34,814 bases of DNA. Origin: Candidatus Afararchaeum irisae (GTDB taxonomy: Archaea > Halobacteriota > Halobacteria > Halobacteriales > Afararchaeaceae). The position numbers and the translations under genes were made by a program. Position 1 is the first letter of the stretch. Each line of letters starts with the position of its first letter. The stretch covers positions 1 through 34,814 of the forward strand of contig JAXIOF010000062.1 of NCBI GenBank assembly GCA_034190545.1, given 5' to 3'. Below, piece after piece: positions 1 to 34,814 of the stretch. Below the pieces are notes generated by a model. That model searched no databases, was not told the origin of the DNA, and saw only the letters and a list, made by a program, of their open reading frames with translations.

Positions 1-211
1 AACCTCCGCCCTCAACGAAGTCTCCCAAAACGCCTCCCAGCTCTCTGACAGAGCCCGAAAGCTGAACGAACTTCTCGACGAGTTTGAGGTCGGGTCTGAC
101 ACAAGTGGCGTAGACGAAACGGGCGAGGATACACAGAAAAAGGTTACCGACTCAGAGCCTCCGGGTACACCCGACTCCGGGGTCTCAGCAGACGGAAGAG
201 GAGACGACTGA
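1..211 (+). CDS. C-terminal end of a methyl-accepting transducer (Htr/MCP), partial
   Basis: The reading frame is open from base 2 to a TGA at 209-211, giving 69 residues. The first part, ALNEVSQNASQLSDRARKL, is the heptad-patterned C-terminal end of the cytoplasmic coiled coil found in haloarchaeal methyl-accepting transducers. It is followed by an acidic, disordered tail rich in Ser, Thr, Asp and Gly. These proteins pass chemo- or phototaxis signals to CheA/CheW. The sensor domain lies outside the window, so the ligand cannot be judged. The stop codon directly abuts the stop codon of the convergent prenyltransferase gene, leaving no spacer. The family call is good for so short a piece, but it rests on only about 30 residues of coiled coil. 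Confidence 0.72.
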   Translation, partial: TSALNEVSQNASQLSDRARKLNELLDEFEVGSDTSGVDETGEDTQKKVTDSEPPGTPDSGVSADGRGDD

Positions 212-1078
212 TTACCGTAGCCTAGGCTCTGACTCTTCGGGGTCGGTCTCCGAACCCACCGAGGCTGTCGACTGTTTTTCTCGTGATTCGTCGGTCTCAG
301 AACCGACATCTGACCGAGACCTCTCGACGTCGGCGTAGCTCCTTATCGCCCTCAGGAAGTCTATCTTCCGGAACGCAGGCCAGTAAGGGTCACAGAAGTA
401 GACAGCCGACTCGTTTCCCTTCGCCTGCCACGGCAGGAAGTTCGAGAGACGCTCCTCGCCTCCTGTCCTTATCATGAGATCTACGTCGTTCGACCTCGGT
501 GTGTAGACGTACTCCGAAACCTTCTCGGTGTCTATCTCGTCGGGTTCGAGGTCTCCGTCTTCCACCTCTCTGAGAACCTCGCGCGAAGCCCTGAGTAGCT
601 CGTCACGCCCTCCGTATCCGACAGCGATGTTGAGATGGAACTCGTCGTACTCGCTCGTCTTCTCCTCCGCCTCTCTTATAGCGTCTTCGACCCTGTCGGG
701 TAGACGTCCGAGGTCACCCACGGCTCGGATACGTATCCTGTTCGAATGTATACGGTCGTCGTCGGCGAGTTCGAGGAACTTCTCCTCCATGAGACTGAAG
801 AGCGAGTCGAGTTCGTTGTCGGGACGTCTGAAGTTCTCGGTGGAGAATGTATAGAGTGTGACCTCCTTCACGCCGATTTCGGAAGCCCAGTCGAGTAGCT
901 CCTCTGCCTTCTCGGCTCCGTGTTTGTGACCTTCCTCGGGACTTTCGCCCTTCTCCCTCGCAAAACGCCTGTTTCCGTCCTGTATCACGGCTATGTGCTC
1001 GGGAACTCTACCGTAGTCTATCTGGTGTCTCAGAAACCACTCGTAGACCGTGTTAGCGACCTTCCTCATCATCGGCAT
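212..1078 (-). CDS. uppS: Cis-prenyl (undecaprenyl/dolichyl-type) diphosphate synthase
   Basis: This 288-residue protein condenses isopentenyl diphosphate units in cis onto an allylic primer. In archaea the product becomes the dolichyl-type lipid carrier for N-glycans and surface polymers. Visible family motifs are HIAVIQDGNRRFAREKG near residue 28 (catalytic Asp in DGNRR), the LYTFSTENF region near residue 76, and the C-terminal DLMIRTGGEERLSNFLPWQ block, which includes the RTGGE-R-SNF diphosphate-binding signature. The last 35 or so residues are an extra acidic tail in which SVGSETD-like units recur; ordinary family members are about 240-260 residues. Three in-frame ATGs lie at the start (residues 1, 3 and 4). 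The first was kept because a TATA-like TTATTAAT (1109-1116) lies 31-38 nt upstream. Function as a lipid-carrier synthase is secure; exact chain length is not. Confidence 0.93.
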   Translation of the reverse strand: MPMMRKVANTVYEWFLRHQIDYGRVPEHIAVIQDGNRRFAREKGESPEEGHKHGAEKAEELLDWASEIGVKEVTLYTFSTENFRRPDNELDSLFSLMEEKFLELADDDRIHSNRIRIRAVGDLGRLPDRVEDAIREAEEKTSEYDEFHLNIAVGYGGRDELLRASREVLREVEDGDLEPDEIDTEKVSEYVYTPRSNDVDLMIRTGGEERLSNFLPWQAKGNESAVYFCDPYWPAFRKIDFLRAIRSYADVERSRSDVGSETDESREKQSTASVGSETDPEESEPRLR

Positions 1079-1108
1079 CAGTACCGCTTCTGTCTAAGAA
1101 AGCTCGTC

Positions 1109-1116
1109 TTATTAAT
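1109..1116 (-). promoter_or_regulatory. TATA-like element of the cis-prenyltransferase gene
   Basis: On the minus strand this reads ATTAATAA. It lies 31-38 nt upstream of the first ATG of the prenyltransferase gene, which would give a very short leader. This is a single motif judged by eye. Confidence 0.5.
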
Positions 1117-1169
1117 TCACGGGAATAGAACAAATACGGACGAGTTCGAATCCTTCCTGAGAGTTACAC

Positions 1170-1243
1170 GGGCCGGGAGGGATTCGAACCCTCGGTCATC
1201 TGGTTAAGAGCCAGACGCTTTAACCGGACTAAGCTACCGGCCC
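1170..1243 (-). tRNA. tRNA-Lys (anticodon CTT)
   Basis: On the minus strand the sequence folds as a standard cloverleaf of 74 nt. The acceptor is GGGCCGG/CCGGCCC. The anticodon stem TCTGG/CCAGA encloses the loop CTCTTAA, so the anticodon is CTT, reading AAG lysine codons. The T arm is GAGGG-TTCGAAT-CCCTC. No intron is seen and CCA is not encoded. A TATA-like box lies about 30 nt upstream at 1272-1279. Confidence 0.97.
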
Positions 1244-1271
1244 ACTGCGTTTCTAACTTTGACGGGGTATT

Positions 1272-1279
1272 CTTTATAG
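1272..1279 (-). promoter_or_regulatory. TATA box of tRNA-Lys
   Basis: The minus strand reads CTATAAAG, about 29-36 nt upstream of the mature tRNA 5' end. This is a good match to an archaeal TATA box at the spacing expected for a tRNA promoter. Confidence 0.68.
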
Positions 1280-1343
1280 GTTGTGATTCGACTCCACGTC
1301 TGCATGGAAAGCTTCTTACGTCGGTATTTCAAATCTGTTATGC

Positions 1344-2033
1344 ATGCCAGAACTGGAAAGGAGACCTCCTGTTAAACACGAGGCTGTTGCAGTCCTTAAG
1401 ATCCTCGGTCTCAAGGGCGGCGTCGACAGGGAGGTCAAGACTTCGTGTAGTAATCTCGGCGAGAAGATCGGGACTAGCGACCAGACGGTTTCGCGTCGTC
1501 TCCAGTCTCTCGAAAGCTCCGACCTCATAGACCGCGAGATGGCAGCCGACGGTCAGTGGATAAAGCTTACCGAGGAGGGCGAGAGAGTCCTGAGGAACGA
1601 GTACGAGGAGTACAGGAGAATATTCGAGGGTGCGACCCGGGTCGATCTCAAGGGCGAGGTCGTGAGCGGAATGGGTGAGGGCGAGTACTACATCTCACTC
1701 GACGGCTACCAGAGACAGTTTCAGGAGAAGCTAGGATACGAGCCCTTCCACGGTACTCTCAACGTAGAGCTCGACGACGACAGCGTGAGAGCGAGGTCAG
1801 CGGTCAACAACGCCGACGGCGTCGTAATAGAGGAGTGGGAGAACGACGAAAGAACCTTCGGTGCCCTGACGTGTTACGAGGCTGAGATCGGCGGCGTCGA
1901 CGGACATCTCGTGAAGCCACACAGGTCACATTACCCAGAGGACATGGCGGAGGTCATCGCTCCCATGAAGCTGAGGGACGAACTCGGACTCGAAGACGGC
2001 GACGAGGTTACTCTGGAGGTGAAGCTGAGATGA
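1344..2033 (+). CDS. rbkR: RbkR: HTH transcriptional regulator fused to CTP-dependent riboflavin kinase
   Basis: This 229-residue protein has two domains. Residues 1-95 form a winged helix (LGEKIGTSDQTVSRRLQSLE is the recognition region). Residues 98-229 form the archaeal riboflavin kinase domain, with the G-x-GEGEYYISLDGY motif near residue 115, GYEPFHGTLNVEL near 137, and a C-terminal block ending HLVKPHRSHYPEDMAEVIAP. The archaeal enzyme makes FMN from riboflavin using CTP rather than ATP. In this fused form the HTH domain is known to regulate riboflavin genes, so self-regulation of this operon is likely; no operator could be identified. It overlaps ribB by ATGA at 2030-2033, showing co-transcription and translational coupling. 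The start was chosen at ATG 1344; the upstream ATG at 1340 is out of frame. Confidence 0.93.
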   Translation: MPELERRPPVKHEAVAVLKILGLKGGVDREVKTSCSNLGEKIGTSDQTVSRRLQSLESSDLIDREMAADGQWIKLTEEGERVLRNEYEEYRRIFEGATRVDLKGEVVSGMGEGEYYISLDGYQRQFQEKLGYEPFHGTLNVELDDDSVRARSAVNNADGVVIEEWENDERTFGALTCYEAEIGGVDGHLVKPHRSHYPEDMAEVIAPMKLRDELGLEDGDEVTLEVKLR

Positions 2034-2710
2034 TCTCCAAGGCAGTCGACGACCTGAGGGAGGGAAAGCCCGTCTTGGTCTACGACTTCGACGACAGGGA
2101 GGCTGAGACAGACATAGTCTACGCCGCCGAGAAGGTCGATCACGACGACATAGCCCGTCTCAGAAACGACGCGGGTGGTCTGATCTGTACGGCTATACAT
2201 CCCGAAGCCGCTGAGAGACTCGGTCTTCCGTTCATAGCCGACGTCCTCGAAGACAACCCGCTAGTCGAGGAGGCGGGCGACCTCGGGTACGACAGCCGTT
2301 CGTCGTTCTCTCTCTGGGTCAACCACAAGTCGAACTACACCGGAATTACCGACAAAGACCGCGCGAAGACTGCGCGTAAGCTCTCGGAAGCCGTCGGGTC
2401 TTCGGTCTCGGAGTCGGCGTCTGTGTCGGAGGAGAGTCCGAGTATCGAGGAGGAGTTCCGCACGCCGGGACATATGGCTGTTCTCCGCGCCGACGAGGAT
2501 CTCTTGGAAGGCAGACAGGGACAGACAGAGATGAGTGTGAAGCTCGTCGACGAGGCGGGTCTGACACCCGCGGCGGTAATCTGTGAGATGCTCGACGACG
2601 AGACGGGTGAGGCTCTCTCGAAGGAGGACGCGAAGAGATACGCAGACGAGAACGGTCTCACTTTCGTCGAGGGAAGACAGTTAGTCGAGGTCGCCGACGC
2701 CGAGTCTTAG
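2030..2710 (+). CDS. ribB: 3,4-dihydroxy-2-butanone 4-phosphate synthase
   Basis: This 226-residue enzyme converts ribulose 5-phosphate to 3,4-dihydroxy-2-butanone 4-phosphate plus formate, giving the four-carbon unit of the riboflavin xylene ring. Family motifs are clear: DREAETDIVYAAE near residue 23 (acidic metal and substrate ligands), GLICTAIHPEAAERLGLP near 50, NHKSNYTGITDKDRAKTAR near 103, EFRTPGHMAVLRA near 148, and GQTEMSVKLVDEAGLTPAAV near 167. A Ser/Glu-rich insert sits at about residues 124-142. It is translationally coupled to rbkR, so both ends of FMN supply (precursor synthesis and riboflavin phosphorylation) are made together. The gene is ordinary and intact. Confidence 0.95.
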   Translation: MISKAVDDLREGKPVLVYDFDDREAETDIVYAAEKVDHDDIARLRNDAGGLICTAIHPEAAERLGLPFIADVLEDNPLVEEAGDLGYDSRSSFSLWVNHKSNYTGITDKDRAKTARKLSEAVGSSVSESASVSEESPSIEEEFRTPGHMAVLRADEDLLEGRQGQTEMSVKLVDEAGLTPAAVICEMLDDETGEALSKEDAKRYADENGLTFVEGRQLVEVADAES

Positions 2711-2763
2711 TCTTAGTCGTAGTCGAGTGGTTGATCTGAGTCCTGGTTTCTATTCTGTTTCAC

Positions 2764-3885
2764 TCACAGCCCTGCGACGTCCTCGATAGCGTCGGTGAGC
2801 TTCTTGATCGAGTCGACGTCGTGCTCACCCATATGTCCGATCCTGAAGGTCTTCTCGCCGAGGGTCGACCCATAGCCGTTCGAGAACACCATGTCGTACT
2901 TCTCGGAGACCTCCTCGATAGTCGCGGCGACGTCGATCCCGTATGTGTTCTCGATACAGCCGACTGTCTGTGACTCGTATCCCTCCTCGGGGAAGATCTC
3001 GAAGTGGTCGCGTGCCCAGTCGCGTGTGTACTCAGCCATCTCGCGGTGTCTCTCGTCGCGTGCCTCGTGTCCCTCTTCGAGCATGTGCTTCATCTGTTTC
3101 CGGTAGGCGAGCATCACGGGGATCGCGGGCGTCGAGTGGGTCTGACCCTTCCTGTCGTAGTAGTCGAGCGACCTCTGGAAGCCGCCGTACCACGACGCCG
3201 AGTCCTTCTCGACCTCACGTTCGTATGCTTCGTCGTTGACGACACAGACACCGAGTCCGGGGGGCATAGCGAACGCCTTCTGGACAGAAGTGAATATGAC
3301 GTCGATTCCGTGTGCATCGATGTCGACGTAGTCGCCTCCGAGAGACGAGACGGCGTCGACTATGAAGTAGGTGTCAGGGTACTCGTCGACGACGTCGCCT
3401 ATCTCCTCTATCGGGTTACGGACTCCCGTAGAGCTCTCGTTCATCACACACGTGACTGCGTCGTACTCCTTGTCGCTCGTTTCGAGTGCCTCGCGGACGT
3501 CTTCGGGCTTGACAGCCTGACCCCAGTCGTACTCCAGGGTGTCGACGTTCTTCCCGAGACGCTCAGCGACGTTCGCCTGTCTCTCGCTGAAGCTACCACA
3601 CGTCGTACACAGGACGTCGTCGTCGACTAAGTTGAGTACTGAGCTCTCCATGAACTCCGTACCTGATCCCGTGAGAATTATGACGTTGTGTTCGGTGCCG
3701 AGGAACTCCTTCGTGTCCTCGACTATCGTCGTGTAAAGGTCGGTCATACGATCCATACGGTGACCGAACATCGGCTGACACATCTCTTCGATTACGTCTT
3801 CACGTACCTCGGTCGGTCCCGGTATGTACAGCGTCTTATTGGGGTAGTCGTCCTTGTATTCGCGTTTCTGAGTCACGTAATCCAC
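2764..3885 (-). CDS. Class V PLP-dependent aminotransferase (alanine-glyoxylate / serine-pyruvate type)
   Basis: This protein of about 373 residues is a fold-type I PLP enzyme. Evidence is the N-terminal YIPGPTEVREDV block, TGSGTEFMESS near residue 72 (phosphate binding), FIVDAVSSLGG with Asp177 for the pyridine nitrogen, and SVQKAFAMPPG with Lys203 as the likely Schiff-base lysine. The family contains alanine-glyoxylate, serine-glyoxylate and phosphoserine aminotransferase-like enzymes; sequence alone does not fix the substrate. The start is GTG at 3885. A second in-frame GTG at 3876 is preceded, 5 nt away, by AGGTGG, a possible Shine-Dalgarno; with a TATA-like sequence near 3921-3929 the shorter start is also reasonable. 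The gene is monocistronic. Confidence 0.88.
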   Translation of the reverse strand: MDYVTQKREYKDDYPNKTLYIPGPTEVREDVIEEMCQPMFGHRMDRMTDLYTTIVEDTKEFLGTEHNVIILTGSGTEFMESSVLNLVDDDVLCTTCGSFSERQANVAERLGKNVDTLEYDWGQAVKPEDVREALETSDKEYDAVTCVMNESSTGVRNPIEEIGDVVDEYPDTYFIVDAVSSLGGDYVDIDAHGIDVIFTSVQKAFAMPPGLGVCVVNDEAYEREVEKDSASWYGGFQRSLDYYDRKGQTHSTPAIPVMLAYRKQMKHMLEEGHEARDERHREMAEYTRDWARDHFEIFPEEGYESQTVGCIENTYGIDVAATIEEVSEKYDMVFSNGYGSTLGEKTFRIGHMGEHDVDSIKKLTDAIEDVAGL

Positions 3886-3947
3886 CTAGTAGGGTAGAGT
3901 CTGTAACGCTGCGACATGGTACTTTTGATTCAGATAGGGTCTTAGAC

Positions 3948-4403
3948 TTAGTCTTCGAGTATCTTCTTCGTCTTCGAATGCCTGTACCTGAAAAAGCCCT
4001 TAAGCTGGAGCTTCACGAACGAGTTGGGTATCTTCCCCGACTCGTACTCGACGGTGTCCCTCATTACTGTTCCGCCGTCGGATCTCTCGAAGCCGTGTGT
4101 GTGTCTCCATCTCTCGAAGGGCCCACGTTCCATCTCGTCGACGAAGACGGCTCTTCCCTCGTCGAAGTCGGACTCGCGCTCGACTATTGTCGAAGTCCAA
4201 GAGACTCGTAGGAGACCTAACGGCTTGACCGAGAGACGGATCTCCGAGCCTTCTGTGAGTTCGTCGGCGTCACCGTTCTCGACTTCGAGAAGACGGAGGT
4301 TCATCCAGCCGGGTGTCAGACTTTTGAGACCCTCGACTCCTGAGTGGAACTCCCAGACATCTTCGAGGGGCGCGTCGATGTATGTCTCGGACTCGAACTC
4401 CAT
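3948..4403 (-). CDS. SRPBCC (START-like) ligand-binding family protein
   Basis: This protein of about 151 residues starts MEFESETYIDAPLEDVWEFH, typical of the SRPBCC/polyketide-cyclase-like fold, whose first strand and helix carry a D/E-A-P-x-x-x-V-W motif. The conserved second half, GTVMRDTVEYESGKIPN, fits the family. Such proteins bind hydrophobic small molecules or lipids; no specific ligand can be inferred. Longer in-frame starts exist (up to 4451), but ATG 4403 was chosen because a TATA-like TCTAATAC (4425-4432, minus strand) sits 22-29 nt before it, matching a leaderless start, and because homology-like sequence begins there. It is divergent from the HFX_2341-type regulator gene. Confidence 0.8.
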   Translation of the reverse strand: MEFESETYIDAPLEDVWEFHSGVEGLKSLTPGWMNLRLLEVENGDADELTEGSEIRLSVKPLGLLRVSWTSTIVERESDFDEGRAVFVDEMERGPFERWRHTHGFERSDGGTVMRDTVEYESGKIPNSFVKLQLKGFFRYRHSKTKKILED

Positions 4404-4424
4404 ACACGACATACGGCTTCGAGA

Positions 4425-4432
4425 GGTATTAG
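4425..4432 (-). promoter_or_regulatory. TATA-like element of the SRPBCC gene
   Basis: The minus strand reads TCTAATAC, centred about 25 nt upstream of ATG 4403. This is the spacing of a leaderless archaeal promoter and is used here to choose the start codon. Confidence 0.55.
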
Positions 4433-4483
4433 ATTGGGTGGTGGGAAACACGATAGGAGAGAGACAGATGGATCTTGGAAAGC

Positions 4484-4489
4484 TTTACT
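4484..4489 (+). promoter_or_regulatory. TATA-like element of the HFX_2341-type regulator
   Basis: TTTACT lies 26-31 nt upstream of ATG 4515, so the transcript is probably leaderless. The motif is weak and supported only by spacing. Confidence 0.4.
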
Positions 4490-4514
4490 TCAGCGCGCTC
4501 ACAGAAACACGTAG

Positions 4515-5441
4515 ATGGGCAGACCCACAGTACACATCATACCGGTTGGGTTCGACTACGACCGTCTCATAGCTCCGCTTATAAGGGACAAGCTCGACGT
4601 CGACCGCGTAATTCTCCTACAGGGGTCGGTCGGGAGCGAGGAGAACGTCGAGTACTCGAAGAAGGTCGCGGCGAAGCTTGAGGAGGACTTCGAGTCGCTC
4701 CTTGACGCCGAGACTGAACGCGTGACACTCGAAAACGTATACGACTACCAGAAGATATTCGCCCGTGCCTACGGTCTGATACTCGACGAGTTCACGTCGG
4801 GAAGGGAGGTCTATGTCAACGTAAGCGCGATGCCACGTACTGTCTCTTTCGGGTTCACGACTGCGGCACACGCCGTCATAGTCGAGGAGGACGAGGCTAG
4901 AGAGCACATACACACCTACTACACCGCCCCCGAGAAGTACCTCGAAACAGATCTCGCCGAGGAGCTTCAGGAGATGGTTCATCTCCTCAGACGTCTCAAG
5001 AACGAGGGTCTAACAGACAGCGTCGAGTCGGATCTCGACGAGAGGTTCGCGGAGGCGAATGACCTACTCGACGAGTTCGACGAGCGCGGTACCACGGTCG
5101 GAGCGAAGAGCTTCGACGGCTCACACATAATAGAGATACCCGTCGCTCCTCTGAGCAAGATAAAGCCGTTCGAACGCGTCATACTCTTCAAGCTACACGA
5201 GGAGGGAGTCGTCAAGTCGGTTAGCGAACTCGCCGACCATCTCGCCGACGACCTCGACGAGGAGTACACCGACTCGTTCCGGTCGAAGGTTATCTACAAC
5301 ACTCGGTCTCTGCGCGAGAAGGGCTACATACTACAGGAGGAGTCGGGGAAGAGCCACGAGACGCGTCTGTCGAGACTCGGTGAGCTATGGGTCGAGTCAC
5401 ACAGACAGACTCCTCTCGACAAGGAGATGACAAAGAAATAA
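4515..5441 (+). CDS. HFX_2341-family (DUF6293-type) CARF-like/winged-helix regulator
   Basis: This 308-residue protein opens with VHIIPVGFDYDRLIAPLI, where a hydrophobic strand leads into a helix of a Rossmann-like fold. VYVNVSAMPRTVSFGFTTAAH follows near residue 97, resembling the sensor part of CARF-domain and Csa3-like regulators. Residues from about 150 to 200 are a charged helical linker. The C-terminal 100 residues (FERVILFKLHEEG, then VKSVSELADHL, ending in SRLGELWVESH) look like a winged helix. This matches the haloarchaeal HFX_2341 transcriptional regulator family as I remember it; the family is widespread in Halobacteria and poorly characterised. CARF domains elsewhere bind cyclic oligonucleotides, but no CRISPR gene is in this window, so the ligand is unknown. 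Confidence 0.78.
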   Translation: MGRPTVHIIPVGFDYDRLIAPLIRDKLDVDRVILLQGSVGSEENVEYSKKVAAKLEEDFESLLDAETERVTLENVYDYQKIFARAYGLILDEFTSGREVYVNVSAMPRTVSFGFTTAAHAVIVEEDEAREHIHTYYTAPEKYLETDLAEELQEMVHLLRRLKNEGLTDSVESDLDERFAEANDLLDEFDERGTTVGAKSFDGSHIIEIPVAPLSKIKPFERVILFKLHEEGVVKSVSELADHLADDLDEEYTDSFRSKVIYNTRSLREKGYILQEESGKSHETRLSRLGELWVESHRQTPLDKEMTKK

Positions 5442-5443
5442 AC
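5436..5443 (+). promoter_or_regulatory. TATA-like element of the enoyl-CoA hydratase gene
   Basis: AAATAAAC spans the stop codon of the upstream regulator gene and lies 24-31 nt before ATG 5467. That would make the hydratase transcript leaderless and separate from the regulator. Confidence 0.5.
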
Positions 5444-5466
5444 GTCTACTCGAACGAGTTGGAAGT

Positions 5467-6219
5467 ATGATAGAACACGAGAAGAGAGGCGACGCTTTCT
5501 GGATAACCATAGACCGTCCCGAGAAGATGAACTCGCTCGACCTCGAAGACTGGGAAGGTATCTCGGACGGGCTCGAAAAAGCGGAGGAAGAGGCAAGGGT
5601 CGCAGTCATAACAGGTGTGAACGACGTCTTCTGTGCGGGCGACGACATACAGGTTCTCGATGACCTCGACGACGCCGACGACGTCGAGAAGCTCGGCGAG
5701 ATGCTCTTCGACGTTCTTCAGGGAATAGAGGAGACAGGAGTGCCTGTGATAGCCGCTGTCAACGGACTCGCATACGGTGGCGGATTCGAGATAGTCGCGG
5801 CGTGTGACCTCGCAGTCGCGGCTCAGGGTGCTTCGTTCGCGCTCCCCGAGACACGTATAGGCGCGTATCCGCCCTACGCCGTCGAGAGGGTCGCCGAGAT
5901 GGCGGGACGTAAGAGAACGATGGAGATGATACTCACGGGTGAGTCGATAGACGCCGAGACCGCCCTCGACTGGGGACTCGTCAACCGCGTGGTTCAGAAA
6001 GACGAGATAGACGAGACTGTCGACGAGTTCGTCGAGGCGATCTGTATGTCGCCCAAACGTTCGACTAAGATCGCTAAGAAGTACGCCAACCAGCGGATCT
6101 CCGAGACGGGAGAAAAGGAGAGGATGCTCGGAGGCTTCGCACATCTGTTCATGTCGGAGGAGTCACAGGAAGGCGTCAGAGCCTTTGTGGAGGACAGGGA
6201 GCCGTCGTACAGGAAGTAG
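5467..6219 (+). CDS. Enoyl-CoA hydratase/isomerase (crotonase) family protein
   Basis: This 250-residue protein has the usual crotonase length. CoA-thioester oxyanion-hole segments are visible at VFCAGDDIQ (near residue 59) and NGLAYGGGFEIVAACDLAVA (near 99). Glu in GGGFE and Glu in FALPETRIG (near 127) occupy the positions of the two catalytic glutamates of hydratases, so hydration of trans-2-enoyl-CoA in fatty-acid or branched-chain beta-oxidation is plausible. Related isomerases and hydrolases share the fold, so the exact reaction is uncertain. It starts 25 nt after the HFX_2341-type gene but has its own TATA-like element. The C-terminal trimerisation helices are present. Confidence 0.9.
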   Translation: MIEHEKRGDAFWITIDRPEKMNSLDLEDWEGISDGLEKAEEEARVAVITGVNDVFCAGDDIQVLDDLDDADDVEKLGEMLFDVLQGIEETGVPVIAAVNGLAYGGGFEIVAACDLAVAAQGASFALPETRIGAYPPYAVERVAEMAGRKRTMEMILTGESIDAETALDWGLVNRVVQKDEIDETVDEFVEAICMSPKRSTKIAKKYANQRISETGEKERMLGGFAHLFMSEESQEGVRAFVEDREPSYRK

Positions 6220-6240
6220 CGATCGGCGTCCTTCGTGGGA

Positions 6241-6248
6241 AATAAGAT
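6241..6248 (+). promoter_or_regulatory. TATA-like element of the epimerase gene
   Basis: AATAAGAT lies 22-29 nt before ATG 6270, compatible with a leaderless transcript. Confidence 0.5.
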
Positions 6249-6269
6249 TTCGGAGTTCGACGTCGAAGC

Positions 6270-7193
6270 ATGGAACTCAAAGACTCGTCGGTTCTCGTAA
6301 CTGGTGGGGCGGGATTCATAGGAAGCCATCTGATCGAACGTCTCGATCCGTCGAACCACGTCGAGGTCATCGACAGCCTGAGTTCGGGGAACGCCGACTA
6401 CCTCCCCGACGAGGTCAAGATACACGAGGTCGACCTACTTGACACAGACGCCGTCTCCGAGGTCATGAAGTCTGACTACGACATCGTGTTTCACTTAGCC
6501 GCTAATCCTGACGTCCAGAGCGGTGCTGATAATCTACGTCTCGATCTGGAGCAAAACACGGTCGCGACTAACAACCTCCTTGAGTCGATGAAGGCAAACG
6601 GCGTCGACAAGATAGCGTTCACGTCGACGTCGACGGTATACGGCGAGGACGTTCCGATGCCGACTCCCGAGACGTACGGTCCTCTGAAGCCCATCTCGCT
6701 CTACGGAGCCTCGAAGCTGGGATGTGAGGGACTGTGTACGGCTTACGAGGGTAGCTTCGGATTCGACACGTGGATATTCAGGTTCGCTAACATAGTGGGT
6801 GAGAGAGGACACGGAGTAGTCCCCGACTTCATAGAGAAGCTGGAGAACGATCCCGAGAGACTCGAAATACTCGGTGACGGCAGACAGAGGAAGTCGTACC
6901 TACACGTCTCCGACTGCGTAGACGCGATGGTACACGCGGTCGAGAACGCCGACGGTACTGTCTACAACATCGGAAGCCGTGACACCGTCTCTGTCACAGA
7001 GATCGCAGAGATAGTTAGTGAGGAGATGGGTCTCGATCCCGATTTCGAGTACACGGGTGGACGACGCGGCTGGACGGGCGACGTCCCCGAGATGAGACTT
7101 TCTGTCGAGAAGCTAATGGATACGGGATGGCAGCCCCAACACGACAGCGAGGAAAGCGTCAGAAGAGCCACGCGAGAGATGTCTAGCCCCTGA
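6270..7193 (+). CDS. NAD-dependent sugar-nucleotide epimerase/dehydratase (extended SDR)
   Basis: This 307-residue protein has the complete extended-SDR layout: NAD-binding TGGAGFIGSHLIE at residues 11-23, FHLAANPDV near 73, Ser/Thr of TSTSTVYGE near 118, and the catalytic pair in YGASKLGCEGL near 143. The C-terminal half binds the nucleotide sugar (DGRQRKSYLHVSDCVDAM near 205). UDP-glucose 4-epimerase-like or related activity is the best guess; substrate specificity is not readable. Its 3' end overlaps the 3' end of the convergent GT2 gene by 11 bp, and both probably serve glycan synthesis. Confidence 0.88.
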   Translation: MELKDSSVLVTGGAGFIGSHLIERLDPSNHVEVIDSLSSGNADYLPDEVKIHEVDLLDTDAVSEVMKSDYDIVFHLAANPDVQSGADNLRLDLEQNTVATNNLLESMKANGVDKIAFTSTSTVYGEDVPMPTPETYGPLKPISLYGASKLGCEGLCTAYEGSFGFDTWIFRFANIVGERGHGVVPDFIEKLENDPERLEILGDGRQRKSYLHVSDCVDAMVHAVENADGTVYNIGSRDTVSVTEIAEIVSEEMGLDPDFEYTGGRRGWTGDVPEMRLSVEKLMDTGWQPQHDSEESVRRATREMSSP

Positions 7194-7935
7194 GTCGTTC
7201 CTGTATTCCGACCTTGAGTACCGACTTGGCTATCTCAGCACCTCCTGAGAGGGGATCGAGCTTCGAGTCGCCCGCCCTCTCACGGTACTCTATGGGTATC
7301 TCACGCACATTGTAGTCTCTCATAACGGGTCTCATCAGAAGCTCGGCGGAGAGACCCGTGTTCTCTGTCCAGTCCACCGACTCGACGACCTCACGTCTGT
7401 AGGCACGCATTCCCGTGGTGGTGTCGTGGACACGTCTTCCCATGAGGACTGTCGCTGTCAGTGCGAAGACGACGTTTCCGAGACGGTTCATCGACGGCAT
7501 CGCGTCGGCACCGTGGTAGAGCCTGTCGCCGCTCACGACGTCGTATCCCGAGTTTATGGCTTCGAGAAACTCGGGTAGCTGTTCCATCGGGTAGGTGTCG
7601 TCACAGTCGGTCGTGACTATCACCTCCCTGTCGGGTGTGAGAACAGCCTCACGTACTGCGACCCCGTAGCCCTGAGGCTCCTGTTCTATCACCCTCGCCC
7701 CCATCTCCCTCGCTATCTCCGGGGTCGCGTCGGAGGAGCCGTCGACACAGACCACCTCGGCTTTACCGTCGGTGACCTCATGAATGTCGTCGAGAACCTT
7801 TCCGACAGCTTCCTCCTCGTTGTAAGTCCCCATTACGACGCTGACGTCTGTGAAGTCGTATCCGTCGTGGCTTTGGCTCGCTGTCTCGTCGTGTGTCTGA
7901 GTCTGAGTCTGAGTCGTGAGTGTCTGAGACGACAT
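7183..7935 (-). CDS. Family 2 glycosyltransferase, polyprenyl-phosphate sugar synthase type (DPM1-like)
   Basis: This 250-residue GT-A enzyme has VSVVMGTYNEEEAVGKVL near residue 32, the donor-binding VDGSSDATPEIA near 66, and the DxD-like DCDDTYP near 111. HDTTTGMRAYRREVV and SAELLMRPVMRDYNVREIPI follow further on, as in dolichyl-phosphate mannose/glucose synthases. No transmembrane segment is evident, so it likely charges a lipid carrier at the cytosolic face. The first 25 residues are low-complexity, with TQTQTQT repeats encoded by tandem 6-bp units at 7895-7915. An iron-box palindrome (7974-7987) and a TATA-like GTTAAGTA (7963-7970) lie upstream, suggesting it is transcribed separately from the GMC gene but by the same iron signal. 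It could be AglJ- or AglD-like; the acceptor is unknown. Confidence 0.88.
   Translation of the reverse strand: MSSQTLTTQTQTQTHDETASQSHDGYDFTDVSVVMGTYNEEEAVGKVLDDIHEVTDGKAEVVCVDGSSDATPEIAREMGARVIEQEPQGYGVAVREAVLTPDREVIVTTDCDDTYPMEQLPEFLEAINSGYDVVSGDRLYHGADAMPSMNRLGNVVFALTATVLMGRRVHDTTTGMRAYRREVVESVDWTENTGLSAELLMRPVMRDYNVREIPIEYRERAGDSKLDPLSGGAEIAKSVLKVGIQERLRG
7895..7915 (-). repeat. 6-bp tandem repeat (GTCTGA units) coding for a Gln-Thr tract
   Basis: Three perfect GTCTGA copies plus a partial one lie inside the 5' end of the GT2 gene. On the coding strand they give alternating Thr-Gln. The unit is a multiple of three, so copy-number changes keep the frame. Confidence 0.75.
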
Positions 7936-7973
7936 CTGTGTAGTCGTAGATGTGTCCCCGCCTACTTAACTTC

Positions 7974-7987
7974 TTAGGTTAACCTAA
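7974..7987. promoter_or_regulatory. Iron-box-like operator a (DtxR/IdeR type), upstream of GT2
   Basis: TTAGGTTAACCTAA is a perfect 14-bp palindrome with the TTAGG-N4-CCTAA layout of DtxR/IdeR boxes. It lies 39-52 nt upstream of the GT2 start, just upstream of its TATA-like GTTAAGTA at 7963-7970, and 3 nt past the stop of the GMC gene. It is one of four such sites in this block. Confidence 0.78.
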
Positions 7988-7990
7988 AAA

Positions 7991-9631
7991 TCAGAGGTAC
8001 TCGTCTATGTTGTCGGCAGCCTTGAGCGAGAGGGCGGCTATCGTGAGAGTCGGGTTCATCGCGCCGCTCGTGACGAAGACGCTACTCCCGGCTATCCAGA
8101 GGTTGTCGAGGTCGTGTGTCCTCATACGCGGATTCACGACCGACTCGTCGGGGTCGGTTCCCATCCGTGTGGTTCCCATGTGGTGGTAAGCCGGACCCGT
8201 GTTCTCGGGACTGACCTGCCACGTCACCTCGGCTCCCATCTCGGAGAGTATCGCCTCCTGTACCGTGTTCGCACGGCGTATAGAACGTCTCGTGACCTCG
8301 TCTATCTCCCAGTTTATCTCGGGGACAGGATTGCCGTTGTGGTCGGTCTTCGAGGAGTCGAGTCCGACGTAGTTTTTCTTCCGGGGTCTCTGACCCACGA
8401 GACCGCCGACACCGATCGAGTTTCCGTACGAGTCCCTGAGATCCGAGAGGAGTGAGTCGCCCCAGTCGTCGGAGCTGAGCGCAGTCTCGACTGGGGAGGG
8501 TCCTGCGTAGTTGAGGAACTCGATCTTTATCGGAGTGAGAGACGACCTGTCTACGTCGGCGGGAGGGACGCCCTCGGTCGGCTTAGCGGGTCTGTCGTAG
8601 AACTCGTGGCTCTCGCTCGTGAGGAAGCCGACGTGGTTCTGGCGCGTCCTCTCGTCGAGTACGCCTCCCGTTCCCGCGAAGAGATGCTCCATGAAGTAAC
8701 GTCCGACAGCGCCGCTGGAGTTACCGAGTCCGTCGGGGTACTCCTCCGACTTCGAGAGGAGAAGGAGACGCGGGTTCTCGATTCCCCCACACGCGACCAC
8801 GAAGACACGTGCCTCCTGTCTGTGTCTCTCACCGTCAGGGGTGACATAGACGACTGACTCGACTGAGTCGCCCGTGCGGTCGTGTTCGAGACGGACTGCG
8901 GTCGATCTGTCTATCACGCGCGCACCCTCCTCCTCCGCCTTTCTTACGTCACGGGTCGCGTCGTACTTGGCTCCCGAGGGACAGACGGGGTCACAGGTGC
9001 CGTATCCGACACACGCTGGCTCGCCGTCGTATGACTCGGAGTTACGCGCGTTCGGAACTCGATGTACTCTGATACCGAGTTCGTCACACGCCTTCTCGAA
9101 GAGGGAGTCGGAGTAAGACGGTTCGAAGCCCGGTAGGGGATACTCGTCGTCTCTGGGGGGTGCAAAGGGGTTGTCGTCGCTCCCCGAGACCCCTAACCGT
9201 CTCTCCGCCTCGGCGTAGTAAGGCTTGAGGTCGTCGTAGCTCAGGGGCCAGTCCCTCGCGACTCCGTGTCTCGTCCGTGTCTCGAAGTCGGACTCGTGGA
9301 GACGCATCACCATCCCCTGCCAGTGAAGAGTCGATCCCCCGACAGCCTTGACACGTGTCGCGTTGAGAGGGTAAAAGAGGTCGCCCGACGAGGTATAGGC
9401 GTCACGTTCTCCTCCCATCTCCCAGACTGAGAGGTCGTCGTGTCCGGGTCTTATCGACCTCTCCATCCTCTCGTCCCTGTCTCGCGGGTCGAACCTCTTT
9501 CCGGCTTCGAGAACGACCGTCTCGTGTCCTCTCTCTGAGAGCTCGTGAGCTATCAGAGAGCCCGCAGGACCCGATCCTATTACACAGACATCGACCCTCT
9601 CCGACGGCGTCCTGTCGGTCTCCTCAGACAT
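7991..9631 (-). CDS. GMC-family FAD oxidoreductase, large subunit of a sugar/alcohol dehydrogenase
   Basis: This 546-residue flavoprotein has an FAD Rossmann motif GSGPAG at residues 19-24, VKAVGGSTLHWQGM near 95, and the C-terminal GMC signatures HHMGTTRMG and MNPTLTIAALSLKAAD. Cys207, Cys213 and Cys217 in a C-x5-C-x3-C-PSGAK motif resemble the cysteine cluster of gluconate or FAD-glucose dehydrogenase large subunits, reported to carry an Fe-S centre in some members; that role here is inferred. It has no signal peptide, but its partner gene just upstream encodes a Tat-signalled small subunit, so co-export as a complex is likely. The start ATG 9631 overlaps the small-subunit stop by 8 bp (ATGTCTGA); a longer frame to 9685 is less likely. 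No cytochrome c subunit is present. The substrate is unknown. Confidence 0.9.
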   Translation of the reverse strand: MSEETDRTPSERVDVCVIGSGPAGSLIAHELSERGHETVVLEAGKRFDPRDRDERMERSIRPGHDDLSVWEMGGERDAYTSSGDLFYPLNATRVKAVGGSTLHWQGMVMRLHESDFETRTRHGVARDWPLSYDDLKPYYAEAERRLGVSGSDDNPFAPPRDDEYPLPGFEPSYSDSLFEKACDELGIRVHRVPNARNSESYDGEPACVGYGTCDPVCPSGAKYDATRDVRKAEEEGARVIDRSTAVRLEHDRTGDSVESVVYVTPDGERHRQEARVFVVACGGIENPRLLLLSKSEEYPDGLGNSSGAVGRYFMEHLFAGTGGVLDERTRQNHVGFLTSESHEFYDRPAKPTEGVPPADVDRSSLTPIKIEFLNYAGPSPVETALSSDDWGDSLLSDLRDSYGNSIGVGGLVGQRPRKKNYVGLDSSKTDHNGNPVPEINWEIDEVTRRSIRRANTVQEAILSEMGAEVTWQVSPENTGPAYHHMGTTRMGTDPDESVVNPRMRTHDLDNLWIAGSSVFVTSGAMNPTLTIAALSLKAADNIDEYL

Positions 9632-10163
9632 CTGGACCCCTCGTGTAACTCGATGTACCGCCCGGATGTCCCTGTGGGTTCTCAAGACCCACTAGTTCGC
9701 CTCCTGTAGGTGTGGTGTAGAGAGCGAAAAGTAGCTCGTTTACGACGTGGTACCTCACCGCCTCGACTCCTGATCCCTCGGGGTCTGGGTCAGCCGTCTC
9801 CGCGCCCATCGCCCTGAGAGCCTCGTCCCTCTCGTCGCGGCTAAGATCGGCGAACCGGTCGCCGTACCACGACTCAGCGTACTTGTCGAGATAGGCGACC
9901 GCATCAGAGAGACGTTCGGCACGGTCGGGCGAGTCATGTGCCCGGCTGAGAACGTACGAACTCACGAACTCCTCGGTCTCGTCGGCTTCGAGTTCGGAGG
10001 GATAGACAGTCTCGGCGGCGGCGACGAATACTTCGACCTCTTCGTCGGTGAGGGGTTTTGTCCCCTGATCGGACTCCTCGGACTCCTCGACAGCGACTAA
10101 AGCCGCGCCTCCGACGCCGACGGCAGCGAGCGCAGCCATCAGGTCACGTCTCGTGAGCCTCAT
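9624..10163 (-). CDS. Gluconate 2-dehydrogenase subunit 3-like protein (Tat-exported small subunit)
   Basis: This 179-residue protein begins MRLTRRDLMAALAAVGVGG: a twin-arginine motif (TRRDLM) followed by a hydrophobic stretch, typical of a Tat signal. The rest, with LTDEEVEVFVAAAETVYPS and a helical body ending in an NPQGHPGG-like segment, matches the gluconate 2-dehydrogenase subunit 3 family, which pairs with GMC flavoproteins and carries them across the membrane. It overlaps the upstream GT39-like gene by ATGA (10160-10163) and the downstream GMC gene by 8 bp, so all three are translationally coupled. It is the strongest evidence that the oxidoreductase works outside the cell. Confidence 0.87.
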   Translation of the reverse strand: MRLTRRDLMAALAAVGVGGAALVAVEESEESDQGTKPLTDEEVEVFVAAAETVYPSELEADETEEFVSSYVLSRAHDSPDRAERLSDAVAYLDKYAESWYGDRFADLSRDERDEALRAMGAETADPDPEGSGVEAVRYHVVNELLFALYTTPTGGELVGLENPQGHPGGTSSYTRGPDV

Positions 10164-12172
10164 ACTCCCCCCTCGGTTTCGGCGTGAAGGTCGGTTCTGA
10201 CAAAGACGCCTTCGGGAGACGACTCGGGGATGTAGGCTCCACCGTAGCCGTCACACAGACGTACGTCGTCACAGTACTTCTTCCGGGGTGTGAGTCCACG
10301 TACTCCCGTCGCAGACTCGACAGGGAGTGAGAGACGGTACTCGAAGCTGTTCCCGAAGCCCTGGTCTACGAAGACTACGACTTCGACGGTCGAGGAGTCT
10401 CCGAGACGAACAGAGACGTTTTGAGTTGAACCAGAGCCCGAGACAGACCTAAGACGAACCTTGTCCCGTGTCACGCCGAGACTCAGATTCACTGACTCCG
10501 ACCCTGAGGCGTCGGGGAAGGTCACGAACTCGGTTCCCTCGTCGGTCGTGACGGTCGCTGTGATCTCGTCGTCTTCATCGGGGTCAGGAATCCCGAGAGT
10601 AGCGTCGAGGCTGAGACGGCTGCCCTCAACGTGTTCGATCTCTTCGAGACGTGCTGTCTCGGGAGAGCCGTCGGCGGGCGACCAGACGCCGCGGTACGAG
10701 TACCTGTAGAGAGTCCTGTCGGGATACTCGTCGACAACATCGAAGGGTCTGTCGTCGATGACATAGATGGCGTCGCCGTCGTAGTCGGGACTGTTCCGGA
10801 GGTACTGGAAGGGATGAGCCAGCCAGTTGCCGTACGGGTCAGGAAGAAACACGACCGCGTTCTCGAAAGACGTCTCCTCGAAGGGCTCGTAGACATCGGA
10901 GTAGGTTCGTGTAACCTCGGCGTTCCGGGTGATCTTCTCCTCCGCCTCGACGGCTGTGACGCCACCGAAGACCGCCGCTGACAGAATCACGACTGCTGTG
11001 ACGCCTCGTGTGCTCACGCCTGTCCTGAGACGTCTGTAGAGAGCCACCGCACCCGCCGACGCGAACGCCGCGGTCGGAACCAGGAGGTCGAAATGGTAGT
11101 AGGGTCCGAAGAACGAGACCAAGCCGTCGCCCGCGGCGTCGAGGTCTCCGAGTATGTTGAAGTTGCCCCAGAAGTAGAGGTTTCCAGCGATCACCGAGAC
11201 GAAGATGCCTGCGACGGTCGCCTTACGTCGGTCGATCCCGTCATCGAAGGCAACGAGTAGACCGACTACTGCGAGGAGACCTCCTAAGACGCCGCCCGCA
11301 ATCCAGTCGGTGAAGAAGAGCCTCACAGCCTCGTAGTTCGACCTGAGGGCGAGTTCGGGCGTGTATACTATCTCGTGGCTGAGTATACGCCGTCTCCCGA
11401 ATCCGATCCCGTCGAGCGGAGCGAACTCAAGGTAGGGAAATCCGAGAGGCGATCCCGTCATAACGGCGTTGTAGGCGACCGTGGCGGCGACTCCCGAGAG
11501 TCCGAGGACGGCGGTGGCTGTCTGCCTCGGGACTGCGACCCGCGGCTCGTCATAGACTGTGTAGACGGCGTGGGCTATGAAGGGGGCTGCGAACAGAACC
11601 GCTGTGTAGGGACGTGCGAAGAAAGACAGACCGACTCCGACGCCGGCTAACGAAGCCCATCTGAGGTCGTTGAGACGGTCGGCTCGGAGGTACGAGTAGG
11701 CGAATACGAGGTTAAGGAGGGTCGTCGGCGCGTAAGGCAGGAAGACAGACGCGTCGACGATAAAGAGGGGTGAGGCACCGACGAAGACTGCCGCGAGGAC
11801 TCCTGTTACGGAGTCGAACGCCTCACGTACCGTCGCAGAGACAAGTACGAGGACTCCGACCGAGACACCGATGAGTGAGAGACGGTATCCGCCGAGTAGC
11901 TCTCCGAGACCGAAGATTACCGCCGGGACAGGCGAGTACTTGGGGTAGAGACCGTCGTCGCCTTCGACGAAGAACCACGGTCGGAAGACACCGTCGACAG
12001 GTGGTTTAAGTCTCAGATTTCCGTCGAGGAGCATCGAAGCGTGGTGGAGATAGACCCCTTCGTCGTGGTTGAGAGAGTGGTATGCGAAGACGTCGGTAGA
12101 GACGGTCCAGACTACAATGCCCCCGATGACGGCGACTAAGGCTGTGAGAAGGGTTTGACGTTCTACCTCCAC
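10160..12172 (-). CDS. Membrane glycosyltransferase, GT39/ArnT-like (GT-C fold)
   Basis: This 670-residue protein has a first membrane helix at about residues 7-25, followed by NHDEGVYLHHA, where Asp37-Glu38 sit in the first extracytoplasmic loop at the position of the catalytic acid in GT-C enzymes. Roughly ten hydrophobic segments run to about residue 400. The last 250 residues form a soluble, beta-rich extracellular region. Such enzymes move a sugar from a polyprenyl-phosphate carrier to a lipid, glycan or protein on the outer face. The start is GTG at 12172. It follows the permease gene by 20 nt and overlaps the Tat small-subunit gene by 4 bp, so it lies inside the iron operon. The acceptor and sugar are unknown. 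Confidence 0.82.
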   Translation of the reverse strand: MEVERQTLLTALVAVIGGIVVWTVSTDVFAYHSLNHDEGVYLHHASMLLDGNLRLKPPVDGVFRPWFFVEGDDGLYPKYSPVPAVIFGLGELLGGYRLSLIGVSVGVLVLVSATVREAFDSVTGVLAAVFVGASPLFIVDASVFLPYAPTTLLNLVFAYSYLRADRLNDLRWASLAGVGVGLSFFARPYTAVLFAAPFIAHAVYTVYDEPRVAVPRQTATAVLGLSGVAATVAYNAVMTGSPLGFPYLEFAPLDGIGFGRRRILSHEIVYTPELALRSNYEAVRLFFTDWIAGGVLGGLLAVVGLLVAFDDGIDRRKATVAGIFVSVIAGNLYFWGNFNILGDLDAAGDGLVSFFGPYYHFDLLVPTAAFASAGAVALYRRLRTGVSTRGVTAVVILSAAVFGGVTAVEAEEKITRNAEVTRTYSDVYEPFEETSFENAVVFLPDPYGNWLAHPFQYLRNSPDYDGDAIYVIDDRPFDVVDEYPDRTLYRYSYRGVWSPADGSPETARLEEIEHVEGSRLSLDATLGIPDPDEDDEITATVTTDEGTEFVTFPDASGSESVNLSLGVTRDKVRLRSVSGSGSTQNVSVRLGDSSTVEVVVFVDQGFGNSFEYRLSLPVESATGVRGLTPRKKYCDDVRLCDGYGGAYIPESSPEGVFVRTDLHAETEGGV

Positions 12173-12192
12173 TGTCTCACCTCTTCTGTGTC

Positions 12193-13818
12193 TCAGGTGT
12201 CACTCTCGCCCCCCTCCTGTGATATTATTACGACCATCGAGAGTCCCGAGACAGCGACTAGGACGAAGGCGGGGACGGCTGCCTGGCTGTAGAGTCCCGC
12301 TTCCTCGACCCGCCAGATGTAGGTCACGAGAGTGTCAAAGCCCATGGGTCGGAGTACGAGTGTCGCGGGGAGCTCCTTCATAGTCGTGAGGAAGACTAGT
12401 GCCGCTCCCGTGGCTATTCCGGGGAGTACAAGCGGGAGTGTTACCGATCTGAACGCCTCGAGACGCGAGCTTCCGAGTGTACGTGCCGCTTCGACTAGCT
12501 CGGTATCGACCTGTAACGTCGAGGCACGTACAGAGCCTATCGCCTGTGGTGTGAAACGGACGACGTAGGCGAAGACTAAGAGGGGTACCGTCTTGTAGAG
12601 CGACGGTAGGACGTCGAGGCTGAATCCCACGAGGGCGATAGCAAGGACGATACCTGGGGTTGCGTATCCGACATACGGAATCCGGTCGGCTACGAAAGCC
12701 AGCTTTGAGTCGGAGACCGCCGACCTGAGGGCTATCGGGAACGCGACTACGACCGAAGCAACGGCGGCTAAGAGGGATACATAGACCGAGTTCCAGCCGT
12801 ACTCCCACGAGAACGGCATCGTACCCGTGGCGTAGCCGGGCTGGTTGGTGAAGAGCCACGACCCGAATATAACGATGGGAAGGAGGACAGCCGCAAGTCC
12901 CACCACAGCTGGGAAGACGGCGGCGGGATACTGCCATCTTCCGAGGAGGTTGAGGCTTCCGACTCCACGTCTCCCACGGCTCTCGTACGCCTTAGATTCG
13001 TCGACCCCTATACGTGATTCGATCATGAGTATGAGTGCGGTAATCCCGACGAGCTGGAGAGACAGGAGAGCGGCGTAGTCGCGCATGAATGTTCGGTAAC
13101 GCGCATATATGAACTGGGTAAAGACCTCGACACGCATTATGTTCGGGGTTCCGAAGTCGGAGAGTGTGTAGAGAGCGACGAGGAGAGCACCCGCTGTTAT
13201 TCCCGGGGTTATCTGGGGTAGTATGACACGTCTGAACGACTCCCATCTGCCACAGTTGAGGCTCCGCGCCGCCTCGAACAGCGACGCGTCGAGCGAGAGG
13301 AGAGACGCACGTGTCGTGAGAAAGACATACGGATAGGTGTAGAGTGTCAGGACCACCGCGGCACCTGCGAAGCCGTATATCTCGGGTACTCTCTCGACGC
13401 CGAGAGGAGCAAGAACGTCGGCGAGTGTCCCGCGAGGACCGAAAGCCGAGACGACAGCGAAAGCCCCGAGGTAGCTCGGTATTGCGAGCGGGAGAGCCGC
13501 GATTACCGTCCACGCCCGTCTGAGAGGTACGTCCTGTACGGTGAGGACGGCGAGAGGGACTCCTATGACGACGCTCGCTCCGGTGACCACGGCGACTAAG
13601 CCGACGCTTCTCACAAGAACCTCCAGTGTCGTTGAGTCAGTGAGAAGATCGAGGGATTCGGCTCCGAGATCCAGTACGCCGACGAAAAGCCAGCTAAGCG
13701 GGAAGACAAGTAGGAGTGCGAGCACGAGACCCACAAGGGTCATGCCTGTACCGAGGGCATCTGTGGTGTCACCGGGGAGCCTCTCCCGCGCCATGCCGAT
13801 CATCCTCTCGATGTTCAT
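12193..13818 (-). CDS. Ferric iron ABC transporter permease, fused two-domain FbpB type
   Basis: This 541-residue protein contains two tandem permease units, each of about six helices. Two EAA loops, which dock the ATPase, are clear: EAARSLNCGRWESFRRVILP near residue 184 and EAARTLGSSRLEAFRSVTLP near 447. This fused layout is characteristic of FbpB/SfuB/AfuB-type iron(III) permeases, with thiamine and phosphonate systems as relatives. It starts 7 nt after the binding-protein stop, so it is co-transcribed with it under iron-box operator b. No ATPase (FbpC) gene follows; the next gene is a glycosyltransferase. The transporter must borrow an ATPase coded elsewhere. Confidence 0.92.
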   Translation of the reverse strand: MNIERMIGMARERLPGDTTDALGTGMTLVGLVLALLLVFPLSWLFVGVLDLGAESLDLLTDSTTLEVLVRSVGLVAVVTGASVVIGVPLAVLTVQDVPLRRAWTVIAALPLAIPSYLGAFAVVSAFGPRGTLADVLAPLGVERVPEIYGFAGAAVVLTLYTYPYVFLTTRASLLSLDASLFEAARSLNCGRWESFRRVILPQITPGITAGALLVALYTLSDFGTPNIMRVEVFTQFIYARYRTFMRDYAALLSLQLVGITALILMIESRIGVDESKAYESRGRRGVGSLNLLGRWQYPAAVFPAVVGLAAVLLPIVIFGSWLFTNQPGYATGTMPFSWEYGWNSVYVSLLAAVASVVVAFPIALRSAVSDSKLAFVADRIPYVGYATPGIVLAIALVGFSLDVLPSLYKTVPLLVFAYVVRFTPQAIGSVRASTLQVDTELVEAARTLGSSRLEAFRSVTLPLVLPGIATGAALVFLTTMKELPATLVLRPMGFDTLVTYIWRVEEAGLYSQAAVPAFVLVAVSGLSMVVIISQEGGESDT

Positions 13819-13825
13819 ACTCGTC

Positions 13826-15007
13826 CTATCCCAAAACTCCGGCTTCCCTCATGAGTTCGAGCGTGGGTTCGAGGTTGGAGAGCTTGGCTAGGTCGATATC
13901 CGGCGGACTCAGTTCGTCGACAGTCGGCAGGTCTCCGACGGGCTCGACCCCCTCTATCATGGGGTAGGCGAAGCTCACGGTAGCGAAGAACTCCTGAGCC
14001 TCCGAGGAGAGGAGATGGCGGACGAAGTTGTTGACGAGTTCGTCCTTCTGGGTTCCCTTTATACGTAGAGCCCCCGCGACGTTGACGAGAGCCCCAGCGT
14101 CTCCCTGTGTGAACGCGAGATCTATGGGTGCGTCGGGTCTCTGGTTCTTGACCCTCATGGCGTAGTAATGGTTGGCGAATCCGGCGTCTAAGGCTCCGTC
14201 GGCGACCTGCTGTGAGACGACGTACTCGTTCGAGAAACGCTGTGTGCCCGCCTCACGCATCGAGACGAGCCAGTCACGTGTGGCTTCACGTCCTTCGAGT
14301 ATTCTCATCGCTGTCACGAACGACTGGAAGGCTCCGTAGGTAGGTGCCCAGCCCATGTTTCCCCTGAGCGCGTCTGTGTCGGGGAACTTCATAACCTTGT
14401 CGGGAATGTCGCCCTCAGTCAGGCGGTTGGTGTTGTACGGTATGCTCCTCGCACGTCCCGCGACACCAACCCAGGCGTTGTCGGAGCCTCTGAAGCTCTC
14501 GGGAACCGGGCTCACGACCTCGTCGCTGAGTGGCTCGTAGGCGTCGTTGTTAGCCACATAGCTCAGGGAGCTAGCGTCGATAGACCAGAAGACGTCAGCC
14601 TGTGGAGCACCCCTCTTGACCTCGTTGACCACCGTCTGTGCGAGCGACGCAGAGCCCGCCGAGCTCGGTAGAACCTCGAAGTTGGGGTAGATCTCCTGTA
14701 ACATATCGACGAACTCCATGTAGATACCCCCCTCTCCACCGCCTATGTATAGGTTTAATGTGCCTTCTAAGTCAGGGAGATCCTGTATCGAAGTCCCTCC
14801 CGGTGCGGGACGTCCCTCGGCTAGGGCTCCCGATCCCCTGAAGCTACTCAGCGAGGGTATCTCGACCTCGTCCGAACCCGAACTTGACCCCGACTCATTT
14901 CCGTTACCACCTCCGCCCGTCAGACCCGCACACCCCGCGAGACCCGTCATAGAACCCGCACCCAAGACCTTCAGAACACGCCGTCTCGTGTAGCTCTCGT
15001 CGTCCAT
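13826..15007 (-). CDS. Ferric iron ABC transporter substrate-binding lipoprotein, FbpA-like
   Basis: This 393-residue protein has a Tat lipoprotein signal: TRRRVLKVLG at residues 7-16 and a lipobox LAGC with Cys26, followed by a Gly/Asn/Ser-rich linker, so it is anchored outside the membrane. The mature part has the cluster D fold with YIGGGEGGIYMEF near 87 and ADVFWSIDASSL near 137. NHYYAMRV places Tyr281-Tyr282 like the twin iron-ligating tyrosines of FbpA, which is the best evidence for Fe(III). ATG 15007 was chosen over the longer frame to 15031 because the signal peptide starts there. The iron box (15012-15025) and TATA-like TTTAATG (15029-15035) then fit a leaderless promoter. Confidence 0.92.
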   Translation of the reverse strand: MDDESYTRRRVLKVLGAGSMTGLAGCAGLTGGGGNGNESGSSSGSDEVEIPSLSSFRGSGALAEGRPAPGGTSIQDLPDLEGTLNLYIGGGEGGIYMEFVDMLQEIYPNFEVLPSSAGSASLAQTVVNEVKRGAPQADVFWSIDASSLSYVANNDAYEPLSDEVVSPVPESFRGSDNAWVGVAGRARSIPYNTNRLTEGDIPDKVMKFPDTDALRGNMGWAPTYGAFQSFVTAMRILEGREATRDWLVSMREAGTQRFSNEYVVSQQVADGALDAGFANHYYAMRVKNQRPDAPIDLAFTQGDAGALVNVAGALRIKGTQKDELVNNFVRHLLSSEAQEFFATVSFAYPMIEGVEPVGDLPTVDELSPPDIDLAKLSNLEPTLELMREAGVLG

Positions 15008-15011
15008 ACTT

Positions 15012-15025
15012 TTAGGTTCACCTAA
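15012..15025. promoter_or_regulatory. Iron-box-like operator b, upstream of the ferric binding protein
   Basis: TTAGGTTCACCTAA has both TTAGG/CCTAA half sites intact. It covers positions -5 to -18 from the binding-protein ATG, between its TATA-like element (15029-15035) and the start, where a bound repressor would block transcription. This is the site whose target (iron uptake) best explains the motif. Confidence 0.85.
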
Positions 15026-15030
15026 ACACA

Positions 15031-16179
15031 TTAAACGCTTGCGGTTTGTGTCGTCTCGGAGAGGTCTTCGAGGCAGTCGAGCCAGTCGTGCATATACTCA
15101 CCGCAGTAGCTAAGGAACTCGCCGTTGTTGAGGTCGTCCCAGTCACCCTCGACGAGTGCGTCGGCGATCTCCTCGACGACCTCCTCGTACGACTCAGCGT
15201 CGTCTCCGACAGAGTCGACAGTCTCCCAGAGATGCTCGTTGAGTTCGAGACCCGCGACCTCGTTCTGTAGGTCGCTGAAGGTCGACCGCGGAGCCTTGTT
15301 GTGCTCACACAGCGGAGCACCGTTGTAGATACGTCTGTCGAGGACGTCACACGCGCGTTTAAGGAAGATACCCGACCAGATGTCGTCGAACCTGCCGACC
15401 TCCCACGGGTTGTCGTCCATCGGAAGCTGGTAGAACGCGGGTATTATCTCGGGATCGAAGGCGAGATTCATCGAACAGACCGTGAGGTAGTTACGGCGCG
15501 CCGCTACGAAGTCGTCGCCGAAGTCGTCAGACGTGGTACGTGTCTGTGCCTGTCCGTTGAGGTCACCGTCCATCAGAATACGTACGGCGTCGAGGTCGGG
15601 TACGTTAGTCCAGAGACCCTGTGACGCGACTACTCCGTCGACCTCAGTAGTTCTGGTCGAGACGTCCTCGTCCATCGCTGAGTAGGGGTAGCCTCGGGGA
15701 TACAGACCCTTCTCGTCGACGCTCTGATACAGCACGTTGACCCAGCTCTCGTCCGACGAGACCTCGGTGATCTCTCCCTCGAACTCCAGGTTTTCGAGAT
15801 GCCGACCGAAGAAGTCGTAGCCGTCGTTGGGCAACGTGTCGTCATCTATGAAAAAGCAGTAGTCGAAGTCGTTCGCCCAGATGTAGAGGAGACCGAAGCT
15901 CGTCTGTGCGTGGCTAGCCTCAGGTATCAGACCCGAGTACTCGTCGACCCCGTGTTTGGAGAACCAGTCGTCGCGCCGGCTACTGTCGAATACCTCTCCC
16001 GAGACCCCCTCTTCTTCGAGCATCCGCTCCATCCCGTCGGTGTCACAGAAGTCCTCGGTCACGAGTAGAACGTGGAGACGTGAGAGGTCGAAGCCGTGTT
16101 GGCGTGCGTTCTCGAAGTAGCTTCTCATACAGCCGTACTCACGTATCGTGGGAACAACCACGCAGATGTCAGAGTCCAT
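15031..16179 (-). CDS. RGP/UDP-arabinopyranose mutase-like (alpha-1,4-glucan-protein synthase) family protein
   Basis: This 382-residue protein matches plant reversibly glycosylated polypeptides: VVVPTIREYGCMRSYF at the start, the Asp triad FFIDDDTLPNDG at 112-114, RGYPYS at 162-167, SQGLWTNVPDLDA near 186, CSMNLAFDPEIIPAFY, and GRFDDIWSGIFLKRACDVL. In plants these proteins interconvert UDP-arabinopyranose and furanose, and the arginine of RGYP-type motifs is, from memory, the self-glycosylated residue. The archaeal role is not established; a nucleotide-sugar mutase or a glycosyltransferase supplying the surface glycan is likely. It has its own iron box (16194-16207) and ends 5 bp before the next box. 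The C-terminal 80 residues are acidic and specific to this protein. Confidence 0.84.
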   Translation of the reverse strand: MDSDICVVVPTIREYGCMRSYFENARQHGFDLSRLHVLLVTEDFCDTDGMERMLEEEGVSGEVFDSSRRDDWFSKHGVDEYSGLIPEASHAQTSFGLLYIWANDFDYCFFIDDDTLPNDGYDFFGRHLENLEFEGEITEVSSDESWVNVLYQSVDEKGLYPRGYPYSAMDEDVSTRTTEVDGVVASQGLWTNVPDLDAVRILMDGDLNGQAQTRTTSDDFGDDFVAARRNYLTVCSMNLAFDPEIIPAFYQLPMDDNPWEVGRFDDIWSGIFLKRACDVLDRRIYNGAPLCEHNKAPRSTFSDLQNEVAGLELNEHLWETVDSVGDDAESYEEVVEEIADALVEGDWDDLNNGEFLSYCGEYMHDWLDCLEDLSETTQTASV

Positions 16180-16193
16180 CGACTCGTAGTTTT

Positions 16194-16207
16194 TTAGGCA
16201 AGCCTAA
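16194..16207. promoter_or_regulatory. Iron-box-like operator c, upstream of the RGP-like gene
   Basis: TTAGGCAAGCCTAA is a palindrome with perfect half sites, 15-28 nt upstream of the RGP-like start. It overlaps the stop codon of the neighbouring gene (16204-16206) and adjoins a T/A-rich TATA-like TCTTTTA (minus strand). Confidence 0.82.
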
Positions 16208-17220
16208 AAGACTTCGGGTTCTTCGTGAGTTGAGGAGACCCCAAGCGACGGGAACGCGATACCGCCGCCGATGAGAGTCACGGCGTTCTTGAGGAGATGG
16301 TCGAGTGCCGCCGCGGCGAGTGCGACTGACGGCTCGACTGTTGAGAGAGCCACGAAGACAGCGGTGAAGCCACCCTCGTAGAGTCCGACGCCCCCCTGTG
16401 AGAGTGGGAGTACCTTGGCTAGGTTACCGACGCTCACGGCTAGACTTCCGAGAAGAAGAGCCGTCAGGGGATCGAGTGGAACCCCGACGGCGTAGACGAC
16501 AGCTACACCCGTGAGGACGTCGAGGAGCCAGACCGCCGTGGTTCCGACTCCGACATAGACGAGGCTCCTCGGCTGTCCCGCGACACAGAGTACGTCTGAG
16601 ACGAAGTCACCCAGGGTCTCGAAGACCGAAGACAGTCTTCCTCGAAGAGTCAGACGCGGGAGACGTCTGTATACCAGTGCTACTCCGATCCCGACTCCAA
16701 CAGTTCCCGCTGCTACGCCTAAAGCTGTCTGACCTCCAAAGGGGAGCCGCTGTGTCACACGGACTCCGCTCAGATGTAGAAGAGACGCCGAGACCACGGA
16801 TATTCCGAGTACAGCGGCTAAGTCGAAGCCTCTCTCGACGACGAGCGACGCCGCACCCGTAGTGTACGGGACGTCGGATCTCGACTTGAGTATGTAGGCA
16901 CGCACGGGGTCGCCGCCCCTCGCCGGGAGCACGAGGTTAACAGTCTGGCTAGCGAGTACCGCCATCGTGAGAAGCCTGAGACCGTCTGTGTGTCCCATTG
17001 AACCGAGTATGTCGGAGTAACGTCTCCCACGGAAGAGCCACGAGACTGCATAGACACAGACGCCGACCCCGAAGAGAAGAGGGTCGGCAGACACGGCTCC
17101 TTCGACCACGTCGTCGAAGTCGGCGTCTCCAAAGGCTACGAGGAGACCGCCGAGGGCTAAAGCTGTACCCGCGACTGCGAACAGACCGCGTCTCGACGTC
17201 CACTGTCTCACGAACTCCAT
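16204..17220 (-). CDS. UPF0104 / lysylphosphatidylglycerol-synthase-like integral membrane protein
   Basis: This 338-residue, strongly hydrophobic protein has about eight membrane segments. The family pattern is visible: YAVSWLFRGRRYSDIL near residue 57, LASQTVNLVLPARGGDPVRAY near 89 (the N-x-x-L/F-P-x-R-x-G-D motif), and the late SQGGVGLYEGGFTAVF near 276 resembling P-x-G-x-G-x-x-E. The family occurs as the membrane part of LPG synthases and, fused to GT2 domains, in AglD-type archaeal enzymes; roles in flipping or handling glycolipids are proposed but unproven. It lacks a catalytic aminoacyl-transfer domain. It has its own iron box (17235-17248) and is the first gene of the iron block. Confidence 0.83.
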   Translation of the reverse strand: MEFVRQWTSRRGLFAVAGTALALGGLLVAFGDADFDDVVEGAVSADPLLFGVGVCVYAVSWLFRGRRYSDILGSMGHTDGLRLLTMAVLASQTVNLVLPARGGDPVRAYILKSRSDVPYTTGAASLVVERGFDLAAVLGISVVSASLLHLSGVRVTQRLPFGGQTALGVAAGTVGVGIGVALVYRRLPRLTLRGRLSSVFETLGDFVSDVLCVAGQPRSLVYVGVGTTAVWLLDVLTGVAVVYAVGVPLDPLTALLLGSLAVSVGNLAKVLPLSQGGVGLYEGGFTAVFVALSTVEPSVALAAAALDHLLKNAVTLIGGGIAFPSLGVSSTHEEPEVF

Positions 17221-17234
17221 CTATCCCGTATTTT

Positions 17235-17248
17235 TTAAGCCAGCCTAA
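17235..17248. promoter_or_regulatory. Iron-box-like operator d, upstream of the UPF0104 gene
   Basis: TTAAGCCAGCCTAA matches the other three sites with one mismatch in the left half (TTAAG for TTAGG). It lies 15-28 nt upstream of ATG 17220, the same spacing as operator c, next to the T-rich TATA-like sequence at about 17246-17253. Confidence 0.7.
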
Positions 17249-17304
17249 AAAACTTCGTATATCCGACAGTGTCGAGTCTGAAGAAAAGAGAAATACGTTC
17301 TACT

Positions 17305-18558
17305 CTACTGGGTACGTCTTCTGCTGTCAGAAGCGAGAGCGTCGTCGTAGAGCTTGATGAAGAGATCCTCTATCTCTTCCTTCGAGGGCTTCCTCGGGTT
17401 GTTGTCGGGCGATCCCGAGTCGACGGCGTCCTGTGCCATCTTCGGAACGACCTCGACGTACTCGCCGCGGTCGGGAACCTCACCGAAGTCGTCGAGGTAC
17501 GAAGTGAGCTTGATGTCCTCACACAGCTCCATGACTGCGTCGCTCGCCTTCTTAGCCGCTTCCATGTCGGTGTCGTCGTCGTCCGCCGCTCCCATGATAC
17601 GTGCTATCTCGGCGTACTTCTCGGGTGCCGCCATCGCGGAGAACTCTATGACGTACGGGAGTATGAGTCCGTTGGCGAGTCCGTGGGGGATATGTAGCTG
17701 TGCTCCAAGGGGACGTGCCATTCCGTGGACGAGTGCAACAGACGAGTTGGTGAAAGCCTGTCCCGCCTGAAGCTGTCCTATCATCATGTCGGTACGCGCC
17801 TCTATGTCGTCTCCGTTCGCCCACGCCTTTCTGAGCGAGTTCGAAATGCGCTCCATCGCGTTCTCGGCGAAGTTGTCGGGGACGCTGTACGACTTGACAG
17901 AGACGTACGCCTCTATTGCGTGAGTCAGAGCGTCTATTCCCGTGAAGGCGGTGTGGCTCTCGGGGAGCGACATCGTCATCTCGGGGTCTTCTATAGCGAC
18001 GTCGGGAACGACGTTCTTCGAGACTATGAGGAACTTCGTAGAAGTAGACTCGTCGGTGACGACGACCGAACGCGTCGCCTCACTTCCCGTACCTGCTGTC
18101 GTGTTGATCGAGATCGTGGGAGGTGTGGGCTTGGGAACTCCCTCGTATCCCGCCTTGTCGACTCCGAAGTCACGTATCTCACCCTCGTTCGAGGCGACAA
18201 TTCCGATTCCCTTTCCTGTGTCTATCGACGATCCTCCGCCGAGAGTGACTATGACGTCACAGTCCTCTTCCTCCCATACCTCGTAGCCGTCCTCTATGTT
18301 CTCGACAGTCGGGTCGGGTCTTACGCCGTCGAAGACAGCGGTCTCGACTCCGGCGTCTTCGAGTATCTCGACGACCTGATCGCCGTAGAAGCCATAGAGA
18401 TCCTCTGTCGTGACGACTAGAGCCTTGCTTCCGTAGACGTCAGCGTACTCGCCTATCTTCTGTATCGCTCCTCTCCCTATCTCTATCTTTCCGGGAGAGA
18501 CGACGAGACGCGTGCCGTTCGACGGATCGGGGTACTTACTCTGATCAGGTTCTGCCAT
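17305..18558 (-). CDS. Iron-containing (group III) alcohol dehydrogenase
   Basis: This 417-residue protein has the Fe-ADH fold. It shows the NAD(P)-binding GGGSSIDTGKGI segment near residue 108, TAGTGSEATRSVVV near 153, and the metal ligands in FTGIDALTHAIEAYVS near 206 (Asp, His), ALVHGMARPLG near 274 (His) and HIPHGLANG near 288 (His). It reduces aldehydes or oxidises alcohols with a catalytic Fe(II) or Zn; the substrate is unknown. A strong TATA (TTATAAAC, 18583-18590) 25-32 nt upstream supports a leaderless transcript. It is adjacent to the iron-box block but shows no such box itself. The N-terminal 15 residues and the short C-terminal SRRRTQ tail are extra. Confidence 0.93.
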   Translation of the reverse strand: MAEPDQSKYPDPSNGTRLVVSPGKIEIGRGAIQKIGEYADVYGSKALVVTTEDLYGFYGDQVVEILEDAGVETAVFDGVRPDPTVENIEDGYEVWEEEDCDVIVTLGGGSSIDTGKGIGIVASNEGEIRDFGVDKAGYEGVPKPTPPTISINTTAGTGSEATRSVVVTDESTSTKFLIVSKNVVPDVAIEDPEMTMSLPESHTAFTGIDALTHAIEAYVSVKSYSVPDNFAENAMERISNSLRKAWANGDDIEARTDMMIGQLQAGQAFTNSSVALVHGMARPLGAQLHIPHGLANGLILPYVIEFSAMAAPEKYAEIARIMGAADDDDTDMEAAKKASDAVMELCEDIKLTSYLDDFGEVPDRGEYVEVVPKMAQDAVDSGSPDNNPRKPSKEEIEDLFIKLYDDALASDSRRRTQ

Positions 18559-18582
18559 ACAACTGTGTTTTCTTAAGAGAAG

Positions 18583-18590
18583 TTTATAAC
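18583..18590 (-). promoter_or_regulatory. TATA box of the iron-type alcohol dehydrogenase
   Basis: The minus strand reads GTTATAAA (bases 18583-18590), 25-32 nt before ATG 18558. It is the clearest TATA box in the window. Confidence 0.7.
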
Positions 18591-18671
18591 TTATGATAGA
18601 CGGTTAGGAAAACAGAACGACAGAACGGGTACTTACCGATGTCACCCCTTTCCACCAGAGTACAGCCTAGA

Positions 18672-18700
18672 GGACAGGGGTCGCGTAAAAATACCTGTCC
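18672..18700. other. Inverted repeat in the 174-bp gap between Fe-ADH and the PsiE-like gene
   Basis: GGACAGG (18672-18678) and CCTGTCC (18694-18700) form a 7-bp stem with a 15-nt A-rich loop. It lies downstream of the PsiE-like stop and upstream of the alcohol dehydrogenase promoter, so it could be a transcript end or an operator. Apart from this and the TATA box at 18583-18590, nothing is seen in 18559-18732. Confidence 0.45.
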
Positions 18701-18732
18701 CTTCTACATAAGATACTACACTAGTAGTCGTA

Positions 18733-19202
18733 CTATACAGCCGCCGTGTCGGGCATCTCGTGTCTCCGTATCAGGTAGAACGCGCCCGTCAGAACACCGA
18801 GGAGTAGAGCGTACGCTGCAGCTGTGACGAGGGCGTCGGTGGGAGTAGCGTACTTGTCGGCGCGGTATGTGATGATCTTCCGTCCTATGGCTATCATGCC
18901 CGATACGACGACTATACGTATCACGGGCTTGTCACGGCTGTAAGCTACGACTGTCATGAAGACCTCGACTATGATGAAGAGAAGGAGGGCTGTGTCTATC
19001 AGACCAACGACCTCACGTGCCTCTGTGATACGTCCTGTACGGGCTAGCTCGACTATCGAGAGTCCGAAGTCAAAGAGACACCGACGCCAAACAGAACGAC
19101 AAGCACTCCCGCGGTTACGAGTTCTAGTCCCCGCATCAACTCCTCTAACTTCTCGGCGAAGGTCGCATCGTGGAAACGTCGGAGGAGTCTGTCACTCTGC
19201 AT
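18733..19202 (-). pseudogene. PsiE-like membrane protein gene broken by a single-base frameshift
   Basis: Reading from ATG 19202 gives 49 residues (MQSDRLLRRFHD..., first membrane helix LVTAGVLVVLFGVGV) and then a stop at 19053-19055. The continuation is in another frame: LFDFGLSIVELARTGRITEA, then three hydrophobic segments (LIDTALLLFIIVEVFMTVV, VIRIVVVSGMIAIGRKI, and VTAAAYALLLGVLTGAFYLI) to a TAG at 18733. Together they make about 155 residues with four membrane helices, the layout of the phosphate-starvation-inducible PsiE family. The frames meet at about 19075-19085, where loss of one base would explain the break. A 74-residue in-frame piece from ATG 18957 also exists. It may be a true pseudogene or an assembly error. 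PsiE function is not known. Confidence 0.68.
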
Positions 19203-19298
19203 GGCTCCGGGGCATGTAGGTACAGCCGAGTTAAGAAAGCTGTGTGATCAGGGACAACGTACTGCAAAGCACAAGAGGTTCGAACGGCTCTCTTCTAC

Positions 19299-20084
19299 AT
19301 GGAGAGATTCGGAAACGTAACGAGGAACCCTGAGGAGTGTGAGGAGTTCGATCTGTGTTTCTACGAGGTCAACGACGTAGTCGGAAGGAGCGAGGAGCCA
19401 CGGGACGACTGCCACAACATGGTCTCTGTCTTCGGTGACAACGCCGCAGTCGAGGAGAACCCCGGACTCGCGCCAGTCGACTCCGAGGGGAGACGCGCGG
19501 TACGTGACGACGACCGTTTCGACTGGGACTACGTCTGCCCGACTTCGGAGTACAGGGACGAGATCCTGTCGTACATAGAAGACTGTGACGTAGGCGACGG
19601 AGTACGTCTCGACACTCTCGGCTTTCCGCGCGAGGACTTCTGCCGGTGTGAGAGATGTACCGACGAGTTCGAGGCGTCGAGCCTCGACTGGGAGGACTGG
19701 CGCGCCTCCGTTATTACAGAGACATTAGAATCCGCCGCTGAGACCGTCTCCGACGGTACCGACCTCTCGCTGACACTCTACCCCGACCCGTCGGCGGAGC
19801 ACCAGTACGAGAGGTTCGGTCTCGACCTCGAACGTGCCGACGAGGTAGTCGACTTCTACGTCGTGCCTATCTATGACATGAACTACTCGACAACCTACTG
19901 GCTCGAGACACTCGCCTGGAACTTCGACGACCTCCTCGACTCGCCCTTCTACGTCGAACTCTACGCTCCCGTCGAGAAGGAGAGGCTTGAGAAGGCTACC
20001 GAAGTAAGCTTACCTCACTCCGACGGCGTCCTCTACGCCTACGACGACGAGATGGCGAGCGAGATGGTCGAGGAGTACAGTTAG
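19299..20084 (+). CDS. Hypothetical protein, possibly TIM-barrel glycoside-hydrolase-like
   Basis: This 261-residue acidic soluble protein has no signal peptide. The segment CPTSEYRDEILSYI followed by DGVRLDTLGFPREDFCRCERC (about residues 81-121) recalls predicted TIM-barrel glycoside hydrolases, in which a strand ending in R-x-D and a downstream C-x-C-x-x-C metal-like knuckle are common. DFYVVPIYDMNYST near residue 188 and FYVELYAPVEKERLEKATE near 224 read as later barrel strands. The family resemblance is weak and from memory, so the activity should be treated as unknown. Upstream lies only a 96-bp gap with no clear TATA. It may be a single-gene transcript between the PsiE-like remnant and moaC. 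Confidence 0.6.
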   Translation: MERFGNVTRNPEECEEFDLCFYEVNDVVGRSEEPRDDCHNMVSVFGDNAAVEENPGLAPVDSEGRRAVRDDDRFDWDYVCPTSEYRDEILSYIEDCDVGDGVRLDTLGFPREDFCRCERCTDEFEASSLDWEDWRASVITETLESAAETVSDGTDLSLTLYPDPSAEHQYERFGLDLERADEVVDFYVVPIYDMNYSTTYWLETLAWNFDDLLDSPFYVELYAPVEKERLEKATEVSLPHSDGVLYAYDDEMASEMVEEYS

Positions 20085-20090
20085 TTAGCG

Positions 20091-20098
20091 TAATTAAG
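20091..20098 (+). promoter_or_regulatory. TATA-like element of moaC
   Basis: TAATTAAG lies 21-28 nt upstream of ATG 20119, just after the stop of the preceding gene. It indicates a separate, probably leaderless, moaC transcript. Confidence 0.52.
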
Positions 20099-20118
20099 CT
20101 GGCACGACAGTGTAGATT

Positions 20119-20586
20119 ATGACTGAGTTCACACATATAGAGGACGACAGAGCACGTATGGTAGACATCTCCGACAAGGAGGAGATCGACAGGGTATCGG
20201 TCGCGAGAGGACGTATAGACCTACAGACAGAGACAGTCGAGGCGATACGTGAGGGCGAAGTAGAGAAGGGCAACGTCGTGTCTGTCGCACGTGTCGCGGG
20301 GATTCAGGCTGTCAAGAGGACGTGGGACAACATACCCATGTGCCACCAGATCCCCATAACGGGTGTTACTGTCGACTTCGAGTTCGACGACGATGGGATT
20401 CAGTCAGTCGTCGAGGTCACGACGACGGGGAAGACGGGCGTCGAGATGGAGGCTCTGAGCGGAGTCTCGGCGTCGCTCCTCACAGTCTGGGACATGGTCA
20501 AGAGCGCCGAGAAGGACGACGAGGGTCAGTACCCTGACACCGCGATAAACGACGTGCGTGTTGAGGAGAAGATCAAGAAGACCTGA
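20119..20586 (+). CDS. moaC: Cyclic pyranopterin monophosphate synthase (molybdenum cofactor biosynthesis)
   Basis: This 155-residue enzyme acts after MoaA to rearrange 3',8-cH2GTP into cyclic pyranopterin monophosphate, the first stable intermediate of molybdopterin. Hallmarks are MVDISDKEEIDRVSVARGRI near residue 14, the GNVVSVARVAGIQAVKRT segment near 51, IPMCHQIPITG near 73 (catalytic His region), and KTGVEMEALSGVSASLLTVWDM near 106. Its length is normal for the family. The 3' end overlaps the convergent HTH/Zn-ribbon gene by 14 bp. No other moa/moe gene is in the window. Confidence 0.95.
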   Translation: MTEFTHIEDDRARMVDISDKEEIDRVSVARGRIDLQTETVEAIREGEVEKGNVVSVARVAGIQAVKRTWDNIPMCHQIPITGVTVDFEFDDDGIQSVVEVTTTGKTGVEMEALSGVSASLLTVWDMVKSAEKDDEGQYPDTAINDVRVEEKIKKT

Positions 20587-20872
20587 TCTTGAAGACGGGT
20601 TTGTCTATTCTCTCAGTCTTACATTCGGGACACCGCGACGGGTAGTTGACGGGGTCGTCGAAGCCGTTGAAGCCACAGTCACGGCACTCGGGAGGTGCGA
20701 CCAGGAGGGTTTCGTCGGTCGACCTGAGGGACTTACGTATGTGTTCAAGGTGGTCGTAGACCTGTGACGCAGGTATGTCTAACTCGTCGGAGATCGCGTC
20801 AGCTGTCGCGGGTTCGCGGCGTAGTATACGGATTATCTTCTCGCGTGTGGTTGTAGTCTTCGAGTCTTCCAT
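20573..20872 (-). CDS. HTH plus zinc-ribbon transcriptional regulator (COG3357-like)
   Basis: This protein has about 99 residues from ATG 20872 (a longer frame runs to 20923). Residues 5-60 are a winged helix: TREKIIRILRREPATADAIS and ASQVYDHLEHIRKSL. They are followed by a zinc ribbon with two knuckles, CRDCGF near residue 62 and CPECKTERID near 80. This HTH-plus-ribbon design matches an archaeal family of predicted regulators with no known targets. It lies between moaC (convergent, 14-bp overlap) and psmA (divergent; 102 bp lie between the two start codons), so it could regulate itself or the proteasome gene, but there is no direct evidence. Confidence 0.82.
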   Translation of the reverse strand: MEDSKTTTTREKIIRILRREPATADAISDELDIPASQVYDHLEHIRKSLRSTDETLLVAPPECRDCGFNGFDDPVNYPSRCPECKTERIDKPVFKIRSS

Positions 20873-20974
20873 GGGGTATCCGTCTGTCCTGGGTACGTCG
20901 TCGTCACGCACAAGTCTTTCCACCTTACTTGTTCAGACGGAAAGTTGAAGAGACGCCGTCTCCAAGGTCTTAGC

Positions 20975-21721
20975 ATGCAGTCTAACGATCAGATGGCATA
21001 CGACCGGGGGAGTACTATATTCAGTCCCGATGGTCGTCTCTACCAGGTCGAGTACGCACGTGAGGCGGTCAAAAGGGGAAGCGTGACTATCGGGGTCAAG
21101 ACAGCCGAGAGTGTCGTCCTACTCGCCGAGAAACGTATCAACTCTCCGCTTCTCGTCTCCGAGAGCATAGAGAAGCTCTACGCAGTCGACGAACATATCT
21201 CGGTAGCAGCGAGCGGACACGTCGCCGACGCGCGCCGTCTAGTAGACCTCGCACGTGTCGAGACACAGCGCGACAGGTACATGTACGACGAGGCTATGGA
21301 CGCGCGTACGCTCGCCAAACAGATAGGCGACCAGATACAGGAGTTCACACAGTACGGCGGGACACGTCCCTTCGGCTGTGCTCTCCTCGTAGCGGGCGTC
21401 ACCGAGAACGACGTACAGCTAATAGAGACAGAGCCCTCTGGTGCGATAATCGAGTACAAGGCAGCCAGCATAGGCAAGGGAAGACAAGAGGTCGAGGAGA
21501 TACTCGAAGAGAGATACGAGGACGGCATGTCGACAGAAGACGGCATACGTCTCGCAGTCGAGGCACTGAAGGAGAGTGACGCAGACGCCGAGATAGACAA
21601 GGTAGAGGCGATGGTTATCGAAAAGGAGGCTACGAGAAAGCTCTCCGACGACGACCTGAGACCCTACATAGACGAAGTAAACGAAAGTGATGAGACGGCT
21701 GAGGAGTCCGGAGAGGGGTAA
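20975..21721 (+). CDS. psmA: 20S proteasome alpha subunit
   Basis: This protein has 248 residues from ATG 20975 and forms the outer rings of the 20S core particle, gating access for PAN/VAT-type ATPases. The N-terminal gate sequence YDRGSTIFSPDGRLYQVEYA, including the YDR motif and the alpha-subunit signature, is unmistakable, with REAVKRGSVTIGVKT next. A longer in-frame start at 20945 would add MKRRRLQGLS; ATG 20975 was chosen because MQSNDQMAYDRG is the usual haloarchaeal beginning. The C-terminus is acidic. The catalytic beta subunit is not in the window. Haloarchaea often carry a second alpha subunit. Confidence 0.95.
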   Translation: MQSNDQMAYDRGSTIFSPDGRLYQVEYAREAVKRGSVTIGVKTAESVVLLAEKRINSPLLVSESIEKLYAVDEHISVAASGHVADARRLVDLARVETQRDRYMYDEAMDARTLAKQIGDQIQEFTQYGGTRPFGCALLVAGVTENDVQLIETEPSGAIIEYKAASIGKGRQEVEEILEERYEDGMSTEDGIRLAVEALKESDADAEIDKVEAMVIEKEATRKLSDDDLRPYIDEVNESDETAEESGEG

Positions 21722-21758
21722 GTCATTAGTACGAAGAGGGACTAATATTCACGAATAG

Positions 21759-22313
21759 ATGAGTGGCTTGAAAGAGGTTCTCAGAAACAGAAGCTCAAGC
21801 AGGATACACGACGAAAAGCTCAAGCGGAGCGCGGTAGTCGTGCCCGCTTACTACGACGACGAACGCGGGGGACATGGGGTTCTTCTGATGCGGAGGTCCG
21901 ACGACCTCCCGCGCCACGCGGGGCAGATAAGCTTCCCGGGGGGACGTATGGAGTCCGATGACTCGGGTCTCGCCGAGACCGCACTCAGAGAGCTTCATGA
22001 GGAGGTGGGGATGCCTCCCGAGAAGGTCGACCTTCTCGGAACACTCGACGACGTGACCACGACGACCGCTTACTCGATACGTCCGTACGTCGGCTGTATC
22101 TCGTATCCCTACAGCTTCGAGATACAGGAGTCGGAGGTCGCCGAACTGATACACGCTCCCGTCTCCGACCTCACACACCCTTCTGTCTACGAGAAGAGGT
22201 ACAAGAACGGAAGGGACGTCCATTACTTCCATTACGAGGACTACACTATCTGGGGCGCGACAGCGAGGATTCTCGCACAGTTCCTCGAACTCGCCTACGA
22301 CTGGTCTCCTTAG
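21759..22313 (+). CDS. Nudix hydrolase, CoA pyrophosphatase (NudL-like)
   Basis: This 184-residue protein has the CoA-pyrophosphatase form of the Nudix fold. The extended motif LLMRRSDDLPRHAGQISFPGG (about residues 42-62) precedes the Nudix helix RELHEEVGM (77-85), with metal ligands Glu78, Glu81 and Glu82. The spacing matches E. coli NudL, including the Asp-rich turn after PGG. These enzymes cleave CoA to 3',5'-ADP and 4'-phosphopantetheine, which suits CoA housekeeping. It begins 37 nt after psmA. A TATA-like ACTAATAT lies only about 15 nt before the ATG, so either there is read-through from psmA or the start of transcription is unusual. Confidence 0.88.
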   Translation: MSGLKEVLRNRSSSRIHDEKLKRSAVVVPAYYDDERGGHGVLLMRRSDDLPRHAGQISFPGGRMESDDSGLAETALRELHEEVGMPPEKVDLLGTLDDVTTTTAYSIRPYVGCISYPYSFEIQESEVAELIHAPVSDLTHPSVYEKRYKNGRDVHYFHYEDYTIWGATARILAQFLELAYDWSP

Positions 22314-22332
22314 TAAGTTCTCCGTCTATGTC

Positions 22333-23157
22333 TCAGTCTTTTGTCTGGGTTCTCCCCAGAGTCAGAGTCAGGTTCACAGCACCCCCGAGAAGTATTACCC
22401 AGAAGCTGAGATAGAGCCACGTCAGGAAGACGAGGACTACCCCAACGGCTCCGTAGGCGGCGTACCCCGACGGCGACGACGAAGCCAGATCGATATAGAA
22501 ACCGAAGGCTGTTTCAAGAAACGTCCATCCCGCCGACGCGAATACAGCCCCGGGATAGACGTGTCTCAGACTCACATCGACGGGTGGCAGGAAGTAGTAG
22601 AGAGGGAGGAAGACGAAGAACAAGCCCAAGACTCCGATTAAAGCGATCCCGGTATCCGGGACGTCCAAGACACGTGTCAGCCATCTGAGAGCCGCAGCTG
22701 TGACGACCGCGGCTATGACCGAGAAGAGGGCGGCAGCACTGTCACGAGTCGTCCTGAGAACTGACTTGTGTGTGGTCTTTCGCGAGTAGTCCTCGTACAG
22801 AACCCGGAAGGACTCCGTGAGACCCCGGACGAACTTGAGACTTCCCCATAAGAGACCCACGAGACCGATCAGCCCCACCGTCGGGCTGGTCTCGACCTCG
22901 ACCGACTGTCTCAGAGTCCGGCGTCCCGACTCCGAGAGATAGACGCTGACGGATTCTATCGCCGCGATAGCGACTGTCTCAAGTCCAGTAAGACTCCCGG
23001 CTACGAGAAGGAGTAGAACCAGAGGGAAGAGTGAGACGAAGCCGTAGTAGGTTAGGGCTGCGGCTTGGGTTCCGAGACTCTTACGTCTCGATGTCTCGAC
23101 TACCTCACGGAGTCGCGATCCCAGTCTCGGTATCCACGTCTTCTCGGGGTCCAACAC
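22333..23157 (-). CDS. YihY/BrkB-family integral membrane protein
   Basis: This 274-residue protein has the typical start of the family: TSRRKSLGTQAAALTYYGFVSLFPLVLL from about residue 22, then about five further membrane segments, with GLVGLLWGSLKFVRGLTESF near 98 and a final GVVLVFLTWLYLSFWVILLGG near 240. The family was once called ribonuclease BN, but this is now regarded as wrong. Its role is unknown; transport or envelope functions are suggested. It ends beside the convergent Nudix gene (19 bp apart). The 60-residue gene upstream may be co-transcribed (32-nt gap). Confidence 0.88.
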   Translation of the reverse strand: MLDPEKTWIPRLGSRLREVVETSRRKSLGTQAAALTYYGFVSLFPLVLLLLVAGSLTGLETVAIAAIESVSVYLSESGRRTLRQSVEVETSPTVGLIGLVGLLWGSLKFVRGLTESFRVLYEDYSRKTTHKSVLRTTRDSAAALFSVIAAVVTAAALRWLTRVLDVPDTGIALIGVLGLFFVFLPLYYFLPPVDVSLRHVYPGAVFASAGWTFLETAFGFYIDLASSSPSGYAAYGAVGVVLVFLTWLYLSFWVILLGGAVNLTLTLGRTQTKD

Positions 23158-23189
23158 CCTTCGACGTACACGCGCGTCGAGTAAAAGCC

Positions 23190-23372
23190 TTAGCTCAGCG
23201 TGTCGAAGTAGCTTAGGTACCTTCTGAGAGCGGTTTCGAGGGCGTCGTCCCCGTCGTCGGCGTTACGCCGCGCCTCCGAGTGGAGTTCGATGAAGTAGGG
23301 GTCTTCGAGGAGACGTGTCACGTTCTTCTTAGTCAGGACTCTCCTTCTTCGCTGTTCGAAACACGAATCCAT
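23190..23372 (-). CDS. Small basic/acidic hypothetical protein (60 residues)
   Basis: This short protein begins MDSCFEQRRRRVLTKKN and ends in a heptad-like helix, DALETALRRYLSYFDTLS. No family is recognised. A good TATA-like TTATTTTA (23396-23403, minus strand) sits 24-31 nt upstream of its ATG, arguing that it is a real leaderless gene rather than a chance frame. The 32-nt gap to the YihY-type gene suggests a two-gene operon. It has one Cys and no membrane segment. Confidence 0.62.
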   Translation of the reverse strand: MDSCFEQRRRRVLTKKNVTRLLEDPYFIELHSEARRNADDGDDALETALRRYLSYFDTLS

Positions 23373-23395
23373 CAGAATAACGAAGGTCGACCCCC

Positions 23396-23403
23396 TAAAA
23401 TAA
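23396..23403 (-). promoter_or_regulatory. TATA-like element of the 60-residue gene
   Basis: The minus strand reads TTATTTTA, 24-31 nt before ATG 23372, in an AT-rich gap of 53 bp. This is the spacing of a leaderless promoter. Confidence 0.58.
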
Positions 23404-23425
23404 TCTTACTATCTGTGTCAAGTAG

Positions 23426-24193
23426 TCACACGCTGACATGTGGATCAAACACCTCACGCGACAGACGTGAGTGAACCTCATCGAGAACTTGTCTGAGGTT
23501 CCGGGTGTCGTACCTGTTGTAACGCACGAGCTTTTCGAGAGCCTCGTCGTCGCCGTCCTCGTATCTGTGCCAGAGACGTACGGCGTCAGCGCCGTCGACC
23601 TCCTCGCTTCCCGGACGTTCGACGCCGAGTTCGTCCTCGACAGCCTTGAGACCGCCCGACAGAGACGGGTCGAGACGCCTACACGGGTACATCAGGTCTA
23701 TGTGGGGTGTCTCGACGTCGAGACCGAAGCTGTGTTCGAGAAACGGGACGTCGAACCTCTTTCCGTTGAATGTCACGAGAAGGCTCGCCTCCGAGAGACG
23801 TCTCTCGATCTCTGACCTCCCGAGGTCTTCTCCTCTCACGAGTGTCTGAGTCTCATCTCCGACGTGGAAGCTCACAGTCGTAACCCTGTTATCCTCCTTG
23901 CTCAGACCCGTCGTCTCTATGTCGAGGAAACACGTCTCGTCGTCGAAGTTGGAGTAGAGACGCCACTCCTCGCCCGAAGGGAACGAGTCGCCGAAGAAGG
24001 ACGCGTCCCCCCGGTCGAGTCTGTCGCGCGCCTCGTCGATGTAGTCGAGGACACGTTCGGCGGTCGTCTCTCCAACGTGACGTAGTCCGGTCTCCTCGAA
24101 CTCTTCCCATGTCGTCACGCCGTTCTTCCAGAGCTTTCTCTCTGTCTTCTCTCCGACGCCCCTGACGGGTATGAAGGAGTTCTGTATCCTCAT
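23426..24193 (-). CDS. HhH plus RNase H-like exonuclease (DEDDy, YprB/COG3359-like)
   Basis: This 255-residue protein has an N-terminal helix-hairpin-helix region (RGVGEKTERKLWKNG and then HVGETTAERVLDYI, residues 10-52) likely to bind DNA. A DnaQ/RNase H-like nuclease domain follows. Exonuclease motifs are visible: FLDIETTGL near residue 88 (Asp, Glu), TFNGKRFDVPFLE near 139 (Asp), and YNRYDTRNL near 228 (Tyr, Asp), which together make a DEDDy set. A 3'-5' exonuclease or structure-specific nuclease is inferred. Its ATG overlaps the HAD phosphatase stop by 4 bp (24190-24193), so the pair is translationally coupled. Substrates are unknown. Confidence 0.86.
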   Translation of the reverse strand: MRIQNSFIPVRGVGEKTERKLWKNGVTTWEEFEETGLRHVGETTAERVLDYIDEARDRLDRGDASFFGDSFPSGEEWRLYSNFDDETCFLDIETTGLSKEDNRVTTVSFHVGDETQTLVRGEDLGRSEIERRLSEASLLVTFNGKRFDVPFLEHSFGLDVETPHIDLMYPCRRLDPSLSGGLKAVEDELGVERPGSEEVDGADAVRLWHRYEDGDDEALEKLVRYNRYDTRNLRQVLDEVHSRLSREVFDPHVSV

Positions 24194-24870
24194 GTCGCGT
24201 CCTCTATCTTGGATACCACGGCGTCTCTCAGAGACTCGGGGTCGCGTGCGACCTCGTCGGCATTCTCAAGGTGGTCGGGATCGCCGCTCGCCGAGTATCC
24301 TATACAGTAAGCACCGGATCGTCTCGCCGACTCTATCCCCGTCTCGGAGTCCTCTACGACTATACAGTCCTCGGGGTTGACGCCGAGTTCGGAAGCGACG
24401 TACTCGTATATGTCGGGCTCGGGCTTCCCCTCGACGTCTATCTCGTCGGCTGAGACCACGACGTCGAACGAATCTTCGAGTTCGAATCTTTCGAGAACCA
24501 TCTCCACCCACGACGGAAAAGAGGAGGTCGATATCGCTGTCTTGAGACCTCTCTCCCGTATCTCGTTGAGGAGGTCGTCGAATCCGTCTGTGAGAGAGAC
24601 CTTCTCGGTGTAGATCGCCTCAGCGCGCGAGTCGTAGAGGTCGAAGTACTCCTCTTCAGTCACAGCCATCTCGTATCCCCTTTCTGAGAGGAGTTCGTAC
24701 TGGTCGAGGACGTTGATCCCTGTCAGATCCTCGGGAGAGACCTCGTCCTTGTCGTCGTCGGAGACGAGAGCCTCGTCGATTATGGTCTCCTTCTCGGGCT
24801 CCCAGTAGACCTCGGAGTCGACGATCACGCCGTCCATGTCGAATACGACGGCTTCAGATCCGTGTTCCAT
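24190..24870 (-). CDS. HAD-superfamily hydrolase (beta-phosphoglucomutase/phosphatase-like)
   Basis: This 226-residue protein has all HAD motifs: VVFDMDGVIVDSEVYW near residue 8 (nucleophile Asp11 and acid Asp13), motif II STSSFPS near 114, Lys of VEGKPEPDIYEYVASELG near 151, and VVEDSETGIESARRSG near 176 (motif IV). A helical cap of subclass I sits between motif I and II. Phosphoglycolate phosphatase, sugar phosphatase and beta-phosphoglucomutase all look like this; the exact substrate is open. It is coupled to the downstream nuclease gene by an ATGA overlap. The gene starts 46 bp before the 3' end of the E3 gene. Confidence 0.88.
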   Translation of the reverse strand: MEHGSEAVVFDMDGVIVDSEVYWEPEKETIIDEALVSDDDKDEVSPEDLTGINVLDQYELLSERGYEMAVTEEEYFDLYDSRAEAIYTEKVSLTDGFDDLLNEIRERGLKTAISTSSFPSWVEMVLERFELEDSFDVVVSADEIDVEGKPEPDIYEYVASELGVNPEDCIVVEDSETGIESARRSGAYCIGYSASGDPDHLENADEVARDPESLRDAVVSKIEDAT

Positions 24871-24916
24871 CTCCTACATATCGAGACGTGACGCGAAAAA
24901 CTGTTTCTGTTCTGTC

Positions 24917-26335
24917 TCATGGCTTGTGTATAGACTCGCCGACGGCGTCCTCACACGCTTCCCTGAATGCCTCCGAGACCGTGGGGTGTGGATGTACAGT
25001 CATAGATACGTCGGAGACGAGAGCACCCATCTCGACTGCTAGTGTCGCCTCCGAGATTAGCTCCGAGACGCCGTCGCCGACCATCTGTGCTCCGAGTATC
25101 GCCTCTGTCTCAGAGTCAACTACGACCTTCACGAAGCCGTTGTCTCTCGCCTTAGTTAGGGCGCGTCCCGACGCCGAGAACGGGAACCTGCCGACTCCGA
25201 CATCGTATCCTCTGTCGTCTGCGTCTTCCTGGGTCATACCCACGGTGGCAATCTCAGGATCGGTGTAGATCACCGACGGAACCACGAACTCCGCCGCCGA
25301 CGCCTCGCCCGAGATGACCTCAGCGGCGACCTTAGCCTCGTGGTACGCCTTGTGTGCGAGAAGTGGCTCGCCCGCGACGTCCCCCGCCGCGAATACCGAC
25401 GGGTTCGACGTCCTCATCTGATCGTCGGCATGTATGTAGCCGTCGTCGTCGGTCTCAACACCTGCTTTTTCGAGACGTAGTCCCGCGGTGGTCGGCTGTC
25501 TTCCGACTGCGACCAGTACGACGTCCGCCTCTATCTCACGTTCGTCGTCGGCGACTGAGACGGATAACGTCACCGAGCCGTCCTCGTTCGTCTCTATACC
25601 CTCTGCACGTGCGTCCGTCTTTATCTCGACTCCGATCTCGTCGGCTCTGTGTCTCACGGGCTCGACGACGTCTTCGGGCACGTTCGACAGAATCCTGTCG
25701 AGCGACTCTATAACGGTAACCTCGGAGCCGAGCTTCGCGTAAGCCGTGCCTAACTCGGTACCTATGTAGCCTCCTCCGACTACTGCGAGCCTGTCTGGAA
25801 CCTCTTCGAGTTCGAGTGCGCCCTTCGCGTCTACGACCCCCTCGTGGCTAGTCGGCAGGCTCGGCACCTCGATGGGCTCCGATCCCGTAGCTATTACACA
25901 GCTCTCGAACTCGATTATGTCGGTGCCCTCGTCGCCGACCACGCGAACCTCGTTCTCCGAGTCGAAGACCGCCTCGCCTCTCAGGACGTCGACCCCGTTC
26001 GCGTCTTCGAGTGACTCGACTCCCGAAGTCAGACGGTCGACGACGCCGTCCTTCCACGTCTGGAGTCTTCCGAAGTCGAGGCTGACGTCTTCCACGTCGG
26101 CTACTACCCCCATCTCCGACGAGCTTACGGAGTCGTGGTAGACGCCGGCGGCGTGTATCAGTGACTTCGAGGGTATACAGCCCTCATTGAGACAGACGCC
26201 TCCGAGATCCCTCCTCTTCTCAACGAGAGTCACTTCGTTCCCGAGCTGTGAGAGACGTATTGCGGCGAGGTATCCCGCCGGCCCACCGCCGATCACGACC
26301 GACTCGGTCTCAATGCTGAACTCACCTACTACCAT
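24917..26335 (-). CDS. lpdA: Dihydrolipoyl dehydrogenase (E3)
   Basis: This 472-residue flavoprotein reoxidises dihydrolipoyl groups of E2 with NAD+. It shows the FAD motif VVIGGGPAGYLAAIR near residue 13 and the redox-active disulphide GGVCLNEGCIPSKSL (Cys48, Cys53). It also has the NAD-binding VVGGGYIGTELGTAYAKLG near 180, FAAGDVAGEPLLAHKA near 310, and a C-terminal HPHPTVSEAF near 447, whose His-Glu pair is catalytic in the partner subunit. It starts one nucleotide after the E2 stop, at the end of the E1alpha-E1beta-E2-E3 operon. It can also serve other lipoyl enzymes such as glycine cleavage. Confidence 0.96.
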   Translation of the reverse strand: MVVGEFSIETESVVIGGGPAGYLAAIRLSQLGNEVTLVEKRRDLGGVCLNEGCIPSKSLIHAAGVYHDSVSSSEMGVVADVEDVSLDFGRLQTWKDGVVDRLTSGVESLEDANGVDVLRGEAVFDSENEVRVVGDEGTDIIEFESCVIATGSEPIEVPSLPTSHEGVVDAKGALELEEVPDRLAVVGGGYIGTELGTAYAKLGSEVTVIESLDRILSNVPEDVVEPVRHRADEIGVEIKTDARAEGIETNEDGSVTLSVSVADDEREIEADVVLVAVGRQPTTAGLRLEKAGVETDDDGYIHADDQMRTSNPSVFAAGDVAGEPLLAHKAYHEAKVAAEVISGEASAAEFVVPSVIYTDPEIATVGMTQEDADDRGYDVGVGRFPFSASGRALTKARDNGFVKVVVDSETEAILGAQMVGDGVSELISEATLAVEMGALVSDVSMTVHPHPTVSEAFREACEDAVGESIHKP

Positions 26336-26336
26336 C

Positions 26337-27671
26337 TTATCCCTCTATTAGTAGGAGGTCGGGATCTTCGAGATGGTCTATGACCTCGTTCATGAAGTCG
26401 GCGGCGTAGGCTCCATCGATTATACGGTGGTCGAACGACAGCGAGAGCGGCATCATCTTTCTGACCTCGACCTCTCCGTCGACCACGACCGGTTCGTCGT
26501 CTATGACGCCGGTTCCGAGTATTCCGACCTCGGGGTAGTTTATGACGGGGGTGCCGTACTTTCCCCCTATCGAACCCCAGTTCGAGATAGTGAAGGTGCC
26601 GCCTCTCATGTCGTCGAGTTCGAGGTCACGGCTCCGTGCCCTCTCTGCGAGTTGGTTTATCTCCCTCGCTATCTCGATCACCGTCTTGCCGTCGGCGTTC
26701 TTGATGTTGGGCACGAGGAGACCGTCGTCGGTGGCGACCGCCATACCGATGTTGTAGTAGTCCTTCTTGACTATCTCGCCTGTCTTCTCGTCTATCGACG
26801 CGTTGAGGAGCGGGTACTCCTTGAGTGCGGCGACGACTGCCTTGACCACGAACGGCGTGTAGGTGAGATGGACGCCTTTCTCCTCGACCTTCTGTTTCTC
26901 CTTCTCACGTATCTCGACGAGCTTCGAGACGTCGGCGTCGTCGGTCGCTGTGACGTGGGGGGCGGTGTACTTCGACCGCGAGGTTCTGTTGGCTATGCTC
27001 CGTCTCGTCCCCGAGAGAGGCGTCCTCTCCACGTCACCCCATCTCTCGAAGTCGTACTCCTTGGGCTCGAAACGCCGACCCGAGAACTCGGGAGCCTCTT
27101 CTTTCTCTGTCTCGGGCTCTTCTTCCTCGACCACTTCGGCTACTTCTTTTTCGCTCTCAGTTTCGGCGAAGCTGCGCACGTCGTCCTTAGTGACACGTCC
27201 TCCGGGACCAGTCCCCTCGATCTCGTCTATCTCGATCCCCTTCTCACGCGCGAGCTTACGTGTCGACGGCGCGGCGAGAGTCTTCTTCGTAGTCTTCGGC
27301 TCTTTCTCCGGCTCCGACTCGCCGTCTTTGTCTGTGGGTTCCTCGGCTTCTTCTTCTTCGGTATCTTTTTCCTCGGCTTCGTCTTTCGGAGCCGTCTCTC
27401 CTGTGGCTTCTTCGGTCGTCTCCTCGTCCTCTTCGTCGCCGTTTATCGTGACTATGACCTCGCCGACCTTTACGACGTCGCCGGGATCGGCGTGTAGCTC
27501 CGAGACTGTGCCGGTCGTCGGCGAAGGTACGTCGACTACGGCTTTGTCTGTCTCGACCTGTGCGAGAACGTCGTCTTCCTCGACGGCGTCGCCCTCGTCG
27601 ACCTGCCACTCGAGTAGGGTGCCTTCCGTCACGCCCTCTCCGACGTCGGGAAACTCGAACTCTGTTACCAT
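26337..27671 (-). CDS. pdhC: 2-oxoacid dehydrogenase E2, dihydrolipoamide acyltransferase
   Basis: This 444-residue protein has three parts. Residues 1-78 are a lipoyl domain with the target lysine in VETDKAVVDV (Lys43). A long linker of Glu, Lys, Thr and Glu repeats follows. Residues 131-168 are an E3-binding domain (STRKLAREKGIEIDEIEGTG, GGRVTKDDVRSF). After a second Glu-rich linker, residues 215-444 are the acyltransferase, with the catalytic SFDHRIIDGAYAADF near residue 413 (His and Asp). The domain is active-looking and has the usual length. Haloarchaeal complexes have uncertain substrates: ferredoxin oxidoreductases handle pyruvate and 2-oxoglutarate there, and a branched-chain role has been suggested. 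The symbol follows common usage only. Confidence 0.94.
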   Translation of the reverse strand: MVTEFEFPDVGEGVTEGTLLEWQVDEGDAVEEDDVLAQVETDKAVVDVPSPTTGTVSELHADPGDVVKVGEVIVTINGDEEDEETTEEATGETAPKDEAEEKDTEEEEAEEPTDKDGESEPEKEPKTTKKTLAAPSTRKLAREKGIEIDEIEGTGPGGRVTKDDVRSFAETESEKEVAEVVEEEEPETEKEEAPEFSGRRFEPKEYDFERWGDVERTPLSGTRRSIANRTSRSKYTAPHVTATDDADVSKLVEIREKEKQKVEEKGVHLTYTPFVVKAVVAALKEYPLLNASIDEKTGEIVKKDYYNIGMAVATDDGLLVPNIKNADGKTVIEIAREINQLAERARSRDLELDDMRGGTFTISNWGSIGGKYGTPVINYPEVGILGTGVIDDEPVVVDGEVEVRKMMPLSLSFDHRIIDGAYAADFMNEVIDHLEDPDLLLIEG

Positions 27672-27688
27672 GTTATCTAACTATATTT

Positions 27689-28714
27689 TTAGAAGTCGGC
27701 TGTCTGACGTACTGCTTCGGCGATCTGTTCCTTGTCGGGCATATACGCACCCTCCCTCTCGGGGAAGGGATACGGGACGTCGGGTGCTGTGACTCTCTCG
27801 ACGGGGGCTTCGAGGTAGAGGAGAGCCTCGTCGTTGATACGTGAGACGACCTCCGACGATACCCCGAGCGTCCTCGGAGCCTCCTGTACTACGACGCATC
27901 TCCCCGTCTTCTTGACCGACTCGACGACTGTCTCGGCGTCTAGAGGAGAGACAGTCCTGAGGTCGACGACTTCGACCGACGCCTCGACCTCGTCGACTGC
28001 CTTGAGACTCTCTCTCACCATCGCACCCCAGCTTACGAGACTGACATCGTCGCCCTCTGAGACGACTCTCGCCTCCTCTAACGGAACCGTGTGCTCGCCC
28101 TCTGGTACGTCTTCTCTGAACGCCCTGTAGAGCTTCTTGGGTTCGAGGAAGACAACGGGGTCGGGGTCACGTATCGCCGAGGTGAGTAGACCCTTGGCGT
28201 CCGAGGGATTCGATGGTACCACGACCTTGAGACCCGGTATGTGTGAGTAAGCAGCCTCGAAGCTCTCGGAGTGGTGTTCAAGTGCGTGGACTCCACCGCC
28301 GTAGGGTGCTCTGATAGTGATGGGACAGTTATAGCTCCCGCGCGACCTCGACCTGAGACGTGAGACGTGCTGTTTTATCTGGTGGAATGCCTGTGGTATA
28401 AATCCCGAGAACTGTATCTCGACTACGGGTCTCTTTCCGTAGACTCCCATTCCGACTGCCGTCCCTACGATACCCGACTCGGCGAGAGGAGTGTCGAATA
28501 TACGTTCGGGGTACTCCTCGATGAGACCCTTCGTCGTCCTGAAGACTCCGCCGTCGACCCCGACGTCCTCTCCGTATACCACGACGGTCTCGTCACGCCC
28601 CATCTCGTCGTGGAGTGTCTGTCTCACTGACTCGACGAGGTTTAGCTCGTTGTTACTGTCGTTCCCGTCGCCGTTCTGGTTCTGTGTCTGTGTCTGTGTC
28701 TGTGTCTGTGTCAC
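27689..28714 (-). CDS. pdhB: 2-oxoacid dehydrogenase E1 beta subunit
   Basis: This protein has 341 residues from GTG 28714. The GTG overlaps the TGA of E1alpha (GTGA), so the two subunits are translationally coupled, as needed for the alpha2beta2 E1. Frames reaching upstream to 28951 only read E1alpha in a shadow frame. The N-terminus is a Thr-Gln repeat (TQTQTQTQTQNQN) from a 6-bp tandem repeat, a low-complexity addition of about 22 residues. Then come VRQTLHDEMGRDETVVVYGE near residue 29, the TPP-associated region ESGIVGTAVGMGVYGKRPVVEIQ, and ITIRAPYGGGVHALEHHSES. The catalytic histidine context is intact. Confidence 0.94.
   Translation of the reverse strand: MTQTQTQTQTQNQNGDGNDSNNELNLVESVRQTLHDEMGRDETVVVYGEDVGVDGGVFRTTKGLIEEYPERIFDTPLAESGIVGTAVGMGVYGKRPVVEIQFSGFIPQAFHQIKQHVSRLRSRSRGSYNCPITIRAPYGGGVHALEHHSESFEAAYSHIPGLKVVVPSNPSDAKGLLTSAIRDPDPVVFLEPKKLYRAFREDVPEGEHTVPLEEARVVSEGDDVSLVSWGAMVRESLKAVDEVEASVEVVDLRTVSPLDAETVVESVKKTGRCVVVQEAPRTLGVSSEVVSRINDEALLYLEAPVERVTAPDVPYPFPEREGAYMPDKEQIAEAVRQTADF
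28681..28712 (-). repeat. 6-bp tandem repeat (TCTGTG)x5 encoding the Thr-Gln start of E1 beta
   Basis: Five perfect TCTGTG copies plus TC lie at the very 5' end of the E1beta gene, giving ACA-CAG codons. The repeat unit keeps the frame, so slippage would change only the length of the Thr-Gln tail. Confidence 0.82.
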
Positions 28715-29778
28715 TCTTCCACCCCCTGTCTCGCCTCCATCTGTCTCAACAGTCCGTCGGGGATCTCGTCGTAGACGTATCTGTAGATGTCGGCTGGATC
28801 TGCGTCTGCCTTCTTCTGCTTCAGGCTCTCGACAGCGTCGTCGACCTCGGAGTCTATCTCCTCCTCGATGCCGTCTACCGTCGCGTCGTCCAAGACGTCT
28901 CGGCGTCTCAGGAGTTTCTCGATCCTGTCTATAGGGTCTCTCTGCTTCCATCTCTCGACCTCCTCCTCGTCCCTGTATACTGACGGATCGTCCGACGTCG
29001 TGTGCATCGAGAGACGGTAGGTGACTGCCTCTACCATCTGTGGCTTACCCTGTCTCGCCTTTTCGAGTGCGTCGCGTGTGGCTTTATAGACTGCGAGGAG
29101 GTCGTTCCCGTCGACCTGTACGGCTTCGACCCCCGCGCTCACCGCCTTCTGTGCGAGTGTCTCCGACTTCGTCTGTTCCTCGCGCGGGAGAGAGATCGCG
29201 TACTGGTTGTTCTGGCAGACGAAGACGGTATGGGCGTCGAAGACGTTGGCGAAGTTGAGAGCCTCGTGGAAGTCGCCCTCTGAGGTCGCTCCGTCGCCGA
29301 AGTAGACGAGTGAAGCCGAGTTGTCGTCTTCTAACTCCTGTGCCCATCCTATACCTGCGGCGTGGACGGTCTGGGAAGCGACGGGAATAGCAGGAGGGAG
29401 GTCGTTTCTGTCGTGTATCTCGGCACCCTCTTCGAGTCCTGCGTCGTACCACAGGAGAGCCTCCATAGGTGCTCCACGTGTGAGGAAGGCGGGCTTCTCC
29501 CGGAAAGACGGAACCATCCAGTCTTCGTCTTCGAGAGCGTACGCCGAGCCGACCTGCGCCGCCTCCTGTCCTATTGCGGGTGCGAATGTACCTATCTCGC
29601 CTCTCCTCTGTAGCTTGATAGCCCTCTCGTCGAGAGCCCTCGCCCTCTTCATCGTCTTGTACATACTCACGAGGTCGTCGTCCGAGAGGTCGGGTTCAAG
29701 GCTCCCGTCGAGGTTACCGTCCTCGTCGAGTACCTCTAACCTCTCTATCTCGAACGAAGCGACCTTTTCTCGGGGCAT
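28711..29778 (-). CDS. pdhA: 2-oxoacid dehydrogenase E1 alpha subunit
   Basis: This 355-residue thiamine-diphosphate enzyme decarboxylates the 2-oxoacid and passes the acyl group to E2 lipoate. The TPP/Mg signature runs from GDGATSEGDFHEALNFANVF (GDG at 161-163) to CQNN (190-191). AIKLQRRGEIGTFAPAIGQEA near residue 53 and THE-like SMHTTSDDPSVYRDEEE near 254 also match. It is the first gene of the operon; TATA-like TATTAAG (29802-29808, minus strand) lies 24-30 nt upstream, so the mRNA starts at or near the ATG. Substrate specificity in haloarchaea is unsettled. Confidence 0.95.
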   Translation of the reverse strand: MPREKVASFEIERLEVLDEDGNLDGSLEPDLSDDDLVSMYKTMKRARALDERAIKLQRRGEIGTFAPAIGQEAAQVGSAYALEDEDWMVPSFREKPAFLTRGAPMEALLWYDAGLEEGAEIHDRNDLPPAIPVASQTVHAAGIGWAQELEDDNSASLVYFGDGATSEGDFHEALNFANVFDAHTVFVCQNNQYAISLPREEQTKSETLAQKAVSAGVEAVQVDGNDLLAVYKATRDALEKARQGKPQMVEAVTYRLSMHTTSDDPSVYRDEEEVERWKQRDPIDRIEKLLRRRDVLDDATVDGIEEEIDSEVDDAVESLKQKKADADPADIYRYVYDEIPDGLLRQMEARQGVEE

Positions 29779-29801
29779 ACCCGGATTACAGATATTAGCG
29801 A

Positions 29802-29808
29802 CTTAATA
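29802..29808 (-). promoter_or_regulatory. TATA-like element of the 2-oxoacid dehydrogenase operon
   Basis: The minus strand reads TATTAAG, 24-30 nt before the E1alpha ATG, consistent with a leaderless operon transcript covering E1alpha to E3. Confidence 0.6.
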
Positions 29809-29864
29809 CTGTCGCCGATTCTGTCGCCGAAAGGGTTAGGGGACTGGCTCGCCGAAGACCCAAC

Positions 29865-30464
29865 ATGGAAGAGATACGTGACGAAGTCGCCGAACACAGA
29901 CAGCCTGAGTACGACATCGACCCGATCTTCGTCAACAGGTGGTCGCCGCGTTCGATGACTGGCGAGACGGTCGACGACGACGATCTGATGGGAGTCTTCG
30001 AGGCGGCGAGATGGGCACCCTCGTCTTACAATAATCAGCCGTGGAGGTTCGTCTACGCGACGAGGGACGGCGACGACTGGGAAGGCTTTCTCGACCTACT
30101 CTCGGAGGGCAACACGACGTGGGCGAAGGACGCGGGTGTTCTCGTCGTGGTACTCTCGAAGACGACCTTCGACTACAACGGCGAGTACTCACGTACCCAC
30201 TCATTCGACACGGGATCAGCGTGGCAGAACCTTGCTCTCGAAGGCGCGAGACGTGGTCTCGTCGTCCACGCTATGCAGGGGTTCGACTACGACGCCGCGG
30301 AAAAACTCGTCGACGCCCCCGAGGGGCACGAGGTCGAGGCTATGGTCGCGATAGGAGAGCGCGGTCCGGCTGAGGATCTTCCCGAGGATCTGCGCGAGAA
30401 CGAGCACCCGAACGGGAGGAAGGGACTCGATGAGACAGTCTTCGAGGGACGTCTCGAAGACTGA
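29865..30464 (+). CDS. Nitroreductase-family FMN oxidoreductase
   Basis: This 199-residue protein shows the family start: NRWSPRSMTGETVDDDDLMG with the FMN-phosphate arginines near residue 24, EAARWAPSSYNNQPWRFVYA near 46, and TGSAWQNLALEGARRGLVVH near 116. Late in the sequence VAIGERGPAEDLPEDL completes the fold. Such enzymes reduce quinones, nitro compounds or flavins using NAD(P)H; the substrate is not readable. It is divergent from the 2-oxoacid dehydrogenase operon (86-bp gap) and precedes lipA by 59 bp, so it may be separate. FMN supply for it comes from the rbkR product. Confidence 0.88.
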   Translation: MEEIRDEVAEHRQPEYDIDPIFVNRWSPRSMTGETVDDDDLMGVFEAARWAPSSYNNQPWRFVYATRDGDDWEGFLDLLSEGNTTWAKDAGVLVVVLSKTTFDYNGEYSRTHSFDTGSAWQNLALEGARRGLVVHAMQGFDYDAAEKLVDAPEGHEVEAMVAIGERGPAEDLPEDLRENEHPNGRKGLDETVFEGRLED

Positions 30465-30523
30465 GATAAGACCGGATCAGACCGGGCATAGATTTTTCCG
30501 TCTCAGAGTCGATATCCGCGTAG

Positions 30524-31441
30524 ATGCCCCCTAACAGCCGGAAGCCCGACTGGCTCCGACAGAGATGGAACCCCGACAGGCAAGAGTTCGAGGGGATAAA
30601 GAGCAAGCTACGTGAGAAGGGTCTCGTGACAGTCTGTGAGGAGGCTTCGTGTCCCAACATAGACGAATGTTGGTCCGACGAGGGGACTGCTACCTTCATG
30701 ATACTCGGCGACACGTGTACGAGAAGCTGTGGATTCTGTGACGTGAAGACGGGTGAGGGTGACAGCCTCGATCCCACGGAGCCCCAGAGAGTCGCCGAAG
30801 CCGTCGAGGAGATAGGTCTCGACTACGCCGTAATAACCTCGGTCGACCGTGACGACCTCCCCGACTCGGGGGCGTCACAGTTCGCCGAGACAGTCCGACG
30901 CGTGAGACAGACGGGGGCTCTCGTCGAGACTCTGATACCTGACTTCGGGGGATCGACGGACGACCTGAGGAAGGTCATCGACGAGAAGCCGACAGTCCTC
31001 GCCCACAACGTCGAGACAGTCGAGCGTCTCCAGGAGAAGGTGCGTGACCCGAGAGCGGGGTACGGACAGTCGCTCGACGTTCTGAGGAAGGCGAAGGAGA
31101 TCGACGAGACACGAGAGATCTTCACGAAGTCGTCACTGATGCTGGGTGTCGGAGAGACCGACGACGAGGTTCTCGGTACGATGGACGATCTACTCGACGC
31201 TGGGGTCGACATACTCACCCTCGGACAGTATCTCTCGCCTTCCGACGACCACATCGAGATCGAGGAGTATGTTCCACCAGAGAGATTCGACTACTACGCC
31301 GAGGTTGCCGAAGAAAAGGGCTTCAGATTCGTGGCATCGGGACCCTTCGTGAGAAGCAGTTACAGGGCGGGCGAGCTCTTCGTCTCAAATACCGTGAACG
31401 GAGACAGCGACGCCGATACACAGCCGCGTTCTATCTCATGA
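30524..31441 (+). CDS. lipA: Lipoyl synthase
   Basis: This 305-residue radical-SAM enzyme inserts two sulphurs into octanoyl chains on lipoyl domains. Both iron-sulphur clusters are visible: the auxiliary cluster ligands Cys38, Cys43 and Cys49 (C-x4-C-x5-C) and the radical-SAM CTRSCGFC with Cys65, Cys69 and Cys72. Further blocks are VITSVDRDDLPDSGASQFA near residue 104 and GVDILTLGQYLSPSDDH near 227. The C-terminal RSSY serine motif is present (FVRSSYRAGE). The end overlaps the convergent lplA by 11 bp. Close to lplA, lplB and the dehydrogenase operon, it completes a lipoic-acid module. Confidence 0.96.
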   Translation: MPPNSRKPDWLRQRWNPDRQEFEGIKSKLREKGLVTVCEEASCPNIDECWSDEGTATFMILGDTCTRSCGFCDVKTGEGDSLDPTEPQRVAEAVEEIGLDYAVITSVDRDDLPDSGASQFAETVRRVRQTGALVETLIPDFGGSTDDLRKVIDEKPTVLAHNVETVERLQEKVRDPRAGYGQSLDVLRKAKEIDETREIFTKSSLMLGVGETDDEVLGTMDDLLDAGVDILTLGQYLSPSDDHIEIEEYVPPERFDYYAEVAEEKGFRFVASGPFVRSSYRAGELFVSNTVNGDSDADTQPRSIS

Positions 31442-32195
31442 GGTTCCAGTCGTCGGATCTGTACCTGTCTTCGGCAGTCTCCTCGGCGAGCGACTCCTCC
31501 TCATCTGTCAGAGTCCCCTCGTAGGTCTCACGTCCTCGACTGAGACCCGACTTTACAGCCTCGTAGGTCTCTTCTACCGAGACATCGACCCGACGGCTCA
31601 CCGAGGTCACCCTGTCGTAGACCGAGTCGACGTGTTTGTCGGAGATCTTGTCGACATCGGGCTGGAGATACCGGAACATCTTCCTCGGATTCACGGAGTG
31701 GAGCACGGTGCCGTGCTGGAGTAAAACACCTTCGCGGCGTGTCTGTGCGCTCCCCGAGATCTTCCTTCCGTCGGCTACTATGTCGTTGACGGGCTCGAAC
31801 TCCGCCTCTATACCGAGACTCCCGAGACCCTCTATGACGTCTCCACAGATACTCCTGTACGACTCGGTTATGTCGTCGCTGAATCTCTCGACGGGCGCGG
31901 CTATGCTGTAGGTTACCTCGCCCTCGGAGTCGTGGAAGACCGCGCCGCCTCCTGTTCTACGTCTCACGAACTCGATACCGTCCTCTCGGCACGCCTCGGT
32001 GTCGACCTCATCGTCGACCGAGCCGAAGTAGCCGACAGAGACCGCCGACGGCTCCCATCTGTATATACGGATAGTGGGGGGCGATCTTCCGTCACGTATC
32101 TCCTTCGAGACAGCCTCGTCTATCGCCATGTTCGTCGGGGCATCGGAGGCTCCGTGTCGAAGAACACGCCAGTCCACCTCTGTCGTCCCAGACAT
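31431..32195 (-). CDS. lplA: Lipoate-protein ligase/octanoyltransferase catalytic domain protein
   Basis: This 254-residue protein has the BPL/LPL catalytic fold: DWRVLRHGASDAPTNMAIDEAV at the start, WEPSAVSVGYFGSVDDEV near residue 47, the RRRTGGGAVFHDSEGEVTYS motif near 78, and RKISGSAQTRREGVLLQHGT with the conserved lysine near 165. It lacks the accessory C-terminal domain that single-chain ligases carry; that domain is supplied by the adjacent gene, which it abuts exactly. In Thermoplasma the two parts together make active lipoate ligase. Octanoyltransferase (LipM-like) activity is an alternative, especially with lipA next door. The symbol is by family. Confidence 0.88.
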   Translation of the reverse strand: MSGTTEVDWRVLRHGASDAPTNMAIDEAVSKEIRDGRSPPTIRIYRWEPSAVSVGYFGSVDDEVDTEACREDGIEFVRRRTGGGAVFHDSEGEVTYSIAAPVERFSDDITESYRSICGDVIEGLGSLGIEAEFEPVNDIVADGRKISGSAQTRREGVLLQHGTVLHSVNPRKMFRYLQPDVDKISDKHVDSVYDRVTSVSRRVDVSVEETYEAVKSGLSRGRETYEGTLTDEEESLAEETAEDRYRSDDWNLMR

Positions 32196-32489
32196 CTACT
32201 CGACGCCTCCGTAGGCTTCGAGGGCGGTCTCGGCGACTGTCTCGGCTGTTATCCCAACCATCTCTATGTTTTCGTCGTCGATACGTCGCCTCAGACGCGT
32301 CTCTATCCCGTCTCCATCGTCGGTAGAGATAGAGTTCTCGACCTGGCTTTCGACTGTCCCGATCCCCGACTCGGGATAGACGAAGAAGTCGCCGACTATC
32401 TCGACACTGACGCCTTCCTCGGTCTCCGTAACCCTGACTTTCACGAACTTCCCGCCGTCGACCTTCTTCGAGGCTTCCGAGACTGACAT
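32196..32489 (-). CDS. lplB: Lipoate-protein ligase accessory (C-terminal) domain protein, LplB-like
   Basis: This 97-residue protein starts MSVSEASKKVDGGKFVKVRV, followed by GVSVEIVGDFFVYPESGIGT near residue 29. It ends in a helical segment MVGITAETVAETALEAYGG. The pattern (K-x-x-GGK-x-x-K, D-F-F-x-x-P) matches the lipoate ligase C-terminal domain encoded separately in archaea such as Thermoplasma. ATG 32489 was chosen over a longer frame to 32561, since the family sequence begins there. Its TAG directly precedes the lplA ATG, so they form an operon lplB-lplA; both products are needed for lipoyl-AMP formation in characterised systems. Confidence 0.86.
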   Translation of the reverse strand: MSVSEASKKVDGGKFVKVRVTETEEGVSVEIVGDFFVYPESGIGTVESQVENSISTDDGDGIETRLRRRIDDENIEMVGITAETVAETALEAYGGVE

Positions 32490-32520
32490 GATCCGTTCTA
32501 CGCCACCGAACGACAAAAGT

Positions 32521-32889
32521 TCACTCCCGAAGACGTTGTGACCGCGACTCGGGTTTCTCACGTGTGAGGGTCTCGATAACTGACTCGACGAATCCCACGA
32601 AGCTTGCGAACTCTTCCTCGCCGACGTCGCCGTCGTCGAGTCTGAGTTCGAGGTCTTCCGAGACCTCTCCCAGGTCGAACCCGTCGGAGAGTTCGTATCC
32701 CGACTCCGTCTCGTCTATCCATCCTCTGTGAATCAGCGTCAGACCGAGATGGACACCGACGTTCTCGTAACGTCTCGGGAGTTCGGACTCCTCAACTGCC
32801 TTCTGTACGGTCTCGACGTCGTAGACTGTGTTCGAGATATTCGTACAGACTCCCTCGAAGACGATACCGTTGTATGAGTTGGCTGTCAC
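32521..32889 (-). CDS. Hypothetical protein (122 residues), upstream of lplB
   Basis: This protein starts at GTG 32889 (no ATG is present in the frame). It is acidic, soluble and mixed in structure: SYNGIVFEGVCTNISNTVYD at the start, then RRYENVGVHLGLTLIHRGWI near residue 39, and a helical second half (EFASFVGFVESVIETLTRE). The GWIDETESGYELSDG region resembles the wing of a winged helix, hinting at an HTH regulator, but I do not recognise a family. Its stop lies 31 bp before the lplB start, so it probably belongs to the lplB-lplA transcript. A TATA-like TATTAATA at about 32920-32927 (both strands read similarly) lies about 30 nt upstream. Confidence 0.66.
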   Translation of the reverse strand: MTANSYNGIVFEGVCTNISNTVYDVETVQKAVEESELPRRYENVGVHLGLTLIHRGWIDETESGYELSDGFDLGEVSEDLELRLDDGDVGEEEFASFVGFVESVIETLTREKPESRSQRLRE

Positions 32890-32963
32890 TGGTCTCGTGT
32901 CGGATTCGTCTCGGAGACGGATATTAATAACGACATTACCAATTCTGTAGAACCGACGCAGTA

Positions 32964-32970
32964 CTTATTA
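32964..32970 (+). promoter_or_regulatory. TATA-like element and TATTAC repeat of the toxin-antitoxin operon
   Basis: CTTATTA lies 24-30 nt upstream of ATG 32994. TATTAC occurs twice, at 32967-32972 and 32976-32981, and could be an autoregulatory site for the HTH antitoxin; this is a guess from position. Confidence 0.5.
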
Positions 32971-32993
32971 CAGTCTATTACGTATCCATACAC

Positions 32994-33317
32994 ATGCCAA
33001 TAGGGATCGACAGTTTTGAGAACGAGCCCGAGGAGGTCTTAGACCTCGAAGAGGGGACACAGCCCTACGAAATCCTCAAATTCTTAGCTGAAAACGACGA
33101 CAAGGCGTTTACACAGAAGGAGATCCACAAAGCTACGGGAATAAAACGTGGTAGCGTCGGTGCTGTCCTCTCAAGATTAGAAGAAAGAGGACTCGTCCGT
33201 CATAGAGGGAAGTACTGGACTGTCGAAGAAGACGATAGGTTAGCCTCAGCTGCGGCACAGGAGGCTGCGAGTTCGACTTCGACAACGGACGACTACTACG
33301 GAGAGTCAGAGGAATGA
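32994..33317 (+). CDS. HTH-domain antitoxin-like protein (first gene of a TA pair)
   Basis: This 107-residue protein has a winged helix-turn-helix in the middle: QPYEILKFLAENDDKAFTQK (about residues 23-42), then HKATGIKRGSVGAVLSRLEERGL with the recognition helix near residue 55. The C-terminal 30 residues (AAAQEAASSTSTTDDYYGES) are flexible and acidic, the part that in many antitoxins wraps round the toxin. It overlaps the next gene by ATGA (33314-33317). Codons here are AT-richer (TTA, AAA, AGA) than in flanking genes, which suggests horizontal acquisition. It could alternatively be a MarR-like regulator unrelated to toxicity. Confidence 0.78.
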   Translation: MPIGIDSFENEPEEVLDLEEGTQPYEILKFLAENDDKAFTQKEIHKATGIKRGSVGAVLSRLEERGLVRHRGKYWTVEEDDRLASAAAQEAASSTSTTDDYYGESEE

Positions 33318-33655
33318 GTTCTAAGTATACCCGTGGCGACGTGGTGAAAGGACCCGACCTCTTTGCCGATAACTCTTATCGACCTTACGTCTGTGTCACA
33401 GACAGTAGCCACCCGTTCAATGACGAGGAAGGTCTGTTCGTCGCTGTTACGACGACTCGACGATCTGTGGCTATCCCACTCTCAAAAGATGATTTCGAAG
33501 ACGGTGGTCTACCTCGTGAAAGCTACGTGAACCCGTGGACGGTAGCCACGATAAACCACAGCGACATCGAGAAAAAGGAAGGTAGTCTTATCGAATCATC
33601 TACTGAGAGAATTGCTAAGGAGTCAGCCGGTTATCTCGGTGTCTCAGTAGAGTAG
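33314..33655 (+). CDS. PemK/MazF-like toxin (second gene of a TA pair)
   Basis: This 113-residue protein has the beta-barrel pattern of PemK/MazF endoribonuclease toxins: YTRGDVVKGPDLFADNSYRP at the start (where MazF proteins have G-D-(V/I)-x-x-x-x-x-P), VCVTDSSHPFNDEEGLFVAV near residue 26, PLSKDDFEDGGLPRESYV near 55, and NPWTVATINHSDIEK near 73. Family toxins cleave mRNA. The segment where catalytic Arg and Thr would be expected (TTTRRSVAIP) is present, but the assignment of residues is inferred. It is coupled to the HTH gene by ATGA, as is usual for TA operons. Haloarchaeal members of this type are common on genomic islands. Confidence 0.75.
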   Translation: MSSKYTRGDVVKGPDLFADNSYRPYVCVTDSSHPFNDEEGLFVAVTTTRRSVAIPLSKDDFEDGGLPRESYVNPWTVATINHSDIEKKEGSLIESSTERIAKESAGYLGVSVE

Positions 33656-33698
33656 CTAGGAGAAAACGAGTTAAGCCCTCGACACGTAACTACCGACT

Positions 33699-34001
33699 AT
33701 GAGATCCGAATCCCAAGAGAGTCTGACCGAGAGTATTAGAGACGAGATCGAGTTCACGACCCCCGAGGACGAGCGCGACGAGAAGGTCGAGAAAGCCGAG
33801 ACGCTCCACGACTTCTGCCTCGGACGTGAAGACAAGAACTGTCTCGCGGGATTCGTCGACCATCTTCTCGAAGAGGGTCAAGAAGATGTAGTCTACGACA
33901 TTCTCGCACGGCTAGAGGAGATACGTGAGGAGGCAGAAGACGACGAGGCTGAGAAGACGCGCGACGAGATCGAGTACATCGTCGGGAGACTCTCGTCTTA
34001 A
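33699..34001 (+). CDS. Small acidic helical hypothetical protein (100 residues)
   Basis: This is a charged, entirely helical-looking protein: ESLTESIRDEIEFTTPEDER at the start, KAETLHDFCLGREDKNCLAG near residue 33, and a final coiled-coil-like stretch, LARLEEIREEAEDDEAEKTR, before IEYIVGRLSS. It contains two cysteines, in FCLGREDKNC. There is no signal peptide and no recognised family. TATA-like GTTAAG lies about 27 nt upstream (33671-33676), so it is likely a leaderless gene. It ends 6 bp before the methyltransferase ATG, indicating an operon; it might be a partner of that enzyme, but this is only context. Confidence 0.68.
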   Translation: MRSESQESLTESIRDEIEFTTPEDERDEKVEKAETLHDFCLGREDKNCLAGFVDHLLEEGQEDVVYDILARLEEIREEAEDDEAEKTRDEIEYIVGRLSS

Positions 34002-34007
34002 CCTGAG

Positions 34008-34649
34008 ATGCCTAAGACAGATCCCTTCGACGAACACACCCAACGTTACGACGACTGGTTCGAGAGACATCCCCACGCTTACGCCGCTGAGGTAGAGGCA
34101 GTCCGCCGTGTCCTGCCTGACGATGTCGATCCCGACAGGGCACTCGAAGTCGGTGTCGGAACGGGCAGGTTCGCCGACTCTCTCGGCATAGGTCTCGGAC
34201 TCGATCCTTCGAGGAGTATGCTCCCAGTCGCGCGTTCGAGAGGTATAGAGTCAGTCTTGGGAGTCGCCGAGAGCCTTCCTTTCCGGAGTTCGAGCCTCGA
34301 CGTCTGTCTCATAGTGACGACGGTCTGTTTCGTCGACAGCATTCCCGAGACGTTAGAGGAGACGAGACGTGTTCTGAGAGACGGCGGTGCTGTCGTCCTC
34401 GGATACATAGACCGTGAGAGTCCTCTCGGAGGGAAATACGAGGAGAAGAAGGACAAAAATCCGTTCTACGCCGACGCTGACTTCGTGTCTACGCGCGAAG
34501 TCGTCTCACAGCTTGAGGACGCCGGCTTCGGAGATTTCGACTTCGCACAGACGCTCTTCGACGGTCTCGGCGAGATAGATGAAGACGAGACCGTCGAAGA
34601 AGGATACGGCGACGCGTCTTTCGTGGCTCTCAGAGGAGTAGCCGACTAG
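34008..34649 (+). CDS. Class I SAM-dependent methyltransferase
   Basis: This 213-residue protein begins DPFDEHTQRYDDWFERHPHA, which is typical of UbiE/COQ5-like and related small methyltransferases. SAM motif I is DRALEVGVGTGRFADSLG (about residues 43-60), followed by GLDPSRSMLPVARSRGIESVLG (motif II and acidic loop), ESLPFRSSSLDVCLIVTTVC (motif post-I), and TLEETRRVLRDGGAVVLGYI (motif III). The C-terminal third lacks a recognisable substrate domain. The methyl acceptor is unknown. It is probably co-transcribed with the 100-residue gene upstream. Confidence 0.88.
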   Translation: MPKTDPFDEHTQRYDDWFERHPHAYAAEVEAVRRVLPDDVDPDRALEVGVGTGRFADSLGIGLGLDPSRSMLPVARSRGIESVLGVAESLPFRSSSLDVCLIVTTVCFVDSIPETLEETRRVLRDGGAVVLGYIDRESPLGGKYEEKKDKNPFYADADFVSTREVVSQLEDAGFGDFDFAQTLFDGLGEIDEDETVEEGYGDASFVALRGVAD

Positions 34650-34814
34650 TCTAGTTCCGACAAGATATCTATGAGTCCTTCAGCACAAGATAGCGCGGAG
34701 CCCCCTTCCTCAACGAGCAGCGCAGAGAGCTCAGGCTCTCAAGCAGCACAGTAGGGAGAGGAGGAACGCGTCCCATCCTCCACCAACACTTTTTTCTGAA
34801 CTCGATTAACTCCA
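34650..34814. other. 165-bp end region with two hairpins and a T-run; no confident gene
   Basis: Two perfect hairpins are visible: GAGAGC-TCAG-GCTCTC (34725-34740) and GGAGGA/TCCTCC (34760-34781, 10-nt loop), then ACA and a six-T run (34790-34795). This looks like the 3' part of a small structured RNA or a strong transcript end after the methyltransferase gene. A TATA-like AAGATATC (34662-34669) precedes it. A 27-codon frame from ATG 34671 to TAG 34754, very rich in Ser and Ala, is also present but unlike the genome's protein composition. The window ends here, so a gene entering from the right cannot be excluded. Confidence 0.4.

Follow-up and report, generated by a model that had tools for sequence, protein, structure and literature searches.

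Several described systems resemble parts of a locus in the archaeon Candidatus Afararchaeum irisae. The window, by which we mean the whole 34,814-nucleotide stretch analyzed (contig JAXIOF010000062.1), shares with the FbpABC/FutABC importers (the family of structures 7w3w, 4elo and 1mrp) an FbpA-type protein with a Tyr-Tyr pair, a fused FbpB permease and an iron-type box. An FbpC-like ATPase gene adjoins these in about 20 related loci and lies elsewhere in the genome of the window, whose operon, unlike those of the importers, continues through genes for a GT-C glycosyltransferase and a sugar dehydrogenase. Haloarchaeal iron regulons are governed by DtxR-family regulators (Idr1/Idr2, SirR, TroR), and their ferR signal was reportedly described by Leyn and Rodionov in 2015. 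Common to these and the window's regulon is a palindrome before siderophore-binding, ferric uptake and DtxR genes; the latter regulon differs by its glycan synthesis and sugar dehydrogenase genes, a comparison made independently of the published regulon gene lists.

The glycan enzymes have their own counterparts. In Haloferax volcanii, AglD, AglR and AglS serve terminal mannose addition, and here too are a dolichyl-phosphate sugar synthase, a UPF0104 domain and an outer-face transferase; in the window, however, UPF0104 is encoded apart from the synthase, a GT75-like mutase joins them, and iron-type boxes accompany all of these. The GT75 NDP-pyranose mutases (MtdL and the plant RGP/UAM proteins) share with the haloarchaeal RGP the DDD motif, the acceptor Arg, the general base Asp and the Mn-binding His, and with polyprenyl-phosphate-sugar GT-C transferases (GT39/ArnT/AglS) the GT39-like protein shares its fold and an acidic motif in the first outer loop. 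FAD-glucose, fructose and gluconate dehydrogenases likewise combine an FAD-binding GMC subunit, three Cys for [3Fe-4S] and an exporting Tat small subunit, whereas the window's enzyme is without a cytochrome c subunit and is linked with genes for glycan synthesis and ferric uptake. No description of ferric uptake paired with surface-sugar synthesis and oxidation was found in the literature, a provisional result in that key haloarchaeal regulon papers lay outside the comparison, and a search for literature on archaeal RGP proteins and iron also returned none.

Gene layout and predicted proteins

Eight genes listed by the sequence-only reading were all confirmed in position and strand (Table 1), as were the start/stop overlaps that it described, of 4 nt between the GT39-like and small subunit genes and about 8 nt between the small subunit and GMC genes. 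The ferric-binding protein (FeBP) was listed as starting at 15031, which lies upstream of the true position, since a reading frame from there takes in the box; the real start is the Met codon at 15007, after the box.

Table 1. Genes and palindromic boxes of the locus
Feature	Position	Strand	Evidence
UPF0104 gene	16204-17220	-	PF03706 3.7e-40
RGP / GT75-like NDP-sugar mutase gene	15031-16179	-	PF03214 5.4e-19; MtdL structures 5e-22
FbpA-type ferric-binding Tat lipoprotein gene (FeBP)	13826-15007	-	closest solved structure 7w3w, 4.6e-48
FbpB-type fused ABC permease gene	12193-13818	-	PF00528, two stretches
GT39-like GT-C transferase gene	10160-12172	-	PMT_2 3.2e-7; DUF7846 1.9e-37
Tat-signal small subunit (Gluconate_2-dh3) of dehydrogenase	9624-10163	-	PF13618 1.4e-11
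GMC dehydrogenase gene	7991-about 9631	-	FAD-glucose dehydrogenase 6a2u, 5e-80
GT2 dolichyl-phosphate hexose transferase gene	7183-7935	-	NF041391 398 bits (cut-off 375)
NAD-dependent sugar epimerase gene	6270-7193	+	PF01370 2e-53
Perfect box before GT2	7974-7987		TTAGGTTAACCTAA; boxed in 50/53 GT2 homologues
Perfect box before FeBP	15012-15025		boxed in 54/64 FeBP homologues
Perfect box before RGP	16194-16207		boxed in 59/68 RGP homologues
One-mismatch box before UPF0104	17235-17248		TTAGGCTGGCTTAA on the - strand

In FeBP the Tyr pair Y289/Y290 is at least 95% conserved, and the stretch N287-H288-Y289-Y290 is conserved among 65 sequences (numbering from the reading frame start at 15031). The permease has PhnU2/FbpB-like matches below the cut-off. 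No ABC ATPase gene lies within the window's unit, and a box-preceded FbpB and FbpC pair was found at another place in the same genome (locus L030). As judged from their sequences, FeBP and the permease are the FbpA and FbpB of a predicted Fe(III) importer, with FbpC coded elsewhere in the genome.

RGP retains relative to MtdL the residues DDD112-114, R162 (MtdL Arg159), D195, S236, R263, D266 and H293, of which D112-114, R162, D266 and H293 are conserved in 77 sequences. The sugar-binding D87 and Q229 of MtdL give way to H90 and M237, a replacement seen across haloarchaea. The roles of the MtdL residues, among them the essential D87, have been described (PMC9937993). With H90 and M237, RGP may differ from MtdL in activity or in its sugar. 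The UPF0104 protein is a flippase-like membrane protein of the LPG_synthase_TM type and matches, at 44% identity, the C-terminal half of an AglD-like fusion of GT2 and UPF0104 found in other haloarchaea. An AlphaFold model of the GT39-like protein (pLDDT 91, pTM 0.91) has a GT-C fold with a beta-rich outer domain, DUF7846, and is matched in Foldseek by ArnT, ALG9/12, OST and the Emb arabinosyltransferases; its acidic motif, D37-E38, is nearly invariant. A fold search with the beta-rich C-terminal domain alone gave no clear match.

The GMC protein is an FAD enzyme with a predicted [3Fe-4S] cluster, and conserves Cys225/231/235, His501/502 and Asn544 (counted from the TTG at 9685). It had been read as itself Tat-exported; the Tat signal, with a conserved RR motif, is in fact on the small subunit, and the GMC protein itself is without a signal. 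The nearest solved dehydrogenases are FAD-glucose dehydrogenase and fructose dehydrogenase, which convert free sugars to a lactone or a keto-sugar and do not make uronic acids. For the third subunit, cytochrome c, there is no gene in the unit and none was recognized in the gene families that recur in the loci; genes for other electron acceptors are likewise absent from the unit.

The palindromic box and conservation of the locus

The iron boxes proposed ahead of the unit's genes were borne out, in that each of four transcription units begins just downstream of a palindrome with the consensus TTAGG-N4-CCTAA (TTAGGNNNNCCTAA at the unit's sites). In the window the boxes lie about 5-40 nt upstream of the GT2, FeBP, RGP and UPF0104 genes, and three of the six perfect palindromes in the whole 1.9 Mb genome are in this unit. 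Related loci contain 204 perfect palindromes in 1.3 Mb, with at most one for each of 29 permuted controls, and four is the only spacer length at which palindromes are in excess. Nearly all (195/204) are upstream of a unit-leading gene and none is upstream of GT39, GMC or epimerase genes; the dehydrogenase small subunit is boxed in 39 of 45 homologues, and a box of at least 9/10 precedes 26 of 28 UPF0104 homologues.

Outside the unit the palindrome precedes genes for siderophore-binding FhuD-like proteins, FecCD with an ATPase, an FbpC-like ATPase and DtxR regulators, and therefore appears from its placement to mark an iron regulon, in which repression would be iron-dependent. The boxed DtxR-type genes were found in two genomes (G005 and G289) and adjoin a gene resembling dpsA; two DtxR-family regulators are present in the window's own genome. 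The epimerase was rejected as a regulon member, being boxed neither in the window nor in its relatives (0/25), and is probably outside the regulon, though a neighbor in many loci. In low-iron proteomics of Hfx. volcanii a UPF0104 protein (HVO_1859, +11.6) and a GalE-type epimerase (HVO_0655, +12.7) were among the top proteins (PMC11349517), both matched to this unit by family only. UPF0104 and epimerase relatives in one genus, g21, are without a box.

Conservation was followed in one locus per genus (38 loci, about 38 genera) and in a second set of 28 named haloarchaeal loci, and the neighborhood is kept in 37/38 and 26/28 of these, respectively. In the first set the FeBP gene is beside RGP in 37 loci and the GT39-like gene in all 38, and FeBP, permease, ATPase and GT39 form a single gene run in about 20 loci. 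Four flanking genes of the window, taken as a negative control, had no match in any locus. RGP itself occurs in 308 of 394 sampled genomes of the class, and also in the Haloferax volcanii control. Every one of the 32 genomes checked that combine RGP with ferric uptake also has the GMC dehydrogenase, which was missing from all 20 that lack RGP, and where the dehydrogenase gene lies far from the cluster it retains a box of its own (9/9 genomes).

Neither half of the unit depends strictly on the other. Ferric uptake does not require the glycan, as FbpA homologues occur in 17/20 genomes without RGP (mostly boxed among those with sequence examined), and a strict dependence of the glycan on ferric uptake is ruled out by two loci. 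One of them, L048, representing one genus, retains RGP, GT39 and GT2 although ferric uptake, dehydrogenase and boxes are all missing from the locus, so that the glycan serves some purpose apart from iron; the other, L014, likewise is without FeBP and boxes. By genus, g65 and Halocatena have RGP-GT39-GT2 at the locus without FeBP or boxes, genome G340 being without GMC as well, and g65 retains boxes elsewhere in its genome, which speaks for a glycan that is of use even outside iron control.

Synteny and co-occurrence checks thus speak against independent neighbors, with linkage, boxes and co-occurrence holding over about 38 genera, and the proposal of a unit in which one iron-type regulon unites ferric uptake with sugar oxidation and the synthesis of an outer-face glycan stood up on all three counts. 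Co-regulation and functional linkage of the iron and glycan genes are, on this genomic evidence, well supported.

A proposed role in iron starvation and its alternatives

We propose a DtxR-controlled haloarchaeal iron-starvation unit in which a glycan is made and oxidized, helping Fe(III) uptake, and give this reading a probability of roughly 0.45. It is based on gene linkage, boxes, co-occurrence and conserved catalytic residues, all of which are observed. An iron-loaded repressor, presumably of the DtxR family, would sit on the boxes over the promoters, and a drop in iron would lead to expression of all four units. Import of Fe(III) would fall to FbpA and FbpB, with the FbpC ATPase coded elsewhere. 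Within the cell an NDP-sugar would be isomerized by the GT75-like enzyme, probably to a furanose; GT2 would load a sugar onto dolichyl phosphate, UPF0104 would help it across the membrane or present it, and the GT-C enzyme would pass it to a putative surface acceptor, either a glycoprotein glycan or a glycolipid. The Tat-exported FAD/[3Fe-4S] dehydrogenase would then oxidize the transferred sugar or its product, its presumed substrate, and the modified surface sugar would most likely help to keep Fe(III) close to the membrane for FbpA. Induction of an Fe-S enzyme during iron shortage suggests, by reasoning, a role for the dehydrogenase in iron acquisition.

In the model of the sequence-only reading the oxidized glycan would carry acids able to ligate Fe(III) and supply it to the binding protein; iron binding by the glycan is an inference. 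The fullest version, a dolichol-routed surface sugar made only in low iron, probably containing a furanose, which the dehydrogenase turns into a ferric ligand or electron source so that Fe(III) reaches FbpA, would be a cell-bound glycan counterpart of a siderophore, and we hold it to be unlikely. Loci of the L014 and L048 type, the replacement of MtdL D87 by His, the products of the related dehydrogenases and the lack of an electron acceptor gene in the unit weigh against an iron-holding glycan.

Remodeling of the envelope in low iron, in which an S-layer glycan or glycolipid changes without binding iron (for permeability, adhesion, virus escape or shielding of exposed uptake proteins), is conceivable but rather unlikely; GT2, UPF0104 and GT-C fit the terminal-sugar logic of AglD/AglS and the glycan genes of g65 and Halocatena stand with no iron genes beside them, although this leaves unexplained why an Fe-S sugar dehydrogenase tracks RGP so strictly and why GT39 lies inside the ferric transporter operon. 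The dehydrogenase could instead be a surface ferric reductase, passing sugar electrons via FAD and Fe-S to Fe(III) or a chelate, with the sugar part supplying or anchoring the reductant. Its family, the FAD/[3Fe-4S] dehydrogenases, is assayed with ferricyanide, the unit has no cytochrome subunit, and the gene is boxed at every distant locus examined; however, FbpA-type proteins import Fe(III), so that reduction outside is needless, and we think such a reductase quite unlikely.

The coupling of GT39 in one operon with FeBP and the permease, together with the protein glycosyltransferases among GT-C enzymes of this fold, could point to a sugar tag on the low-iron lipoproteins and transporters themselves (ferric- and siderophore-binding proteins), serving stability or sorting. 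This is very unlikely, since FeBP-type proteins occur in most of the RGP-less genomes and the dehydrogenase is left unaccounted for. That glycan and iron genes adjoin by accident is hardly credible: UPF0104, GT2 and epimerase are each missing from part of the loci, but the breadth of linkage, the boxes on every unit and the co-occurrence contradict it, and a chance neighborhood is ruled out by the flanking-gene control, the permuted motifs and the dispersed, boxed GMC genes.

The pairing of ferric uptake with glycan genes occurs in most haloarchaea, and its purpose is perhaps iron capture. A genetic test is possible in a model archaeon because RGP is found in Haloferax volcanii as well as in most genomes of the class. 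The unit offers candidate functions for three orphan groups, namely the haloarchaeal GT75-like proteins, the DUF7846 GT39 proteins and the Tat-exported GMC dehydrogenases. Should the iron control prove genuine, glycosylation of the archaeal surface and the oxidation of sugars would belong to iron acquisition or to the physiology of iron stress.

Gene unit and palindrome in the Afararchaeum genome

All eight genes that the sequence-only reading had placed at 7183-17220 were found, on the minus strand and in the order UPF0104, RGP (GT75-like), ferric-binding protein, permease, GT39-like, small subunit, GMC and GT2. The unit holds four TTAGG-N4-CCTAA palindromes (boxes), three perfect and one with one mismatch, lying ∼5–40 nt upstream of UPF0104, RGP, the ferric-binding protein and GT2. 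Position 15007, directly after its own box, has to be the start of the ferric-binding gene. Only six perfect boxes occur in this 1.9-Mb genome, three in the unit, two upstream of a moeA pair where contig C42 ends, and one on contig C110, upstream of a second FbpB-type permease and then an FbpC-like ATPase, which is probably the ATPase source for the window's transporter. A divergent iron gene may lie past the C42 end.

Coordinates of features in and beyond the Afararchaeum genome (G000)
Feature	Locus	Genome position	Remark
Two perfect boxes, 26 nt apart, before a moeA-moeA pair	L029:3959-3998	G000:C42:10458-10497	at contig end
Second boxed FbpB-type permease and FbpC-like ATPase	L030:2848-5501	G000:C110	
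Row of sulfatase-like, RGP (second paralogue, 60% identical) and UPF0104-like genes	L057:4865-8459	G000:C38	unboxed; an RGP-UPF0104 pairing not under iron control
DtxR-FeoA regulator gene adjoining a gene resembling UPF0016/GDT1 transporter	L032:502-1899	G000:C2	regulator may be manganese-type instead of iron-type
DUF5059 Tat lipoprotein, upstream box	L097:2061-4201		one of two genera
DUF5059 Tat lipoprotein, upstream box	L114:1-2125		the other genus
DUF7552-DUF7551 proteins, upstream box	L100:2006-3107		one of two genera
DUF7552-DUF7551 proteins, upstream box	L111:1267-2074		the other genus
Second GMC homologue, 54%, one in-frame TGA	L146	G324:C1:1419964-1421670	unboxed; possible pseudogene or paralogue
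Extra RGP in one genome; Pfam profile 1e-135, far closer than the haloarchaeal type	L034	G010:C2:1525556-1526527	looks as if acquired

Box position and the genes behind it

The perfect box is present in 204 copies in 1.30 Mb of loci, in which each of 29 permuted half-site palindromes has at most one copy and versions with other spacer lengths have 0 or 1; 195 of the 204 lie within 300 nt upstream of a unit-leading gene. Boxes with a match of at least 9/10 precede UPF0104 (26/28), RGP (59/68), the ferric-binding gene (54/64), the small subunit (39/45) and GT2 (50/53). Among related loci they were never found before the downstream operon members GT39 (0/71) and GMC (0/38), or before the epimerase (0/25).

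All perfect sites were inspected in three further genomes with the reversed pattern as control (22 vs 1, 12 vs 0 and 6 vs 4). Among the genes that follow these sites are those for FhuD-like Peripla_BP_2 lipoproteins, a FecCD permease with ATPase, an FbpC-like ATPase with a TOBE domain, DtxR-family regulators near a dpsA-like gene (identified by eye), DUF5059 lipoproteins, a cupin and DUF7551/7552 proteins. The DUF5059 Tat lipoprotein is likely an unrecognised surface protein of the iron regulon. In RGP-less genomes, most FbpA homologues with DNA examined also follow a box. The box thus marks an iron regulon, whose controller is very probably a DtxR-family repressor, and the types of gene behind it suggest that it acts in an iron-dependent manner.

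Conservation of the neighbourhood and of the dehydrogenase

An RGP protein scan yielded 28 named haloarchaeal loci (Natrinema, Haloterrigena, Natronococcus, Halorubrum, Halobacterium, Halorientalis, Halovivax and others), with the ferric-binding gene adjacent in 26 and GT39 in 27, in several gene orders. RGP is present in 308 of 394 sampled genomes of the class; Haloferax volcanii alone among 14 control genomes has it. Loci were selected by RGP profile, synteny not being a criterion, and one per genus was kept (38, after removal of paralogue loci L056 and L057). Linkage, which a synteny check was proposed to test, holds across this set: GT39 lies beside RGP in 38, the ferric-binding gene in 37, permease in 36, GT2 in 31, small subunit in 27, GMC in 23, UPF0104 in 16 and epimerase in 12, counts that are not probabilities because related genomes are non-independent observations. 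Four window genes flanking the unit, searched alongside as negative controls (enoyl-CoA hydratase-like, a 308-aa protein, an iron-containing alcohol dehydrogenase and a 155-aa protein), gave no match in any locus.

Co-occurrence, also suggested as a check, bears the association out. GMC is present in 32/32 checked genomes with RGP and the ferric-binding protein (23 in the cluster, nine elsewhere) and in 0/20 without RGP, the same query giving matches in a separate genome search as positive control (Fisher p ∼1e-14, kinship ignored). FbpA homologues occur in 17 of those 20; the dehydrogenase therefore tracks the glycan genes, and ferric uptake is the component with the wider distribution. In all nine genomes with GMC outside the cluster, a box precedes it or its small subunit (seven perfect, two at 9/10); in genome G246 the boxed pair is 400 kb from the RGP locus. 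RGP-GT39-GT2 is kept without the ferric-binding gene or boxes at the locus in genus g65 (L048) and Halocatena (L014), and in genome G340 GMC is missing as well; g65 genomes have 8–11 boxes elsewhere despite the unboxed RGP locus.

Protein identities and proposed role

The ferric-binding protein is related to FbpA, and its Tyr-Tyr pair is conserved. GMC is closest to FAD-glucose and fructose dehydrogenases and conserves three Cys at their [3Fe-4S] cluster positions. GMC is probably exported together with its Tat small subunit, in the hitch-hiker manner known from the family. RGP is closest to the GT75 mutase MtdL and retains the DDD, acceptor Arg, Asp195, Ser228, Arg257, Asp260 and His287, whereas Asp87 and Gln229 are substituted (His90 and Met237); this pattern points to a likely, though not certain, furanose-forming or self-glycosylating enzyme with altered sugar specificity. 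The GT39-like protein is a GT-C enzyme (AlphaFold pLDDT 91; Foldseek matches to ArnT, ALG9/12, OST and Emb), GT2 scores above the threshold set by NCBI for a dolichyl-phosphate hexose transferase, and UPF0104 shares 44% identity with an AglD-like GT2-UPF0104 fusion over the latter's C-terminal half.

Among the strongest responses in low-iron proteomics of Haloferax volcanii are a UPF0104 protein (+11.6) and an epimerase of the GalE type (+12.7), possible counterparts of proteins in this unit; the study (PMC11349517) also cites a ferR signal upstream of siderophore transport genes. RNA-seq of Haloferax mediterranei shows a ferric ABC binding protein dropping along with siderophore genes (PMC11218638). 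No description of the glycan/dehydrogenase link was found in a literature search that did not reach the main regulon papers, where part of the box regulon may already be listed.

Gene linkage, a common box, co-occurrence and intact catalytic sites are observed, and co-regulation of the unit, taken alone, is nearly certain. The same genes could serve envelope remodelling without iron binding, a ferric reductase driven by sugar, or the tagging of low-iron lipoproteins with sugar. Our leading guess is that the oxidised surface product would retain Fe(III) for FbpA. Under low iron, a dolichol-routed sugar would be placed on the cell surface and then oxidised outside the cell, in parallel with ferric import; we put this whole statement, Fe(III) holding included, at a tentative probability of roughly 0.45.
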